A stretch of 64,000 bases of DNA from Dictyobacter kobayashii. Its GTDB lineage: Bacteria > Chloroflexota > Ktedonobacteria > Ktedonobacterales > Ktedonobacteraceae. The position numbers were made by a program, and so were the translations under genes. The notes under the pieces were generated by a model. That model was not told the origin of the DNA and searched no databases. It saw only the letters and a list, made by a program, of their open reading frames with translations. The stretch is taken from positions 5,208,001-5,272,000 of the forward strand of contig NZ_BIFS01000001.1 in the NCBI RefSeq assembly GCF_003967555.1. Direction: 5' to 3'. Positions 1 to 64,000 of the stretch are shown piece by piece; the stretch's first letter is position 1, and each line of letters starts with the position of its first letter.

Positions 1-666
1 CAGTTGCCCACGACCAGCGATGATGCCTACGGGGTGGCGCCGCTGGCCGCCAATGCCCGCTTACAATTTACTTCACCGCAGACAGGCTGGCTGACTGGCA
101 CCACCTATCATGGCACGAGCAGTCAGGGCTGGTTGTATACTACCCATGACGCTGGTAATAGCTGGCACCTGTTCACCCTTCCCAATCAAAGTGCCGCAAC
201 CTCTCTAAGTCAACCGCTTTTCTTTACCGCTCAGACCGGTCTGCTACTAGCCTCGACCACTGGCCCCGGACCCGCCTTTGCGCCAACCGCTCGGCCTTAT
301 ATCACCCACGATGGTGGAAAGAGCTGGCAACCGAGCGGTGTGAGCACGAAATTTCAACTCATGACTAATAATTTTGTGGATCTGCAGCATGCCTGGACCC
401 AGGAGGCTAATACCAGCGATCGCTTGTTTTATACGACCGCTGATGGTGGTCGGAACTGGCTTAAGCATGCTTTCCCAAGCCACTTCAATCGCTATAGCTC
501 TCTTGATTTTGTGACGGCTGATGTTGGCTGGGTAATTGCTATGAATATCAATCATCCACCTTTGCCTGAGCCTGGAGGCGGTTTGCGAAAGGGCGATGTC
601 AGCGTGCTTTTACAGACTAAAGATGGTGGTCAGAGCTGGCACGAAGTAGCGCGCATGCAGCTCTAA
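1..666 (+). CDS. Ycf48/BNR-repeat protein, C-terminal part (gene starts before window)
   Basis: The reading frame is open from the first base, so the 5' end lies outside the window. The visible 221 residues contain repeated Asp-box/BNR-type units: TTHDAGNSWH, ITHDGGKSW, TTADGGRNWL and QTKDGGQSW. These are the signature of Ycf48/Hcf136-like beta-propellers and related extracytoplasmic sialidase-fold proteins. In this kind of bacterium such proteins are usually secreted or lipid-anchored and of unknown function; no photosynthesis role is implied. A full-length paralogue with a lipobox lies at 52533-53783. The family assignment rests on the repeats, and the ligand or role is unknown. Confidence 0.8.
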   Translation, partial: QLPTTSDDAYGVAPLAANARLQFTSPQTGWLTGTTYHGTSSQGWLYTTHDAGNSWHLFTLPNQSAATSLSQPLFFTAQTGLLLASTTGPGPAFAPTARPYITHDGGKSWQPSGVSTKFQLMTNNFVDLQHAWTQEANTSDRLFYTTADGGRNWLKHAFPSHFNRYSSLDFVTADVGWVIAMNINHPPLPEPGGGLRKGDVSVLLQTKDGGQSWHEVARMQL

Positions 667-936
667 GCCTGCTGGCGGCCCGCCTCGCGGATATATCACA
701 ATTTCCTATATTCGTGGGCGGTCGTCAGAAAATACCTATATTCGTTTTAATTGGAATTCCAATTATTTTAAAGTTTATTTACATTTGCCTGTCCCTTTGT
801 TGAGAATTCTCCTCTATACTTATGTTCATAAAGGAATTCGCACCTGCTTAGATGCATGCTGCATAAAATTTGATAACTCTTTTCCTGAAGAGTATAAAAT
901 GCGAAGAGAACTCCCAATTAAGGAGATAGATAGGCC
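667..936. promoter_or_regulatory. Upstream region of the GT39 gene
   Basis: This AT-rich gap holds two direct copies of CCTATATTCGT (705-715 and 735-745) exactly 30 bp apart, followed by a perfect 16-bp palindrome AATTGGAATTCCAATT (749-764). Three helical turns between identical sites, plus a palindrome, suggest a regulator-binding region for the gene starting at 937. A Shine-Dalgarno sequence AAGGAGA lies about 10 bases before that start. The regulator is unknown. Confidence 0.45.
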
Positions 937-3249
937 ATGGCAGATATCGCTGATGCCTCGACATTATCGCCCATAGATACCACACCTCCGAAAGTGGGTA
1001 GGACAGAGATGCCGCGTTTGTGGAACCGTATCGCGCTGGGTGCGGTTTTATTGCTCTCTGTCTTTATGGACTTTTTCCAGCTTGGCCAGAATGGCTACGG
1101 CAATGCTTATTATGCCGCTGGTGTGCGCAGTATGGCGGATAGCTGGCATAATTTCTTCTTTGTTTCATTTGATCCGGGTGGCTTTGTGACCATTGATAAA
1201 CCCCCGCTTGGTTTCTGGTTGCAGACGCTCAGTACAAAGATCTTTGGTTTTACGCCGTTCAGCATTTTCTTGCCACAGGCATTGTGTGGCGTGCTGGCGG
1301 TCTGGTTGCTCTATGCATTGGTGAAGCGCCATTTTGGGCCGGTTGCTGGCCTGGTGGCAGGGCTGGCGCTGGCCGTGACGCCGATCAGCGTAGTAACCAA
1401 CCGCAATAATACGATCGATGGAACGCTGGCCCTGGTCCTGCTGCTCTCGGCCTGGGCTGTTATCCGTGCCGCGGAAAGTGGCAAGCTACGCTGGCTGCTC
1501 CTGAGCGCGGTCTTCGTGGGTATTGGTTTCAATGTGAAGATGGCCGAGGCTTACCTGGTCGTGCCTGCGCTGGGACTGACCTACCTGCTGTGCGCGCCAC
1601 GCACGATCTGGACGCGTATCTGGCACCTGGCTCTGGCCCTGTTGGTGATGCTGTTACTCTCGCTCTCCTGGGCCCTGGCGGTTGATTTAACGCCGGCTGC
1701 GCAGCGTCCCTATGTCGGCTCGACACAGGATAATTCGGAGTTGAGCCTGGCCTTTGGTTATAATGGCCTGAACCGCTTGCACATTGGTGGCAATAATGGC
1801 TTTGGTGGTGGCCGCAATCGCAATGGTTTCCCCGGTCAGACCACTCCGCGCACTGGCACCAGTCAGAATAGCACCACTTCTCAGCAGACCCCATTTCCCG
1901 GTGGTGGTAATAATGGCGGCACCGGCCGGTTTGGCAATGGCGGCACTGGCCGGTTTGGCAATGGCGGTACCGGCCGGTTTGGCAATGGCGGTACTGGTGG
2001 TGCTGGCGGCAATGGCAATGGCGCAGCTGGTCAGTTCCAGGGAGGCGCAGGCGGTTTTCAGACCGGTGCTGCGGGTCCTTTCCGCCTCTTTGGGGTGACC
2101 CTGGGTGGACAGATTGGTTGGTTGCTGCCTTTTGCGCTGGTGGCGATTATCGCCCTGGCGGTGCAGCGCCGTTTCCGCTTCCAGGTTGATCATCAGCAGT
2201 TGGCCTTGATCCTCTGGGGGATCTGGCTGTTGACGATGGCGATCTTCTTCTCGGTTGATGGCTCGTTCCATCAATATTATATGACTGAGCTGTCGCCTGG
2301 CCTGAGCGCTATGGTTGGTATTGGCGCGGTGGTAATGTGGCAGGCTTATCGCGGACGTAGCTGGAGCGGCTGGCTCTTGCCGATTGCCCTGGCCTTAACC
2401 GCGGTCGCACAATTGTATATGCTGGCCAGCTATCCCTCATGGGCCATCTGGTTAAGCCCCATCATTGGTGTCCTGACCATTCTGGGACTGATTGTCCTGG
2501 TCCTGGTACGCCTGTATCCACGCTTGAACCTGGGACTGTCGCTACCACGCCTGGCTGGCAGCGCGGTTGCCGTTGGCCTGCTAGCTTTATTGATCGCGCC
2601 AACCATCTGGTCTGGCTATTCGGTATTGCGTAATACCGAGTCGTCGGCTCCGACCGCTGGACCCAATGCCCAGGCTGATCTGGCCTTCCCGGGAGCGGGT
2701 GGCGCCGGAACTGGCACAGGTGGTAATAATGCGGCTGCCCGCGATAACCTGGGCAATGCGCAGCGGGGCGGTGGCTTTGGCTTCGGTGAGGGTGGTAACG
2801 CTGATCCTGCCCTGATCTCATACCTGGAAGCTCATCAAGGCAGCTCAAAGTTCCTGGTTGCTACCCCGAGCTCCAATACTGCCGATTCAATTATTCTGTC
2901 CACCAATAAGCCGGTGATGGCCCTGGGCGGTTTCAGCGGCGGTGATCCCATCCTGACCACCAGCGACCTACAGAATTTAATCCAGAACGGAACGGTCCGT
3001 TACTTCTGGATGTCAACTGGAACCGGGCGCGGTGGTGGTCAGTTTAATATTGATCAGGTGCCAGAGCAGTTCCGCCAATTCCTGGAGGATGCTGGCGGGT
3101 TTGGTGGATTTGGACGCCAGAATCAAGCCGCCACCTGGGTTACCGGCCACTGTAGCGTCGTACCAGCCAGTTCATGGCAAACAAGCGGCTCTACTAGCAG
3201 CCAGCAGGCAGGCAACCAGCTCTATGACTGTGCCTCTCCCCGTTCCTGA
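937..3249 (+). CDS. GT39/ArnT-like membrane glycosyltransferase with Gly/Asn-rich insert
   Basis: This 770-residue polytopic membrane protein belongs to the GT-C superfamily (PMT/ArnT type), which moves a sugar from a polyprenyl-phosphate donor to protein or lipid on the outer face of the membrane. The N-terminal part has the family layout: first helix, then an acidic extracellular loop (GQNGYGNAYYAAGVRSM and TIDKPPLGFWLQ) followed by many helices. An unusual Gly/Asn/Thr-rich linker (about residues 280-385) includes three near-identical octapeptide repeats. A second Gly-rich stretch lies near 575-625 before a soluble C-terminal domain. It resembles YkcB-type proteins of Gram-positives. The start is supported by AAGGAGA upstream. 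Sugar and acceptor cannot be read from sequence. Confidence 0.85.
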   Translation: MADIADASTLSPIDTTPPKVGRTEMPRLWNRIALGAVLLLSVFMDFFQLGQNGYGNAYYAAGVRSMADSWHNFFFVSFDPGGFVTIDKPPLGFWLQTLSTKIFGFTPFSIFLPQALCGVLAVWLLYALVKRHFGPVAGLVAGLALAVTPISVVTNRNNTIDGTLALVLLLSAWAVIRAAESGKLRWLLLSAVFVGIGFNVKMAEAYLVVPALGLTYLLCAPRTIWTRIWHLALALLVMLLLSLSWALAVDLTPAAQRPYVGSTQDNSELSLAFGYNGLNRLHIGGNNGFGGGRNRNGFPGQTTPRTGTSQNSTTSQQTPFPGGGNNGGTGRFGNGGTGRFGNGGTGRFGNGGTGGAGGNGNGAAGQFQGGAGGFQTGAAGPFRLFGVTLGGQIGWLLPFALVAIIALAVQRRFRFQVDHQQLALILWGIWLLTMAIFFSVDGSFHQYYMTELSPGLSAMVGIGAVVMWQAYRGRSWSGWLLPIALALTAVAQLYMLASYPSWAIWLSPIIGVLTILGLIVLVLVRLYPRLNLGLSLPRLAGSAVAVGLLALLIAPTIWSGYSVLRNTESSAPTAGPNAQADLAFPGAGGAGTGTGGNNAAARDNLGNAQRGGGFGFGEGGNADPALISYLEAHQGSSKFLVATPSSNTADSIILSTNKPVMALGGFSGGDPILTTSDLQNLIQNGTVRYFWMSTGTGRGGGQFNIDQVPEQFRQFLEDAGGFGGFGRQNQAATWVTGHCSVVPASSWQTSGSTSSQQAGNQLYDCASPRS
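1915..1986 (+). repeat. Three 24-bp tandem repeats inside the GT39 gene
   Basis: Three nearly identical 24-bp units starting at 1915, 1939 and 1963 encode the octapeptide GGTGRFGN. They keep the frame and lie in the low-complexity periplasmic-side linker. Copy number may vary between strains through slippage. Confidence 0.85.
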
Positions 3250-3381
3250 TTGCTAGCTGTAACCTGACTATACAAGCCGATGGAGCGGCCTATCTCATCG
3301 AGATGGGTCGCTCCATTATTTATAGCGGTAACCAACGGAGCGATTGTAATCTTTAGCACTGCATCTATCTGATGGCCACAT

Positions 3382-3708
3382 CAGGGCTTTTTGATGTTCG
3401 TCCAGAGATCACGAGCAAGCGAGAAGAAGTCCATTCTTCCAGGTGTGGAGTGCTTGGTGGGCGGCCAGAGATTACTAGCAGGCGATATTCTTTCATGTGT
3501 GGAGTGTATGTGATGGGCGGCCAGAGATTACTAGCAGGCGATATTCTTTCATGTGTGGAGTGTATGTGGTGGGCGGCCAGAGATTACTAGCAGGCGATAT
3601 TCTTTCATGTGTGGAGTGTATGTGGTGGGCGGCCGCAGCCGCCCACCACATACACTCCACACCCCCAACCCGGCGCCGCAGGCGCCAAAGAGGAAAATTA
3701 AAAAGGCC
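3382..3708. repeat. Palindromic intergenic element, family A copy 1, with tandem arm amplification
   Basis: The element starts with CAGGGCTTTTT and ends near AAAAAGGCC. It carries a perfect 25-bp-arm palindrome at 3609-3662 (loop CGCA). The left arm plus its spacer is repeated upstream in 56-bp units (starting at 3465, 3521 and 3577) after a diverged 63-bp copy at 3402. Next to the palindrome is a GC-rich mini-hairpin (GGCGCCGCAGGCGCC) shared with the copy at 24653 and, in a diverged form, with the one at 10366. No credible gene lies here; small open frames are repeat artefacts. Confidence 0.85.
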
Positions 3709-3805
3709 ACATAGCCTATGTTTATATAGAGTATGCTGCACGTTATAGTATAAGGATAATGATGTTTTTGGAATTAGTTGTTTGCATGGAAAGGATGCCA
3801 CAGCT

Positions 3806-4351
3806 ATGTTAGATTTTCCTGATGCAACTCAGATTCGTGAGTCTATGGAGACTGCGCGCTTGCTATTGCGTCGCCCCAGGATGGATGAGGCGGCGTACCT
3901 GGGAAGATTATGGCTGGATGAGCGAACACAGCGTTATCTGGGCGGCAAGCGTACACCTGAAAGCGCCGCGCAGTGTGGCCTGGATGTGGTGCGTTCCTGG
4001 CAGGAACATGGATTGGGGATGTGGGCGGTGTGCGTACGTGGGAATGAGCAGCCGATCGGGATCTGTGGGCCAGGACTATTTGAGGGCGAGCTTGAGCTAT
4101 CCTATAAGTATTTTCCGTCCTCCTGGGGACACGGCTTCGCGACCGAGGCCGCGCGGGCGATGGTGGATCATCTTTTTGAGCTCTTTACGGTGGATCACTT
4201 GCTTGGGGTGACGCAAGAGGCCAATCAAGCCTCACGGCATGTGCTGGAAAAATTAGGGATGCGCTATACACGTTCCGTCGTCAAATGGGATGCCCCCCAA
4301 TGCGTCTATGAATTGACCCGCATCGCCTGGTCCAGGCAAGCAGCTAGCTAA
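3806..4351 (+). CDS. GNAT family N-acetyltransferase
   Basis: The 181-residue protein is a GNAT acetyltransferase of the RimJ/RimL-like group, moving acetyl from acetyl-CoA to an amine. Visible signatures are ETARLLLRRPRMDEA at the N-terminus, the strand-4/P-loop region LSYKYFPSSWGHGFATEAARAM, and the C-terminal VTQEANQASRHVLEKLGMRY. The ATG at 3806 is chosen because an AAAGGA motif precedes it at normal spacing; a TTG start at 3782 is possible but less likely. A second, different GNAT gene lies 1.7 kb downstream, and the two were neighbours before the insertion sequence arrived. The substrate is unknown. Confidence 0.8.
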   Translation: MLDFPDATQIRESMETARLLLRRPRMDEAAYLGRLWLDERTQRYLGGKRTPESAAQCGLDVVRSWQEHGLGMWAVCVRGNEQPIGICGPGLFEGELELSYKYFPSSWGHGFATEAARAMVDHLFELFTVDHLLGVTQEANQASRHVLEKLGMRYTRSVVKWDAPQCVYELTRIAWSRQAAS

Positions 4352-4421
4352 AACCGCTTCTTGTATGCATGTGCTCTCTTCGCGGGTATGCATGTGCACT
4401 CTTCATATACGCTTTTTCTCG

Positions 4422-4440
4422 CCGAAATTTCGGTTATAAT
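4422..4440 (+). promoter_or_regulatory. Native promoter of the second GNAT gene, now cut off by the IS
   Basis: A perfect 12-bp dyad CCGAAATTTCGG (4422-4433) abuts a consensus -10 box TATAAT (4435-4440). Before the insertion at 4491/4492 this promoter would have been about 60 bp upstream of the GNAT start now at 6041. The dyad overlaps the spacer and is a likely repressor or activator site. Confidence 0.5.
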
Positions 4441-4491
4441 GTTAAAAATTAATATTATAATATTTAAAAAGCAAGAAAAGATTGAAACAAT

Positions 4492-6032
4492 GTAACTACT
4501 CAGTACCTTGAGAAAAGCTGGACAAAGCTGATAAACTAAGAGCATGACAGAAGAAGAAGTGAGAAATCTTCAGAAAGCCTACCGAGAGCTCAAAGAGCAA
4601 GCAGAGGCATTCAAAGAGCAAGCAGAGCAGAAAGATCGCAGGATCGAAGAGCTCGAAGGATTGCTCATAGGTGCCTTGTTGCGCATTGAAGAGCTTGAAC
4701 GGCGATTGGGAAAAGATAGTCATAATAGTAGTAAACCTCCTTCCAGTGATGGATTGGGTCGCAAACCTGGCAAACAGCGGCGCAAAAGCGGCAAGACTTC
4801 CGGTGGACAAGCCGGTCACCACGGTCATACCCTGATGCAAGCATTGACTCCTGATAGCGTCGTGCTTCATCGTCCAACGCACTGTGAAGCATGTCAGTAC
4901 CCTCTTGAGCAGGAGGCAGCTATCACCAACGAACGCCGTCAAGTCCACGATCTGCCCACGTGGCGTTTGCTGGTCGAGGAGCATTGCCGACAAGCAATCT
5001 GCTGCCCTATTGCCAGCATGTGACGCAGGCGTCTTTTCCGGCAGGCGTCGATGCTGCTGTCCAGTATGGCCCGCAGGTCCAAGCCTTGGCGGTCTATCTT
5101 TCCCACTTTCAACTGGTGCCACTGCAACGCACCTGTGAAGCTCTTGCTGATCTGTGCGGGTGTCAGTTGTCCGAAGGCACGCTGGTCCGTTGGATTGCTC
5201 AGGCAGCCAAGACCCTTGAGTCGAGCATCGAGCGGATCAAAACCTTACTGCTGGCCAGCCCCTTGCAACATGCTGACGAAACGGGGATGCGTGTCAAAGG
5301 CATCTTGCATTGGATGCATCTCAATGCGACTCCCTGGCTCACCCTGTACTCCTGGCATCGCAAACGAGGGCATCAGGCTCTGGAGCAGATTGGGATCTGG
5401 CCACACTATCAGGGCCGCTCCATGCATGATCGCTGGTCCAGCTATGATCGCTACCTCTGTACCCATAGCCTCTGCGGAGCCCACCTGCTACGCGACTGCC
5501 TGTATGTCGCCGAACAGGAGAAGCAGCCTTGGGGACAAGCCATGTTCGATCTGTTGCTGGCGATGAAGCAAGCCGCTGATCGCTGGCGCCTCCAAGGAGC
5601 GAGCGCCGTCCCCACCCCCGAACGGGAGCAGTGGCTTGCCCAGTATTTTGCCATTCTGGCCGCTGGCTTTGCCACGCATGCCGCTCAAGCCCTCCCCAGG
5701 AAGTCTGCAGCCCAAACGACAAGGACGCAAAAAACAGGAAGCCTCCAAGAATCTGCTCGATGCGCTCTTAAAGCGAGCTGATCAAGTGTTGGGTTTTCTG
5801 GAGGACCTGTCTGTGCCTTTTACCAACAATCTCGCCGAACGAGATTTACGCATGGTGAAAGTGCAGCAAAAGATTTCCGGAACCTTCCGCAGTGACGATG
5901 GAGCTACGGCTTTTTGCATCATTCGCAGCTATCTTTCAACCATGCGCAAGCAGGGGCGCTCAATGCTTGCTGCCATTGCTGCGGTTTTTGCTGGTTCTCC
6001 TTTCCCCATTGCATGGGCTACTGAGTAGTTAC
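4492..6032 (+). mobile_element. IS66-family insertion sequence, ISBst12-like, complete ends
   Basis: This 1541-bp element has 13-bp perfect terminal inverted repeats (GTAACTACTCAGT at 4492-4504 and its complement at 6020-6032). It is flanked by an exact 8-bp target duplication GAAACAAT (4484-4491 and 6033-6040). An 8-bp duplication is the hallmark of IS66-family transposition. Only a transposase gene is present, with no accessory orfA/orfB, which fits the ISBst12 subgroup. Intact ends and duplication indicate recent arrival. The right target duplication directly touches the ATG of the downstream GNAT gene. Confidence 0.93.
4544..6028 (+). pseudogene. IS66-family transposase, broken by two frameshifts
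   Basis: Together the three frames rebuild one transposase of about 494 residues. The first frame (4544-5023) gives an N-terminal coiled coil, an SSKPPSSDG motif and the start of the zinc-finger region (HCEACQYP). The second frame (to about 5690) carries ADETGMR and WSSYD, two of the catalytic acidic positions. The third frame (about 5700-6028) carries NNLAERDLRMVKVQQKISG with the catalytic Glu. The breaks fall near 5003-5012 and 5690-5700 (a CCCC run). All catalytic residues survive, so a one-base sequence error at each site would restore a full protein. As written, the element cannot make full-length transposase unless it uses programmed frameshifting. Confidence 0.88.
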
Positions 6033-6040
6033 GAAACAAT

Positions 6041-6604
6041 ATGGATGATTTTACGATACTTGAGACGAGTAGGTTGCGCTTGCGGCGCTTCAAAGATACT
6101 GACCTGGTGGACTTTATGGCTTATCGCAATGATCCTGAAGTGGCCAGGTATCAGAGTTGGGAGGGCATCAGCGAGGCTAAGGCGCGGGCATTTTTGCGTG
6201 AGCAGCAGGATCTTCTGCCGGGTGTACCCGGGATAGGGATGCAGATCGCGATCGAGCATAAAGAGAGCAGGGCGTTGCTGGGCGATTGCTATTTTAAGCT
6301 GGATGCCCAGGAGCCGTGGCAGGCTGAGCTTGGCTATAGCCTGGCGCGTGCCTATCAGGGGCAGGGCTATGCCACTGAGGCGCTCACCGGTTGGCTGAAT
6401 TATGCCTTTCAGACATTCAACCTGCACCGTGTCATCGCAATTACCGATTGCGAGAACAGCGCCTCTGTCGCCCTGCTGGAGCGCCTGGGCCTGCGCCGTG
6501 AAGGCCATTTTATCCAGAACATCTGGTTTAAAGGGAAATGGGGCGACGAATACCTCTATGCGATCCTGCGCGAAGAATGGTTACAATTAAGTATGAAGCA
6601 ATGA
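6041..6604 (+). CDS. GNAT family N-acetyltransferase, RimJ/RimL type
   Basis: The 187-residue protein is a ribosomal-protein-type or small-molecule GNAT acetyltransferase: TSRLRLRRFKDTDLVDFMAY at the N-terminus, the acetyl-CoA pyrophosphate loop ELGYSLARAYQGQGYATEAL, and ENSASVALLERLGLRREGHF. The frame is intact, but the IS66 element inserted 8 bp upstream of the ATG. That removes the native ribosome-binding region and promoter (now at 4422-4440). The IS end supplies no evident Shine-Dalgarno sequence, so expression may be lost or depend on outward reading from the IS. The gene converges on the GH32 operon across a strong terminator. Confidence 0.82.
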   Translation: MDDFTILETSRLRLRRFKDTDLVDFMAYRNDPEVARYQSWEGISEAKARAFLREQQDLLPGVPGIGMQIAIEHKESRALLGDCYFKLDAQEPWQAELGYSLARAYQGQGYATEALTGWLNYAFQTFNLHRVIAITDCENSASVALLERLGLRREGHFIQNIWFKGKWGDEYLYAILREEWLQLSMKQ

Positions 6605-6622
6605 ACAAAAAGCAATCATAAA

Positions 6623-6672
6623 AACAATGCAGGCTCTCCGTCTTTGGGGAAGGACGGAGAGCCTGCATTGTT
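6623..6672. terminator. Bidirectional hairpin terminator
   Basis: Perfect 20-bp arms (6623-6642 and 6653-6672) with a 10-base loop sit between the convergent GNAT and GH32 genes, touching the GH32 stop codon. Confidence 0.75.
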
Positions 6673-8042
6673 CAATTCCAGACCGAGGCCAGTTCCCAGG
6701 CGTCCAGGCGATGGAGGGTGGTTTCTCCGTCGGTGGCAAAGATGCTCAGGTTGAGTTGCTGCGGCGCCGAATGGTAGAAGCGTTCGGTCAGGCAGGACCG
6801 GCCATCGATGAATATTTCCAGGACCGAGCCGTCGAGGAAGATGTGCAGGGCGTGGCGGCCAGGGGCAAGCGGGCAGCGCTCAGGCTGTTGCGCACTCTTC
6901 CCCTCTTTGCTCGATGCTCAGCTCTGTCGCTTGCAGGTTGATACGGATACCTTCCTGTGGATAGGCGCTATCCTGAATCTCCAGGCCGCAGCTGGTTGCC
7001 GCGTTGCTTTCGATCTCCAGTATTATTTCCAGGGCATTGGTGGACAGCTGGTTAATTACCGTGCGTTGGCCTGTGACCGCTTGTGGGGCGACGGTGAGGT
7101 GGCGCCGGCGCAATTGGGTGAGCTCTGCGGCCGGCTCGATCTTGAGTGTGTCGTCTGGTTGTAGTGAGAGGATGCGTGGCAGCGACATGGCCCCGGCCCA
7201 GCCGGCGGCCTGTAATGCCTCATCAGGGCGTCCCTCGCGCAGCCAACCGAACATCACGCGTCTCCCCTGCTCATCGCGCATCGACTGTGGAGCATAGAAG
7301 TGTTTGCCCCCATCCAGGATGCCCTGGCTCTCGGGTGTGAAGGTAAAGTTCTTATAAGTCCCGATAAAATAGTAGACCAGGCCAGAGGGGATCGATGAGA
7401 TGGTCAGGACATGTTTATCCCGAGTGGGAATAAGTCAGGACATTCCCACATGGTGCCTGTCTCGTCCTTGTTGCCGACGCACAAAGGCTGTAGATATTCC
7501 CAGGTAAGCAGGTCCACTGAGCGGTAGAGCAGGGCGGCGCCGCCAACACCTTTGAAGCCTGAGCCAATGACCTGGTACCACAGCTCGCTTTCCTGCCAGA
7601 CACAGTGGTCGCGAAACTCAACGATATCCAGGCCCGCCGGCCAGTCCGCCACGACGGGATTGCCGGGATGTTTTTGCCAGGTGAGCAGGTCATCAGAACC
7701 GGTGGCGATGCATGGCAGCTGACGACCATGCGCATTGCCGCTATAAACCAGTGTGGGTGTGCCATTGTTATTGACCAGGCAGCCAGACCAGCAACCATCC
7801 TCATCGGGCCCACCCTCCGTAGGGGATAGGGCGATAGGCAGATGGGTCCAGTGGAGCAGGTCCGGGCTCATGGCATGTCCCCAATGGATCTTGTCCGAGA
7901 GGGGGCCAGATGGATTATATTGGTAGAAGAGGTGATAGTTGCCTTTCCATTGTACCAGCCCATTTGGATCATTCATCCAGTTGGAGGGTGATTGAAAATG
8001 GTAGGCGGTCCGCTGATGGTCGTTACTATGTTTGTGCTGCAT
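6672..8042 (-). pseudogene. GH32 glycoside hydrolase (invertase/levanase-like), two frameshifts
   Basis: The rebuilt protein of about 456 residues is a GH32 beta-fructosidase, which cleaves sucrose or fructans. The nucleophile motif WMNDPNG (Asp25), an RDH variant of the RDP motif (144-146) and the acid/base ECPD (Glu200) are all present in the first frame (8042 to about 7420). The frame then breaks where GGG replaces an expected GGGG. The middle (SMRDEQGRRVMFGWLREGRP) and the C-terminal beta-sandwich (LDGSVLEIFIDGRSCLTERF) continue in other frames, with a second break near 6885. No secretion signal is seen, so the enzyme would be cytoplasmic. It follows the response regulator by 25 bp and is probably in the same operon. 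Every domain is retained, so the breaks may be sequence errors. Confidence 0.85.
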
Positions 8043-8067
8043 TACATCATCCTTGAAATCAATCGAA

Positions 8068-8799
8068 CTATAAATATGGTTCGGCTGCAATCAGGCCGTG
8101 ATGGATGGCGAAGCGCACCAGGTGTGTAATATCGTGGAGCCCTAGTTTATCCATCACGTTGGCGCGGTGGGCCTGGACCGTCTTGATGCTGATCACCAGC
8201 ATATCGGCGATCTCCTGATTGGTCTTGCCTTCCGCGACGTATTTGAGCACCTCAACTTCACGCGGTGTCAGTACATCGAGGGCATGGCCCAGGGAGGAAT
8301 TTTTCTCTTTACCGCTCTTCTGGCTGTTGATGTATGCATAGGACTGATTGTGGGTCGAGATGTATGCTCGAATCAAGGTTTTGGCCAGGCCGGGATAAAG
8401 ATAGGCTCCTCCTTGTGCTAGTGTACGAACGGCTGTACTCAGTTCTGTCGGGGCCGCCTTCTTAACCAGGTAGCCTGCGGCGCCGATGCGCAGGGCCTGC
8501 AGGAAGTATTCTTCACTCTCGTGCATCGTCAGGATCAGCACCTGGACGCCCGGATGGAGCTTGCGGATACGCTGGCAGGCCTCCAGTCCATCCATCTCGG
8601 CCATGCTGATATCCATGATCACCACGTCGGGTGCATGCTCACTTGTCTGCTCAATGGCCTCGCGCCCGTTGCGCGCCTCTCCGACGACCTGCATGTCAGG
8701 TTGAGCCTCGAAGAGTAGCTTGAGACCCTGCCGCAACAGATCATGATCATCGGCCAGGAGGATGCGAATCTTCTCCTGCGTTGTCTTCTCCCCAGACAT
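8068..8799 (-). CDS. NarL/FixJ-family response regulator
   Basis: The 243-residue protein has a receiver domain (acidic pair in RILLADDHD, phospho-acceptor Asp63 in VVIMDISM, Lys in LVKKAAP) and a LuxR-type helix-turn-helix ([28 protein letters not shown], spread over about residues 175-240). It is a DNA-binding output protein phosphorylated by the histidine kinase encoded just upstream with a 7-bp gap. A Gln/Ser/Lys-rich linker joins the domains. Likely targets include its own operon and the adjacent GH32 gene. A purine-rich AAAGGA lies upstream of the start. Confidence 0.92.
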
Positions 8800-8806
8800 A
8801 ATCTTA

Positions 8807-9895
8807 TTATCCTTTATTCTGTTCGATGATAGCTAATTGGTTTCTGGCTGTCGGTGCAGGCAGAACCGCCTGGACCGTCGTTCCTTGTTGGCCATTGCTG
8901 ATAATGGTCAGCGTACCACCTAACGAGGTCGCTCGCTCGCGCATCCCTAAAATGCCTGTACCCGCCTTCCGGTCCTCTGGCCGGTAGCCATTGCCATCAT
9001 CCTGGATGGTTAGATAGATAGCAGTATGTTTAGGAAATAGGGAGATCAACACATTCTGGGCGTGGGCGTGGCGGGCTACGTTGGTTAAGCTTTCCTGGGC
9101 AATGCGAAAGAGGGCGGTTTCATAGCTGGCGGGAAGCTCCTTGACCATGGGTTCGATCTGCTGCAGATCCAGTTCAACCTGCAGGCGCAGGCGCTGGCTA
9201 CTATCTTCTCCCAGCCAGCGAAACGCGGCCAGCAGGCCCAGATCGTCCAGCACGCTTGGCCGCAACTGTTGGGCCAGCACCCGCACATTTTCCAGTGATA
9301 GCTGTGTCAGATGGGTGAGCTGCAGCAGCTCGCTATCCAGTTGTTTTTTCGCTTGCTCGGTAAGGCCAGCAGCCGCAAGGACCTGAAAATGCTGGTGCAG
9401 GACCTCCGTATGGATCAGCAAGGCGGTTAGATTCTGGCCCGTTTCATCGTGCAGCTCCATACCAATGCGCCGCCGCTCATTCTCCTGTGCTTGTAGAATC
9501 ACGCGTGTTCGTTCGCGCCGGGCCAACTCCAGGCGATCAAGCATGCTATTGAAAGCCTGGGCCAGCTCACCAATCTCCCAGGAGGCGGCCGAGACCCTGG
9601 CTCGTTCCTGCATCTGCCCGGAGCCTACTGCCCTGATCGTCTTGAGCAACTCAAAGAGGGGTCGGAAACTGGCGCGCAAAAGAATAATATTGGCAAATAG
9701 CGTAAAGAGGGCGGCCATCACGATAAAGATGGTGTCGATCAGGTAGTGATGAACCTCAAGTTGATGGCTGGTAACCCAGAGCGCAGCCAGCGCCTCCCCG
9801 ATCAACATTATGCTGTTGACAAGAATGACCTTCTCGAATAGCGAGAGGTGCCAACTTTTAAGCCAGGCAGTTAGAACACGGACAACCTTATTCAC
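8807..9895 (-). CDS. Membrane sensor histidine kinase, NarX/DesK class (HisKA_3)
   Basis: The start is placed at the GTG overlapping the stop of the upstream gene (GTGA), giving 362 residues and translational coupling. Two membrane helices (about 19-41 and 50-74) are joined by only a very short outside loop. A HAMP-like linker follows, then the HisKA_3 dimerisation helix with phospho-acceptor His149 in MELHDETGQNL, and an HATPase domain (FRIAQESLTNVARHAHA, DDGNGY, GTGILGMRERA). With no sizeable sensor loop, the signal may be intramembrane or come from the partner YtkA-like protein. It pairs with the response regulator at 8068-8799. Confidence 0.9.
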   Translation of the reverse strand: MNKVVRVLTAWLKSWHLSLFEKVILVNSIMLIGEALAALWVTSHQLEVHHYLIDTIFIVMAALFTLFANIILLRASFRPLFELLKTIRAVGSGQMQERARVSAASWEIGELAQAFNSMLDRLELARRERTRVILQAQENERRRIGMELHDETGQNLTALLIHTEVLHQHFQVLAAAGLTEQAKKQLDSELLQLTHLTQLSLENVRVLAQQLRPSVLDDLGLLAAFRWLGEDSSQRLRLQVELDLQQIEPMVKELPASYETALFRIAQESLTNVARHAHAQNVLISLFPKHTAIYLTIQDDGNGYRPEDRKAGTGILGMRERATSLGGTLTIISNGQQGTTVQAVLPAPTARNQLAIIEQNKG

Positions 9896-10278
9896 AGTAC
9901 TGTAACCTTTATGGTTCGCTGCTGTGGTGTAAAGCCCTGCGCCTGGGTCTGAATGGTAATTGACCATGGACCAGCCATGTAGAGGTCCATATTGACCTCA
10001 TAGACACCATGTCCATGTGGCACCACATGATTATGTAGCGCCGCCATATCCATATTCGTCATGTGTGCGCTAGGGATAATCTGGGCCTGATCGATTGGTA
10101 GCCCATCCGGATCGGTTAGATGCAACTCCAGCCTGGAAGTCCCCGTTGCCACAAACTGCTTCTGCTCCATCTGAACCTGCAGAAACGCCGGAGCATATGG
10201 TTGATAGAGAAAAGCCAGCACCACCACACTCACACAAGCCATCCCCAGGATGAGCCAGAAAAAAGGTCTGATGCGCAT
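9892..10278 (-). CDS. YtkA/FixH-like membrane-anchored protein
   Basis: The 128-residue protein has one N-terminal membrane helix (about 7-26) and an extracytoplasmic immunoglobulin-like domain of the YtkA/FixH type. It contains a cluster of Met and His: AHMTNMDMAALHNHVVPHGHG. That pattern, and the ending VYEVNMDLYMAGPWSITI, match YtkA-like proteins often found with copper or respiratory genes. It is the first gene of the operon with the kinase, regulator and GH32 genes. The Met/His cluster could bind copper; this is inferred from family and composition, not shown. Confidence 0.72.
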   Translation of the reverse strand: MRIRPFFWLILGMACVSVVVLAFLYQPYAPAFLQVQMEQKQFVATGTSRLELHLTDPDGLPIDQAQIIPSAHMTNMDMAALHNHVVPHGHGVYEVNMDLYMAGPWSITIQTQAQGFTPQQRTIKVTVL

Positions 10279-10365
10279 ATTTCTCCGCTATCTTCTGAGC
10301 TGAATTTCTTCTCTCGACATTGTATTCGGAATCTATATTTCTGACAATACATATTTCTTGCCAGG

Positions 10366-10537
10366 CAGGGCTTTTTACTTTTCCTCTTTAGTGCCTGCGG
10401 CGCCGGGTTGGGAGTGTGGAGTGTGCCTGGTGGACGGCCGCGGCTGTCCACCAGGCACACTCCACACATGAAATTTAGCTCTGCTCCTCTTTGCACGTCG
10501 CCACCGTAGGCGATGTGCAAAGAGGCATGACCCTCAA
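10366..10537. repeat. Palindromic intergenic element, family A copy 2
   Basis: It begins CAGGGCTTTTT and carries the family's GCCTGCGGCGCC segment, then a palindrome at 10414-10467 (22-bp perfect arms, extendable to 27 with one mismatch). A second imperfect hairpin (about 10496-10533) follows. It is related to copies at 3382 and 24653 but has no tandem amplification. The rest of the 10279-10844 gap is AT-rich and holds the promoter region of the gene at 10845. Confidence 0.75.
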
Positions 10538-10844
10538 AAATATTTATTGAACCCATCACAGCATACTCCCAAAAGATAAATAACGTCCATACGGACAAAC
10601 CCCTATTTTAATCCCCTAAGGTCCAGCTAAATAACATAGGCATATTTTAATCTGGTATAGTAGATTAGGAAGGGAATCCCTTCTTGTGCTATAGCACATT
10701 TCACTACTAACTAGACCTAATTCTTGACGCCTATTTTACTCATCTGTAAAATGATAACTAATTGCAGTATGACTAGTTGTCTTTTTACATAATAAAAGAA
10801 GCAATGTATGCCCTTCTTATACTATTTCAATTGAGGAGGCACCT

Positions 10845-12562
10845 GTGCCGGGTGTACGTATTTTGAAGTATCTAAAAAAGAATACTTATGGCGTGGCTGC
10901 CACAGCAATCATTACGTTTGCGGTCGGTTTGCGCGTTATTTTATTAGCTTTGCATTGGCCGCCAACAAATAGTGACGAAGGCATTATGGCAACTATGGCC
11001 TATAATATTGCCTATCATGGCGAGCACCCCACGACCTTTTATGGTCAGGATTATATGGGGGTGATCGAGGCTTACCTGGGCGCCATGTTCTTTCATATTT
11101 TTGGTGGACCCTCCTTGACCGCGTTGCGCTTAGGCGTGGTTCTGATGGTCGGCCTGTTCTTTGTCTGTATGTACTGGTTGACCCGTTTGCTCTTTTCAAA
11201 AAAACTGGCTCTGGTGACTCTGGCCCTGCTGAGTGTGGGCTCAATCCCATATTTGACGCGCCAGACTATTGCGACGGGTGGCTCTTCACAGACCCTGTTG
11301 TTTGGCTCGTTGTCCTTCTTGATTGCTGCATGGCTGGCGCGTTCCTATCGTCGCCATGCCTCGTTTCGTACGCGGCTGGCTCGCCTTCCTCTATATGGAG
11401 CCTTTGGTCTGGTGGCTGGCCTGGGTATGTGGAGCGATATGATTGTACTGCCATTTCTCGCGATGGCAGGGCTCCTCTTACTCGTCTTTTGCTGGCGTGA
11501 ATTGCTGATCTGGGGAGGTTGGCTGCTCGGCGGTATTGGCGTCCTGGTTGGCCTCTTTCCCTCAATCTGGTATGGCATGCACAAAGGCCGGAATCCTTTT
11601 GTGACTCTCTTTAACCTGGTGCATGGTACGGGAAGTATTGATCCGACCGTCACCATCAGTCTCTGGCATAATATCGTCGAGACTGTGCAGGTAACGATTC
11701 CAACCGCGACCGGCTTCCCTTTTTGTCCGGTGATCGAGTATCCTTTCCTGGGCGACAATACTCCTCGTACTTTGCAGTGTGGGATCATCCAGACCGCCTG
11801 GGGGGGTGGCTACCTTCTCCTCATTCTTACGGCCCTTATTTTTACCCTCCTCATTTTGCAGCGCTTCATTCGCAATAAGCAAACCCTTAGCGATGAAGAG
11901 CGTCATAACGTGCTGGTGAGCCGTATCGCGCAACTTTTGATGGTTGGTGCCGCGATCGGCGTGGTGGTAGTTTTTATGCGCAGTACTGGCCCTTCAATCA
12001 GCCGGGATATCACGCTCGCTATCTTATCGGTTTGTTGATTATCTTGCCTGCCTTGCTTGATCCTTTGTGGAGCGCCGCCAGCCAGTTGCATCCTCAGGAG
12101 CTCTGGCGCCGTATCCGTGTCTATAGCAGCCGCTTCATTCTAGCTGCGGTCGCCGCCATTTTAATTACTGGCACCGTTATCGCCTTTAGCGAGGTTCCCA
12201 GGGTGCAGGCCGCCGATCAGCAGCGTAGCGACCTGATTGCGCAGCTGGAAGGTATGGGGATCACCCATTTCTATACTGATTACTGGAGCTGTTATAGCTT
12301 CATTTTTGAAAGTCACGAAAAACTGATTTGTGGTGTTATCAATCACCACCTCAATCCTGATCATAACCGTTATCCGCCATACTACACCATCGTACATAAC
12401 GATAAAAACGCCTCCTGGCTGTGTCCTAAGGACCCCAATCTCACCACGCCCCAGTATGATTGCTTGCCCTGGCTTGAACAAAGAATGGCCAGGCAGCCAC
12501 CTGGCAAATATAAGCGTTACGTGATAGACAACTACGTCCTCTATCGCTATATGGCTAAATAA
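10845..12562 (+). CDS. GT-C membrane glycosyltransferase, frameshifted in this sequence
   Basis: The start is GTG with GAGGAGG seven bases upstream. The protein is polytopic, with an early acidic loop (PPTNSDEGIMATMAYNIAYHGEHP) typical of GT39/GT83-like enzymes that use polyprenyl-phosphate sugars. The frame ends at 12038 with an unnatural tail. Shifting one base near 11990 (at a CCCTT run) restores PGYHARYLIGLLIILPALL, the usual membrane motif of these enzymes, and continues to 12562. The C-terminal domain is soluble and Cys-containing. Full length would be about 572 residues. A single missing T explains the break, so the gene may be intact in the organism. Substrate unknown. Confidence 0.8.
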
Positions 12563-12568
12563 TCAACC

Positions 12569-12604
12569 AGAAGGCTCCCAATCACATAAGACTGGGAGCC
12601 TTCT
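12569..12604. terminator. Hairpin terminator between convergent genes
   Basis: Twelve-base arms AGAAGGCTCCCA and its complement flank a 12-base loop directly after the stop at 12562. The T-rich ends on both strands suit bidirectional termination. Confidence 0.75.
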
Positions 12605-12672
12605 TTATGCCCTGGCAAGTTCTCTCGTTTTACGCTTCTCCTCTCGCTTGCCATTCCCATACGTGACGCCTA

Positions 12673-14325
12673 TTAGCTGCCCGAGGCTACCTGCGGTGTC
12701 GCGGAATCTCGTATCGAGTTGGTGCTTTTGCTGAACAGCCCGTCGAGATAGGAGCGCAGACTGGCCAGGTTCTCGGCTTTGCCGCGATAGGCAATGTGGC
12801 CATCGGGTCGCACTAAGAATAGGGTGCAAGTATCCGCACGGTACAGGTTATGAAGGCTGTGATTCTCCGCTGAGAGCGCGTGCAGATGGATGGGTACATG
12901 ATATTCATTGAGCAGGGTCTGTACTTGCTCTTCCAGACCGGGGAAATCTGTCTGTGATTGTGCTGATCGCTTCCCCTCGAAGAGGAACAGGTGATGATCC
13001 TGGTCTCTTAGCTTTGTAAAGATGCTCTTCCCGGCGTCCGCCCCGCCCTCGAAAAAACCATAGGGAGCGCGGTCGCCAGCCATTGGTTCCCGCTTGCCTG
13101 ATTCAGCTTCCGCGACTGCCGGACTGTTGCGGTAGCTGGTCCAGAGTTGAGAAAAGAGCCAGAAGACGCGTCTCTGGAAAATTGGCAGCGGTGATATGAG
13201 GCGGAAGAGCCGGGGGAGTACAAAAAGCTTGAACCATCGCAAGTCTGATCTGGTCGCGTCAAGGATTTGAAAACCCCAGTCCGAACCTCGCAGGATGGAA
13301 CGGGCAAACGGGATGCGCTCGGCTTCGTAGGAATCGAGTAGCCTGTCATGGGCTTCTCCTTTAACGACGAGCGCCAGCTTCCATGCGAGGTTGAAGGCAT
13401 CTCCGATCCCTGTGTTCATGCCCTGTCCACCAGCGGGACTATGAATGTGAGCGGCGTCCCCCACAAGGAAGACACGCCCGACGCGGAAGCGCTCGGCGAG
13501 GCGTTGATGCGTGCGATAGATCGAAATCCAGCGCGCCTTCAGAATATTGACGCGCAGACCACTTTGAGTATCAACGAGGTGCCGTACATCGTCGAGGGTA
13601 ATCGTGTCCCGGTTAGCCATCTCTGGAGGGAGTGACCCGAACAGGCGGAAGTGCCCCTCGCCGTGCATCGGAATAAACAAGAAGAACCCCTGACGCACCA
13701 TATCCATGCCGCCCTGCCGGGGTCCCGCCTCCCACTCCATGTCCAGGTCCGCCACGAACAGGGTCTGCAAGTAGGTCTGGCCCTCGAAGCCTAACGACAG
13801 GGCATGTCTCACGGGACTGTGCGCCCCGTCCGCGCCCACGATCCACAGCGCCTCAATTGTCTCCTCGCTTCCATCGGCTACGCGAACCCGCGCCCATGCG
13901 CCATCTGGATTTTGGTCTAGCATCAGCAATTCAGTATTCCACTCGACCAGGACTCCGGTTTCGGCAAGGCTCTGGAGCAGGAGATGTTCGGTCTGGTCCT
14001 GCCCATAAATCAGGCCGAAGGGATAAGGCGTGCGCCTGGCTCCGTTGCCATTGAGAAAAGTAAGCTTGCCTGTTCGTCTGCCTTGAGTGAAAAATTGAGC
14101 GGACCGCAACTGCTCGCCCTCTGCAAAAGCCTTGTCTGTCAGGTCAAGCCTGTCCAGCAGTTCCAGAATTTTTGCGTGTACCACGATCGCACGAGTCTCC
14201 TGGGTGGGTCCGGCCTTTTTGTCCAGAATCCTGACCTTCACCCCGCTACGAGTCAACAGATTCGCCATCGTCAAGCCCGTGGGTCCTGCGCCGATCACGA
14301 GCACGTCTGTCTTATTTGCTGTCAT
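12673..14325 (-). CDS. FAD-dependent monooxygenase, aromatic hydroxylase type (PheA/TfdB/MhpA-like)
   Basis: The 550-residue flavoprotein has the N-terminal dinucleotide-binding motif VIGAGPTGLTMANLL, the mid-protein motif IVGADGAHSPVR, and the FAD ribityl motif VGDAAHIHSPAGGQGMNTGI. A C-terminal thioredoxin-like domain includes YRADTCTLFLVRPDGHIAYRG. This is the layout of NAD(P)H-dependent phenol or polyketide hydroxylases. The ATG at 14325 is preceded by AAAGGCAG. It overlaps the end of the TetR gene by 14 bp, so the two are co-transcribed and the TetR protein probably senses the substrate. The natural substrate is not evident; a detoxification or antibiotic-modifying role is possible. Confidence 0.88.
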   Translation of the reverse strand: MTANKTDVLVIGAGPTGLTMANLLTRSGVKVRILDKKAGPTQETRAIVVHAKILELLDRLDLTDKAFAEGEQLRSAQFFTQGRRTGKLTFLNGNGARRTPYPFGLIYGQDQTEHLLLQSLAETGVLVEWNTELLMLDQNPDGAWARVRVADGSEETIEALWIVGADGAHSPVRHALSLGFEGQTYLQTLFVADLDMEWEAGPRQGGMDMVRQGFFLFIPMHGEGHFRLFGSLPPEMANRDTITLDDVRHLVDTQSGLRVNILKARWISIYRTHQRLAERFRVGRVFLVGDAAHIHSPAGGQGMNTGIGDAFNLAWKLALVVKGEAHDRLLDSYEAERIPFARSILRGSDWGFQILDATRSDLRWFKLFVLPRLFRLISPLPIFQRRVFWLFSQLWTSYRNSPAVAEAESGKREPMAGDRAPYGFFEGGADAGKSIFTKLRDQDHHLFLFEGKRSAQSQTDFPGLEEQVQTLLNEYHVPIHLHALSAENHSLHNLYRADTCTLFLVRPDGHIAYRGKAENLASLRSYLDGLFSKSTNSIRDSATPQVASGS

Positions 14326-14988
14326 TGCTTTCTGCCTTTCTGGCGTTCTCATCCGCTGAAATCGCCTTCATATAGAGGTCAACTATCTGCTGAATCTTCT
14401 TTGTATCGGGCGGCTGTGGCTGACTCACTGGCCGTAACAGACCATCGAGCAGTGTGTAGCTGAAAAGCGGACCTAAATACATGCGTGTCATAGCTTCTCT
14501 ATCGCCATGGAGAGCGACTCCGTTCTCCTGTGCGCGCTGGAGCATGTCCCCAATCTCCTGGAGGGCCAATTCGGGAATTGTAGAGCGAAGAACCTCGGTA
14601 AGCTGGGGAAGCGGTGCGAATCGGCGATAATCGTACGCATCAACGCCAGATATTCCGGGCTCATCGTGGCCGCGATAATCCTTTCCGCCAGCGCGACGAG
14701 CGCCTCATGCAGTTCTTGAACAGTGCTCGGGGCTATTCCCCGTATGAAGTCGAGCACGCGTGTCTTTGGCTGCTCAATGGTGAGTCCACGCAGGGCATCG
14801 ACAAAAAGCTCCTCCTTGCTGGGATAATAGGTGTAGAGCGTCCGTTTAGAGACACCTGCCTCGCGGGCGAGGGTATCCGTGCTCACCGCCGCGAAACCCT
14901 CGCGCAAAAAGGCGCGCTGCGCTCCAGTAAGCACCTGCTCACGCTTGACCCGTGCCCGCTCCCCTTCCTTCTCCGATGCTATTTCCAT
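14312..14988 (-). CDS. TetR-family regulator, frameshifted in this sequence
   Basis: The N-terminal domain (residues about 10-60: REQVLTGAQRAFLREGFAAV, TLAREAGVSKRTLYTYYPSKEELF) is a TetR helix-turn-helix. The frame breaks near 14590 where a run of four C appears and five would restore the expected RFPQLTEVLRSTIPELA. The ligand-binding C-terminus continues to 14312. A run-length error would explain this fully. The gene precedes the FAD monooxygenase in one operon, and a perfect operator palindrome lies upstream at 15013-15026. It probably represses itself and the monooxygenase until an aromatic or xenobiotic ligand binds. Confidence 0.85.
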
Positions 14989-15012
14989 CCTCTTCCTCCC
15001 TTTGATAAAACT

Positions 15013-15026
15013 AAACGGTACCGTTT
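15013..15026. promoter_or_regulatory. TetR-type operator palindrome
   Basis: AAACGGTACCGTTT is a perfect 14-bp palindrome located 25 bp upstream of the TetR start at 14988, in the promoter position. This is the usual autoregulatory site of TetR repressors. Confidence 0.65.
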
Positions 15027-15103
15027 TATGAAAAAGAATAGCACCGCATGTGGGGATTGTCAAGGAAGCCCCACATGAAATTCTCGAGCTAAAACACATC
15101 GAA

Positions 15104-15250
15104 AAGAAGGCCTCTGTGTGGACGTGCGCTGGCGCGCCTATCCAAAAGGGTTTATGGGGTTGCCGAATGCGTGCCAGGCACGCATTCGGCAACCCCATAA
15201 ACCCTTTTGAGCGCTGGAAGCGCGAAGCGACAGCAGCCACGGTGGCTGGC
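15104..15250. repeat. Palindromic element, family B, with 65-bp near-perfect palindrome
   Basis: Arms of 32 bp (15144-15175 and 15177-15208) are perfectly complementary with a single-base centre. To the left lies the GGACGTGCGCTGGCGCGCC segment shared with the elements at 28510 and 37272. To the right is the GAGCGCTGGAAGCGCG mini-hairpin. It lies in a gap with no genes. Confidence 0.8.
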
Positions 15251-16019
15251 CCACAAAAAAAATCGAGTCAAAGTGCATAACCCTTTTACACTTCCCGGCG
15301 GTATAAAAGGATATACACTTTAATATTGAACTCAGGGAATAGAGCCGCACCTAAAATTATAAAGACATATATTGATAAAAAAGTAGATAATATCATTTCA
15401 TAGCATAGCAAGAACGCTCAATTTTAGCAAGATCCTGGCAATATATACTGAATAGTCCTATTTTTACCACTACATACTATACGAGTAAGCTGATCTGATG
15501 TATATTGTATACAAGATATTTTCTATAGTCATTAAACTAATAATCTAGTCTTCCTCCTTTTAAGCGGAGGAAGGCGAGATTGCGGAAAATCTAACGGAAC
15601 CAATGATGGTTTTCCAGTTTTTATACCGTAAGCATATTTTTTTCTACATAGTTGTAGGTAATCAATTGTGTGTGTAGAGTGCTTTGTTGCATTAAGTAGT
15701 GACGCGAAGGTTGCGTATTTATTTCTTTTCTGTTTGTTGCTGCTAAAAAGCACCTCTATGCATCATTTACATTACCCCACACATATAGATACTATTTGCT
15801 GTACACAGATCAACCTATTCTAAAGAACCAGCTTTAGCCGCTCATCTGATGAAGGTTTCTGTTGTGATAGCATGATGTCGTTCAATCGTATGAGCGCAGC
15901 GGTCTAACTGGCAGGGTGTTCCTGCCTGCGGATCAATGCGAATGGCTGAGCTAGTGGCAGCGGAGCGAGTGAGCGGCGTTTACGGTTGCATCAAATAGCA
16001 TTTCAAAAGGAAATAGCGT
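15251..16019. other. AT-rich intergenic region, no gene seen
   Basis: About 770 bp upstream of the sensor gene has no credible coding frame. Near 15920-15940 is a small hairpin (GGCAGGGTGTTCCTGCC). The ribosome-binding sequence AAAAGGAAAT sits just before the start at 16020. Confidence 0.5.
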
Positions 16020-17534
16020 ATGGTCTTATCCAAGAATGTATTGTCCCCGCGCAGAAAATTTTCGCTGACCGCCAGGGTGTCGGGCTTGCTCGTTCTTGCC
16101 GTGGTTATCCCTTTGATAATTACGGTTGTGGCCAGTGAGTTCTTCCTGCGCCCGACATTGATTGCCCAGGCAAATGATCAGATGGGGACTGACGCAACAT
16201 CCCATGCTCAGGCCATTGACACGTTGATGATTGCGCGTTTACAGGATCTACAGTACATCTGCCAATATCAAGCTATCCAGAATTATATATCTGGTGATGA
16301 GGCTTACCGCGACCAGGCGCGCCAGGAACTGTCGGTAGGCAATCACCTGGACCCCCACTATGGCAACTGGACATTGTTTGATGCTAGCGGCAACCTGTTG
16401 CTCTCTTATCCTGGTACGTTGGATCGTGGTCAGGATAAAGTTCCAGTGTCTATTTTGAGTAGATTACAGAATCACAATAATTCGTTGATTTCAGATGTAC
16501 ACCTGGATACGCGTACCCAGATGGCTTATGTAGATATGTACACCCTTATTTTATCTAATAGTAGATTGGTGGGCTTTGGCCGGGCAACCTTCTTGTTGAA
16601 TGATATCTGGACTGCGGTCAACAATGAAAACAGCGCGGCCCCGCGTAGCTACGCCATGATCCTGGATGGTAACGGGGTGCGTATCGCCTATACCAATCCT
16701 GATAAGACCCTGACGACCTTGCCCGCTCCACTATTTAAGGCGGTCGCACCCCTCCAGGGTGATATACAGCAGCGTGTCAAGGATGAGAATCTCTATGGCA
16801 ATACGATGAATGCTGTACAGACGATGCCTGATCCACAGTTAGTGAGTTTACAGCAGAACCCGAATTCTGATGCATCATTTAGCTTTACGCCTGCGACTAA
16901 GAGTGAAGAGTATGAGGCTTACCAGGTCAAAACCCATGTCGTGCCCTGGACCTATATTGTGCTGCGCCCGATGAGCACTATTACTTCAGCCGCCGACCAG
17001 CAGAACCTCTATCTGTATGTGATCGCGGCCGTTGTTATGCTGCTTGCTGGATTGGTGGGTATGCTGGTGGGTGGAACTATTACGCGGCCGATCCTTTCTT
17101 CCGTGAGTTCGTTGACGAGCAGTAGTGAGATGTTGAACACCCTGGCCTCGCGCGAACAGGTAACGGCAACCGAGCAAAAATGGATTGTGGAGTCGTCGCA
17201 AACCGCCCTGCAATCGGTGCAGTATTATACAGAAGCTACCAGTGTGGCTGCGCGTAAGCTGGACGAGATTGCTGATGATTTGAAGCGTAACTGGGAACGC
17301 AATGATCCTCAAATGGTGCTCCAACGCTTAAATGATGTACTGGCGGTCGCACAATATATTGAGAAGGTTGCCGTCCACCAGGAGAAGAGCAACCAGAGCC
17401 TGGCAACGGCGATCCGTATCGCGGGTCAGGTAACGGATCAGCTGATTGAGGGCGCGACCTCGGCTAGCGCCGCTTCAGGTCAGTTGCAGGAAGTAATTAA
17501 GCAATTGCGCCAGGTGGTGGGAGATAACAAATGA
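16020..17534 (+). CDS. dCache-type membrane sensor protein without kinase or methyl-accepting domain
   Basis: The 504-residue protein has a membrane helix at about 22-45 and a large extracytoplasmic double-Cache-like domain (about 50-315: AQAIDTLMIARLQDLQYI, WTLFDASGNLLLSYPG, RSYAMILDGNGVRIAYTN). A second helix (about 325-350) leads into a cytoplasmic helical tail (about 355-500) with coiled-coil character but no His-kinase, GGDEF or MCP hairpin signature. Its stop overlaps an ATG of the following binding-protein gene, so the two are an operon. The likely job is sensing a ligand-loaded binding protein and passing the signal to a separate partner through the helical tail. Family is confident, output is unknown. 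Confidence 0.75.
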   Translation: MVLSKNVLSPRRKFSLTARVSGLLVLAVVIPLIITVVASEFFLRPTLIAQANDQMGTDATSHAQAIDTLMIARLQDLQYICQYQAIQNYISGDEAYRDQARQELSVGNHLDPHYGNWTLFDASGNLLLSYPGTLDRGQDKVPVSILSRLQNHNNSLISDVHLDTRTQMAYVDMYTLILSNSRLVGFGRATFLLNDIWTAVNNENSAAPRSYAMILDGNGVRIAYTNPDKTLTTLPAPLFKAVAPLQGDIQQRVKDENLYGNTMNAVQTMPDPQLVSLQQNPNSDASFSFTPATKSEEYEAYQVKTHVVPWTYIVLRPMSTITSAADQQNLYLYVIAAVVMLLAGLVGMLVGGTITRPILSSVSSLTSSSEMLNTLASREQVTATEQKWIVESSQTALQSVQYYTEATSVAARKLDEIADDLKRNWERNDPQMVLQRLNDVLAVAQYIEKVAVHQEKSNQSLATAIRIAGQVTDQLIEGATSASAASGQLQEVIKQLRQVVGDNK

Positions 17535-17548
17535 AGGGAAGTGCAGTC

Positions 17549-18687
17549 ATGAAACGTTCAACTCAACAGATTCGTCTCTGGTATCAATTGGCTGGCGCCC
17601 TTATCCTCTCAAGCTTCTTGCTGAGCTCGTGCGCCTTTGGCGATACCTCGGGAACGAACAATATCCCATCCGGCAATGGGGAAAAGATTGTAATCGGGTC
17701 GGTGTCTTTCTACCGGATAGGACGACCTCTGATCGTTGGGAACACGATGATCATCCTTTGCTGGAGGCCGCCATCACTAAGGCGATTCCGGGTGCTCATG
17801 TTGATTATCACAATGCCAATGGCGATACCGATGCCCAGATGGCCCAGGCTACGACCGGGATGCAGGACGGCGACTGTATCCTGGTGGTGGCCGCGCATGA
17901 TAGTATCGCTGCGGCATCGATTGTGACGCTGGCAAAGGCCCACAATATTCCGGTTATTGCCTATGATCGCCTGCTGCAATCAACGGATGTCAACTATTAT
18001 GTCTCCTTTAACAATATCCAGGTCGGAGCCCTGCAAGCGCAATATATTGCAGACCATTATTTGACGTACAAAAGAGGCGCACAGGTCAACCTGACGATGA
18101 TCAGTGGCTCTCAGACCGATACCAACGCCCTGCTCTTCAGTATTGGCGCCCATACCGTGCTTGATCCTCTGCTGGCCACGCATGAGTTGTCAATCATCAA
18201 TGAGGTCTTTACACCTGATTGGAGTAATCCAACGGCCCAGACTGAGATGGAGTCTGTGCTGGCGGACCAGAAAGATGATGTCCAGATTGCCTATGTGGCG
18301 AATGATGGGATGGCTAATAGCGTTATTGCGGCGTTGGATAGTGCCCGACTTTCAGGGAAGGTGTTGGTGACTGGCCAGGATGCGACCGTTGCCGGGCTGC
18401 GCAATATCTTGCTGGGCAAACAAAACATGACGGTCTATAAGCCGATCGCTAAAGAGGCTCAGTCGGTTGGTGATCTGGTCAAGGCGCTGCACGATGGTAA
18501 AGATGTGAAGGGGTTGACGGGAGGAGCTACGACACCAACCTACAATGGTGGCAATATCCCCTCGATTCTGGATAATCCGATCTCGGTTGATATCCATAAT
18601 ATCAAACAAACGGTTATCAAGGATGGTTTTGTCAGCAAAAAAGACCTCTGTGCTAACCTGCGCCCCGGTACTGGCAATCTTTGCTAA
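17549..18687 (+). CDS. Xylose-type periplasmic binding lipoprotein, frameshifted in this sequence
   Basis: The start at 17549 follows AAGGGA; an ATG at 17531 overlapping the upstream stop is the alternative. A lipoprotein signal (LSSFLLSSCAF, lipobox Cys) is followed by a type 1 periplasmic-binding fold (Peripla_BP_4). The frame breaks near 17700; one base restores VIGVFLPDRTTSDRW. VIAYDRLLQSTDVNYYVSFN and VGALQAQYIADHY match D-xylose-binding XylF. No permease or ATPase is adjacent. With the upstream Cache sensor it probably forms a sugar-sensing rather than a transport pair. Confidence 0.8.
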
Positions 18688-18703
18688 CCGTGCGCGATCT
18701 CTT

Positions 18704-18765
18704 CTGGAACATACAATTTGTGGAGTGCGGCCAGTAGACCGCACTCCACAAATTGTATGTTCCAG
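18704..18765. terminator. Long perfect hairpin after the binding-protein gene
   Basis: Arms of 27 bp (18704-18730 and 18739-18765) with an 8-base loop lie 16 bp after the stop at 18687. The inner part (TGTGGAGTGCGG) resembles the palindromes of family A elements, so it may be both a terminator and a relic of that repeat family. Confidence 0.7.
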
Positions 18766-20304
18766 GGCTGTTTCCTTGTGTTGCCCCGGTGTATATACAT
18801 GCAAATCATAGTCAAAATCCTTCTACGATAGATATGCTGCTAGCGCCAGCGGGATTTTCGTTATACAATTTTGTTGAGTAGATAAAGACATAACTGCATT
18901 GTGTAGCTATGTCTTGCTCTATCAAGAAAGGATTATCTTATGACAACCAATGCAGCCGCACGGCACATTAGTAGTTAGCTGTTTAATAACTTGGATGGCA
19001 GGGTGGCGACACTAAATGCTCTGGAAGTAGATTGCAAATCCCTTAGCTAACATGAGTAACAGACCGGCGACGGCAATGAACCATTTTGATGGGATAGCAA
19101 GGCCCTGTCCAGAGAGGATTACCAATTTTACTCAGAACAAACTATCACGGGTGCGCCCCACGTCCTGCGCTCACTTGGTGGAGATAAGAGTGCTTGATTT
19201 GATAGACAGGTAATATTAACCTGCGCACTTGGCTTTTGGATTGATACCAGCCAATGAAAAATAAGCAATTAAAATAAGAAATGTAGTAGTTAGCCATTAT
19301 CTAGTATACATATTTGACATGAGAATCTATTGTGGTAGAATCATGAGTGTAGATATCCTTGAACAAGCTGGCAAACGGTTGGGATTTAGATTAGGCAGCG
19401 AGAGAGCAGATATACTGATTTGATGGTCGTGCTGCGTGCTTGCCAGAGAGAGTCAAAGCATGTCCGCGCCTTGTCGCGACGTACGCACCCCAGTGCGGCA
19501 AAATCCTCGGTGGATCTATCCAGACCGAGCTGCTTTTTATCCCTTTGCTATAGTTCTATGAGAAGGGTATACCGAGCTTCGGTACCCAGCTTAAAATTAC
19601 AATAGCCCAAATTCGACAAAAGGGATCCTGTAAGGGCGGACCAGATTTGTTAAGAAAATATTCTGCTGACATCTCGAGACAAAACATTCTTACATCTGTT
19701 CGCCCCATCCATGCCAGTACTGGAATGGCTATTTAGTGCCGTCTGTAAGCACTGCCGAACTGCCTGAATCAGTGGTGAGGTATATCGCATACGTGTGACC
19801 GCCAGGCCACTTTTTTGCCCTCGACGGAACCTGCTCGCCGGTCGCTCATCGGATATCTGAAATTGGGGAGGAGCTAGCGATTGCCAGCACGCGCCAAAAA
19901 CTCGCATCCGATCGTTTGGCCCACGGCGGATGTGGAACCACACTTCGCCTTGACGATCTTTCGTGTCTTGATGGATACCCACGAGGATGGCCATTAATTA
20001 CTAAGTAGCGGCCCAGAATCATCTTATCGAGTTAAAGCGCTTTCTTCGTTTAATGGTGCCGACTCTCGTCATATTCTATATCGCGGTCTTGGCCACAATT
20101 TTCTGGCAGTATTGCCGTGAAGGATAATTTATACTTTGCTTTTCATCGGGCGATCGTATTGTGCAGCACGAGACAAGATCATAGTGCTAAGGCGAGGTTA
20201 GACAACGATCCATCTCCAAGACAATGATCCTTCGAGCACCTATCCATGCGACTAGAGCGTGAACACAGGGAGATGGTCAAAATATATGCTCTTATGTTGT
20301 GGAG
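18766..20304. other. Gene-poor, decayed region
   Basis: About 1.5 kb has no convincing full gene. A hairpin (GACATA...TATGTC, about 18886-18912) is followed by AAAGGA and a 12-codon open frame starting at about 18940, likely a gene remnant. At 19314-19341 TTGACA and TAGAAT form a promoter-like pair directly before a 26-codon frame beginning ATGAGTGTAGATATCC. The leftward frame at 19650-19994 has no recognisable family and is not called. Confidence 0.4.
19012..19125 (-). pseudogene. Possible membrane-protein C-terminal remnant
   Basis: A leftward frame of about 37 residues ends in a convincing hydrophobic helix (SKWFIAVAGLLLMLAKGFAI) but has no good start codon or ribosome-binding site. It is probably the tail of a lost membrane protein gene. 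Composition is the only support. Confidence 0.25.
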
Positions 20305-20971
20305 TCAGCTGTTCTGATACTCGGTTCCTGACTGGTGCGCCAGAAGGTGTTTAGAGTGATCGCGGCGATCATCTGAGCCCGAATAGATGTAGAGTGGACA
20401 ACGGATCTCGTGGGGCTGGACCACCGGCCAGGAGACTGTCGCTTGCCAGCAAGCCATCAGCGCGGGCAGTGAGCGTTGCTCAATCCAGCGTACATCTTCG
20501 TTGTCGAAGCCCAGCTGCTTGAGCGTCCCCTCTTGCTGTGCTTTGTACATGATGCCCAGTTCCGAAACAATCTGGTTGATGCGCTCTTCAAATAGACGCG
20601 ACCAAAGAAACTACCAGCCGCAACGGCCCGGCTGATGCGTGATGAGCGCGATGCAAGCAATAGGGTGAGCGAAGCCCCAAAAGAATGGCCCCAGACCAGA
20701 AAATTCTCAGCCTCACAGGCATCGGCCACCTCAAAAATATCCGCGAGCATCTGCTCTAAGCGATACGCCTTAGGCTGAGTTGGTTTATCGCTCTCACCAA
20801 TGCCCGGCGATCCATCGTAACAACCCGAAAATGCTGGCGTAATCGCTCGACATAGCCGATCTCATGCCAGATCTGTCGTGGCTCGTCAAACCCCTGCAGG
20901 AGGAGAAGTAGCGGACCCTCGCCCTGTACATCATAGGCAATCTTTGTGCCATCAGTTGAAGTAAGAAACAT
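20305..20971 (-). pseudogene. Alpha/beta hydrolase, two frameshifts and truncated end
   Basis: Rebuilding across frames gives MFLTSTDGTKIAYDVQGEGP, then TMDRR[G]IGESDKPTQPKAYR, the nucleophile elbow VWGHSFGAS (GHSFG) and YSGSDDRRDH. This is an ordinary alpha/beta-hydrolase of the proline-iminopeptidase-like group. Breaks lie near 20805 (short G run) and 20593 (TTT where TTTT would restore FEERINQIVSELG). The last part carrying the catalytic His is missing or scrambled, so this copy is probably a genuine pseudogene even if the two indels are errors. Confidence 0.72.
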
Positions 20972-21129
20972 ACAGTTACCTATTCTAATGCATACAAGCT
21001 TCCTGTATCTGATCGTTAACATGGACCCATACAGTTCAATGCCAGTGCCCCATTTCCCGTACCCAATAGGCGAAACGAAGCATTTATCGATAATTGACAG
21101 ATCCCTCGTCAATAGATAGTGTACCATAA

Positions 21130-21515
21130 AGAAAGCCTCCCCAAAGCCCCCTGCCGCCGTCAGGCGGCAGGGGGAAGGAGGAGGTTGGGGGCACAGCCCC
21201 CAAACCCCCAGTCAAGGGGCTCGCCGCCCCTTGCATCCCCGCTGGACAATGTTGTGCGTCCAAAAAAACGATACCTGTAAGCCCCGCCTCATCCCCTGCG
21301 ATCCCCAAAGGAAGTGCCCCGCTCGAAGGAAGCTCCGCGCCATTCCCACCTCGCCCCAAAGGAAGTGCCCCGCTCGAAGGAAAGCGAAAAGCGGGAGGTG
21401 CAGGAGGGCCGGCCAGGCCTCCTGCCGGGGGCGGTGGCAGGCATGCTGGGGGCATGACAGTCCCCGCCCATTCCCCTCCACCCCCTCCCGCCGCAGGCGG
21501 GAGGGGGTAAAAAAC
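21130..21515. repeat. GC-rich hairpin-dense intergenic cassette
   Basis: Contains a strong hairpin near 21153-21177 (CTGCCGCCGTCAGGCGGCAG), further small hairpins (GGGGGCACAGCCCCC; AGGGGCTCGCCGCCCCT), two direct copies of a 26-bp segment around GGAAGTGCCCCGCTCGAAGG (near 21305 and 21357), and a closing hairpin near 21483-21506 (CCTCCCGCCGCAGGCGGGAGG). It looks like a non-autonomous repeat or structured RNA, not a gene. The 21516-22118 stretch after it is AT-rich with no gene seen. Confidence 0.5.
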
Positions 21516-22118
21516 ATCACAAATTGTTATTATAAGGGAATTAATACAGTTTTACTGTTTAATTCCCTTTTATCTTTTATGCTTTTCCTGTTTTTTTGGA
21601 CAAAAATGGTATCTATAGTGTATACTATATTTAGTGATCAAGGGTATTTTAGACCCGGGTTGACCCAATGACGTTGTGGAAAGCACTATCTTTGCTCCTT
21701 ATCATACACATGCTTATCGCTTCTTTCCCTGAAAAGGAAAGGCAGATGCCGTCGTGCATTGCTGGTTGTAAGAACCTGAGGACCTCTTTTTTAATTGACT
21801 AACGTGAGTTGTTTTGTGCTGTCACTGAATAAATCTCGTTCGAGCCTTACTTAATTGTGCCTCTTTATAGCAACTTGTAGTATTTATTTGTATATTATCC
21901 TTTTATATGGTCAAAATATGTGTGCGTATCCAACAATTGCTACGGTATATCTTTAGCTTGTATTAGATGCGACACCTATTTCTTGCTGAGCACCCGGCTT
22001 CATCGTATGTAACTTTTTTTTTCCCGCTAATCGTGTAACTATTGGGCAGGGAGTGGCCTGTATCGTTTGTAGAACAACATGTAGCGTGGGGTATATAGTA
22101 TAGAGTGAAGGGTTTAGT

Positions 22119-23375
22119 ATGAAAATAGCACATATTGCACCGCCTTGGATTACTATTCCGCCAAAAAATTATGGTGGGACTGAGAATGTCATATATAACA
22201 TCGTCGAGGAACAGGTAGCCCAGGGCCATGACGTTACATTGTTTGCACCTGGAGATGCCCATACCTCTGCGAAATTGGTTTCATTTTTTCCTCGTTCTTT
22301 AATCGATGCAGGTGTACCCTGGCAGGCGCACCTGAAGGCATACTTTCATACCTATAAGTCTATTGAATATATAAAAGAGCACCATTTTGATATTGTGCAT
22401 ACCCATCTCTCGTCCAGCGCCGATATGTACACTTTTCCACTGGCACAGCAATTGAACACTCCCTATGTGACAACCTTGCATAGTCGTTTCCCCTTCGACC
22501 GCGTCCAAAACTGGACTGGCGATGCCGATGATTTTTTTCTGGAATGGATCAAGCATGTGCCGATGATCGCGATTAGCGAGAACGCTAAGTCTGAGATTAA
22601 GTATCCTCTGCACTTTGCTGGCGTGGTCCATCATGGCCTGCCGATGCAGCAGTTTAAGCCAACTGTCAAGCAGCCCGAGAATTACCTGGTCTGGCTAGGG
22701 CGCTTTGTCCCTGAAAAGGGGGCCCATCACGCCATTCATCTGGCCAAAGCCGCCGGTCTCCAATTGATCCTGGCAGGTACTATTGATCGCCATGTACAGA
22801 CCTCGGTCCATTATTATGAGAACGTTATCAAGCCACAATTGGATGGACATAACATCAAATATATCGGCCCGGTCAACACCCGCGAAAAAATTGACCTCCT
22901 CAGTCGTGCTCGCGTCTTCCTGAATCCAATTGAGTGGGAAGAGCCATTTGGGATGGTCATGATTGAAGCTATGTCGGTAGGCTGTCCGGTCATTTCCTTT
23001 GCCCGTGGCGCGGCCCCCGAAGTCGTAGCTCACGGCAAGAGCGGCTTCCTGGTAAATGATCTTAAGGAGATGAAGCGTGCCCTGGGTCAGATTGATAAGC
23101 TTGACCGTAAGTTGGTACGTCAACATGTAGAAGAGAACTTCTCAGCCCGCGTCATGGTTGAAAAATATGTACGTATTTATCAACAGGTCCGCACCGCTGA
23201 GCTGATGAAGAGCGCCGCGCTCAAGCGTTCGGTTATGGATACATTGTCGACAAAGTTGCCCAAAGTTGCGTCAACCTCTCCCCTCATGCCCACTGTAGAG
23301 CCTCTGACGACCAATTATCCCCTTTCTCTGTTGCCTCAGCAGAGCCGTGAGATTGATCCGGAAATGTTACAGTAG
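22119..23375 (+). CDS. GT4-family glycosyltransferase
   Basis: The 418-residue cytoplasmic enzyme has the GT-B fold of GT4 retaining glycosyltransferases. The N-terminal loop KNYGGTENVIYNIVEEQVAQ binds the acceptor side, WLGRFVPEKGAHHAIHLA starts the C-terminal domain, and the donor-binding EX7E motif is EEPFGMVMIEAMSVGCPVI. GAAPEVV follows. It probably adds a hexose from a nucleotide sugar during cell-surface glycan or glycolipid synthesis, but donor and acceptor are unknown. GAAGGG precedes the ATG. The last 50 residues are a non-conserved tail. Confidence 0.88.
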   Translation: MKIAHIAPPWITIPPKNYGGTENVIYNIVEEQVAQGHDVTLFAPGDAHTSAKLVSFFPRSLIDAGVPWQAHLKAYFHTYKSIEYIKEHHFDIVHTHLSSSADMYTFPLAQQLNTPYVTTLHSRFPFDRVQNWTGDADDFFLEWIKHVPMIAISENAKSEIKYPLHFAGVVHHGLPMQQFKPTVKQPENYLVWLGRFVPEKGAHHAIHLAKAAGLQLILAGTIDRHVQTSVHYYENVIKPQLDGHNIKYIGPVNTREKIDLLSRARVFLNPIEWEEPFGMVMIEAMSVGCPVISFARGAAPEVVAHGKSGFLVNDLKEMKRALGQIDKLDRKLVRQHVEENFSARVMVEKYVRIYQQVRTAELMKSAALKRSVMDTLSTKLPKVASTSPLMPTVEPLTTNYPLSLLPQQSREIDPEMLQ

Positions 23376-23411
23376 CTGTTTTCTTGTTCCTCTCACATCA
23401 TCACTCTTCCA

Positions 23412-23432
23412 CTCGCCGCCAGCGGCGGCGAG
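23412..23432. terminator. GC-rich hairpin between convergent genes
   Basis: CTCGCCGCC pairs with GGCGGCGAG across a 3-base loop, 36 bp after the GT4 stop and just before the end of the convergent hydrolase gene. Confidence 0.5.
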
Positions 23433-23449
23433 GGAAAAGGATGGAGCGC

Positions 23450-24547
23450 TTACTTGATATCATTGAAACCTGGCTCAACCTGCATGGCCGGGATGACAAA
23501 GTTGTTGAGGATGATTCTGTTCGATGGTGGCCCCGACTCCGGCGAACTGGTGGAGGCGACGACGATATCGAGCTCGGGTATGAACCCGATCAACTGCCCT
23601 CCATAGCCAATTGCGCAATTGACGCGTTTGCCATGATATTCTGATAGAAACCAGAAGAAGCCATACTTCTCTCCTCGGTTGGTGATACTGTGTGCTTGCC
23701 AGGAGTCCTTGATGTAGTTCGCGGGCAGGATACGCTGTTCATTCCAGATGCCTTGATTGAGATAGAGGTAGCCGAGCCGTGCCATTTCGCGTGTGGTGAG
23801 CTGCAGTCCAAAGCCGCCGATCTGATTGCCCTGGAGATCATTACTCCACAATCCCGCTTGTTGGTCTGACCATACGCCATAGTGATGTGGTTTTTCCGCG
23901 CTGGCCTCACCAGTCTTCCAGGGATCGCGTATGCGCTCATCATTTTGCCAGATGCCCAGGGGATCAAAAAGATATTGTCTGGCAAATTCGTGCAGGGGCA
24001 TGCCTGTACAGCGCGCCAGCACCAATGCTACCAGGTGCGCCCCCATATCATCATAATTGTAGTGTGTGCCTGGTTCATGCTCAAGTGGACGATCTAACAT
24101 CCCTACCACTGAAGCTGTGTCCTCTAGAAAGGTCTCGATCCCACCTGGAGCCAGGGCATAGCCGCTGGCCATGCTTAGCATGTGTCGGAGTGTGATCCTT
24201 TCTCGTCGTGGATCTGGCTGGCTGGTGTGGTATTCTGGAAAGAATGAGAGCAGTGGCTTATCGAGGCTGTGCAGAAAACCTTCCTGCAAGGCAATCCCGA
24301 CCAGGGCCGAGGTGACGCTTTTGGTAACCGAGTTGATGTTGTGGTAGTGGTGTTGACCCCAGCCATGATAGTATTCCTCAAAAATAATGATGCCGGAACG
24401 CACAATTACTATACTGAGGAGGGATGCTGTCTGCCGGGCGTACTCGTCTAGTTGCTTTAACAGTTGAATATCCATGCTTAAGCTCTGTGGAGTGGCGGTC
24501 TTCCATGCCAGGGTTGGCCAGGAGCCCCTTTGCTGCTGCTTGTCCAT
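23450..24547 (-). CDS. Class C beta-lactamase-like serine hydrolase
   Basis: The 365-residue protein is a member of the beta-lactamase/DD-peptidase/esterase family. Catalytic Ser73 and Lys76 are in NSVTK (SxxK), and the second motif Tyr-x-Asn occurs at THYNYDD. A further conserved block is IGGFGLQLTTREMARLGYLYLNQG. No signal peptide is visible, so it is probably a cytoplasmic esterase or peptidase of the 6-aminohexanoate-hydrolase type rather than a secreted beta-lactamase. The gene stands alone, convergent to the GT4 gene. Confidence 0.85.
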   Translation of the reverse strand: MDKQQQRGSWPTLAWKTATPQSLSMDIQLLKQLDEYARQTASLLSIVIVRSGIIIFEEYYHGWGQHHYHNINSVTKSVTSALVGIALQEGFLHSLDKPLLSFFPEYHTSQPDPRRERITLRHMLSMASGYALAPGGIETFLEDTASVVGMLDRPLEHEPGTHYNYDDMGAHLVALVLARCTGMPLHEFARQYLFDPLGIWQNDERIRDPWKTGEASAEKPHHYGVWSDQQAGLWSNDLQGNQIGGFGLQLTTREMARLGYLYLNQGIWNEQRILPANYIKDSWQAHSITNRGEKYGFFWFLSEYHGKRVNCAIGYGGQLIGFIPELDIVVASTSSPESGPPSNRIILNNFVIPAMQVEPGFNDIK

Positions 24548-24652
24548 GCCTGAACTCCCTTTTTAGCATATCTGCCAGGATCTATTCTGTAAGAGGCCTA
24601 TAAACTTATTCAACTATATCATAATATGCTCTTCAGCATTCTTTTTTGTTGT

Positions 24653-24992
24653 CAGGGCTTTTTTTATGTTCTTCTTTGGCGCCTGCGGCGCCGGGTTGGG
24701 AGTGAGGAGTGTGGTGGTGGGCGGCTGCGGCCGCCCACCACCACACTCCTGACCTGAAAGAATGGGCCTCGTATGGCTTGCTTGTGATCTCCCTGTTTGT
24801 CGGAGGGAAGAGGCTGCGGCCGCCCACCACCACACTCCTGACCTGAAAGAATGGGCCTCGTATGGCTTGCTTGTGATCTCCCTGTTTGTCGGAGGGAAGA
24901 GGCTGCGGCCGCCCACCACCACACTCCTGACCTGAAAGAATGGGCATCGTAGTGCTTGCTTGTGATTTTTGGACGAACATGAAAAAGCCCTG
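24653..24992. repeat. Palindromic element, family A copy 3, with 89-bp tandem units
   Basis: The 340-bp element is bounded by 11-bp inverted repeats CAGGGCTTTTT (24653-24663) and AAAAAGCCCTG (24982-24992). A perfect 21-bp-arm palindrome spans 24705-24750. Its right arm plus spacer is then repeated with an 89-bp period (units at 24727, 24816 and 24905). The outer segments match the copy at 3382 in reverse orientation (GGACGAACAT...AAAAAGCCCTG on one side, GGCGCCTGCGGCGCCGGGTT on the other). Open frames over it are artefacts. Confidence 0.88.
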
Positions 24993-25022
24993 TTTTCTTG
25001 CTGTTATGCAAAAATGAATACT

Positions 25023-25045
25023 CCCCACAGACACTGAGTCTGGGG
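25023..25045 (-). terminator. Terminator of the GG-leader peptide gene
   Basis: A CCCCAGA...TCTGTGGGG stem on the minus strand, followed by a short T-rich stretch, lies 72 bp after the stop of the small peptide gene at 25117-25320. Confidence 0.55.
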
Positions 25046-25116
25046 AAGCATTCAAGCGGTAGTTGTGATGTTGTGAATTTAGAATGGACATCTGGCCCTA
25101 ATGGTGACTGCCGTGA

Positions 25117-25320
25117 TTAATGATGTGGCTCGTACCTATGACCATGACGGTCATAACAATAACGGCGGTGCCGTTTTTTATCATAATAGCATTTGTCTCT
25201 ATCGCGCTCGTCGTCTCCATATCCAGTGTCATGACCACCGGATACTTGTGCCAGGTCCTGGTCGTTTAGTTCAATGCACTCGTTTGACTGATCAGCAGTG
25301 TCATAATGAAACAGTTTCAT
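25117..25320 (-). CDS. Double-glycine-leader peptide with Asp/Tyr/Cys/His-rich core
   Basis: This 67-residue peptide starts at an ATG with AAAGGGGA upstream. Residues 1-29 form a leader ending IELNDQDLAQVSGG, the classic bacteriocin-type Gly-Gly cleavage site. The 38-residue core has two Cys, clustered Asp and Tyr, and a basic His-rich tail ending EPHH. It is a divergent relative of the peptides at 38.6-40.9 kb, sharing the MKLF start, the ELNxQxL leader block and the acidic-to-His core polarity. That independent conservation shows it is a real gene. Expected fate is cleavage and export by a C39-peptidase ABC transporter; the core suggests metal binding. No modifying enzyme is adjacent. Confidence 0.75.
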   Translation of the reverse strand: MKLFHYDTADQSNECIELNDQDLAQVSGGHDTGYGDDERDRDKCYYDKKRHRRYCYDRHGHRYEPHH

Positions 25321-25803
25321 TGTAGTTCCCCTTTCTGGTCCAGCGAGAACGGTTCAAGTATGGCAAATGTCCATCCATACATGGGCACGTTTCTGGACGG
25401 CGAATGTTACTCATGAACACTGTTGTCAGCGGGCTTTAGCTATGATGGTGGCGCTGATGGTGATGGCGCTGGGGCTGCTGGCGAGGCCTGTGGTGACGAT
25501 CATTGACAGCGTTGAAATTACCATCAAATTCAGGTGCATGTGTGCGCTGACGTGCTGGAATGGCCCGCCGACCTGATGGCCGCTGAATAAAACGTGTCTG
25601 ATGGCCAGTTTGGCTAGTAGAATTAGCTTTGCCCCGCATTGGCCAAACTCAGCATCTGATATAATAGAGTGCATGGTGCGAATTGCCGGGGCGCGCTGCA
25701 AGGTTATTGTGCATACTTGAGCGCATTAGGGAGCCGGTTGTGGCTTCGGGTAGTAGAGGATAATGACGGTTTTGTTTGAATTAATAAGGATGGGCCTTTC
25801 TGG
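25321..25803. other. Intergenic region between peptide gene and sensor kinase
   Basis: Holds the leftward promoter region of the peptide gene and the rightward promoter of the kinase. A leftward 67-codon frame at 25436-25639 ends in a His-rich tail (QRHHHQRHHHS) but has no GG leader or ribosome-binding site, so it is not called as a gene. Confidence 0.45.
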
Positions 25804-27986
25804 ATGGAGCACGTGACAGATCAGGAGCAGGAGAATAAATACCTCAGGGAGCGTATGCAACAACTTGAGGCTGAGTTGCAGCGTGTACGTGAGCGCGAGG
25901 AGCGGGGCCAGGTTCTTTTACAGCTTACATCAGATTACGCCTATATGTATCGCTTGCTGCCCGATGACTCGATTCGGCGCGAGTGGACTACTGAAGCTTT
26001 TACGACGATTACTGGCTTTGAGCCTGAAGAGTTTGATCAGCGCGGCTGGGAATATTTACAACATCCCGATGATCGGTGGATGCTTCAGCCTCGTATTGAG
26101 GCGATGCGCCAGGGGCAGCGGGATACGCGTGTGTGGCGCGTGCTGACGAAGAGCGGTGGTGTGCGCTGGCTGCAAGATACCTGCCATGCGATCTGTGATG
26201 ATCCGCGTGGCTCTGAGCTTCGTGTCTATGGCATTGTGCGCGATATTACTGAGCGTAAGCAGGCGGAGTTGTTGCGCTTTCAGATGGAGCAGCGCCTGTC
26301 TGTTACCTTTGAGTCGATTGCGGATGCGGTGATTATTTATGATCATGAAGGCCGGTTAAAACAGTATAATAATGCGGCCCGCGAACTGTTGGGTTTTGAT
26401 CGATGTTCTGAATACACCCTCCTGTCACTGGAGGAGCGTGCTCAGGCCATGCATATAAAGAATGTGCAAGGTGGTTCTCTGGCCCTGGATCAGGTGCCCC
26501 TATATCGTATTTTACGGGGGGAGACGCTGCAGGGAACCACTGCCGAAGATGTCTGGATTATGACCCTGGCTGATCGTCAACTCGCGGTCAGTGTGAGTGG
26601 GGCCCCTATATATGATGCGATGGGGGATTTGATCGGTGCTGTGCTGGTGTGTCGCGATGTGACGGCGCGCCGCACTCAGCAGTGGCGTACCACCAAGGCA
26701 CTGGAGACCCTGTTGTCTATGGCTGAGGCGCTGGTGCACCTGCCGTTATCAGATGCGCGTCCATCGCATACTTCCAGGCGCGAAACCGCCCAGGAGATAT
26801 TGCACCTGACCTGTGACCTGCTCGGTTGTCAGATGGCGAGTATGGTCGACCTTGACCCTGAAACGGGGTTGATACAGCCTATCGCGGGTGTGGGCCTGCC
26901 TCCAGAGCTACGGGAGCAATTCTGGGATATAGTACCGACTATTCGTTTATCCGATTATGTTAATGCGCCTGACCTGGTAAGATTGCAGCGTGGTGAACCT
27001 GTGCTGTTCAATCTGGCGCAGGCTCCCTCAAAAGTCGCGCCTACCTTTGGTATCGAGCAGGTGCTGGGGCGCCGATCCGTTTACATAACCAGTTAGTGGG
27101 ATTTCTCTCCCTTAACTATGGTACTGCCAGGCATCGATTTTCACGCCAGGAAGAGTTTAGTTTTATCGCCGCCATCGGCAAGCTGGCCTCGCTGATGGTT
27201 GAACGCGAGCGCTTAATCGATCAACATGCCGAGGCACAGGCCGCCGAGTTAGCCAGTGAGCAGGCTCGACAGCAGATGGACGCCTTTCTGGGCATGACCA
27301 ATCATGAGTTGCGCAATCCTCTGGCCACTATGAAGGCCAGCCTGCAGCTTATTCGGCGCCAGCTTAAACGCCTCGAGGGAGATATGACCGTTGTCGCCGA
27401 TGTTGCGGCCCGCATTCAGAATCTGGTTGAGCGGGCCGAGCGCCAGGTCTCCGTCGAGACTCGGCTGGTGAATGATTTATTGGATGTTTCGCGCATCTTA
27501 GAACATAAATTAGAACTCAAAATTCAGTTTTGTAACTTAATAGACTTAGTACAAAGAGTCGTAGCTGATCAACTTTCCCTCGCCCACACGCGTACTATAG
27601 ATATACTCTTGCCGCAGGACGATATGGTTCCGGTCGTCGTGGATATCGATCGTGTGGGTCAGGTATTAACCAATTATCTAACGAATGCTATCAAATATTC
27701 TTCTGCTGATGCGCCGATCCAGGTAACCCTGGAGGTGCAAGAGCAACAGGCTTATATTGCTGTCCGGGATCAAGGACCAGGATTGACGAAAGAGGAGCAG
27801 CGCCGCATCTGGGAGCGTTTTTATCAGACGCCCGGCCGGCATGTTCATAGCGGGGCCGGTGGTTTAGGCCTGGGTCTCTATATTTGTCAGAATATTATCC
27901 AGCAACATGCTGGGCAGGTGGGAATCGAGAGCGAGCCAGGTCAGGGATCAACATTTTGGTTCACGCTCCCTCTTGCACGTGATTAG
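25804..27986 (+). CDS. PAS-PAS-GAF sensor histidine kinase, frameshifted in this sequence
   Basis: The soluble sensor kinase would be about 727 residues. It has an N-terminal coiled coil, a PAS/PAC domain (about 40-155, ending VYGIVRDITERKQAE), a second PAS (about 160-290, ending LVCRDVTARR) and a GAF domain. The break near 27070 falls in the GAF domain: four G occur where five would restore VLGAPIRLHNQLVGFLS. The kinase core follows: HisKA with GMTNHELRNPLATM and an HATPase domain (NYLTNAIKYSS, RDQGPGL, GGLGLGLYICQNII). It has no membrane segment. The receiver protein just downstream is the likely phosphorylation partner. Confidence 0.88.
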
Positions 27987-28029
27987 CACATTTTCTTTCA
28001 GGGGGGATGTGTACCAAAGGATAACAGTG

Positions 28030-28494
28030 ATGGTTACAGTAGCCGAAAGTCCTCTTTTATTTGTGGAGGATAATGATGACGATTTTGAAGTTGTGCTGTG
28101 GGCGATGAAGAAATTGTCGTTATCTATTCCTATTGTGCGTTGCATCGATGGCGATGAGGCACTGGACTATCTCTATCACCGTGAAGAGTTTGCACGCGAA
28201 GGGACCTCTCCGCGCCCCGCTTTGATCCTGTTGGATTTAAATTTGATTTCGATGGATGGCAACGATGTTTTGCAGGAAGTGAAGAGTCATCCCGATCTGC
28301 GCATGATCCCGGTAATTATCTGGACCTCCTCGGAGAACCAGAAGGATATTGAGGTGAGTTTTCGCCTGGGGGCAAATAGCTATCTACTAAAACCTATGAA
28401 TATGAAACAATTGCTAGATGTGGTTGAGACTCTCAATAAATACTGGTTTGGTATCGCGATCTCTCCTCAACCTGACCTCGCTGATGAAGAGTAG
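28030..28494 (+). CDS. Single-domain response regulator, Rcp1-like
   Basis: The 154-residue protein is a lone CheY-like receiver with the acidic cluster VEDNDDDF, phospho-acceptor Asp69 in LILLDLNL, the Thr switch IIWTSS and the Lys motif LLKPMN. The extended loop between strand and helix (REEFAREGTSPRP) is typical of Rcp1-type regulators that partner PAS/GAF or phytochrome kinases. It follows the kinase by 43 bp and is presumably its target. With no output domain it must act by protein contact. Confidence 0.9.
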   Translation: MVTVAESPLLFVEDNDDDFEVVLWAMKKLSLSIPIVRCIDGDEALDYLYHREEFAREGTSPRPALILLDLNLISMDGNDVLQEVKSHPDLRMIPVIIWTSSENQKDIEVSFRLGANSYLLKPMNMKQLLDVVETLNKYWFGIAISPQPDLADEE

Positions 28495-28509
28495 GTACCT
28501 GCCTTATTA

Positions 28510-28682
28510 GAAGCGTGCCGCCCTTGTGCGGACGTGCGCTAGCGTGCCCGAGCCTTTTTATAATGTAGTGTAGAAAATGCACACAGTGCATTTTCTACAC
28601 TACATTATAAAAACAAATTTGAGCACCGCAGGTGTGAAAGCATATGGACAGAGTGCCCACCCGTAAAGGGGCGGCACGCTTC
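28510..28682. repeat. Palindromic element, family B, with 14-bp terminal inverted repeats
   Basis: GAAGCGTGCCGCCC (28510-28523) is exactly inverted at 28669-28682. Inside, a perfect 28-bp-arm AT-rich palindrome spans 28555-28613 with loop ACA. The segment GCGGACGTGCGCTAGCGTGCC before it is shared with the elements at 15104 and 37272, while the palindrome sequence itself is different in each. It fills the convergent gap between the receiver gene and the DUF2182 gene and may also terminate transcription. Confidence 0.8.
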
Positions 28683-28691
28683 CTATGAACT

Positions 28692-29471
28692 CTAGAGGGT
28701 TGGGGCCAGGAGCGTGAGCAACGCGCACAGCATGCACGCACCTCCGGTCAGGAAGCGGAGCCGGTTACCCACAGAGAATTCGCGCTCCAGCCACATGAGC
28801 AGTGCCAGGCCAGCCATCATCAACAGATTACGCATACCAATGCCCACCATGAGCAGCATTAAGGCCCAGTTACTGCCCACACACCACAGGCCATAGCGGT
28901 ATCCTTGCCGCCAGCTTGTGGTTGTGCTCTCCTGGTTGTTGTCACGGGTATGCATTAAACAGAGCCGTTTGACAGGGCTCCATTGGAAGATCCCTGCCAC
29001 TGAAAAGAGTAGTGTCGCAATCCATTGTGGATGCAGGTAGAGCCACCACCACTGATTCACCAGACCATGGAGCAGGGTATCACCCACAAAAGCCGCGCCA
29101 GCAAAGAGTGTCCAGCTCGCGGCATAGCCTGCCATAAAAAGGGCCTGAGTGGGCCAGTAGGGTCGCCTGTCGTTATGTGGAAGCAGGAGCAACTGGCTGA
29201 ATAAGGCCGGGATCATCATCGCGAGTAGCATAACCTGCCAGCCCAGCAAAAAGACCAGCAAGGCCAGCAGCCAGGGCCAATGGCTGGCCCTGATCAGGTA
29301 ATCATGGTCCAGCCAGGCATTGTGTCCCGTCAAGAACGCAATGCCCAGTAATCCCCAACTGGCAGCCAATAGCAGCCAGGGCAATATAAATGCGTGCCAT
29401 GACACCGCAATGCCTGGATTTTGTCCCGCCGTATTTGCCTGATGGGCGCCTCTAATTGGAGTCAGGCTCAT
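28692..29471 (-). CDS. DUF2182 membrane protein (predicted metal-binding)
   Basis: The 259-residue protein has about six membrane helices. The diagnostic DUF2182 motif is GWQVMLLAMMIPALF, followed by a second half with GLWCVGSNWALMLLMVGIG. The family is annotated as predicted metal-binding integral membrane proteins; its exact role is unknown. The ATG at 29471 overlaps the end of the upstream HMA-domain gene by 20 bp, so the two are translationally coupled. The pairing suggests handling of copper or another soft metal at the membrane. Longer upstream frames are not favoured, since they would run far into the HMA gene. Confidence 0.82.
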   Translation of the reverse strand: MSLTPIRGAHQANTAGQNPGIAVSWHAFILPWLLLAASWGLLGIAFLTGHNAWLDHDYLIRASHWPWLLALLVFLLGWQVMLLAMMIPALFSQLLLLPHNDRRPYWPTQALFMAGYAASWTLFAGAAFVGDTLLHGLVNQWWWLYLHPQWIATLLFSVAGIFQWSPVKRLCLMHTRDNNQESTTTSWRQGYRYGLWCVGSNWALMLLMVGIGMRNLLMMAGLALLMWLEREFSVGNRLRFLTGGACMLCALLTLLAPTL

Positions 29472-29718
29472 GCTTCTCGGTATCCCAGCGCACCTGGTAA
29501 TTGTGGGTTGTACCAACTGATTGCCCGATAATCGCGGTCTCTATCAGCTCTGGAGGAATAGGCTTGCTGGTGGTCAACACCACCGAGGCTTCATCGTGTG
29601 GGGTCCGCGTCAACTCAACCTGTTCGGTTCCCGGCAGGGACTCCAATGCGCTGCGAATGCGCGCATCGCACTTCTCACAGGTTACATCCTCAACCAAAAA
29701 ATGTTGCTGGTAAGACAT
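29452..29718 (-). CDS. HMA (heavy-metal-associated) domain protein, CopZ-like
   Basis: The 88-residue protein matches a small metallochaperone: VEDVTCEKCDARIRSALESL holds the CxxC metal site (CEKC), followed by the beta-alpha-beta pattern with EQVELTRTPHDEASVVL. The usual MxCxxC Met is replaced by Val-Thr. A GAGGAAG ribosome-binding site precedes the ATG. It is the first gene of a two-gene operon with the DUF2182 membrane protein and may hand copper(I) or a similar ion to it. Confidence 0.85.
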   Translation of the reverse strand: MSYQQHFLVEDVTCEKCDARIRSALESLPGTEQVELTRTPHDEASVVLTTSKPIPPELIETAIIGQSVGTTHNYQVRWDTEKHEPDSN

Positions 29719-29889
29719 ACCAATCTTCCTCTCTTTGTAGTATCAGCATTTCAACTCTACATTCCCAACCAACCTACAAGGATCGCCTACACGTGCTGCT
29801 CTCATCAAAGGAAGAGTATTATCATAAGTATAAATTAAAACAGCGATAGATGTCTATCAGTATATCTACCTATTTTTCCTGTATAAAAA

Positions 29890-29987
29890 AACTCTGGGCG
29901 CCGCAGGCATAGAGTCCCCGTTAAAAAATCATGCGCAATATCATTTGTCGCAGTTGCGACAAATGATATTGCGCATGATTTTTTAAC
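29890..29987. repeat. Perfect 68-bp palindrome with adjacent mini-hairpin
   Basis: Arms of 33 bp (29920-29952 and 29955-29987) are perfectly complementary with a 2-base centre. A mini-hairpin ACTCTGGGCGCCGCAGGCAT lies to the left, like the GC-rich mini-hairpins in families A and B. It occupies most of the gap upstream of the dehydratase gene, between divergent genes, so it is not simply a terminator. Confidence 0.75.
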
Positions 29988-30044
29988 CATGTATACTTTT
30001 GGCATTCAACTATGTCGTGAACGGTTAGACAAAGGCGAAAAACG

Positions 30045-32024
30045 ATGGAAGAATTTGATGTTTTATCAACATTGTTGCAGGCACAGGAGCCTGAGCTCTA
30101 TACAATTCCAACCCATGCCCGGGGACCGCAGGGCGAGCTCCCCCTTACCCCCAAAATGTTGCGCGAGTGGGCCAGTGGCGATCTATTTGGTTTGTCGCAG
30201 AACGTTGGGATGGGCTGGGAGCCTGCGAAAGTGGCCGGTAAACATATTTTGATGTTGAGTACCCAGGGTGGCATTCGGGCCGAGGATGGCAGCCCGATTG
30301 CCCTGGGATATCACACCGGACACTGGGAGGTCGGCCGCTTGATGCGCGCCGCGGCGACTGAGTTTAAGCATGCTGGCTCGGTCCCTTATGCCGCCTATGT
30401 GAGTGATCCCTGTGATGGCCGTACCCAGGGTACGCCTGGTATGTTCGATTCGTTGCCTTACCGTAACGATGCCTCTATGGTGATGCGGCGCCTGATTCGT
30501 TCGCTACCCACGCGCAAGGCTGTGCTGGGTGTGGCGACCTGCGATAAAGGCCTGCCCGCGACGATGATGGCCCTGGCCTCACTGCGCCAGATGCCGGGTA
30601 TCCTGGTTCCAGGAGGGGTGACCCTGCCCCCGGAGCATGGAGAGGATGCGGGAAAGATTCAGTCGATTGGTGTGCGTTATGTGCATGGTGAGATCTCGCT
30701 TGAGGATGCGGCACAGCTTGGTTGCCGGGCCTGTGCTACTCCCGGCGGTGGTTGCCAGTTCCTGGGCACGGCCGCCACGGCGCAGGTGGTGGCGGAAGCG
30801 CTTGGTATGGCCATCCCTCATTCGGCCCTGGCTCCTTCGGGCGAGCCGATCTGGGAGGCGTTGGCGACCCAATCGGCGCGCGCTTTGCTGCACCAGATAC
30901 AATTGGGCTGGGGGATGCAAGATATATTGACCGATGCTTCTGTACGCAATGCGATGGTGGTACATGCCGCCTTCGGCGGCTCTACCAATCTACTGCTGCA
31001 TATTCCCGCCATTGCCTATTCCGCTGGCTTGCGCATCCCGACCGTGGCCGATTGGCAGGAGATTAATCGCCTGGTGCCGCGCCTGGTGAGTGTGTTGCCC
31101 AATGGACCGGTGGATCACCCCACTGTAAGGGTCTTCCTGGCCGGCGGGGTGCCTGAAGTCATGCTCCACTTGCGCCGTCTCGACCTTCTCGATACTAGCG
31201 TCAAGACCTGTACCGGCCATACGCTGGAAGATGCGCTCAACTGGTGGGAGCAGTCTGAGCGGCGCCAGAAGGTGCGCGCGCGCCTGCTGGAGGCCGATGC
31301 GGTAAATCCAGATGATGTGATCATGGACCCGGAGACTGCCCGGGCGCGTGGTGTGACCTCGACGGTTATGTTTCCAGTCGGCAATATTGCCCCCGAGGGT
31401 GCTGTCATCAAGGCTACGGCGATTGATCCTAGCGTGGTTGATGAGGATGGGGTCTACCGGCACACTGGCCCGGCTCGTGTCTTTACGACTGAGCGTAAGG
31501 CGATGACCGCTATTAAAGATGGCTCAATCCAGGCGGGCGATATTATCGTGCTGATGGGTCGTGGCCCTGCCGGGACCGGCATGGAGGAGACCTATCAATT
31601 GACCGCCGCGCTTAAGCATCTGTCCTTTGGCAAGCATGTGGCGTTGGTGACCGATGCCCGCTTCTCTGGCGTCTCAACTGGCGCCTGTATCGGCCTGGTG
31701 GGGCCAGAAGCCCTGACTGGAGGTCCGATTGGAAAAGTGCGTGATGGCGATATTATCGAGATCATCCTGGATCGCGAGCATCTCCATGGCGAGCTCAATG
31801 TGATCGGCGATGGGATCAGGAGGTTTACTCCCGGGGAGGGAGCAATCCTGCTCAAAGAGCGCCTGCCCCATCCAGACCTGGCGCCCGACCCACAACTACC
31901 GGATGATACCAGGCTGTGGGCGGCCCTGCAATCGGCCAGCGGCGGCGTCTGGCGTGGTGCTATCTATGATGTGGATCGCATTATCGAGATTATTGAAGCC
32001 GGCAGGAAAGCCCTGAACGTCTAA
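30045..32024 (+). CDS. yjhG: YjhG/YagF-type D-xylonate dehydratase (IlvD/Edd family)
   Basis: The 659-residue enzyme matches the YjhG/YagF branch of the IlvD/Edd dehydratases along its length, with blocks such as [66 protein letters not shown] and [15 protein letters not shown]. The Cys in DPCDG, TCDKG and GGGCQ are the iron-sulfur ligands. It would dehydrate D-xylonate to 2-keto-3-deoxy-xylonate in the oxidative pentose pathway. It stands alone here; no xylose dehydrogenase or aldolase is adjacent, although a xylose-type binding protein occurs at 17.5 kb. An AAAGG motif precedes the ATG. Confidence 0.88.
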
Positions 32025-32072
32025 TAAATAGCAACCGAGCTTGCTCTCGGACGCAGCAATAAATATGATATG

Positions 32073-32130
32073 TACGTGCGGGGCTTGTCCCCGCTTTTGC
32101 CTTTCCTGCTCGATAAAATAACAAGAGAAC
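32073..32130. repeat. Short interspersed repeat, family D (GTGCGGGGCTTG type)
   Basis: Carries TACGTGCGGGGCTTGTCCCC and a GCTCGATAAAATAACAAG tail. Near copies occur at 45926, 50255, 54072 and, inverted, at 54693. It lies between the dehydratase and WYL genes. Confidence 0.65.
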
Positions 32131-32153
32131 CTATGCTGAAGGAGTTGCAGGCT

Positions 32154-33086
32154 ATGAATCGTGTTGATCGGTTGACCGCCATCGTCATGTTGTTGCAGGG
32201 CGGACAACGGACCGCCCGCGAGCTTGCGCAGCGCTTTGAAGTTTCCAGGCGCACGGTATTTCGCGATATCGAGTCTTTGTGCGAGATGGGGGTCCCCATT
32301 ATAACAACCTCTGGTCCGTTGGGTGGCTATAGCCTGATGCCAGATTACACCTTATCTCCCTTGCAACTGACGGCCAGTGAGACCTTTCTGCTGCGGCTGG
32401 CACTCAGTAGTGTCTCGCAACTGGCTGATACACCCTTCAAGCAGGAGCGCGAGTCGTTGCTGGCCAAGTTAGCTGCGTTGATGCCGGAGCAGCACTCGGA
32501 TGAGGCCGAGCATCTGTTGCGGACCATTCAACTTGATATTCCGACTCGGCACTATGCTACGCCGTTTATCGAGCAGTTGATTGCCAGCGCCCGTACGGGA
32601 CAGTGGCTAGTGGTTGTCTATCGTTCGGGACAACGTACCTCGCAGCAGACTTTGCGCCCGATCCGCCTCTATTCAGCCGGCGGCTTCTGGTATTGTCAGG
32701 CCTATTCACACGAGCGGCAGGAGGAGCGTACCTATCGCGTGGATCGCTTCATCAGTGTCAGTCCGGCGACCGCACCAACAGCGACCGCGCCAGCAGCCCC
32801 GGCAACGGCGTCGCTTCCCTACGGACATCCCTCACTCCCCGAAGTGTGCATCCGCCTGACCGCTTATGGGGTGATGATGATGGAGCGTGATCCCCACCTG
32901 GGTCATGCTATTCAAGCTATGGAGGACGAGGAAGGCCTGCTCCGCTTTCGCTGCCCGCCCTCTGAATATCCCTGGTTGCTTCGCACCCTGCTCAGTCTGG
33001 GCCCTGATGCTGAAGTGCTGGCTCCCACCAGCCTGAAAAGCCAGTTGCGCCAGGCCGCCCTGGCGATTGCCCAGCGTTATCCCTGA
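32154..33086 (+). CDS. WYL-domain transcriptional regulator with HTH_11 domain
   Basis: The 310-residue protein has an N-terminal helix-turn-helix (GGQRTARELAQRFEVSRRTV, FRDIESL, about residues 15-55) and a WYL ligand-sensing domain (about 140-220: VYRSGQRTSQQTLRPIRLYS, GFWYCQAYSHERQEERTYRV). A C-terminal WCX extension follows. An AAGGAG motif fits the ATG at 32154 better than the one at 32133. A Pro/Ala/Thr-rich linker (about 230-248) splits the sensor half. WYL regulators respond to nucleotides or other ligands and often control stress or metabolic genes. It might regulate the upstream dehydratase or the downstream AlkZ-related gene. Confidence 0.87.
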   Translation: MNRVDRLTAIVMLLQGGQRTARELAQRFEVSRRTVFRDIESLCEMGVPIITTSGPLGGYSLMPDYTLSPLQLTASETFLLRLALSSVSQLADTPFKQERESLLAKLAALMPEQHSDEAEHLLRTIQLDIPTRHYATPFIEQLIASARTGQWLVVVYRSGQRTSQQTLRPIRLYSAGGFWYCQAYSHERQEERTYRVDRFISVSPATAPTATAPAAPATASLPYGHPSLPEVCIRLTAYGVMMMERDPHLGHAIQAMEDEEGLLRFRCPPSEYPWLLRTLLSLGPDAEVLAPTSLKSQLRQAALAIAQRYP

Positions 33087-33211
33087 TGGCCCATCAGTGT
33101 TTTGCACCAAAAAATATCGACTAATGGTGACATAAGGTTGTCACCATTGCTGCTGTAAACTCATTCTTATTGGTTGCCAGGCAGTCCATCTTTTGCGTAG
33201 AAGGAGTTTTC

Positions 33212-34054
33212 ATGATGGTTGAAGCCACGTACGAGCAGCAGCGCCTGCACAACTGGTGTCAGACGCCTGCCGCCCATCTATCAGGCAGCGAGCAGGCACC
33301 GGACTTTATCGAGCGCATGGGCATCGCCACCCTTTATCCCGCCTCGCCGGAGTTTCCCAATCTCTTTTCAGCCTATGTTGGTGATCCCAACGCCAAAACC
33401 GATTCCGGCTGGGATACACCCAGTGGCGAGCTCTATACCTGGCGTTGGACGCTGGGCCGCCAGGCGGTCGCCTACTACTCTGCCTTGATTCGACGGCGGC
33501 CAACCTGGATCTCCTGGTCGTTGCTTCCCTCCATGTTGCGTCTGTGCGGTGAACTGCGTAGCCCCCATGAGCTCTATCACACCGGTCAGCTCTCTGCGCC
33601 GGCTTACCAGATCATCGAGGCCCTGGAAGCTGCTACTGAACCTCTTGCTACCAGTGAGCTGCGCGAGCAGGCTGGTTTTCCACGTGGCACTGCCTCACGC
33701 AACCTCTATCTCAAAGCGGTCGAGGAACTGGAGGCTCTGATGCTACTGGCCAAGATTTTCCCGGACGAGGGCAATACCATGTATCACGTCCTGGTGCGCC
33801 AGCACTATCCCGAGCACGTTGCCAGCGCCGAGCGTCTTTCACAGCCGGAGGCCCTGCGCAACTTCTTGCACAGCTACCTGCCCCAGGCCGTTTATGCCAA
33901 TCCCAAATCGCTGGCTAAAGATCTCAAGTTGCCCCTCAGCACCCTGAATGCAGCCTTCGAAGAGCTACTGAGCGGCCAGCAGGTTGTCCAACTGTCCCAG
34001 GACGGTAAAAATATCGGCTATCACTGGCGCGACACAGCGACCGTCAATAGGTAA
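33212..34054 (+). CDS. AlkZ-related winged-helix protein
   Basis: The 280-residue protein starts at 33212 with GAAGGAG seven bases upstream. It has a long helical N-terminal part (YEQQRLHNWCQTPAAHLSGS; AYVGDPNAKTDSGWDTPSGE) and winged-helix segments resembling AlkZ/YcaQ (ELREQAGFPRGTASRNLYLK; LAKDLKLPLSTLNAAFEEL). It lacks the QxQ catalytic motif of true AlkZ DNA glycosylases and is shorter. I call it AlkZ-related, with DNA binding likely but glycosylase activity unproven. A genuine AlkZ-type protein is encoded at 51270-52439. Confidence 0.6.
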   Translation: MMVEATYEQQRLHNWCQTPAAHLSGSEQAPDFIERMGIATLYPASPEFPNLFSAYVGDPNAKTDSGWDTPSGELYTWRWTLGRQAVAYYSALIRRRPTWISWSLLPSMLRLCGELRSPHELYHTGQLSAPAYQIIEALEAATEPLATSELREQAGFPRGTASRNLYLKAVEELEALMLLAKIFPDEGNTMYHVLVRQHYPEHVASAERLSQPEALRNFLHSYLPQAVYANPKSLAKDLKLPLSTLNAAFEELLSGQQVVQLSQDGKNIGYHWRDTATVNR

Positions 34055-34074
34055 ATCATCAACCCGGTCCATGG

Positions 34075-34471
34075 CGCAACAATAACAACGAATTGTATAG
34101 ATTCGGGGCTTGTCCCAATACCGTTCAGATACGAAGAATTTGAGCTCAAACATGGTGATTGCTATCGGACGACAAGCCCTCCTTCCCTTTCCCATACGAC
34201 CAGGCAACAAGAAAAGAGATGTCATAGGTTCGGGCCTCAGCGCCCGATTGCCGCCCCGGTAGGGCGGCCCGGTCTCCTCGCCGCTCGGTCTCTCGTCACC
34301 GATACCTCGACCCACGGGGTGCCCAAACGCATGGTCCGTGTGTGGGCACCCCGTGAAGGAAAGGATCATGCCACGAGACACTCCATCGCTGGGATACTGG
34401 GCCGCCGGCTCTGCGGAGGGCGGCAATCGGGGACAAGCCCCGAACCTATACAATTCGTTGTTATTGTTGCG
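34075..34471. repeat. Structured mobile-type element, family C copy 1
   Basis: Perfect 25-bp terminal inverted repeats (34075-34099 and 34447-34471) are followed inward by a second complementary pair (TTCGGGGCTTGTCCC and its complement). Inside is a strong hairpin around CACGGGGTGCCC...GGGCACCCCGTG. It has no coding potential, and a related 301-bp copy lies at 50288-50588. The pattern is that of a miniature inverted-repeat element or a structured RNA carried by one. Confidence 0.82.
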
Positions 34472-34568
34472 TTCATGTATTGGCTAGCCTGTCATCAGCA
34501 TAGGGCTGGAAATGTTGTACACTATGCCTGAATTGTTGTCTTATTCTCGTTCTAAGAAAGGATTCTTG

Positions 34569-34979
34569 ATGCAAGTACGACGTTTTAGTGCTGATGTAAA
34601 GTCGAAGGTGCCGGGTGGGCACGCGGGCCTCTACGCGGTACCTGTGCTACAGGATGGTAGCCATATTCCTGCCGAGCGCCTGGAGGCTTTTGCACGCAAA
34701 GTCAATGGCCTACCGCTATTCAGCACGGGTGCCCCCAATGTGGTTGTGATGTACTTTGAGGCCCAGGCCACCCTGGACGAGCATAGCGCCCCTCACCCGA
34801 CCCTCTTCATGGTCCTGCAAGGTCAAGGTTTGGTGCGTATTGGCGGACCTCAGGGAGAGACGCAGGCTGTGCAGGCCGGTGATGCGTTGCTCTGGCCCGC
34901 CCATCTCGACCACAAGGTGTGGACGGAGGGCTCCGAACTGCAGGCTATCGCTATTGAGGGTTGGTCAGACCAAGTCTAG
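34569..34979 (+). CDS. Cupin-fold protein
   Basis: The 136-residue protein is a single-domain cupin: motif 1 region DEHSAPHPTLFMVLQGQGLV and motif 2 region GDALLWPAHLDHKVWTEG, giving probable metal ligands His and Asp/Glu in a beta-barrel. An AAAGGA motif precedes the ATG. Such small cupins bind a divalent metal and act as isomerases, dioxygenases or sensors; the sequence does not show which. It converges with the PadR gene, seven bases apart. Confidence 0.75.
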   Translation: MQVRRFSADVKSKVPGGHAGLYAVPVLQDGSHIPAERLEAFARKVNGLPLFSTGAPNVVVMYFEAQATLDEHSAPHPTLFMVLQGQGLVRIGGPQGETQAVQAGDALLWPAHLDHKVWTEGSELQAIAIEGWSDQV

Positions 34980-34986
34980 GGCTGCC

Positions 34987-35622
34987 TCAAGAAGGATCTC
35001 CATCTGCCTCTTCATGCGAAGATCGACCATCATCTTTTTCTACGATCTCCAGGGCCTCATAGAGCCAGTTCAGATAGGTTTGCTCAAAATCAATGGCAAA
35101 GCGTGAAACCAGGCGGAAATAGAGATCCTCTTCGCCATCGCTGGCGTAGGGATTGGGCCGCCCGCTGGCCTGTCGGGGCTGGTCTCTTATTGGAAGATAT
35201 TGGGTGTTCTGCCTGTATTGCAACAGGCGTTGTTCATGCATCGCAATGCCGGCGCGGATATTCTCGGCGATGGCGGCGGGGCGCGCGAATGAACCAAAGG
35301 TCATTTTCAATAGCAGCTCATCGCGCAGCTGCAGGACCGCTGGCGGCTGTTGTTGCCAGACCTCCAGCGCCTCCCGCCCGGCCTGCGTAATGGAATACAC
35401 CTTGCGGTCGGGCCGCGATTCCTGTTCCTCCCTCTCCATCTCCACCCAGCCGAGCTCCTTCATGCGTCGCAACTCATTGTAGATCTGGCTGTGGGCCGCC
35501 GACCACATCGATGAGAGTACATGATCAAACAGGCGCTTCAGATCATAGCCGGAGAGAGGCCCCCAATAAGCGAGGAGCCCCAGTACCCCATAGGTGATTG
35601 GATAGGCTTCAGGTCGATCCAT
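34987..35622 (-). CDS. PadR-family transcriptional regulator
   Basis: The 211-residue protein has the PadR winged helix in its first 90 residues (YGVLGLLAYWGPLSGYDLKR, SQIYNELRRMKELGWV, SRPDRKVYSITQAGREAL) and a C-terminal Vir_act_alpha_C-type helical dimerisation domain. It is transcribed divergently from the dehalogenase-like hydrolase gene. Matching CATATG-centred operator sites lie between the two genes. PadR proteins usually repress a neighbouring detoxification gene until a phenolic or other ligand binds, which fits the gene order here. Confidence 0.88.
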   Translation of the reverse strand: MDRPEAYPITYGVLGLLAYWGPLSGYDLKRLFDHVLSSMWSAAHSQIYNELRRMKELGWVEMEREEQESRPDRKVYSITQAGREALEVWQQQPPAVLQLRDELLLKMTFGSFARPAAIAENIRAGIAMHEQRLLQYRQNTQYLPIRDQPRQASGRPNPYASDGEEDLYFRLVSRFAIDFEQTYLNWLYEALEIVEKDDGRSSHEEADGDPS

Positions 35623-35678
35623 CTTTTTCGCTCTTTTCTGCTTTTGTGGCGATCGCTAATTGAGCACTATGATATCAC

Positions 35679-35752
35679 GTCATATGACTTCTTGACAAAT
35701 CCCTGCCATAAACATTATACTCTTTGTAGACATATGATAGGAAGTCATATGT
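35679..35752 (+). promoter_or_regulatory. PadR operators flanking a sigma-70-type promoter
   Basis: The promoter for the hydrolase gene is TTGACA (35692-35697) and TATACT (35716-35721), with an 18-bp spacer. A 10-bp palindrome GTCATATGAC (35679-35688) lies just upstream of the -35 box. An 8+8 dyad ACATATGA/TCATATGT (35730-35737, 35745-35752) lies just after the -10 box. The ACAT/ATGT half sites are typical of PadR proteins. Confidence 0.72.
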
Positions 35753-35777
35753 GGTCAAAATATAAAGGAGAAAGATC

Positions 35778-36575
35778 ATGGCCTTATTAGCTAAGGATAT
35801 TGCTATTCATATGATCGAACGGGGTACCGGGGCTTCCACCTTGTTTCTGCATGGTGCGCCCGATAGTGGTGAGATGTGGAATGGGGTGATGGAGCGCCTG
35901 GATGGTCGCTATCATTGTTACGCGCCGGACCTGCCGGGCTTTGGCCGCTCGGAGGTGCCAGCTGATTTTCAGGCCACTTTGGACTACATGGCCAGCTTTA
36001 TCGACCAGCTGATCGAGCGCTACGCGATTGCCACCCCACTTAACCTGGTGGTAATGGACTTTGGTGCCACGTACGGCCTGGCCTGGGCGGCGGCCCATCC
36101 CCAGAAAGTTGCTCACCTGGCAATTGTGGGTGGCTCCAACTTTTCTTCGCGCTATCAATGGCATGGCAACGCCCGCCTGTTGCGCACCCCCGTGCTGGGT
36201 GAGCTTGGGATGGCTACGCTTAGTTTGTCGGCTCAGGAGAAGATGATGAAGCAGAACGCGCCGCTGGTCAGCCCTGACTATGTGCGCTCTTCCTATGAGC
36301 TCTCGCTGAGCAAGGCGCAGACGCGGCGCATGATGCTCAAACTCTATCGCTCGATCAATCCCAAAGATTTCGTTGGCTGGGAAGAGCGCCTGCATGAACT
36401 GACGGCACGCGTGCCCGGGCTGGTCCTGTGGGGTGATAAAGATCCTTTTATTACGCCAGAATATGCTGAAAGCTTTGGCATCAGTAACGTTGAGCATTTT
36501 CCTGAGAACGGACACTGGTTGCCCCTTGAGGCCCCTGAGATCGTAGCGCAGCGCCTCGAGAGCTTCTTTGCTTAA
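35778..36575 (+). CDS. Alpha/beta hydrolase with Asp nucleophile (haloalkane dehalogenase-like)
   Basis: The 265-residue cytoplasmic protein has the alpha/beta-hydrolase oxyanion motif FLHGAPDSGEMW and PDLPGFGRSEVP. The nucleophile elbow is VVMDFGATYGLA, with Asp94 where esterases have Ser. An Asp nucleophile is known for haloalkane dehalogenases, fluoroacetate dehalogenases and epoxide hydrolases. The acid is probably in WGDKDPFI and the base is His in ENGHWLPLEAP. The PadR-controlled promoter suggests an inducible detoxification enzyme. Which substrate class it uses cannot be told from sequence alone. Confidence 0.8.
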   Translation: MALLAKDIAIHMIERGTGASTLFLHGAPDSGEMWNGVMERLDGRYHCYAPDLPGFGRSEVPADFQATLDYMASFIDQLIERYAIATPLNLVVMDFGATYGLAWAAAHPQKVAHLAIVGGSNFSSRYQWHGNARLLRTPVLGELGMATLSLSAQEKMMKQNAPLVSPDYVRSSYELSLSKAQTRRMMLKLYRSINPKDFVGWEERLHELTARVPGLVLWGDKDPFITPEYAESFGISNVEHFPENGHWLPLEAPEIVAQRLESFFA

Positions 36576-37168
36576 GAGCGCGGCTCCTTACGATAGCGGC
36601 TCCCGGTGATGCACTGCCATTTCCACGTGCGCTCAAGAAAGTTATTCCATGTCCCTTCTTCATGAAAAACTACGGCCAGCCCCTCCGGCAGATATGCACG
36701 AAAGTCAGGTGCCTGGATGGAGCTGACCAGCTGGTTGGCGATGGCGAGTGAGTCGGCTTTTTCATATATTCTTCCCGCCGTGCGCCGAAACTGGCCATAT
36801 GTGTGTACCTCTATCTCGTCCCAATCATAGCCTTTATTAACCATTGAGCGGGTGGCACATACAATTTCTGCCATATTCGTTAGCGCAGGTTTGCATTCAA
36901 AGAGTGTGATAACGCCCTGCAGCGTGTTGATACCCAGGTGCATCACGCTATGGCAGGCCGGACACACCGTCTCCAGATTCTCCAGGCGATGATCGTCTTC
37001 GGCCCCAATATGATTTACCTGCATGAAGCGGCGACAACTGAGGGCGCAATAGACGCATGTATAGCCATCCCGTTCCAGTGCCTGTTTTCGAATCCTCCGC
37101 CATTCCTCTGGATCGCGCTCCTTGAACCACTCGCGCGCCGCCATCACCGATGGACGCAAAATTTTCAT
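36572..37168 (-). CDS. HNH endonuclease domain protein
   Basis: The 198-residue protein has an N-terminal HNH fold: zinc Cys pairs CVYC (38-41) and CPAC (69-72), catalytic-type His in QVNHIGAEDDHRLENLETVC. Residues after about 80 are unlike known nucleases and may recognise the target. The ATG at 37168 is preceded by GGAGGGT. It converges on the hydrolase gene with a 4-bp overlap of the stop codons. It has no methylase or phage neighbour, so it could be a stand-alone defence, repair or domesticated homing-type nuclease. Confidence 0.82.
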   Translation of the reverse strand: MKILRPSVMAAREWFKERDPEEWRRIRKQALERDGYTCVYCALSCRRFMQVNHIGAEDDHRLENLETVCPACHSVMHLGINTLQGVITLFECKPALTNMAEIVCATRSMVNKGYDWDEIEVHTYGQFRRTAGRIYEKADSLAIANQLVSSIQAPDFRAYLPEGLAVVFHEEGTWNNFLERTWKWQCITGSRYRKEPRS

Positions 37169-37271
37169 CAACCCTCCCTCTCCATTTGCATTTTCTTCTT
37201 GCTCAGTAGTATCACCCGTATGCGTTAGAAAAGCAACCTTTAGATCAGGGAGAACTGCAGCTATATTCTTT

Positions 37272-37473
37272 GAATGTGTCTTACTTCCATCATCATGGGA
37301 AGCATGTCGCTCCTGTGCGGGCGTGCGCTGACGCGCCCGAGCTTTTTTTTCTTGTGTGGTGCGAAAAGTGCGCCAGGCGCACTTTTCGCACCACACAAGA
37401 ATACTTCTTGTGCGCCAAAGGCGCTCAAACTCAGGCGTGAAGATTGCGGAGATCATGAGGATAAGACACATTC
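37272..37473. repeat. Palindromic element, family B, with 12-bp terminal inverted repeats
   Basis: GAATGTGTCTTA (37272-37283) is exactly inverted at 37462-37473. Inside are the family segment GTGCGGGCGTGCGCTGACGC, a perfect 26-bp-arm palindrome (37349-37401, one-base centre) and a mini-hairpin GCGCCAAAGGCGC. The ends match the element at 39983-40097, which lacks the long palindrome. Confidence 0.82.
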
Positions 37474-37501
37474 TTAGTGGCAATGATGAAAGTGTGGCAG
37501 C

Positions 37502-38374
37502 TTATTTCTGGACTCGTAGGAGCGTGTATCTCCATAATCCTGCTCGTAAGGCTCGATTCTGACAGATGCCAGCTTCAATTCCATGTAGACGAATGTCATT
37601 GTACAGGCCAATCCGGCACGCTACTCGGCCTATGGCGGCCACGATATCAGCTGTCGGCCATGTTGGCAGGTGCAACTTGCCTAACCAGTTCACGCTCGGT
37701 CGGATCTGCTCAGTGATATCACGGGTTTCCACCTTTTGAAACCCACTGGCCTGTAATGCCTGGATATATTCTGAGGTTGCAAGCAAGTCAGCCAGAGCCC
37801 AGCCCTTCAGCCAGGGCGTAAGCGTGGTTTTCTGGTCTGATGAGAGGGCGGGGGATTCTCGTAAGGTATAGTCAGCGATAATCAAGCGACCACCACCACG
37901 TAGCAGACGGTAGGCTTCGCGGAAAAACGCTTCCTTCTTATCTGAGTGTACTAAACTTTCCAATGCCCAGACGACATCAAAGGATTCATCTGGAAAAGTG
38001 GTTGCCGTGAAATTCATCTCAGCAAAGCTGACGCGATCCTCGACTCCTGACGTTTTCGCGAACCGCCTGGCTGCACTCACTTGTTCGGGCACCAGGTTAA
38101 TCCCTACCACCTGGCATCCCCTGTTTTTCGCCAACCAGATAGCAGAGCCGCCATAGCCACACCCTGCATCCAGCACTTGATCATCAGGAGAAATCGCAGC
38201 AAAACTTGCCAGGACCTCGTTCATCTTCAAAAGCGAGGTTCCGTGGCTTTTCACTGTGGAGTCATAATAGCCGAAGTGCATTGCTAAATTGGCCGGAGAA
38301 AACCAGTAGCGCCGATAGTCTGTTCCCGCTGCTTCATAGTATGCGACGACTTTGCTTTCTTGCGATGTCGACAT
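37502..38374 (-). CDS. Class I SAM-dependent methyltransferase next to the peptide array
   Basis: The 290-residue protein has a Rossmann methyltransferase fold: motif I VLDAGCGYGGSAIWLA, DRVSFAEMNFTATTFPDESF and FDVVWALESLVHSDKKEAFF, then LLRGGGRLIIADYTLRE. It resembles the group containing tocopherol, sterol-C24 and small-molecule C- and N-methyltransferases. The ATG at 38374 follows GAGGTGGG. It lies downstream of, and on the same strand as, the peptide gene at 38589-38808 (215-bp gap containing a hairpin). It could modify the peptide or be unrelated; sequence does not decide. Confidence 0.82.
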   Translation of the reverse strand: MSTSQESKVVAYYEAAGTDYRRYWFSPANLAMHFGYYDSTVKSHGTSLLKMNEVLASFAAISPDDQVLDAGCGYGGSAIWLAKNRGCQVVGINLVPEQVSAARRFAKTSGVEDRVSFAEMNFTATTFPDESFDVVWALESLVHSDKKEAFFREAYRLLRGGGRLIIADYTLRESPALSSDQKTTLTPWLKGWALADLLATSEYIQALQASGFQKVETRDITEQIRPSVNWLGKLHLPTWPTADIVAAIGRVACRIGLYNDIRLHGIEAGICQNRALRAGLWRYTLLRVQK

Positions 38375-38588
38375 TGGATCCCACCTCTTCTTAACTTTTT
38401 GCTTGAATCTTTCAAGCCTTAGCTGGGAAAAGCGTGCACAAAAAATGTTATGACCCCGATAAATGATTGTGAAGCATATAGATAGTGACATGCTCTGATG
38501 GATATCCTTACGGCTAAGCGATTCTTTCACTTTCAGCCGTCCGTCCGAGCATGTCACTTGTCTCTGGTTCTTATTGGGAATTGATCGT

Positions 38589-38808
38589 TTAGCAGCTGTG
38601 ATGGCGATGGTGGCGATGATGGTGGTGATGATGGTGATGGCGATCGCAGTCATAATCGCAATCGTCGTCATCATGATCGCAGTCGTCATAGTCATAGTCG
38701 CCGCCGCCGCTGCCACCGGAAACGGCGCTTAACTCTTGCTCGTTGAGCTCAAACTTCGCGGCTCTGGGCCTCGTCACGGCTGCTGTTGGAAGAGCGGAAG
38801 AATTTCAT
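38589..38808 (-). CDS. GG-leader Asp/Cys/His-rich peptide A, one-base frameshift in leader
   Basis: The ATG at 38808 has AAAGGG upstream and encodes MKFFRSSNSSRDEAQSREV. One extra T (TTT against TT in the copy at 40303) then ends the frame. The correct frame resumes at ELNEQELSAVSGG and continues to 38589. The mature part after GG is Gly-rich, then Asp/Tyr with three Cys, then about twelve His with interspersed Arg. It is almost identical to peptide C, so the intact form is clear. It precedes the methyltransferase gene on the same strand. The frameshift may be a sequence error. Confidence 0.72.
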
Positions 38809-38943
38809 GATCGGATACCCTTTCTGTACGCTGAGATGCGTACACTCTGTATTTTTCTCTGTTCGTTTCTTGCTACTCTTGCTGTTCTGGCTTGCTGGTT
38901 CTGTTTGGATCGTATGCTCTATGGATAGTATTGAATGGCCGGA

Positions 38944-39147
38944 TTATGAGCGATGGTGGCGATGATATGATGGTGTGGTGGTGGTGGCGATCGCAGTCAT
39001 AATCGCAATCGTCGTCATCATGATGCAGTCGTCATAGTCATAGTCGCCGCAGCCGCGGAAATAGCGGACAGTCTTGTCGTTCAGTTCGACATCGTTAGTG
39101 TTCTGGACGGTCTCGCGGTTGCTGTTGTTGGAGCGGAAAAGTTTCAT
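38944..39147 (-). pseudogene. Degenerate GG-leader peptide B
   Basis: The leader start MKLFRSNNSNRETVQNTNDV is identical to peptide D. Three single-base deletions then destroy the Gly-Gly site (ELNDKTVRYFRGCG in place of ELNEQELSAISGG). A fourth deletion after DYDYDDC throws the core out of frame, giving IMMTTIAIM. Four losses within 80 bp, all of G on the coding strand, suggest a true pseudogene rather than isolated base-calling errors. Confidence 0.7.
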
Positions 39148-39313
39148 GAGTGGATCCCTTTCTTTCTTTCTTGTTGTGTTTTTTCTCTTGTTCTGTTGCT
39201 TGGTTTTTTAAATTTGTCTTTTCACTACTTACGTCGTTCACTCATCTCTTGGAGGTCTCGACGTCTTTCTCTTATGTTTGCTTAGTCTTACCCTGAATGT
39301 GGATGAGCTGCCA

Positions 39314-39349
39314 TGATGCATATCACATGTTTAAGGTGATCTATATCAC
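39314..39349. promoter_or_regulatory. Tandem CRP-like dyads upstream of peptide B
   Basis: TGATGCATATCAC (39314-39326) and GTGATCTATATCAC (39336-39349) both match the GTGA-N6-TCAC arrangement of CRP-family sites, the first imperfectly. The same pair is conserved at 41028-41063 upstream of peptide D. They lie about 170-190 bp before the peptide start. Confidence 0.5.
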
Positions 39350-39427
39350 AAGGAATGTAGCATGTAGATCTTGGTGGGTATGATGGATTTCCATGATAGT
39401 GAGAGGGAAAATAAGCGCACCACTCTG

Positions 39428-39485
39428 GCGATAGATAAAGCGAGCTGGCAAGCTCCGTGGTTTGCCAGCTCGCTTTATCTATCGC
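39428..39485 (-). terminator. Long hairpin after the hypothetical gene
   Basis: Perfect 24-bp arms (39428-39451 and 39462-39485) with a 10-base loop lie just beyond the rebuilt stop of the gene at 39501-39949. Confidence 0.65.
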
Positions 39486-39500
39486 TGCAGGGAAATTGAA

Positions 39501-39949
39501 TTAGTCGTCGGAGGAGACCCATGACCAGGTGTCTTCCTCATAAGGAATATGGTCTTGCTCTAGCCAGGATTTAAAAGTGTTGAGATTTTGTTTCGCGCTA
39601 GCGGTTGCGGCCGTTGCGAGCTTTTGCTGCTGGAGAGTTGGGCGAACAGTGCTGCCAGGTTTGCCTGTCGCCCGCTTGGAGAGAGATTCACTTCGATATT
39701 GGCTTCCTGCTGTAGGCGCGCAAAAAAAGGCTCGGCATGTGTGGCAGGGATAATAAGGGTGTATTTATATTCGCGCCCTCCGCCGCCGCCTCGTGCTAAG
39801 TACTCATATTCTTCACACAGAAAAATAGATCCGACAGGTGTTATCGATATCGTAAGGCTATAATAGCGATCCACTTCCTTCTTGTATCCCTCGGTCACCT
39901 TCTGTTCCGGTAGAGACAGGTCCGCGCTTTGTTGTGGCTGTTCCGACAT
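39501..39949 (-). CDS. Hypothetical protein within the peptide array, frameshifted
   Basis: The frame from 39949 gives 129 residues ending at 39560. However, a one-base shift near 39650 opens a more natural tail (LQQQKLATAATASAKQNLNT, then FKSWLEQDHIPYEEDTWSWV and SSDD) ending at 39501, for about 149 residues. The N-terminus is polar. The middle has YYSLTISITPVGSIFLCEEY and a five-Gly run, and the tail is acidic with two Trp. No signal peptide, membrane helix or known family is recognised. Its location between the two peptide pairs suggests involvement with them, but no function can be assigned. Confidence 0.55.
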
Positions 39950-39982
39950 ACGCTCCCCTCCTTGGGTATCAATCCTTCCTCA

Positions 39983-40097
39983 GAATGTGTCCTACTCCCT
40001 CATCATGATCACCGTACTCTTCACGCCTGCGTTTGCGCGCCCGTCCGCGCAAGAGCGGCACGCATCCCATGATGATGAGGGATAATAGGACACATTC
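39983..40097. repeat. Palindromic element, family B, short form
   Basis: The 12-bp inverted repeats GAATGTGTCCTA (39983-39994) and TAGGACACATTC (40086-40097) match the ends of the element at 37272. Inside are complementary CCCTCATCATGAT-type segments and a GCGC-rich hairpin, but no long unique palindrome. Confidence 0.75.
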
Positions 40098-40302
40098 TCA
40101 TAGACACCATTATAGCAGCACTGCCATATCGATTCGGGGAGATAACGAGCTATTACCAGTTTACTTTCCGCTAATCAGGGATGGTGAAGTATATAGATAG
40201 TGACATGCTCTGACGGATACCCTACAGCTAAGCGATTCTTTCACTTTCAGCCGTCCGTCCGAGCATGTCACTTGTCTCTGGTTCTTATTGGGAATTGATC
40301 GT

Positions 40303-40521
40303 TTAGAAGTTGTGATGGCGATGGTGGCGATGATGGTGGTGGTGGTGGTGGTGGCGATCGCAGTCATAATCGCAATCGTCGTCATCATGATCGCAGTCGT
40401 CATAGTCATAGTCGCCGCCGCCGCTGCCACCGGAAACGGCGCTTAACTCTTGCTCGTTGAGCTCAACTTCGCGGGTCTGGACCTCGTCACGGCTGCTGTT
40501 GGAAGAGCGGAAGAATTTCAT
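40303..40521 (-). CDS. GG-leader Asp/Cys/His-rich peptide C (intact)
   Basis: The 72-residue peptide starts at 40521 with AAAGGG upstream. Leader residues 1-32 end VELNEQELSAVSGG, a canonical double-glycine processing site. The 40-residue core is SGGG, then an acidic stretch with 12 Asp, 3 Tyr and 3 Cys, then a tail with 12 His broken by Arg and ending NF. Cys, His and Asp are all metal ligands, so a zinc, copper or nickel-binding secreted peptide is a fair inference. No similar described RiPP or bacteriocin core comes to mind. Peptide D lies upstream on the same strand, 134 bp away. Confidence 0.82.
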   Translation of the reverse strand: MKFFRSSNSSRDEVQTREVELNEQELSAVSGGSGGGDYDYDDCDHDDDDCDYDCDRHHHHHHHHRHHRHHNF

Positions 40522-40655
40522 GATTGGATACCCTTTCTGTACGCTGAGATGCATACACTCTGTATTCTTTCTGTTCGCTTGTTTGTTATTATGGTGATCT
40601 GGCTTATTGTTTCGTTTAGATTGTGTGCTCTACCGATGGTTGTTGTATGGCCGGC

Positions 40656-40868
40656 TTAGAAGCTGTGATGGTGATGATGGCGATGATGATGGTGGTGATG
40701 GTGACGATCGCAGTCATAATCGCAATCGTCGTCATCATGATCGCAGTCGTCATAGTCATAGTCGCCGCAGCCGCCGGAAATAGCGGACAGCTCTTGCTCG
40801 TTCAGTTCGACATCGTTAGTGTTCTGGACGGTCTCGCGGTTGCTGTTGTTGGAGCGGAAAAGTTTCAT
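40656..40868 (-). CDS. GG-leader Asp/Cys/His-rich peptide D (intact)
   Basis: The 70-residue peptide starts at 40868 with AAAGGGA upstream. The leader (1-33) differs from that of peptide C at many positions but keeps MKxFRSxNS and VELNEQELSAISGG. The 37-residue core begins CGDYDYDDC, has four Cys in all, the same acidic Asp block and a 12-His tail ending SF. Conservation of leader and core polarity between C and D, despite divergence at other positions, supports selection on the peptide. Tandem CRP-like sites lie about 180 bp upstream. Confidence 0.82.
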   Translation of the reverse strand: MKLFRSNNSNRETVQNTNDVELNEQELSAISGGCGDYDYDDCDHDDDDCDYDCDRHHHHHHHRHHHHHSF

Positions 40869-41027
40869 GAGTGGATCCCTTTCTTTCTTGTTGTGTTTTT
40901 TTCTCTTGTTCTGTTACTTGTTTTTTTAATTTGTCTTTTCACTACTTACGTCGTTCGCTCATCTCTTGGAGGTCTCGACGTCTTTCTCTTATGTGCTTAG
41001 TCTACCCTGAATGTGGATGAGCTGCCA

Positions 41028-41063
41028 TGATGCATATCACATGTTTGAAGTGATCTATGTCAC
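41028..41063. promoter_or_regulatory. Tandem CRP-like dyads upstream of peptide D
   Basis: TGATGCATATCAC (41028-41040) and GTGATCTATGTCAC (41050-41063) repeat the arrangement seen at 39314-39349. They lie between the divergent peptide D and DUF3626 genes and could serve either. Confidence 0.5.
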
Positions 41064-41077
41064 ATAGGATGCAATGT

Positions 41078-41115
41078 ATTACTGGTTGGTGCCTAAAAGG
41101 TGCACGACCAGTAAT
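41078..41115. terminator. Hairpin in the divergent region
   Basis: ATTACTGGT pairs with ACCAGTAAT, with an inner GGTGC/GCAC stem. It sits between divergent genes, so it may be a 5'-leader structure of the DUF3626 transcript rather than a terminator. Confidence 0.35.
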
Positions 41116-41262
41116 TCTCTTGCTGCCCAGGTTAGCTCTCAAGCACCGCTTACGAGCCAAAGCGGACAAGCGGCCAGTTCGTAAGCGTTACTCGCATGAA
41201 TGAATGGTTCGTTTAAACAAGTAAAAGAACATCAAACTGAACAGGAAGAGGATATTTGCACG

Positions 41263-42384
41263 ATGGCTTTCAACCTCACCAACGCTCAACAAATGGCTCT
41301 TGATTTTGTGTATCAGCAAGCGACTCAGAATAAGAGGCAGGACACAGAAAGGATACAAAAGATACTCACTTTCTATGAGATTGGATGTAGTATCGCTGAC
41401 CTCGTAAACGCGATCTGTGATGTATCACACCTTACGATCAACTTTCACCCGGATCGGTTACTTACAGAGGGTCGTTCAGTGATTGCCGCGCTTTACGAAG
41501 AAGGAATATACCGCAGCCAGTTTGAAACCAAAATCTCTAATGGTGGGCTCACTGCATTTGCTGGTGGAGACCGAGATAAGTGGGAGGAGACGATGCTCGG
41601 TGGGGCGTACCAGGCTCCGGGAGTCACTGAGGCGGAACGTCCCAAGTATGGGGGCTTAAATCTGATGAACTACAGCGATGGGGCCTGCCCTCGCTTTGGT
41701 TCTTGTCATTTCCGCTTAAAGCAACACGTGTTGCGACGTGCCACACTTGTCTTTGGTGATAGCGTATCAGATCCTCAGGATAGAGGGTTGTTAAACGCCT
41801 TTGAGCCGGTTCTCGCAGGATTATTGGAAGAAATCAAGACTCATGGGAATGCGCTGGGGCGCCAGGAAGTAGATGTGACAACGTTTGTCAGTGCCTTACT
41901 TGATGCTGGCAATACCAGGGAGCGTTTCTTTCACCGGTCGCAGGGGCGTGCTCTTGATCATTATATTGAGGCACAAATACATGGCGATCTTCGTATGGCA
42001 GATGATATAGATGCACTTGTAGCAGACCCGTCATTCCAGAACACGGCCACCGGCGAACTATTGGCTGTGACCGCTAAGAAGTATGGCTTTCCCCTTGAAT
42101 GGCACGAAGGATTTGAGCTTCCCTTAGAAGAGGTGCCGAGCGACTTCCGTGGACCAGAAATGCCAGCCCTTGCTCAGCGCGTATTGGAAAATCACGCGCC
42201 AGAAAATGGCTATCTTGATGCCGCAACTATTGGGTTAGCCGCTGTTTCGGTTGTGGCTAACCCTGAGCAGTGGCAAGACTGGGGGTCACCCGAAGACACG
42301 CTCCAACACATAAAGTATTTGTGGCATATCCTTGTGGTCTATGGCAAATCGAAACCTCTTCCTGATTATCAAAAAAGCGTGTGA
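41263..42384 (+). CDS. DUF3626 domain protein
   Basis: The 373-residue protein matches DUF3626 along its length: INFHPDRLLTEGRSVIAALY, YRSQFETKISNGGLTAFAGG, WEETMLGGAYQ, RPKYGGLNLMNYSDGACPRF and GSCHFRL. The family has conserved His, Arg and Asp residues suggestive of an enzyme, possibly ADP-ribosyltransferase-like, but no activity is established to my knowledge. The ATG at 41263 is preferred because GGAAGAGG lies upstream; a start at 41200 lacks one. The gene is divergent from the peptide array and monocistronic. Toxin-like behaviour is possible but unsupported here. Confidence 0.8.
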   Translation: MAFNLTNAQQMALDFVYQQATQNKRQDTERIQKILTFYEIGCSIADLVNAICDVSHLTINFHPDRLLTEGRSVIAALYEEGIYRSQFETKISNGGLTAFAGGDRDKWEETMLGGAYQAPGVTEAERPKYGGLNLMNYSDGACPRFGSCHFRLKQHVLRRATLVFGDSVSDPQDRGLLNAFEPVLAGLLEEIKTHGNALGRQEVDVTTFVSALLDAGNTRERFFHRSQGRALDHYIEAQIHGDLRMADDIDALVADPSFQNTATGELLAVTAKKYGFPLEWHEGFELPLEEVPSDFRGPEMPALAQRVLENHAPENGYLDAATIGLAAVSVVANPEQWQDWGSPEDTLQHIKYLWHILVVYGKSKPLPDYQKSV

Positions 42385-42556
42385 AGGCTGCCTCATTTGT
42401 GCCGTATTGGATATCCTTTCACATGCATGCTTCGGTCAGGTTAGTGCAACATAACATCAAAAGGATACGGCCCGCAACCCCATCGTTTTTCTTGTATTCA
42501 TTACACCAGAAAGACCGTGCGGGCCTGGCTCGTCTCCTTGAGTTACCCCAATAGCC

Positions 42557-44389
42557 TCACCAGGAACAAGAAGAGGACGTGCTTTTTCTTGCCTGTGAGA
42601 TGGCCCAGGCGGCATTCACAAGACCGATGTGACTGAATGCCTGCGGGAAGTTGCCCAGCAACTCGCCGGTTGACGGGTCTACCTCCTCGGCGAGCAATCC
42701 AACATCATTAGCAAAGGCAATTGCTCGTTCAAAGGTCGCCCTGGCTTGTTCGACCTCGCCGGCCAGCGCCTGTGCGTGGGCTAGCCAGAAAGTGCAGAGC
42801 AGGAAGGTCCCTTCCTCATCTGCGAATCCATCAGGCGCCCGGTAACGGTAGACCAGGCCATGCCCATCGGTGAGCCGCTCGGCGATCGCATCAATGGTTG
42901 CCCGCATCCGCTGGTCGGTGGCGGGCAGGAACCCCACAATCGGCATCATGAGTGTGGAGGCGTCCAGCTCATCGGAGCCAAATGCCTGCGTAAACGCCTG
43001 GGCTTTCTCGCTCCAACCATGTTCGAGCATTGCGACCCGGATCTGTTCACGTGTCGCTGTCCATCCATCAACGCGGTCGGGCGCTCTCAGCAGATCCGTG
43101 AGCGCGATGGCGCAGTCGAGTGCCACCCAGCACATGAGTTTTGAGTAGAGAAAGTGCCTTGGTTCTCCTCGTACCTCCCAGATCCCCTGGTCTGGTTCCC
43201 GCCACTGTGCCGCGGCGGCGTCAGCGACCTCGACCAGAAATTGGCGTGTGGCCTCGTCGATCTTCTCAAGCTCGCCGCGCAGGAGGCGTACCGCGCTGAG
43301 AAGTTCCCCATAAATGTCGAGCTGGCGTTGCTTCCAGGCGCCGTTGCCAATGCGCACCGGCTGGCTACCCCGCCATCCGGAGAGGTGGCTGAGCGTGCGC
43401 TCGCTGAGATCGTGCTCGCCTCCGACTCCGAACATGATCTGCAGTCCTGGACTGCGCTGCATGTGTGTTGCCACCGCACCGGCCATCCAGTTGAAGAAGC
43501 GAAACGCTTCATGAGGGCAGGCCGCAACCCACAGCGCTTCCAGCGTCAGTGAGGCGTCGCGCACCCAGGTGTAGCGGTAGTCCCAATTGCGTTCACCTCC
43601 GATGGACTCGGGCAACGAGGTGGTTGGCGCGGCAACGATTGCTCCCGTGGGACGGAACATGAATGCCTGCAAGACACGGCCGCTGTGGTGAACCAGTTCC
43701 CGCCATGGTCCCTGATACGTCTGGTGCAGATCTGACCAGGTCCGCCATCCTCTGAGCGTATCGCGTATAGACCTGCTAATCGCCGCTGATGAACACGCCT
43801 GTAACTCGCTCTCCCAGCTTGCACGGTACTGCAGTGCGAAGCGTGCTTGCTGGCCAGCCTGGAGGGTGAAACGAGCACGTACCAGCGAGCCTTCAATGGG
43901 TAAATCCAGCAATGAGGATAACAGCAGGACAACCGCTCCACCACGGGCCATGACGCCTCCTCGAACTGGCCAGAGTTGCGGAAAGATAAGGCCATATTCA
44001 AACCGGGGAGCGTATTCAAGTTCTACCTCCACGCTACCATTCACGCATGAGATTGCACGTAGCAACATGCCAGGCGAGTTGGCACCCAGTTCGTGCCCGC
44101 GCTCATGGTGCCCGATTGCCATAGTATCGACCAGTACCGCTCTGCCCGTTGGGGTGTGGAAAGTCGTCTCAAGTACCATGCTCCGCTCCAGGTAGCGGCG
44201 GCTCACCTCGGAGGGACCCACCGTAACCATGGACCAATGTCCCGCTTGATCGTCCAGTAGCCGGGCAAAGACCGATGGCCCATCAAATCGAGGGAAGCAT
44301 AGCCAATCGATGGAGCCAGCGCGGCTTACCAGCGCGGCTGAGCGACAGTCTGATAACAGGGCATAGTCGGCGATGGGTAAGTTGCTCAT
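42557..44389 (-). CDS. GH15-family glucoamylase/trehalase-like hydrolase
   Basis: The 610-residue cytoplasmic protein has the bacterial GH15 layout: an N-terminal beta-sandwich (PIADYALLSDCRSAALVSRA, GSIDWLCFPRFDGPSVFA) and an (alpha/alpha)6 barrel (SIGGERNWDYRYTWVRDASL, QLDIYGELL, DQGIWEVRG with the probable acid Glu, EEGTFLLCTFW with the probable base Glu, FSHIGLVNAAW). Relatives hydrolyse trehalose, maltose or glucans. The ATG at 44389 is preceded by AGGAGAGAG. It is divergent from the sugar ABC operon, a sensible pairing for carbohydrate use. Confidence 0.9.
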   Translation of the reverse strand: MSNLPIADYALLSDCRSAALVSRAGSIDWLCFPRFDGPSVFARLLDDQAGHWSMVTVGPSEVSRRYLERSMVLETTFHTPTGRAVLVDTMAIGHHERGHELGANSPGMLLRAISCVNGSVEVELEYAPRFEYGLIFPQLWPVRGGVMARGGAVVLLLSSLLDLPIEGSLVRARFTLQAGQQARFALQYRASWESELQACSSAAISRSIRDTLRGWRTWSDLHQTYQGPWRELVHHSGRVLQAFMFRPTGAIVAAPTTSLPESIGGERNWDYRYTWVRDASLTLEALWVAACPHEAFRFFNWMAGAVATHMQRSPGLQIMFGVGGEHDLSERTLSHLSGWRGSQPVRIGNGAWKQRQLDIYGELLSAVRLLRGELEKIDEATRQFLVEVADAAAAQWREPDQGIWEVRGEPRHFLYSKLMCWVALDCAIALTDLLRAPDRVDGWTATREQIRVAMLEHGWSEKAQAFTQAFGSDELDASTLMMPIVGFLPATDQRMRATIDAIAERLTDGHGLVYRYRAPDGFADEEGTFLLCTFWLAHAQALAGEVEQARATFERAIAFANDVGLLAEEVDPSTGELLGNFPQAFSHIGLVNAAWAISQARKSTSSSCSW

Positions 44390-44764
44390 GTTCTCTCTCC
44401 TCGGATCTTCCGTCGCAGTCATATGGTCAATACTCTGAAAGGCAGAAGTTTCTGGCATCCGGACGGTATCGATACAATGCACGCACAGATTCCTGTATTT
44501 TTATCATACACCATCCTTTGGTCGTTATCTTTGTTAACATTCTGAACCATTGCAGCGAATTACTGTATGTGGAGCTCACACATACTTGTTTCTTTTAGTC
44601 AGGCCAGTGTCTCCCAAAAAGATACTATGCCCTCTGGCTGTTAATAGAGGGAGAAGCGCACTGGCTATTCTCGTGCCTGCCGGCACAGGTTGCCTGATCA
44701 GATCGTTGACCATTTATTTGACCTCATCGGAGTCATCATCAAAAAATAGAGTCGAAAGGTAACA
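44390..44764. other. Divergent promoter region, GH15 / sugar ABC operon
   Basis: The 375-bp gap between divergent genes must hold both promoters. I see no clear operator palindrome or repeat. A GAAAGG motif lies just before the ATG at 44765. Confidence 0.4.
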
Positions 44765-45862
44765 ATGAAGATGCAAGAAACAGACTCCTCAGCGCAGCGA
44801 CAGCCCTGGACAATGAGTCGACGTAGAATGCTTGCTAGCGCCGCACTGAGTGCCACCGGACTCTCCGCCCTGGCGGCCTGTGCCAGCAACGCGAGCAGCA
44901 GCACCCCTTCAGCGTCGGGCAGTAGTGAAGGGAATTTTCCTTCGCATCCTAAATGGAAATTTGTCTTTGTCAATCACGTCACGACCAACGCGTTCTTCAC
45001 CCCGACACGCTATGGGATCGAGGACGCCTGCGCCTTGCTGGGCTGCACTTACCAATGGGTTGGTTCGGAGACCAGTAAGGTCTCTGAAATGGTTGATACG
45101 ATGAACGCGGCCATCTCCGCCAAGGCCGATGGTATCGCGGTCGCCCTGATCGACCCGACCGCCTTCAACGCACCGACTGAAGCGGCCCTGAGCGCTGGCA
45201 TCCCCGTCCTGAGCTACAACGCGGATGTTCCGACCAATAGTCCCAATAAACGCCTGGCCTACATCGGGCAGGACCTCTACCAGTCTGGCCTGCAGGTGGG
45301 ACAGCACATTCTGAGCCTGGTTCCTTCCGGCGATGTGGTTGGCTTTATCGCTACCCCTGGCTCACTCAACATTCAGCCGCGCATCGATGGCATCCATGAC
45401 GCGATCAAAAATTCGGGCAAACCGATCAACTTTTCTGAGATCGCTACTGGCGCGGCGGTCAATGACGAACTGGCGGCCGTTGAGGCCTACTATCTGGGCC
45501 ACAAGAATGTCAAAGGTATGTTCGCCGTCGATGGCGGCAGTACGCAAAGCGTGGGTCAGATCATGGAGAAGTACGAACTGGCCTCCAAGGGCATCCATGG
45601 CGGTGGCTATGACCTGCAACCAATTACCCTTTCAGAGATCAGCAAGGGGAACCTGGACTTCACGGTCGATCAGCAGCCATATTTACAGGGATTCCTGCCG
45701 GTTGTACAGCTTTTCCTGTATAAATTGTCTGGTGGCCTCTCACAGCCTTCCTCAACCAACACAGGCCTGCTCTTTGTGACCAAGAGCAATGTGCAGGCCT
45801 ACTTGAAGACACAGACACGCTTCGAGGGCAGCTCGGATAAAGAACTCGTTGTCGGCAAATAG
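44765..45862 (+). CDS. Sugar ABC transporter substrate-binding lipoprotein (RbsB/FrcB-like)
   Basis: The 365-residue protein has a twin-arginine-type signal (SRRRMLASAALSATGL) running into a lipobox (LAAC), so it is probably Tat-exported and lipid-anchored. A Ser-rich linker leads to a type 1 periplasmic-binding domain (Peripla_BP_4): FVNHVTTNAFFTPTRYGIED, AKADGIAVALIDPTAF, AGIPVLSYNADVP and GGYDLQPITLSEISKGNLDF. It delivers a monosaccharide, perhaps fructose, ribose or an inositol, to the permease and ATPase downstream. A repeat-rich 326-bp gap separates it from the permease gene. Confidence 0.9.
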   Translation: MKMQETDSSAQRQPWTMSRRRMLASAALSATGLSALAACASNASSSTPSASGSSEGNFPSHPKWKFVFVNHVTTNAFFTPTRYGIEDACALLGCTYQWVGSETSKVSEMVDTMNAAISAKADGIAVALIDPTAFNAPTEAALSAGIPVLSYNADVPTNSPNKRLAYIGQDLYQSGLQVGQHILSLVPSGDVVGFIATPGSLNIQPRIDGIHDAIKNSGKPINFSEIATGAAVNDELAAVEAYYLGHKNVKGMFAVDGGSTQSVGQIMEKYELASKGIHGGGYDLQPITLSEISKGNLDFTVDQQPYLQGFLPVVQLFLYKLSGGLSQPSSTNTGLLFVTKSNVQAYLKTQTRFEGSSDKELVVGK

Positions 45863-45925
45863 CATATGTGCGGGGCTTGCCCTAATGCATTCGACTTTAG
45901 AGAATGCGAAAAAAAATATGACGAG

Positions 45926-46071
45926 AGTACGTGCGGGGCTTGCCCCCGCTTAAGCCCTTCCCGTTCGAAAAAGCAACCAGTGGGCAAGCAAGCGGGGGCA
46001 AGCAAGCGGGGGCAAGCAAGCGGGGGCAAGCAAGCGGGGGCAAGCAAGCGGGGGCAAGCCCCGCACGTACT
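45926..46071. repeat. Family D inverted repeat enclosing five 14-bp tandem copies
   Basis: Perfect 26-bp arms (45926-45951 and 46046-46071) carry the GTACGTGCGGGGCTTGCCCC motif. Between them the 14-bp unit CAAGCAAGCGGGGG is repeated five times and runs into the right arm. It is again a palindrome with part of one arm amplified. It lies inside the ABC operon between the binding protein and permease genes, so it would form a large hairpin in the mRNA. Confidence 0.85.
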
Positions 46072-46188
46072 GTGTTCTTTTCTCTTTTGGCATGTTTTTA
46101 AGTTGAATGTATTGGCGCCGAGCCCCTACCGCTAGGGCGGGCGGCATCTATAAATGCAAGATCATCGATTTAGTGTAAGGAGTATACA

Positions 46189-47214
46189 GTGGCTAAAGCT
46201 GATACCACTCCACAAGAGCAGTCAGTGGTGGCGCCGCCGGATAAGAGGTCATCCCTGAGCGCCATTACTGATTTCTTCTTACGCAGGCGTGAGGCCAGCA
46301 TCTTTCTGATCGCCGTTGTCTTGCTGATCTGTTTCCAGGTCGCCAATGACAATTTCCTGACTCTGGGCAACGTCAAGACGCTGGCGGAATATACGGCGGA
46401 GACCGCGATCATTGCCGTGGGTGAGGTAATGATCCTGATCATGGGCGAGATTGACCTCTCGGTCGGTTTTACGTACGCACTGGCCCCTTTTATTATGTAT
46501 ATCGCCTATAGCAATGGCCTGCCTCTCTTCGTTGGCATTATCCTGGCCTTGCTGGGCAGCGCCTTGATTGGCTTGATCAATGGCGCCGTCGTGGTCTTCT
46601 TCAGGGTACCGTCCTTCATCGCGACGCTGGGCGCCTATTTCTACCTGAACGGCCTGACCCTGACCATCTCTAATGCCTTCCCGAACACAACGCCGGATGT
46701 CGGGACCTTCTGGAACGGCGTGCTGGGCAACAATATTTATTGGGAGAGCTTGTGGGCCGTCTTATTCATTGTGATCATGCAGCTGGTGCTCTCACGGACC
46801 CGCTGGGGCCTGCACACCATCGCGGTTGGCAGTAACCTGATCGGCGCGGGTGAGGTCGGTATCAATGTAAACCTGATCAAATTGCGCAATTTTACGCTGG
46901 CATCTCTGCTGGCGGGTTTCGCCGGTATCCTGCTGGCCTTCCGTGTGACCTCTATCGACCCATCGGCGGGTGGCGCGAATATCATGTTCGAGGCCGTCTC
47001 GGGAGCCGTCATCGGCGGGACGGCCCTGCAAGGCGGTTCCGGTACGATTGTTGGGGCCTTCCTGGGCACGCTGGTGCTGCAGATCCTCAAAGATGGTCTG
47101 ACCCTGGTGGGTGTCAGCGCCTTCACCTTCGACATCATCCTGGGCGTTGTTATCGTCATCGCCATGATTCTCAATATCCGTCTCCAGATATTGCGTAGAG
47201 GGGGGAATCAGTAA
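46189..47214 (+). CDS. Sugar ABC transporter permease (RbsC/FrcC-like)
   Basis: The GTG start has TAAGGAG upstream. The 341-residue protein has about nine membrane helices and the BPD_transp_2 motif GEIDLSVGFTYALAP. VPSFIATLGAYFYLNGLTLT and GGTALQGGSGTIVGAFLGTL are also typical. It forms the membrane channel with the binding protein upstream and the ATPase whose ATG overlaps its stop codon (TAATG). Confidence 0.92.
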   Translation: MAKADTTPQEQSVVAPPDKRSSLSAITDFFLRRREASIFLIAVVLLICFQVANDNFLTLGNVKTLAEYTAETAIIAVGEVMILIMGEIDLSVGFTYALAPFIMYIAYSNGLPLFVGIILALLGSALIGLINGAVVVFFRVPSFIATLGAYFYLNGLTLTISNAFPNTTPDVGTFWNGVLGNNIYWESLWAVLFIVIMQLVLSRTRWGLHTIAVGSNLIGAGEVGINVNLIKLRNFTLASLLAGFAGILLAFRVTSIDPSAGGANIMFEAVSGAVIGGTALQGGSGTIVGAFLGTLVLQILKDGLTLVGVSAFTFDIILGVVIVIAMILNIRLQILRRGGNQ

Positions 47215-48002
47215 TGGAAGAGCAGACCGCCCCGGTCGAGGGCGTGGACGCGATCCGCGTCGAGGGCCTCGCCAAGAGTTTCGGCCCGGTCAAAGCCCTG
47301 CGCAATATCAACCTGCACGTCAAAAAAGGGGAGATCCTGGGGCTGGTGGGGGACAACGGCGCCGGTAAATCGACATTAATCAAAATTATCACCGGCTATA
47401 TACAGCCGGATGCCGGCACGATTTTTATCAATGGTGAGCCGATCAGAATACGCTCGGTTGTGCAGGCGCGCTCGTTTGGTATCGAGACCGTTTACCAGGA
47501 TCTGGCCCTGGTCAACGAGTTAAGCGTCTACCACAATATGTTCCTGAGGCGCGAACTGGTCCAGAAGCCGTTCTGGCTGTTGAACAACCGCGAGATGCGC
47601 CGGCTGGCACGCGAGCACCTTAGCAACATTGGCATCCACCTGCCTTCGGTCGATACGCCGATCGCCATGCTCTCCGGTGGCCAGCGCCAGGCTATCGCCA
47701 TCGCGCGTGCCGTCTACTCGAACGCCAGGATTCTCCTGCTGGACGAGCCGCTGGCCGCGATGGGTGCGCGCGAAGGGGCGCAAATACTCAATCTATTGCG
47801 TACGCTGCGCGCGCGTGGTGATATATCGATCATCATGATTGCGCACAACTATGCCCAGGTACTGGAGATCTGTGATCGTGTCAACATGCTGCAGCATGGA
47901 GAGATCACGTTCGACAAGAAGGTCGAGCCATCTCTGCTGGAGGAGCTGAATAATATCGTTATGAACGAGTACCGCGTTGGTAGTACTCATCAACAGGCAT
48001 AA
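47214..48002 (+). CDS. Sugar ABC transporter ATPase, single-domain (FrcA-like)
   Basis: The 262-residue protein is a single ABC domain: Walker A GDNGAGKSTL, Q-loop VYQDLAL, signature LSGGQRQAIAIARAV, Walker B ILLLDEPLAAMG and switch IIMIAHNY. Ribose and xylose ATPases usually have two fused domains; the single-domain form is seen in fructose FrcA-type systems, hinting at the substrate. It is translationally coupled to the permease and would act as a homodimer. Confidence 0.92.
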   Translation: MEEQTAPVEGVDAIRVEGLAKSFGPVKALRNINLHVKKGEILGLVGDNGAGKSTLIKIITGYIQPDAGTIFINGEPIRIRSVVQARSFGIETVYQDLALVNELSVYHNMFLRRELVQKPFWLLNNREMRRLAREHLSNIGIHLPSVDTPIAMLSGGQRQAIAIARAVYSNARILLLDEPLAAMGAREGAQILNLLRTLRARGDISIIMIAHNYAQVLEICDRVNMLQHGEITFDKKVEPSLLEELNNIVMNEYRVGSTHQQA

Positions 48003-48166
48003 TTTCATGCCCGTCTCAGTCGTTTCCCCATCGTCTGGCTGTTTTATCCGTTTGACGCAAGGACACACATAATGGGGCCGATAGGAGCGGCTAAGCGTCT
48101 CCTGTTCGCGCCACTACCTATGGAGCAAGAAGCGAGGTCTTAATGCGCATGGGGGGGAACACATTG

Positions 48167-48706
48167 ATGTATCAACAACAGAGCAAAGAAACGCTCGATG
48201 ATTCGCCCGTTGCAACCCTCTATCAACGTCACGCGCACACGATATTGCACTATATGCATCGCTATATCGTATCAAAGGAGGATGCCGATGACCTGGTATT
48301 AGAGGTATTTGTTGTCGCGCTGGACAACCAGGTCTGGATAGACTGGAACGATGAAGAACAGCTGGCCTGGCTACGGCGCGTGGCGCATCACAAGGTTGTT
48401 GATCATCTACGGCGGGTCGCGCGTCGTCCATCAGTGGGTCTGGATGACGCGCTCGATACCCTCTACGAGGACGAATACTGCTCGCCAGAACAGATGGCGC
48501 TGCGTAACGAAGACCATACACGCTTGCGCGAGCACCTGGTCAAGCTCACCGAGCTGCAGCAGGAGATCGTGCGCCTGCGTTTTGGTCATGATCTGCGCAC
48601 AAAAGAAATCGCTCAAATCGTCAACACAAGTGATAACGTTGTGCGTGTGCTGCTTTCACGTGCGCTGAATCTCTTGCGCAGTATCTATAAACAGGAGGGA
48701 GACTAG
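48167..48706 (+). CDS. ECF-type RNA polymerase sigma factor
   Basis: The 179-residue protein has sigma region 2 (VATLYQRHAHTILHYMHRYI, SKEDADDLVLEVFVVAL) and region 4 (LTELQQEIVRLRFGHDLRTK, EIAQIVNTSDNVVRVLLSRA). The ATG at 48167 follows GGGGGGAA; an in-frame ATG at 48143 is the alternative. It is followed after two bases by the membrane propeller gene, whose long cytoplasmic N-terminus could hold the sigma factor at the membrane. No classical zinc-finger anti-sigma gene is present. Confidence 0.9.
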   Translation: MYQQQSKETLDDSPVATLYQRHAHTILHYMHRYIVSKEDADDLVLEVFVVALDNQVWIDWNDEEQLAWLRRVAHHKVVDHLRRVARRPSVGLDDALDTLYEDEYCSPEQMALRNEDHTRLREHLVKLTELQQEIVRLRFGHDLRTKEIAQIVNTSDNVVRVLLSRALNLLRSIYKQEGD

Positions 48707-48708
48707 CC

Positions 48709-50238
48709 ATGGATCGTAAGGATATGCACTTCAACCCGAAGGCCATCGATGAGCAGATTGAGCAGCTCAGCCATGGCGACGATCCACAGTTCCCCTCACC
48801 GGTGCCCGAGGCACAGATGGTGCGCGACCTTCAGCAGCTCTATCGTGAGGACGAGAGCAGGCTAGAGCACATCTGGGAACGTCTCTCCATCCGAGCGCGC
48901 GAGGAAAGCCGCGCCCCTTCATCCAATGTCGTCGATATCCAACCCTACCAGCAGAAGCGCTGGCAGGAGGAAGAGCTACGACAGCAGTGGCACGAGTCGA
49001 GCAAGCACACAATTTCGGCGCGGCGCAAGCGGCGCCTGCAGCGGCTGAGCCTGCTCTGCGCGGAAATCGTGGCGCTCCTGATCATCGCCAGCCTTGCGCT
49101 CATGCCTGTGTTATTTAACGCTCATTCCACTTCCGCGCCCAACCTGATCCAGAAGACGCAGGCGCGACTCCCCACACACGACCTCTATATGAGCACGGTC
49201 CAGGGGGTAATGAGCGTTAATGGCAAAACGGGACAGGTCAACTGGGCCTATCCCATTCCAGACTACTCGCTGGGCCTGCCTAGCAGCCCCATCATTGGTA
49301 ATAATGGACTCGTCTACGCCGAGTCGCAGGATAGCATCTACGCCATCAATGCTGAGACTGGCGCACTCGTCTGGAAACGCACGTTCGCCTCACAGATCTC
49401 GCCGTATCCCACCAGCAAGGCCCGCGCCGTGCTGGCCGGAAACGCGATCTATATCTCGGTCGTCTTCATGGAAGTGGATAAGCTCGACGCCAGCAACGGC
49501 GCGATACTCTCGCGCTACAAGCCGGTCCTCAACACCAATATGGTCGGCATCGCCATCGATAACGATACCCTCTACGCCTTTGGCTCGTTCGACATGTGCG
49601 CGATCAACCTGGCCAGTAAGCAGCAGATCTGGTATAAATCGCTCAATGAGTCGCTCGGTATTCCCCATGTCGTCAACGGCGTCATCTACACCGTCGCCTC
49701 TAGCAATGAGAACTGGCTCACCGTTGATCCAGGCAGCACAAGCTATATTAAGGCCTTCGACACCCACAGCGGCGACGGGATCTGGCAGTCCAGCCCGATC
49801 CAGGGCAATGTCACCGATATCGCCATCGCCAATAATGTCATCTACATTGGCGCAACCAATGGCGCGGTAACGGCATACAATATGAAAACGGGCGTTGTGC
49901 GCTGGAGCAAAGCGCTGGCCGGCATCGGCTTTAGCGGTGCCGCGGCCCCCCAGTTGGACGGCGATACGCTCTATATCAGCGCCGAAGACCCCAGAATGTA
50001 TTATCAGCCGATCGGTATCGTCGCGCTGGACATCAGCAACGGACACACAAAATGGCAATACCCGGCGAGCGTCCAGGCTATGAAGCAGGCCGGACACATG
50101 TTCCAGCCGCCGGTCGCGCAACATGGCGTCGTCTTCGTCAACGACTCGATGAGCGGGCTCAACGCATCCGATATCTACGCGCTGGTGGAAGGCAGCGTGC
50201 TCTGGCACAAAACAATCGCCAGCGAACAAAACCCCTAG
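48709..50238 (+). CDS. Membrane-anchored PQQ-type beta-propeller, candidate anti-sigma/sensor
   Basis: The 509-residue protein starts after AGGAGGGAGA. Residues 1-110 are cytoplasmic, helical and charged. One membrane helix covers about 113-137. The outside part is a PQQ_2/PQQ-like beta-propeller with repeats such as GKTGQVNWAYPIP, NAETGALVWKRTF, MKTGVVRWSKALAG and DISNGHTKWQYPA. The Trp-containing blades are clear, but catalytic quinoprotein residues are not identifiable. Coupling to the ECF sigma gene suggests a transmembrane anti-sigma or sensor: the propeller would read an outside signal and release sigma. Confidence 0.78.
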   Translation: MDRKDMHFNPKAIDEQIEQLSHGDDPQFPSPVPEAQMVRDLQQLYREDESRLEHIWERLSIRAREESRAPSSNVVDIQPYQQKRWQEEELRQQWHESSKHTISARRKRRLQRLSLLCAEIVALLIIASLALMPVLFNAHSTSAPNLIQKTQARLPTHDLYMSTVQGVMSVNGKTGQVNWAYPIPDYSLGLPSSPIIGNNGLVYAESQDSIYAINAETGALVWKRTFASQISPYPTSKARAVLAGNAIYISVVFMEVDKLDASNGAILSRYKPVLNTNMVGIAIDNDTLYAFGSFDMCAINLASKQQIWYKSLNESLGIPHVVNGVIYTVASSNENWLTVDPGSTSYIKAFDTHSGDGIWQSSPIQGNVTDIAIANNVIYIGATNGAVTAYNMKTGVVRWSKALAGIGFSGAAAPQLDGDTLYISAEDPRMYYQPIGIVALDISNGHTKWQYPASVQAMKQAGHMFQPPVAQHGVVFVNDSMSGLNASDIYALVEGSVLWHKTIASEQNP

Positions 50239-50287
50239 GTAAAAAAACGCGCCATGTACGTGCGGGACTTTTCCCCGCTTTAGCCGC

Positions 50288-50588
50288 TCCCGCCCGAAAA
50301 CGCAACAAGAACAACGAATCGTATCGGTTCGGGGCTTGTCCCCGATTGCCGCCCCGGTAGGGTGGCCCGGTATCCTCGCCGCTCCGTCGCTTTATCGCCG
50401 ACACCTCGGCCCACGCGGTGCCCAAACACGGACGATGCTTTTGGGCACCGCGTGGAGGAAGGGGTTATACCACGAGGAACCTCAGCGCTGGGATATGGGG
50501 CCGCCGGGGCGGCAAGCGACCGCAGAGGGTCGCACCTACAGGTTCGAATCTATACAATTCGCGTTTGTTGTTGCGTTTTCGGGCGGGA
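50288..50588. repeat. Structured mobile-type element, family C copy 2
   Basis: Perfect 21-bp terminal inverted repeats (50288-50308 and 50568-50588) enclose sequence clearly related to 34075-34471. Shared parts are CGGGGCTTGTCCC, GCCGCCCCGGTAGGG, the hairpin CACGCGGTGCCC...GGGCACCGCGTG and GCGCTGGGATA. No coding frame is shared between the copies. A family D motif precedes it at 50255. Confidence 0.82.
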
Positions 50589-50663
50589 CCGTCGCTATTA
50601 GGGCGTGCTTTTACCGCTTTTGGTGGTAGGCTGTAAGAAAAGAAGAAACAAGGAGGAATGCTT

Positions 50664-51236
50664 ATGGCTGAGCAACCGATAAAGACGATGTTCTACACCG
50701 CTCTGTGGAGGCAGTTGGGCGCGGCCACCGATATGCTTGAGAACGCCCTGTTGGCCTGTCCCGCCTCGCTGTGGAGAGAGCGCCTCTGGAGCGCCTCGCC
50801 ACCAGCGGGGTTCCCGCCGCAGTTCGCCGAGTTCTGGTATGTCACCTTTCATACGCTTGTCTTTTTCGACCTGCATGTGTCAGGCGTCCCGGAGGAGGAA
50901 TTTGCTCCCCCGGCCCCATTTGCCCAGGGGGAGTTAGATTCCGTCGAGGCGTTGCCCGAACGGCCCTATACCAGGGAGGAGCTGCACGCCTATCTGGTGG
51001 CGACGCGCCAGAAGTGCCATACCCGGCTTCTCCAGCTTTCGGACGAGCAGGAGAGCCAGGCCGTTTCCTATCCCTGGTCAGGTGGGCAGCTCATCAGTTA
51101 CCTGGAATTGCAGCTCTACACTCTGCGCCACGTGCAGGAGCATGCGGCCCAACTGAGCCTCTTTCTCGGTCAACACGGCGTTCCAGGCGAGGCGCTCGAC
51201 TGGGTTCCGCAGGCGGGGGAGGAACGTGGTAGCTGA
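50664..51236 (+). CDS. DinB-family protein
   Basis: The 190-residue protein is a DinB/YfiT-like four-helix bundle. FWYVTFHTLVFFDLHVSG and LYTLRHVQEHAAQLSLFLGQ hold the expected metal-binding His residues. The ATG at 50664 lies seven bases after AGGAGG, while the in-frame ATG at 50658 is too close. DinB-like proteins include thiol-dependent S-transferases, but this one is not specifically assignable. The next gene, AlkZ-like, follows on the same strand, so the pair may be a small stress or repair unit. Confidence 0.7.
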   Translation: MAEQPIKTMFYTALWRQLGAATDMLENALLACPASLWRERLWSASPPAGFPPQFAEFWYVTFHTLVFFDLHVSGVPEEEFAPPAPFAQGELDSVEALPERPYTREELHAYLVATRQKCHTRLLQLSDEQESQAVSYPWSGGQLISYLELQLYTLRHVQEHAAQLSLFLGQHGVPGEALDWVPQAGEERGS

Positions 51237-51269
51237 GGCATGCCGCGCGCATGAAGCAGTATTCTGCGA

Positions 51270-52439
51270 GTGAAGAATCGTGGAAAAGCATTGATTGAAT
51301 TGAAAGGAACGAAGTACTTGGCAGCATTGCAATGGCAGCAGGTGCATGCCTGGCGTTTGTCGCAACATGGCCTCTCCCCGCGTTTCTCCTCTCAGGATTT
51401 CGTTCAGGCCGTGACGCGCACGGCTGGGATTCAGGCACAGGTGATGTCGGCGGCCGAGCTGGCGCTGTGTACCCGTGTGGAAGGACTCTCTCCCCGTGAT
51501 GTCCAATCCGCTCTCTTCCAGGATCACACCCTGGTGAGGACCTGGGCCATGCGTGGCACACTACACCTGCTCCCTGCCAGCGAACTCCCTCTGTATGTAG
51601 CGGCACGCGATTGGCAGCATAGTGCGAGCTGGTCGAATTATTTCGCTACCTTTGACCTCTCAAGGGCGCAACAGGAGGCCTTGCTGCTGGCTATCCCGTA
51701 TGTTTTGGAGCAGGGACCACTGACGCGTTTGCAACTCGCAGAAGCTGTTGCGCAGCACACGGGCGCGGCCCGCGCGCGTGACTTGATCCTCTCTGAGAGC
51801 TGGGGATCTCCCTTGAAGCCATCGGCCTATCGCGGGGAGCTCTGTTTTGGCCCAGGCCAGGGGAAGACGGCCACCTTCATGAATCCCCGTACATGGATTG
51901 GTCAATGGCAGCCCATCGAGCCACAGCTGGCGCTGCAGGAGATAGCCCGCCGCTATCTGTGGGCCTATGGCCCGGCGACTGCGGAGGATTTTGCTTTCTG
52001 GTGGGGAATCGGGAAAACGCAGGCCAGAAAACTCTTCCAATCGTTAGCAGCCGAGTTGGCAGAAGTCGAGGTAGCAGGATGGCGAGCCTTTGTCCTGCGC
52101 GCGACCCTTCCGCTCATGCAGAGCATTGAACCGGCGGAGCAGATCCACCTGCTCCCCTTATTCGATGCCTATACGCTGGGAGTGCCGCGTGGTTGCGAAG
52201 CTCTGCTCGCGCAGGCCCACAAGCGTAAGGTCTTTAATCTTCAGGGCTGGACCTTCGCGGTCATTCTGGTCAACGGCTCCATCCAGGGAATCTGGAGCTC
52301 TACCAGTCGACGCGCGCACACCGTCGTCAAGGTGAGCCTGTTCTCCCCGGCCACCGCCTCGATCCGCCAGGGGATCGAGATCGAAGCCGAACGGCTCAGT
52401 CTCCTCTTGGGGAAGGAGATTGTGCTGGAATATGCGTAA
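51270..52439 (+). CDS. AlkZ-type winged-helix DNA glycosylase
   Basis: The 389-residue protein matches the AlkZ (HTH_42) family: RLSQHGLSPRF, AGIQAQVMSAAELALCTRVE with a Gln-x-Gln motif like the catalytic pair of AlkZ, then LVRTWAMRGTLHLLPASELP and LLPLFDAYTLG. Family members excise alkylated bases or unhook interstrand crosslinks formed by toxins such as azinomycin. The GTG at 51270 lacks a good ribosome-binding site; a TTG near 51319 preceded by AAAGGAA is the alternative. No toxin biosynthesis genes are adjacent, so general repair or self-protection is possible. Confidence 0.8.
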   Translation: MKNRGKALIELKGTKYLAALQWQQVHAWRLSQHGLSPRFSSQDFVQAVTRTAGIQAQVMSAAELALCTRVEGLSPRDVQSALFQDHTLVRTWAMRGTLHLLPASELPLYVAARDWQHSASWSNYFATFDLSRAQQEALLLAIPYVLEQGPLTRLQLAEAVAQHTGAARARDLILSESWGSPLKPSAYRGELCFGPGQGKTATFMNPRTWIGQWQPIEPQLALQEIARRYLWAYGPATAEDFAFWWGIGKTQARKLFQSLAAELAEVEVAGWRAFVLRATLPLMQSIEPAEQIHLLPLFDAYTLGVPRGCEALLAQAHKRKVFNLQGWTFAVILVNGSIQGIWSSTSRRAHTVVKVSLFSPATASIRQGIEIEAERLSLLLGKEIVLEYA

Positions 52440-52469
52440 GCCTTCCTCTGACCGAGAGGGGATAGACAG

Positions 52470-52513
52470 CGCGCCTCCTGTTTGTCAACGTGCGTTGACA
52501 AACAGGAGGCGCG
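52470..52513. terminator. Perfect 21-bp-arm hairpin between convergent genes
   Basis: Arms 52470-52490 and 52493-52513 with a two-base loop separate the AlkZ gene from the convergent Ycf48-like gene. Both genes end within 30 bp of it. Confidence 0.7.
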
Positions 52514-52532
52514 TTAGTTGTACATTCCCTTG

Positions 52533-53783
52533 TTAGGAGATGGTGTAGTTGATCTGGGTCCAGGTGGCACCGCCGTTGATGGTGTGATAGAGCTGCGGGG
52601 TGCTGGTGGACTGGCCGATGGCCCAACCGTTCTGCGGATCGACGAAGCTGAGTTCGCTTATGGGTTGGGGCGTGTTGCCGATGGCATGCCAGCTTGTACC
52701 ACCATCGGTGGTGGAGTAGATGGCCGTGCCATTCGACTGGGTGGCCCAGACGTGCTGGGTGTCCAGGGCCGAAAAGGTGTCGGCATTATAATTGGCCAGT
52801 GTCGTTGATGTCCAGGTCGCGCCACCGTTATGCGTAACATAGAGATCGATATTGGGTGAGTTGTAGTAGACCTGTGTCGGCAGGATGCCGTTCTGGCCGA
52901 AGAACACGGGCGGCGTGGTTGTAAAGGTGCCAGCCTGCTGACCATTCGGTTGTGGGATCGATTGGCTCTGCCAGGTTGTGCCACCGTTATGGGTCACATA
53001 GAGCCACGGGGTCGAGCCGGGATATTCGGCGGTCGCCCAGCCGTCCTGGTTGTTGGCGAACGAGATGCCGTTCTTATCAGCGCTCATGGGCAGGCCGCTG
53101 CTCTGTGAAAAGCTGGAGGCCAGTTGTGTCCAGGTCGCGCCTCCATCGCTGGTGTGGAAGATGGTCATGCTCGAATGCTGCATGCCTTCGGCCTTGCCGA
53201 TGCTGATCCAACCGTTGGTAGGGCTAATGAAATGTGGGCGGTCGATACCAGCCTGGCCCTGATCGGCGTCCGTAAGGGTGATGGTGGTGATGTTCCAACT
53301 GACGCCGCCGTCGCTGGTGCGAATAACTTTATAGGTACCCAGCGGATCGCTGGCCCCGTGGAACGCGACCCAGGCGTAGTTGACGTTCATGAAATCTGCG
53401 GCTGGCGCTATCGATCCCAGATGGAAAGCTTCGACCTGTGTCCAGTGAGCGCCTCCATCGACCGTTTTGAGTACTGATTGACGAGTCAGAGCCCAACCGT
53501 GGTCACCATCCAGCATACGGATAGTGACGAAGGGGATCGTCGGCTTCTGCGCTGCTGTTGTCGAATTACTACTGGTGTTTGTATTCGCGCTGGAAGAGCC
53601 GCTATTTCCTGCCGACGAACTACTTGTGGAACCGGATGTGCTACCATTACTTCCTGTATTAGAAGATGCGGATACGCCATTCTGACAGGCGGTCAACATC
53701 ATGCTCAATAAAAGGAAAACGACCATTACCATTGCTGCTGACAGTCGCGTAATATAATTTTTTTTACTATAGTTTTTTTGCAT
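52533..53783 (-). CDS. Ycf48/BNR-repeat lipoprotein
   Basis: The 416-residue protein has a lipoprotein signal (VMVVFLLLSMMLTAC) and a long Ser/Thr/Gly/Asn-rich linker (about 35-80). A beta-propeller follows with repeated Asp-box units: KTVDGGAHWTQ, RTSDGGVSWN, HTSDGGATWTQ, VTHNGGTTW, STTDGGTSWH and HTINGGATWTQ. It is a paralogue of the partial gene at the left edge. It would sit on the outer face of the membrane; substrate and role are unknown. No enzyme active site of sialidases can be assigned. Confidence 0.85.
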   Translation of the reverse strand: MQKNYSKKNYITRLSAAMVMVVFLLLSMMLTACQNGVSASSNTGSNGSTSGSTSSSSAGNSGSSSANTNTSSNSTTAAQKPTIPFVTIRMLDGDHGWALTRQSVLKTVDGGAHWTQVEAFHLGSIAPAADFMNVNYAWVAFHGASDPLGTYKVIRTSDGGVSWNITTITLTDADQGQAGIDRPHFISPTNGWISIGKAEGMQHSSMTIFHTSDGGATWTQLASSFSQSSGLPMSADKNGISFANNQDGWATAEYPGSTPWLYVTHNGGTTWQSQSIPQPNGQQAGTFTTTPPVFFGQNGILPTQVYYNSPNIDLYVTHNGGATWTSTTLANYNADTFSALDTQHVWATQSNGTAIYSTTDGGTSWHAIGNTPQPISELSFVDPQNGWAIGQSTSTPQLYHTINGGATWTQINYTIS

Positions 53784-54071
53784 CTTGATACCTTCTTCCT
53801 TGATCGATCGCGCTTACCTGCGAGGTTCGGTTCCGGCAATTGCGGGATGTGCTCGGCGCGATTTCATCGGATGTAGATAGTGTAGAGCACTGGAAGGTGG
53901 AAAAATAGGAGCCAGTTCACAAAAAATATGTGATCTTCTATACAGAAGAAAAAACGAACGGCAGAAAAAACAAGGACCGATTGTTGAAAAATAAAATGCA
54001 GCATAGGTTCGAGGACAAGCCCCAATACATTTCAATTAACGCTTCATAGAAATGAATGCAGCAATAATAAA
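53784..54071. other. Intergenic region upstream of the Ycf48-like lipoprotein
   Basis: AT-rich, with the leftward promoter region of the lipoprotein gene. Near 54005-54025 is GGTTCGAGGACAAGCCCC, a fragment resembling the edge of family C elements. No gene is seen. Confidence 0.4.
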
Positions 54072-54693
54072 GATCAGTACGTGCGGGGCTTGCCCCCGCT
54101 TTTAATCTTCCTGCTCGAAAAGCAACAAGAAGTTATGATGAATGTTGATCGTTCTGGCTACTTTACTTCTGAGCAGCAGAAATATCTTGCTCAGAGACAG
54201 CAGGGAATTGGGCATGAAAGAACACTTCAAATACTTTCTGAGTGGAATGAAGCCCTTAAACAATTTCAAACCGCATTCGACCAGGGTGTGAATCCAACTG
54301 ATACAAAATTAATATCGCCAGCCAGGCAATTATCGAATCACCAGCATGAGTTACTCGGCGAAGAAGTGAGTATCAACGAATCTTTTGAGCAAAGAAAGAA
54401 AAAGATTATAGAAGATACAGCAGCTATCGATCCCAAGGAAAGCGAATTAACGAAGTGTATTTCTACATCTATGGATGCAGTCGATTCTCAGTAAGAGTGC
54501 GCATCATGCAGGTTCAGGGCCCAAAGAAATATGAATTGTACATGAGGGGCTTTTGCCATCCATGTACGAAAGACAGAAAAAAGATCGATACATAGAATTT
54601 TGAGAATATATATGCTAAAAATATAAATCGATTTTACTGTTATTTTTCATGCTTGAAGGGTAAAAGCGGAGGCAAGCCCCGCACGTACTGATC
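54072..54693. repeat. Inverted family D repeats flanking a small gene
   Basis: GATCAGTACGTGCGGGGCTT and its continuation (54072-54104) are inverted at 54661-54693 with one mismatch in 33 bp. They bracket the 119-codon gene at 54135-54494 in a 622-bp unit. This looks like a cassette between repeat copies; no target duplication is evident. Confidence 0.65.
54135..54494 (+). CDS. Small protein resembling a TipAS/MerR C-terminal effector domain
   Basis: The 119-residue protein begins SGYFTSEQQKYLAQRQQGIG and continues through ERTLQILSEWNEALKQFQTA and GVNPTDTKLISPARQLSNHQ. That pattern is found in the helical effector domain after the helix-turn-helix of MerR-type regulators (TipAS-like). Here there is no DNA-binding domain, so it may be a ligand-binding helical protein or a regulator fragment. 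No strong ribosome-binding site precedes the ATG. Inverted family D repeats flank it, suggesting movement as a unit. The match is by pattern and moderate. Confidence 0.5.
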   Translation: MMNVDRSGYFTSEQQKYLAQRQQGIGHERTLQILSEWNEALKQFQTAFDQGVNPTDTKLISPARQLSNHQHELLGEEVSINESFEQRKKKIIEDTAAIDPKESELTKCISTSMDAVDSQ

Positions 54694-55012
54694 GTGTTTC
54701 TTGTTGCGTTCAATTGCTTGCCTGGTTGATAAGTGAGTTGTATTGGGCTCAGGGTCAGCGAGTCCTGTGTCTCTGGGATGGAAGTGTGTTGGAAAAAGCC
54801 GAAAGTGAAAAGCTCGAAGGGTTGTCCTGGATCGAGCCCTTATAGCGCTACCCCGTCTCCTGATGGCTTCTGGTCCGCAGCACCTTGCTCCTGTTCTGGC
54901 AATGAGGGTGGCTTGTACGAAACGTACGATTAATTCATGTTCTATGGAACATTTAAGGAGTAAGGATCGTCCTTATTTATAGGAAAACCTCATCGGAAAG
55001 GATGCCAGAAAA
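54694..55012. other. Intergenic region, no confident gene
   Basis: A 66-codon GTG-initiated frame at 54733-54933 is Cys- and Ser-rich without a ribosome-binding site and is not called. The region before 55013 carries GGAAAGGA as the likely ribosome-binding site of the next gene. Confidence 0.4.
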
Positions 55013-55582
55013 ATGGGACACATCAAATGGGTATATCGTGCAGGCTTTCTCGTTATCATCTTACTCATTGTTGGCGCAATAGTAGTAAGCCAGAACGTGT
55101 CTGCTTCAAATGTAGGACCAGCCCATCCTACACCTACAGGCAACCTATCCTCCACACAGGTAGGATATCCAGACGGAGTCCCAAGTATTAAAGTTCATAC
55201 CATCTCTAGTGGGAAAAGTAGCGCCATCCCCAATTATGCTGATACCTCCATGGCTCCCGCTTTTACCGAACAAGATGTCAGAGCATTTTTATTACGGGAT
55301 GATACAAATTTTTATGCGGGGCCTCTCGTTCCTGGTGCCCACTTAAAAATTTTAACGATAAAATTTGTCACAGCACAACAAGCAAGTGTATTGATGGGTG
55401 GTGAAAGTGTTGATCGACCGGATAATTATCTGGTTTGCTACGTCCGAGTCCAGGGCCCATTTCAAACAACTCGCCTTCATTTGATGTCTACTACTCAACC
55501 AACTAAACAACCAGAGGTAGGTGATGTCGTCTATGATGGGCACACGGGGAACATGCTCCTGTGGGGGTATATTAAGCGCTGA
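55013..55582 (+). CDS. Hypothetical secreted or membrane-anchored protein
   Basis: The 189-residue protein has an N-terminal hydrophobic helix (AGFLVIILLIVGAIVV), with no clear lipobox, and a polar Thr/Pro/Gly-rich segment (35-70). A compact domain follows (FTEQDVRAFLLRDDTNFYAG, KILTIKFVTAQQASVLMGGE, PDNYLVCYVRVQGPFQTTRL) ending VYDGHTGNMLLWGYIKR. No family is recognised. The last part resembles the closing strands of small secreted domains that record a property of the environment, but no function can be given. It stands alone on the plus strand. Confidence 0.6.
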   Translation: MGHIKWVYRAGFLVIILLIVGAIVVSQNVSASNVGPAHPTPTGNLSSTQVGYPDGVPSIKVHTISSGKSSAIPNYADTSMAPAFTEQDVRAFLLRDDTNFYAGPLVPGAHLKILTIKFVTAQQASVLMGGESVDRPDNYLVCYVRVQGPFQTTRLHLMSTTQPTKQPEVGDVVYDGHTGNMLLWGYIKR

Positions 55583-55741
55583 TATAGTATTCTTACAACG
55601 CTATCATAAACAAGGCTACTTTAAGATCACCCGCTCAATCACTCCACAGAAGGATGAGTTGTTACCCAGACATGCCCTATACTCCATGCATACCTTACAG
55701 AAAGGCAAGTCGCTGCGGAGGCCGCATGTCCCGTGGCGTTC

Positions 55742-55885
55742 ATGGAAAGGAAAAGGGCGTGCATCATCACCAACGGCGCGTTCAAGGGACAGCGTGGCTT
55801 CTTCACTCGTGACAAGAATGGCGTGGTCGTGGGAGTAGACCTCGCTGGCCGCTTATTCAGCCGCGTGCCGCTCGTCTCCGAGTAA
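55742..55885 (+). CDS. Possible small protein or fragment (47 residues)
   Basis: A short frame reads IITNGAFKGQRGFFTRDKNG then VVVGVDLAGRLFSRVPLVSE. The regular beta-strand pattern with KGQRG looks like a KOW-type or similar small barrel segment, and its composition is protein-like, unlike the surrounding DNA. There is no ribosome-binding site, and the frame is open upstream to about 55690, so it may be the end of a broken gene. The rest of the 55583-56173 gap is without genes. Confidence 0.3.
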   Translation: MERKRACIITNGAFKGQRGFFTRDKNGVVVGVDLAGRLFSRVPLVSE

Positions 55886-56173
55886 GTCCGGTATGCGGAT
55901 CTCGCACGAAAAAAATTTCCCTCTGAATTTTTGGCACGAAAAGCGGAAATCTAGCGCAAAAGGAGAGGATGCCGTAGATTAGTAAACCTTTTCATAAATC
56001 GGTCTGTGCTTATTGTTCTCGTTTAGTAGATATCTAATCGTGATATAATATCAGCAGGAGCTTTCTCTTGTGGATGAAGAAGAAGGCCCCTGCTGGTGTG
56101 ATGTCAGAGAAGAAGCAAAAATGACGATCGAACTCTCATCCGCCTCCATTCGGAACACAAAGGAGTCCAATGC

Positions 56174-57807
<1,634 letters not shown>

Positions 57808-57887
57808 CAACCGGCTTGCCGATATTTTAAAGGGTGTCGATGAGAGAAACTGTGATCGTCGTTTCTTTCTCTCTGTCCATCGTATGC

Positions 57888-57919
57888 TGAGCTCCCATGA
57901 TAGCTGTGTTGGGAGCTCA
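57888..57919. terminator. Hairpin between convergent genes
   Basis: TGAGCTCCCA pairs with TGGGAGCTCA, 81 bp after the DUF1906 gene and before the convergent RclA gene end. Confidence 0.55.
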
Positions 57920-58051
57920 TCTATTATCTCACGGGCTGGGGCGCATAGATCTGAGGTGCGTCTTTTTCCACAGTTTGCCTGAGCTTGAGCTCCCTCCCTC
58001 TGCCAGAGAAGCGTTACATCCCTCTAGTGTGAATTTGAGCCTTCAATTTTT

Positions 58052-59439
58052 TTATGAAATGAGACCAAAAAGGTCATTTAAGATTTCAGAGACACTTGGA
58101 TGGGTGAAAATGTTATCACGCAGTACCTGGTAACCCATATCCGCATGCATGCTTATCGCGACCGTATTGATGACCTCATTTGATTCAGCACTATAGAGAG
58201 TACAGCCGAGAATCTTATTGGTACGAGCATCCACGATCGCTTTTAAAAGGCCCGTAGGTTCTTGCATCATTTGCGCCCGCGTACTGGCAGCCGCTGGCAG
58301 TTTGCCCACTTTGATCTCATATCCCTGATGGATTGCCTCTTCTTCTGAGAGCCCGACATGGGAGAGGGTTGGAGTGATGAAGATAGAATAGGGCACGTGT
58401 TGGCGTGTATGTGTGGATCGTTGGTTCTTTCCATACAGTTGATCACGCACAATACGAAAATCGTCCAGCGAGATATACGTGAATTGTGGTCCCCCGTTGA
58501 CATCTCCGATAGCCCAGATGTGAGGGATCGTGGTACGCAGATACTCATCGACCTTCACAAAGCCACGCTCGTTGGTTTCCACATCAGCTTTTTCCAGGTT
58601 TAGCTCATCTGTCACGGCTGCTCGTCCTACCGCGACCAGGACTGCATCTCCAGCCAATCTGTGGGTTTGTCCCTGTTCGTTGGTGTACTCAACGAAAGTG
58701 CGATCAGCCTCATCTTGAATCTGGCGCACTTTTGCATGAAAGTGAAAGACGATCCCCTGGTGTTGCATCGTCTGGTATACGGCGTCCGCAATGTCGCGAT
58801 CCTGCGCGGCCAGGAAGGTGCCATTCTGTTCTAAGACGGTAACCTCTGCACCAAAGGCCCGATATATGGAAGCAAACTCCAGGCCCACATAGCCACTACC
58901 AATCACGATTAAGTGACGAGGCAAATGTTTTAATTGCATCAGGGTCGTGCTATCGTAGACACGCTGACTCTCTTCCAGACCCGGTAAGCGGGGGACATAG
59001 GGCTTTGTGCCCGTATTGATGATAATATTTTCAGCCTGAATCTTGAGCACTTCCTGGGTATCACTGAGGACGACCTGTACCTCGTGGGTGCGGCAAAGCT
59101 GGCAAGACCATCTATGACATTAACATTGGGGTTGTTGTGCAAAGTGTCGTAATTTTTTTGTCGTAGCGTGGTGACCAGTCGCTGTTTCTCCTTGATAGCA
59201 CTTTCGTAGTAGGCTTGCTTCTCTTCATGCGTGTTGGGATGATGGCTGGACGCATGTTCAGCGGCCAGAGCGAGTGCCTTGGTAGGGATACAGGCGATAT
59301 TGATACAGGTTCCTCCATACATATCCTTTGATTGTTCTACTATGCTCACCTTCTGCCCTTTATTTCCCAGGAAGTTGGCAAGTGTCTTGCCGCCTTTGCC
59401 GAAACCAATGATGAGTGTGTCAAATTGCTGTGTCTGCAT
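58052..59439 (-). CDS. rclA: RclA-like pyridine nucleotide-disulfide oxidoreductase, frameshifted
   Basis: The ATG follows AAGGAGG. Residues 1 to about 110 hold the FAD motif LIIGFGKGGKTLANFL and the redox pair CINIACIPTK (Cys45, Cys50). One missing C near 59090 (CCC for CCCC) breaks the frame; restored, it reads HEVQVVLSDTQEVLKIQAEN and continues to the end. The NAD motif VIGSGYVGLEFASIY, the second FAD motif IWAIGDVNGGPQFTYISLDD and the C-terminal FTHPSVSEILNDLF match E. coli RclA closely. RclA is a reactive-chlorine-induced copper(II) reductase. No RclR regulator is adjacent. The break is probably a run-length error. Confidence 0.85.
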
Positions 59440-59690
59440 GGATCGTGTCCTCCTTATAAATATTAGGTTCGCAGACTACTCCAGTATCTTTTTTAAAACC
59501 TGTACACCTGTTCATTGCTGATGACATCGTGTAACGTTTGTCGCGTATAATCAATCACGACATCAGCCCTAAACTGGAGACAAATGCCACATTACACGTG
59601 GAAGTTGTTGTCACAACCGTGGCGCCCCTCCATTTCGCGAACTGGTGGGTAGCGCAGTACGTATGCTAAGGGCGGAGACCGACCAGGCGC

Positions 59691-59744
59691 AACAACGAAC
59701 AGACCGACCCCAGTAAAATTACCGGGGTCGGTCTGTTCGTTGTT
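59691..59744. terminator. Perfect 21-bp-arm hairpin before the lanthipeptide locus
   Basis: Arms 59691-59711 and 59724-59744 form a strong hairpin in the divergent gap between the RclA and HlyD-like genes. It could terminate upstream rightward transcription and insulate the peptide operon. The remainder of 59440-59855 has no gene. Confidence 0.6.
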
Positions 59745-59855
59745 CATGGACAGATCCCGTACTTTTACAGGCGCGAATCGCGGTGATTTTTTGTAGACTT
59801 TAATTGTGAGCGCGATGAAGTAATTGATGTAGTTTGAGAAAGGTACAGTTACGGC

Positions 59856-60443
59856 ATGGACGGGTCCAAGCGGACAATTTTTCGCCATGAGGCGCTGGAA
59901 TTTTATCTCCAGAACAAAGAGCAGACTATTCTGCCGCGTGTGGTGGCTCCTCCGGTGCTGCTGATGTTGTGGCTGCTGGCCGCTCTGGCCGTGCTGGCAA
60001 TGGGTGGTGCCTGTCTGTACCGCGTTCCCGTCTATGCGGCGGGGGTGGGTGTGATTACGCAGCACCCCAATCAGACAGGTAGCTCATCCTATACACAGGC
60101 TCTAGTCTTTCTGCCGCTTGACGTGGTACGTGCCAGTCAGCTGCGCTCACTACACGTCGGGAGCCAGGTTCATTGGCGGTTGGCTACGGCGGATCAGGGG
60201 ACGCTGAAGGCGGTGGTGGGGCGTGTCGAGCTGTCAGCGCTGGCGCCTGAGGAGATACAGCAGCGCTATGCGCTCGATGACCATGCGGCTCAGCTCATTG
60301 TGGCTCCTTCTTTTGTCATACAGCTACAACTGGAGGGCGATTGGCGGCGCTACGCGGGGAGTCGCTTGCAGGTACAGGTGCCGATTGATACGCAGAGTGT
60401 CATCTCGTTGTTGTCAGGTTCTAACATGGTCAGGGGTGAATAG
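59856..60443 (+). CDS. Short HlyD-like protein of the lanthipeptide export system
   Basis: The 195-residue protein has a cytoplasmic N-terminus (IFRHEALEFYLQNKEQTILP), one membrane helix (about 35-57: LMLWLLAALAVLAMGGACLY) and an outside beta-rich domain (VGSQVHWRLATADQGTLKAV). The N-terminus and anchor resemble membrane-fusion proteins of peptide ABC exporters (NHLM secretion proteins). The long coiled coil of true HlyD proteins is missing, as fits a monoderm organism. GAAAGG precedes the start. It ends four bases before the transporter gene and is probably its accessory subunit. Confidence 0.65.
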   Translation: MDGSKRTIFRHEALEFYLQNKEQTILPRVVAPPVLLMLWLLAALAVLAMGGACLYRVPVYAAGVGVITQHPNQTGSSSYTQALVFLPLDVVRASQLRSLHVGSQVHWRLATADQGTLKAVVGRVELSALAPEEIQQRYALDDHAAQLIVAPSFVIQLQLEGDWRRYAGSRLQVQVPIDTQSVISLLSGSNMVRGE

Positions 60444-60446
60444 CGC

Positions 60447-62654
60447 ATGGTCACAGCAAAATCCTCCAATGGGCGTCAGCAGGGCAAGGGCGTGCTGCGC
60501 AGGCGCGTCGAGGCGCAGAGGCAGATGGGGATAATGGAGTGCGGGGCGTCCTGCCTGGCGATGATCCTGACGTATCATGGCCGCAAGACCAGTGTGGCCG
60601 AGGTGCGCGAACGCTGTGGGGTTGGACGCGATGGGTTGACGGCCCTGGCCCTGGTGAACGTGGCCCGCTCCTATGGTTTGCGGGTGCGGGCCATCACAGT
60701 TGACGAGCGCGAGTTTCGCTTCGTTCCTTTCCCAGCCATCATCCATTGGAATTTTAACCATTTTATGGTGGTTGAGCGTTGGACGCCAAAATATGTCGCC
60801 CTGGTCGATCCCGGCTCTGGCCGCAGGCAGGTGACGATGGATGAGTTCCGGCAGAGCTTTACCGGAGTTGTATTGACCTTTGAACCCGGCGTCAACTTTC
60901 AACGTCGCCGCGGGTCCGATCGAATCACGCTGCGTTCCTATGCCACCGGTTACATCCGCCAGGCTCCTCTGGCCTTTCTACAGATTCTCGGGGCATCGTT
61001 GTTGCTGCAACTGTTTGGATTGGCGATGCCTCTGGTTACAGCTATTGTGATGGATCACGTTATTCCCCAGGGGATGCAGGATCTGTTGTTCGTCATTGGT
61101 GGTGGCCTGGTCGTGTTGCTCTTGGCGCAGTTTATTGTGACGCTCTTACGTGGCTCTCTCTTGCTGTATTTGCAGGCACGCATCGACATGCGCATGATGC
61201 TCAACTTTTTCGAGCATCTGTTGTTGTTGCCGCAGCGCTTTTTTCAGCAGCGCTCGAGCGGTGACATTCTGGCGCGCATGAATAGCAATCTCATTATTCG
61301 CGATACGATTAGCAACCAGCTCATTTCAACGGTACTCGACGGCAGCTTTGTCCTGATCTATTTTGTCATCCTGCTCACGCAGTCCTGGTCCTTCAGCTTG
61401 CTCGTCTTGCTGATCAGCGCGCTGCAGATAGGATTACTGCTAGGGACGACGCGTCTGATGCACGCGTTTTCGAGCCAGGAACTGGCGGCGCAGGGCAAGG
61501 CGCAGGGATATATGGCGGAGGCCCTGGTAGGCATGACGACACTAAAATCTATGGGAGCGGAACACCGGGCGCTGGAACGCTGGTCCAACCTGTTTTTCGC
61601 GCAGATGAATGTCTCGCTACGGCGGAACTATCTCTCTACGCTCCTGGCCGCCGTACAGGCGCTCTTGCGCACCTGCGCGCCACTGATCCTCTTGTGGTTT
61701 GGCACCTGGCAGGTGCTCAATGGCACGATGTCGGTGGGCGTGATGCTGGCCCTGAATGCCCTGGGAGCATCGCTCCTGACTCCGCTGGCGACCCTGATGG
61801 CGAGTGGGCAGAGTCTGCAACTTATTCATTCGCACCTGGAGAGGATCGCCGATGTGCTGGAGGCCGAGCCTGAGCAGCAGCCGGATGAGGTGATGCTGCC
61901 GCCCGCGCTCAGCGGTCATGTGCGCCTGGAGCACGTCTCGTTCCAATATGATGTGCATGCTCCACAGGTCCTGCATGACATCTGCCTGGATATTCAGGCT
62001 GGCCAGCGCGTCGCGCTTGTCGGCCGAACCGGCTCGGGCAAGAGCACGCTGGGCAATCTATTGCTGGGGCTCTATCTGCCGACCGAAGGGACCATCTGCT
62101 ATGATGAGCATCCCTTATCGACGCTGAACTACCGGGCGGTACGTTCTCAGTTCGGGGTGGTCGTCCAGCATGTGAGTATCTTTAGTGGCACTCTTCGCGA
62201 CAACCTTACCTTGAGCAATCCGGATGTGGATATGGAGCAGGTCGTCAGGGCGGCCAGCCTGGCCGCCATCCATGATGAGATTACGCGCATGCCGATGGGC
62301 TACGAGACGTATGTGTCCGAAAATGGCAACGCGCTCTCGGGTGGGCAATGCCAGCGCCTGGCCCTGGCGCGGGCACTGGTTCACCAGCCCGTTCTGCTGC
62401 TGCTGGACGAGGCGACCAGCTCACTGGATGTCATAACCGAGCAAGTAATTGAGCACAATCTGCGCGCCCTGGCCTGCACCCAGATCATTATCGCCCATCG
62501 CCTGAGCACCATTCGCAACGCGGATGTCATCCTGGTGTTGGATGAGGGTCGCATCGTTGAGCGCGGTTCACACGAAGCATTGTTGCAGCAGCAGGGCTAC
62601 TACGCGCAGCTGATTCAGCGGCAACTGGCCAATGGTGAACTATGCGGCGAATAA
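60447..62654 (+). CDS. C39-peptidase ABC transporter (bacteriocin/lanthipeptide exporter)
   Basis: The 735-residue protein fuses three domains. An N-terminal C39 peptidase has Gln26, catalytic Cys32 in QMGIMECGASCLAMI, His105 in NHFMVVE and Asp121 in LVDPGSG. A six-helix ABC membrane domain covers about 160-450. The ATPase has Walker A GRTGSGKSTL, signature LSGGQCQRLALARALV, Walker B LLLLDEATSSLD and switch IIAHRLS. Such proteins cut a leader after Gly-Gly and export the core. Its nearest substrate is the lanthipeptide precursor at 62870. The other GG-leader peptides in this window have nearly the same cleavage-site sequence and could share it. Confidence 0.93.
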   Translation: MVTAKSSNGRQQGKGVLRRRVEAQRQMGIMECGASCLAMILTYHGRKTSVAEVRERCGVGRDGLTALALVNVARSYGLRVRAITVDEREFRFVPFPAIIHWNFNHFMVVERWTPKYVALVDPGSGRRQVTMDEFRQSFTGVVLTFEPGVNFQRRRGSDRITLRSYATGYIRQAPLAFLQILGASLLLQLFGLAMPLVTAIVMDHVIPQGMQDLLFVIGGGLVVLLLAQFIVTLLRGSLLLYLQARIDMRMMLNFFEHLLLLPQRFFQQRSSGDILARMNSNLIIRDTISNQLISTVLDGSFVLIYFVILLTQSWSFSLLVLLISALQIGLLLGTTRLMHAFSSQELAAQGKAQGYMAEALVGMTTLKSMGAEHRALERWSNLFFAQMNVSLRRNYLSTLLAAVQALLRTCAPLILLWFGTWQVLNGTMSVGVMLALNALGASLLTPLATLMASGQSLQLIHSHLERIADVLEAEPEQQPDEVMLPPALSGHVRLEHVSFQYDVHAPQVLHDICLDIQAGQRVALVGRTGSGKSTLGNLLLGLYLPTEGTICYDEHPLSTLNYRAVRSQFGVVVQHVSIFSGTLRDNLTLSNPDVDMEQVVRAASLAAIHDEITRMPMGYETYVSENGNALSGGQCQRLALARALVHQPVLLLLDEATSSLDVITEQVIEHNLRALACTQIIIAHRLSTIRNADVILVLDEGRIVERGSHEALLQQQGYYAQLIQRQLANGELCGE

Positions 62655-62869
62655 ATTTCTCTTTCACATGGACGTTCCGGACTGTATAGCGTACGATCCA
62701 GTCATTGCATTGAGGAGGCTACAGGCGATAAACTCGCCATCCCTCATAAGTTAGGAAGCACTGACGAAAGGACATACGGATATGCGGCCGTCGTCATAAA
62801 TGATTTAACGTTCTGATGAGTTATTGGTCGGGGCACATGCTGTGGACCCGACAGGAAAGGATCACTGCC
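62655..62869. promoter_or_regulatory. Upstream region of the lanthipeptide precursor gene
   Basis: The gap between the exporter and precursor genes has no coding frame. A separate promoter for the highly expressed precursor is likely here. The ribosome-binding sequence GGAAAGG lies about 10 bases before the ATG at 62870. Confidence 0.4.
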
Positions 62870-63046
62870 ATGAACATCGAAGAAATTGTCAAAGCCTGGA
62901 AATCCGAAGAAGAGACCGCCGACGTCAACATGCCCGCCAACCCGGTTGGAGAGGAGCTCTCCGACGAGGAGCTGCAGGAGGTCAGCGGCGGCTTCCCCTG
63001 TCCTATCATCTCAAAATGCTTGACAAATTGGACCGGCAATTTATAA
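62870..63046 (+). CDS. Class II lanthipeptide precursor (LanA)
   Basis: The 58-residue peptide has an acidic leader (1-41) beginning MNIEEIVKAWKSEEE and ending GEELSDEELQEVSGG, a canonical LanM/C39 leader with a Gly-Gly site. The predicted 17-residue core is FPCPIISKCLTNWTGNL. It has two Cys and Ser7, Thr11 and Thr14 as dehydration sites, so at most two (methyl)lanthionine rings can form. A core this short resembles no lantibiotic I can name. It sits between the exporter and LanM genes, as expected for a cognate substrate. Confidence 0.88.
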   Translation: MNIEEIVKAWKSEEETADVNMPANPVGEELSDEELQEVSGGFPCPIISKCLTNWTGNL

Positions 63047-63055
63047 AAGCCCCGC

Positions 63056-63125
63056 TTCCATAGCGCCTTGCGCGTATGAGCTGTCGCGCCTGTGCCACAG
63101 AAAAAAAGGCTCGGGCGTGGCGGTG
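63056..63125. repeat. Fragment of a family B palindromic element
   Basis: In reverse orientation this stretch reads GCCACGCCCGAGCCTTTTTT, matching the inner segment before the palindromes at 28510 and 37272. A GCGCCTTGCGCG mini-hairpin lies beside it. It falls between the precursor and LanM genes and could reduce read-through, giving more precursor than synthetase. Confidence 0.5.
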
Positions 63126-63193
63126 CATTCTCACATCAACCTTTATGAGAGCAGGACAATGCGGATATTACGACGAAGAGGCAGGTAAATGAA

Positions 63194-64000
63194 ATGCTCA
63201 TTGATAATGAAGAGGTAAATATCAATTTTCAGCACGAGGGGGCAGAGGCATGGGGAGCGACGCTGCGCGAGGTTCTGGCCTACCTGACGCGACTGGCGCG
63301 TGAAACTGGCGATCCTGACAAAAAGCAGTGGGCATTTATTGATGCTGATGTTCCTTATCCTTTTGAAGAGCTACTCGCTCCGTTCGTCGTTATCGCGCAT
63401 CAGCACTACCAGGACCGCGCGGGCTGCGCGTATACGCGACTGGCTTCCCAGACCCACCTGATCCTGCAACGCCATTTGCTGCAGGTGCTTACCTCTCTAT
63501 CCGTGCCCACCTTGCACGCCGAGTTTGCCAGAGCTTATGCCGAGGCACGTTCCCTGGCGACCGGGCAGCAGTTGGATGAACGCAGCTTCTACGCGCGCTT
63601 CATCGAGCAGATGTACCGGGGAGGGCTGGCCGCTTTGTTGGGATGCTATCCAGCGCTCGCCGAGCTGCTGGCTACCACGAGCAACCACTGGCTTGAGGCC
63701 GGCTGTGAATTTCTCACGCGCCTGGATGCCGACTGGCTCTTGCTGCAGCAGACCTTTGGAGCCGATCAGATCGCGGGACCGGTGATGATGTTGCAGCCCG
63801 CGCTCTCTGAGCCACACAATGGACGCCGCATGGTGATGGCGCTCACCTTTGAATCTGGTTATAAGCTGGTCTATAAACCTAGAAATGTCGGCATGGAAGA
63901 AAGCTTTTACCATCTTCTCTCGTGGTGCAATGCGCGGGGAATGGCGCCCAGTTTCAAAGTGCTGACGATCGTGAAGCGGATGCACTATGGCTGGATGGAG
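63194..64000 (+). CDS. lanM: LanM class II lanthionine synthetase, N-terminal part (runs off window)
   Basis: The frame is open from the ATG at 63194 to the last base (269 residues). It is the N-terminal dehydratase (DUF4135) part of LanM: LLAPFVVIAHQHYQDRAGCA, HLILQRHLLQVLTSLS, GGLAALLGCYPALAELL, LDADWLLLQQTFG and the diagnostic LTFESGYKLVYKPRNVGMEE with SFYHLLSW. The enzyme phosphorylates and eliminates Ser/Thr of the precursor and, through a C-terminal zinc cyclase domain beyond the window, forms lanthionine rings. A purine-rich AGAGGCAGG lies upstream; an out-of-frame ATG at 63190 is ignored. The cyclase domain and downstream genes cannot be judged. Confidence 0.9.
   Translation, partial: MLIDNEEVNINFQHEGAEAWGATLREVLAYLTRLARETGDPDKKQWAFIDADVPYPFEELLAPFVVIAHQHYQDRAGCAYTRLASQTHLILQRHLLQVLTSLSVPTLHAEFARAYAEARSLATGQQLDERSFYARFIEQMYRGGLAALLGCYPALAELLATTSNHWLEAGCEFLTRLDADWLLLQQTFGADQIAGPVMMLQPALSEPHNGRRMVMALTFESGYKLVYKPRNVGMEESFYHLLSWCNARGMAPSFKVLTIVKRMHYGWME

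Follow-up and report, generated by a model that had tools for sequence, protein, structure and literature searches.

The open reading frame at positions 25117 to 25320 of the minus strand, in a stretch of 64,000 nucleotides that was analysed as a whole (the window), is probably a real small gene for an exported-type peptide, as judged from its sequence. The evidence that it is a gene comes from five lines that are largely independent of one another. In our overall reading, to which we give an even chance, the frame would encode an orphan, lineage-specific precursor with a double-glycine (GG) leader, exported in trans by a C39 exporter, and with a ligand-rich core that acts by its composition. 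The source genome of the window (two contigs, 8.85 Mb), which by its gene content probably belongs to the Ktedonobacteria, is referred to as G000; other genomes, contigs and loci are given G, C and L numbers where they have to be told apart. The features of the focal gene are:

25117-25320, minus strand: focal precursor ORF, 67 aa plus stop, ATG start.
25234-25320, minus strand: double-glycine leader MKLFHYDTADQSNECIELNDQDLAQVSGG, 29 aa, with predicted C39 recognition residues L-12, D-8, L-7 and V-4 and a predicted cut after Gly29.
25120-25233, minus strand: core HDTGYGDDERDRDKCYYDKKRHRRYCYDRHGHRYEPHH, 38 aa.
25328-25336, minus strand: ribosome-binding site AGAAAGGGG with AAAGG, 9 nt upstream of the focal ATG.

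Translation of 25320-25117 (minus strand) yielded MKLFHYDTADQSNECIELNDQDLAQVSGG (leader) followed by HDTGYGDDERDRDKCYYDKKRHRRYCYDRHGHRYEPHH (core) and a stop codon. The coordinates, the MKLF start, the leader end ELNDQDLAQVSGG and the core rich in Tyr, Asp, Cys and His, all reported in a preliminary description of this DNA, were confirmed in the translation. The core holds 6 His, 7 Asp, 2 Glu, 6 Tyr, 2 Cys, 7 Arg and 3 Lys, with a single Thr and no Ser. An AAAGG ribosome site was found at 13 of the 14 family members, as compared with 1.5% of the ATG codons of the window. A consensus scan of the intergenic stretch, which is a weak test, turned up no sigma-70-like promoter. An antisense frame at 25101-25325 (plus strand, 74 aa) was considered and rejected; it mirrors the same codons and has neither a leader nor other support.

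A leave-one-out profile of the 13 other family members matched the focal peptide with 34.4 bits (E 1.2e-9 for 1000 sequences), a score reached by none of 200 whole-peptide shuffles and none of 200 leader-only shuffles. Shuffling of the core alone changed the score little, 72 of 200 such sequences scoring as high as the focal peptide. Since shuffled cores score about equally, the homology of the focal peptide to the family is, on this measure, confined to the leader, and the core is related by composition only. The leader pattern EL.[DE].[DE]L..[VI].GG had no match in 60 Markov-shuffled 64-kb windows; written as DNA and searched in 29 real genomes of the taxonomic family, it gave about 100 forward matches against none for the reversed pattern. 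When 994 six-frame ORFs of 55-95 aa were ranked by richness in H, C, D, E and Y over the last 38 residues, the top five all carried a GG leader and the focal frame was fourth (the ORFs were drawn from the window and 13 loci of its own genome that had partly been chosen by leader, and the composition ranking is independent of that choice). The H/C/D/E/Y fraction of the focal core was 0.61 against a mean of 0.17 in long ORFs, and none of 3357 long-ORF windows matched the focal value. A whole-genome BLAST comparison of the focal peptide with the array peptides (listed below) gave E values of 1.7e-4 and 0.004, weak owing to length and composition. An excess at third codon positions in the leaders was set aside as evidence, the set having been picked by amino-acid pattern. 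The earlier assertion that low-complexity chance is insufficient to explain the frame was borne out by the profile, pattern, composition-rank and ribosome-site tests.

An array of related peptides lies at 38.6-40.9 kb of the window and comprises two intact and two frameshifted copies:

40656-40868, minus strand: intact array paralogue 1 (MKLFRSNNSN... ISGG), an Asp block followed by a His block.
40303-40521, minus strand: intact array paralogue 2 (MKFFRSSNSS... VSGG).
38944-39147, minus strand: broken copy of paralogue 1, with several deletions of 1-4 bases in leader end and core.
38589-38807, minus strand: broken copy of paralogue 2, frameshifted by one extra T in the leader.

Apart from these changes, the leader and core DNA of the second array unit (38589-39147) nearly matches that of the intact unit, and either decay or read errors may account for the differences. 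In the array cores, acidic residues and His form separate blocks (0-1 of 5000 shuffles equally separated), and the separation is strong also in the peptide L070a. In the focal core the separation was not significant (p about 0.08-0.09), and for this reason the case for function was not rested on charge blocks. A local tandem origin of the focal gene was rejected, as the closest leader sits in another species: the peptide at G001:C57:1118-1345 (MKLFRNAQNEK...ELSDQELASVSGG CGNEYRFDREHEHRHYGHQDEDCYHSEHHHYERRRRHHHDCF) shares 11 of the last 16 leader residues with the focal peptide, the array leaders 8-9. The lanthipeptide leaders of the same genome share 7-8 of 16, near the array value.

Identity between the focal peptide and the other members ranges from 25 to 45%. 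Besides the array, the genome of the window carries members at L023 (10065-10322) and L027 (9673-9906), as well as Gly-rich forms at L026 and L029. Further members in the same genus are located at G001:C91, on G002:C1 and C3, on G003:C1 at 2.759 and 3.713 Mb and on G004:C1 at 4.906 Mb. Members were present in all five genomes of the genus that were searched and in another five genera of the taxonomic family, and some of them end the leader in Gly-Ala instead of Gly-Gly. Among 301 sampled genomes of the phylum, the 14-member profile matched 9 genomes of six genera, all inside the taxonomic family, a count that is partly circular in that the profile includes members from some of the matched genomes.

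Several related loci are recorded here for their own sake. The GG-leader peptide L122 (G003:C1:3.713 Mb) has a core made of (N/R)DHRRY repeats. At L067 7344-10737 (G008), about nine GG-leader peptides stand in tandem with a C39 exporter 3 kb off; their leaders are near-identical and their cores are of a Lys/His/Ser/Gly type and mostly related. At L026 8958-12770 and L072 2897-8145, in two species, GG-leader peptides with Gly/Tyr/Trp/His repeats adjoin a gene that we take to be HypF-like.

Selection was assessed on a paralogue, as the focal gene has no orthologue. The preliminary description had proposed that dN/dS be computed separately for leader and core; in a syntenic trio (L027 in G000, L136 in G002 and L137 in G001), where one family member lies between shared neighbours (60-90% identity), this was achieved for the leader, and the cores were not alignable. 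The neighbours include proteins that we read as desaturase-like, SUKH-like and transpeptidase-like, of which Pfam picked up only SUKH, with a score under the cut-off. For the leader, dN was 0.18 and dS 1.47 (G000 against G002), and because of this difference the trio leader is, by this estimate, under purifying selection. The corresponding cores, HGGDCYRNDDCDRHDDCDDRHYEND... and HGHDSYNCYREYHRGGDHRGYGHRG..., gave no confident alignment and use the same residues; the trio cores are rearranged yet still rich in H, Y, D, C, R or G. The three-species trio and the spread over several genera both support the earlier view of the focal peptide as a divergent, stand-alone member of an old and diversified GG-leader family.

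At the focal locus, the serine hydrolase (75%) and the PAS kinase (71%) that flank the gene are still adjacent in G004, separated by 413 bases as against 1236 in the window. This syntenic stretch of G004 lacks both the focal frame and the interspersed repeat that lies at 24.69-24.99 kb of the window. The preliminary description had named absence of the frame from the syntenic site in close relatives as refuting its reading, and formally such an absence was found in G004, the only relative that keeps the neighbourhood. Our reading is that a copy was gained or lost, and that the focal copy is lineage-specific rather than a non-gene, because the evidence for the gene is independent of synteny and the identity of the neighbours is only about 75%. 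No focal orthologue was found outside the genome of the window: the protein had no match among 84,980 named genomes or in viral contigs and plasmids, and the array peptides had no relative in the named-genome search, in a set from which records near the genome of the window may be absent. The interspersed repeat (about 24652-24993) has an internal inverted part and occurs in dozens of copies (76-90% identity) in G000, with a few in G004 and G002.

The preliminary description had also pointed to an HMA/DUF2182 metal-handling pair nearby. The distance stands (the pair lies at 28692-29718, 3.4 kb from the focal gene), but the metal-gene context was not supported. Sensor-kinase and response-regulator frames on the opposite strand lie in between; the HMA/DUF2182 pair is missing at the G004 locus; G002 and G004 have no DUF2182, and where it does occur, in G001 and G003, none of the family members found is near it. 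As HMA/DUF2182 is not conserved beside the family, the neighbourhood was not taken as evidence for a metal function, and a metal operon with this pair was rejected as functional evidence. A CopC-CopD gene was seen near the family only at the Gly-rich locus L026 (G000).

The consensus for leaders of PCAT substrates is L(-12)XXXE(-8)L(-7)XXXXGG (PMC6959990). The focal leader fits it with L-12, Asp for Glu at -8, L-7, V-4, G-2 and G-1. The genome has nine C39 domains, one of which is in the window:

60447-62654, plus strand: C39 peptidase ABC exporter, beside a lanthipeptide precursor.

This exporter, 35 kb away, is the nearest to the focal gene, which has none beside it; an adjacent exporter does not strictly define such peptides, since there are orphan substrates. 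The lanthipeptide locus (window 59856-63046, and L031 2816-7171) comprises the C39 exporter with an accessory protein and a precursor of the mersacidin type, which scores above the TIGR03898 cut-off; three further precursors lie just past the window end. Family members adjoin C39-ABC genes in four genomes (L023 in G000, L070 in G004, L073 in G009 and L134 in G003), with two peptides each beside the exporters of L070 and L073. The C39 domains of L070, L073 and L134 share 67-76% identity with the L023 domain. Beside the exporter, L023, L070 and L073 have a small accessory protein in common that has no Pfam match; in L134 none was matched. At L023 6852-9300 the exporter occupies two frames (C39 and membrane parts; ATPase) as opposed to single frames in G004, G009 and G003, and either a frameshift or an error in the reads may have split the gene.

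On this basis three steps are proposed. In the first, which is well supported, the C39 domain of an ABC exporter would read the leader and cut after Gly29. In the second, the peptide would be exported in trans, as no exporter stands beside the focal gene; the likeliest exporter would be that at G000:C1, about 4.849-4.852 Mb, which has a family member as its neighbour. Another C39 exporter of the genome may serve instead, and the choice of exporter is a guess; the exporter at 60.4 kb of the window is possible and not the likeliest. In the third, the released 38-residue core would remain unmodified, probably disordered and extracellular, and would act through bulk composition rather than a fixed fold, as a multidentate, pH-sensitive polyampholyte of His, Asp, Tyr, Cys and Arg that may bind metal ions or charged surfaces. 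Metal binding by the focal core is plausible from the ligands it contains.

A wider form of this proposal is rather unlikely in our estimate: that the family is one of secreted polyampholytes, with the tag conserved as sequence and the cargo only as composition, forming extracellular metal-binding or metal-crosslinked material. If true, C39 machinery would export disordered, composition-selected matter and not toxins or signals.

The strongest rival, doubtful as it is, holds that the exported core would contribute to a biofilm or cell-envelope coat, metal binding being secondary or absent. Its model is the EbfG1-4 set of Synechococcus elongatus, GG-leader biofilm matrix proteins with no known domains that are exported by the C39 transporter PteB (PMC4997328, PMC9981879). 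The Gly/Tyr/Trp/His repeat cores of L026, L072, L075 and L079 look structural rather than toxin-like, and the replacement of Gly-Gly by Gly-Ala in some members recurs in one EbfG. The focal core itself, however, lacks repeats and any evident hydrophobic stretch of the amyloid kind.

An unmodified class II type bacteriocin, possibly metal-assisted, is unlikely. The focal leader scored 15.3 bits against TIGR01847 (bacteriocin_sig), just under the cut-off of 15.7, the layout of exporter and accessory gene in its relatives is that of bacteriocin loci, and fast-changing cores are compatible with an arms race. Yet the match is to the leader only, with no match of the core to any bacteriocin family; no immunity-like gene was recognised in the frames neighbouring the focal ORF; and the focal core is very hydrophilic. 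Among the other curated families, PF10439 gave no match and TIGR03949 (class IIb) 11.7 of 21.5 bits.

Very unlikely is a modified RiPP, whose leader would also guide an enzyme in trans, for example at the lanthipeptide locus from about 60 kb. The genome does carry a mersacidin-type precursor beside a C39 exporter, and the leader ends are similar; but the focal core, with no Ser and a single Thr, offers almost no lanthionine substrate, TIGR03898 did not match the focal peptide, and a modification enzyme was not noticed in the frames listed around exporter-linked members of the family, part of which were run through Pfam.

An unexpressed, dying duplicate, open only through its youth, is equally improbable. 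It would agree with the absence from the syntenic relative G004, with two of the four array copies being already broken and with the large repeat adjacent to the gene, but an intact frame, leader motif and ribosome site are unlikely in a decaying copy that has diverged so widely. A chance ORF, which the want of an orthologue outside the genome would fit, is contradicted by the leader-pattern, shuffle, ribosome-site, composition and profile statistics and can practically be dismissed.

GG-leader peptides are read almost reflexively as bacteriocins. In this family, spread across about six genera, the leader is under purifying selection and the cargo is conserved only in its amino-acid composition. 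Should the cores turn out to bind metal or form matrix, the use of C39 exporters would extend beyond killing and signalling; EbfG is the one worked-out precedent found for such an extended use. The family also represents a natural set of variants for probing the extracellular role of disordered, ligand-rich peptides. In the literature, no paper was found on His-rich GG-leader peptides, which may carry another name, and a paper on gene clusters of Ktedonobacteria did not mention histidine.

Compared with known systems, the precursor proposed here shares with the double-glycine C39/PCAT leader peptides (TIGR01847, TIGR03949, PF10439) the leader logic, the GG cleavage site and exporter-linked relatives, and differs from them in its hydrophilic polyampholyte core, which has no similarity to theirs, in that no immunity gene was noticed and in scoring below the curated cut-offs. 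The leaders of mersacidin/lichenicidin-type class II lanthipeptides (TIGR03898, 62816-63046) have the same EL..EEL..VSGG type of end and a C39 exporter, but include a longer N-terminal part that the focal leader lacks and are followed by a Cys/Thr core. Histatins, which are eukaryotic, are short, disordered, metal-binding peptides rich in His, Asp, Tyr and Arg; the likeness is in composition only, and their secretion differs. With EbfG1-4 and PteB the focal family has in common small GG (or GA) precursors with no known domains, export by a C39 ABC transporter (predicted for the focal family) and multi-copy sets; EbfG1-3 form amyloid, whereas the focal core is charged, and the likeness drawn here is one of features.

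Follow-up and report, generated by a model that had tools for sequence, protein, structure and literature searches.

Double-glycine-leader peptides with His/Asp/Tyr/Cys-rich, aliphatic-poor cores form a family in Ktedonobacteria

Small peptides with one type of double-glycine (GG) leader and cores rich in His, Asp, Tyr and Cys form a family in Ktedonobacteria, with at least 23 members in 11 genomes of 7 genera. We put at about even the chance that they are C39-exported, probably unmodified, metal-coordinating low-complexity peptides. Genes A to E, from which the description starts, lie in a stretch of 64,000 nucleotides (hereafter the window) of the genome of the soil bacterium Dictyobacter kobayashii (8.85 Mb, two contigs). 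The initial annotation of this stretch had called for a search for homologues among Ktedonobacteria, and since at least 11 genomes hold them, the objection that the peptides are confined to one genome falls.

Peptide C (40303..40521, minus strand) is intact and has 72 residues, with a leader of 32 (MKFFRSSNSSRDEVQTREVELNEQELSAVSGG, 40426-40521) and a core of 40 (SGGGDYDYDDCDHDDDDCDYDCDRHHHHHHHHRHHRHHNF, 40306-40425). Peptide D (40656..40868, minus strand), also intact, has 70, with a leader of 33 (40770-40868) and a core of 37 (CGDYDYDDCDHDDDDCDYDCDRHHHHHHHRHHHHHSF, 40659-40769). Both frames are open and a GAAAGGG ribosome-binding site precedes each ATG, in agreement with the sites claimed earlier. 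D (40868-40656) lies upstream of C (40521-40303), and together they form a two-gene unit on the minus strand. The divergent member, peptide E (25117..25320, minus strand), is of 67 residues, 29 in the leader (ELNDQDLAQVSGG) and 38 in the core (HDTGYGDDERDRDKCYYDKKRHRRYCYDRHGHRYEPHH), and matches the family profile at 1.8e-20. The frames, GG leaders and lengths of 67 to 72 residues reported for the window peptides are thus borne out. However, calling the cores 'Asp/Cys/His-only' was an overstatement, as Tyr, Gly and Arg are also present, and the tract of 'up to 12 His' is His-rich but has 8 as its longest unbroken run, 12 being reached only with interspersed Arg. In the vicinity of E, a 67-residue frame without a GG leader lies upstream on the same strand (25436-25639) and ends in RHHRPRQQPQRHHHQRHHHS; at 24723-24989, an 89-nt unit rich in CCACCACCAC is repeated three times in tandem, two copies being identical and one 75% alike.

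The D-C unit (40868-40303) is duplicated at a distance of 1.71 kb as B-A (39147-38589), in which both genes are broken. By alignment, peptide A (38589..38808, minus strand) is a copy of C frameshifted by one T inserted in the leader, and peptide B (38944..39147, minus strand) is a copy of D in which several single-base deletions disrupt the frame. Over the leader and the Asp block these deletions, each of a G, are the sole difference between B and D. Over the Asp block, A, B, C and D share one DNA sequence, synonymous sites included, save one base missing in B, while more than half of the synonymous sites differ between the leaders of C and D (pS 0.56). Because the block matches at synonymous sites while the leaders have diverged, its identity reflects recent homogenisation, by copying or conversion, and is uninformative on selection in the core. 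The 'conservation between divergent copies' put forward previously is therefore weak as stated, since the A-D cores match at synonymous sites too.

The view of A and B as degenerate genes stands insofar as their frames are broken, but assembly indels are a live alternative. Indeed, the open frames at the D. kobayashii LanM loci measure 540, 748, 765 and 888, with one locus in pieces, whereas those of relatives are nearly all of 1000-1200 residues. The exporter and kinase genes at locus L053 are also shorter than their relatives, as is a gene at L128 whose orthologue is whole. These many single-frameshift gene splits suggest indel errors in the D. kobayashii assembly, and A and B may therefore owe their frameshifts to the assembly rather than be pseudogenes. 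As in the LanM and exporter loci, genes that look split by lone frameshifts, not found in relatives, occur in the window at 25804-27986, 58052-59439 and 20305-21127.

Classical C39 leaders follow the pattern L(-12)..EL(-8,-7)..(V/I)(-4).GG. The family leader matches it: its hydrophobic positions are conserved, and GG (or GA) occupies the predicted cut site. TIGR01847 and TIGR03949 gave weak, sub-threshold matches limited to the leader, and Pfam and NCBIfam gave no match above cut-off. Between the leaders of C and D we found a dN of 0.20 for a dS of 1.02 (ratio about 0.2), and between the leaders of orthologues in D. kobayashii (G000) and genome G026 a dN/dS of 0.18/1.47. These values indicate that the leader is under purifying selection, and this ratio of about 0.2, together with the homologues in other genomes, is the reason for which we take the window genes to be real. 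Furthermore, small ORFs bearing the leader numbered 51 in a set of 81 sequences (the window and mostly C39 flanks), whereas the reversed control gave 2, and no strict leader was found in 800 kb of control regions from three genomes.

Members were collected with peptide D as query, with a ten-sequence profile, by scanning C39 flanks and by follow-up scans; a separate contig scan with peptide D gave no match. Among 400 Chloroflexota genomes they are confined to one family of Ktedonobacteria, outside which a single doubtful match was obtained (G202). Searches of phages and plasmids gave none, and the PDB matches look compositional. D. kobayashii carries further members at C2:894.7k and C1:4852k. 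The first of these has orthologues at the same place in G026 and in D. arantiisoli Uno17 (G023), with a divergent SUKH-1 gene on one side and distal genes common to these genomes on the other. In these three genomes the leaders are identical at 17-24 of 35 positions, and the cores, although made of similar residues, are nearly unalignable. Selection thus appears to keep leader and composition, not core sequence. SUKH-1 (SMI1/KNR4) is the divergent neighbour of one member in three genomes (L128, L161, L162, L181), and is a weak candidate for an immunity protein, as D. aurantiacus S27 (G024) keeps the SUKH-1 locus without the peptide. A peptide D homologue in D. arantiisoli (G023:C57) adjoins the same alpha/beta hydrolase as in the window; the array's methyltransferase and HNH neighbours have no link to family peptides elsewhere.

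The cores are set apart by their composition. Those of 20 members contain 21% His, 18% Asp/Glu, 18% aromatic residues, 12% Arg/Lys, 11% Gly, 7% Cys and 2.4% Ala/Ile/Leu/Val/Met, against 1%, 5%, 8%, 2%, 10%, 7% and 29%, respectively, in nine other GG peptides of the same genomes. These aliphatic residues and Met are absent (0%) from the cores of C, D and E, each of which has one Ser or Thr; the cores of A-E are almost Ser/Thr-free. Leaving His out of the count, the net charge is -9 for C, -10 for D and +1 for E, and most family cores are acidic. No ORF with a core of this type was found in spaced control regions of three genomes that total 800 kb. Inside C39 flanks, composition and leader co-occur with a p of 3e-8, although the orthologous loci among them are not independent; the p of 1e-24 in a wider test is inflated, some loci having been chosen by similarity. 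Two extreme members, with HHHGGHGG repeats, flank a C39 gene on either side in G036. At the other end of the range, G024_T1, G027_Y and G034_AB contain no Cys or little His, and for this reason metal binding may not be common to the whole family.

C39 genes are numerous across the class Ktedonobacteria, and D. kobayashii alone has 9 C39 domains. A C39-ABC exporter adjoins family members at L053, L062, L065, L068, L095, L099, L103, L106 and L111; the proportion of members within 6 kb of a C39 gene, 6/23, varies with the rule used to count loci. In a tree of 74 C39 exporters, a single clade with support of 100/99, apart from the lanthipeptide exporters, unites five that are encoded next to His-rich members and come from three genera. 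The association is not one-to-one, because the exporters of L065, L103 and L111 fall in another part of the tree, and in G023 and G026, which have family members, we found no exporter belonging to the His-rich clade. The D. kobayashii representative of this clade, at C1:4850614, is split by a frameshift in the assembly and lies beside a His-rich relative with a similar leader. No C39 gene is present within 19 kb of A-E, the nearest (60447-62654) being part of a LanM cluster and grouping with lanthipeptide exporters. This class II lanthipeptide cluster (59856-64000 and L131) encodes a Pfam-silent accessory protein, the C39-ABC exporter, an NPVG-type precursor (62816-63046) and, from 63194, LanM (DUF4135), with at least three more precursors past the window end. 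Another conserved GG peptide, whose core is hydrophobic (MFKFGKKN...SGG, then SLLNTV...LLP; L052, L061, L067, L071, L075), occurs in each of the five genomes of the genus next to the same, orthologous C39 gene.

The array also has candidate regulatory elements. A hairpin of -41.9 kcal/mol (z -5.8) lies just after gene C (40195..40277, minus strand), with no clear U-tract, and its only other copy in the genome follows A (about 38481-38563). Tentative CRP/FNR-like boxes occur about 180-200 nt upstream of D (41050..41064, minus strand, TGTGACATAGATCAC), with a tentative second half-type site nearby, and upstream of B (39336..39350, minus strand, TGTGATATAGATCAC). They are the only two exact matches to TGTGAN6TCAC in the window. 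Further sites precede members in L162, L068 and L095, and overall TGTGAN6TCA boxes were found upstream of 4/23 family genes and 10/456 control genes (p 0.003, in a post hoc comparison).

How could such peptides work? The conserved leader would guide the peptide to a C39 peptidase-ABC exporter, which would cleave it behind the Gly-Gly pair and so free a core of some 30-80 residues. Export of the family peptides is likely; that of the window peptides would take place in trans, with the C39 protein at C1:4850614 as the best candidate. Once released, the core, composed of His, Asp, Tyr, Gly, Arg and Cys, would probably carry no modification, be largely disordered and coordinate Zn, Cu or Ni outside the cell. 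Its role there may be metal withholding or buffering, or the formation of a metal-crosslinked surface material. Coordination through His, Asp and Cys is plausible from the composition, and selection on composition without sequence is what one would expect of a low-complexity polymer that binds metals or is crosslinked by them. Among the neighbours of the peptides, we recognised no gene for metal handling. Of the secreted metal-binding peptides proposed in the initial annotation, we retain a GG-leader family with an exporter clade and potentially metal-binding cores, metal binding itself being what we infer. If it implies modification, its term RiPP lacks support: no modifying enzyme was recognised adjoining the genes (among the subset of neighbours scanned with Pfam), MNIO (PF05114) has no match in any of the five genomes of the genus, D. 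kobayashii included, and Ser and Thr are nearly lacking in A-E. A more specific formulation, which we offer tentatively, holds that these are hypervariable, unmodified, metal-triggered low-complexity peptides with an exporter clade of their own, selected for composition and not for sequence, and serving either as histatin- or shepherin-like agents of killing or withholding or as metal-crosslinked surface material.

The same features can be read otherwise. The peptides could be antimicrobials, equivalent in bacteria to histatins, His-rich defensins or shepherins, which Zn or Cu would activate against fungal or bacterial competitors. Bacteriocins typically leave the cell by the GG/C39 route, the cores are hypervariable at one locus, patchy between species and many per genome, as antagonism genes are, and the GGH/HHH repeats of the G036 members resemble shepherin I. 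However, the acidic charge of most cores argues against a membrane-active antimicrobial and is unlike that of histatins, no aliphatic or amphipathic stretch is present, no immunity gene was recognised in the window and the SUKH-1 neighbour can persist without the peptide, so that we hold this explanation to be rather unlikely.

It also seems doubtful to us that the peptides are matrix or coat components, secreted by C39 onto the cell surface, aerial mycelium or spore and perhaps crosslinked by metals or through Tyr and Cys. Ktedonobacterial hosts are filamentous and sporulating, and repetitive Gly/Tyr/His cores selected for composition over sequence would suit a material. The precedent is Synechococcus EbfG1-4, GG/C39 peptides described as forming biofilm matrix (PMC4997328). 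However, the amyloid hotspots of EbfG are hydrophobic and the family cores are without aliphatic residues; moreover, no matrix gene was seen near members, and orthologous cores differ greatly between species.

We regard as very improbable that the peptides are precursors modified by an enzyme encoded in trans, whether lanthipeptide, bufferin-like or other. LanM genes are frequent in D. kobayashii, one being about 22 kb from the array, and NPxG leaders of lanthipeptide type occur in some relatives whose cores are His-rich. But the leaders of C, D and E are without NPxG, their cores have a single Ser or Thr each, and MNIO and recognisable modifying neighbours are lacking as described above. The NPIG leaders joined to His/Gly-rich cores (e.g. 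HHHHRHHHHHGGGYQ) at L129, L130 and L155 apparently mix both families. Finally, that the genes are trinucleotide-repeat DNA open by chance is scarcely credible: the core DNA is of low complexity and another frame is open over it (a 404-aa ORF, 37502-38716), but the leader dN/dS, the synteny, the ribosome-binding sites, the lack of such ORFs in 800 kb of control and the same residue types kept in one frame by divergent cores all speak against it.

Compared with known systems, the family is closest in its leader to double-glycine bacteriocin precursors (TIGR01847, TIGR03949, PF10439), with which it shares the leader pattern, the GG site and, for several members, a C39 exporter nearby. It differs in that no library match reaches the cut-off or extends beyond the leader, the core is polar, mostly acidic and almost devoid of aliphatics, and the window has no recognised immunity gene; the cationic, hydrophobic or amphipathic core of a class II bacteriocin is not what C, D and E display. 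Cyanobacterial GG clusters (Wang et al. 2011, PMC3140520) and EbfG1-4 (PMC4997328, PMC9981879) likewise combine small GG peptides, a C39 exporter and a highly variable core; the parts of these reports that we consulted mention no His-rich core, and describe EbfG1-3 as forming amyloid through hydrophobic hotspots (PMC9981879). Histatins and shepherin I (PMC10698721) resemble the family as short chains of His, Gly, Tyr and charged residues and give a lead for mechanism, the Zn complex of the Gly/His peptide shepherin I being fibrillar and antifungal (PMC10698721). However, they show no homology to it, histatins are cationic and Sec-exported, and shepherin I contains neither Asp nor Cys. Class II lanthipeptides of Ktedonobacteria (PMC3951391; window 62.8-64 kb) share the C39 exporter, the GG leader and the hosts, but have an NPxG-type leader, LanM, a Ser/Thr/Cys core and exporters mostly on other branches; this class was rejected for the window peptides, with no LanM within 20 kb of A-D and Ser/Thr nearly absent. 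Bufferins and other MNIO-modified copper-binding RiPPs (PMC12452194) are small metal-linked peptides too, but require MNIO, and with PF05114 absent from all five genomes of the genus this assignment was also set aside.

In the sections that we consulted, the mining literature on Ktedonobacteria treats lanthipeptides and makes no mention of His-rich peptides (PMC3951391, PMC6497799), and among open-access papers PMC6497799 was the sole relevant match for Dictyobacter and bacteriocin. We found no such family in the libraries and open-access literature, which suggests novelty without proving it. GG-leader peptides are usually taken for bacteriocins, lanthipeptides or signals, and here one lineage appears to reuse the GG/C39 route for diverse His/Asp/Tyr/Cys-rich cores missed by curated models. 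If they bind metals, they would be genetically encoded metal-binding polymers of 30-80 residues, easily synthesised and tested, and a clear case of composition-level rather than sequence-level selection in a secreted bacterial peptide. In conclusion, C39-exported GG peptides are a known kind, and what appears to be new, and is wider than first noted, is a His/Asp/Tyr/Cys-rich, aliphatic-poor type of core.
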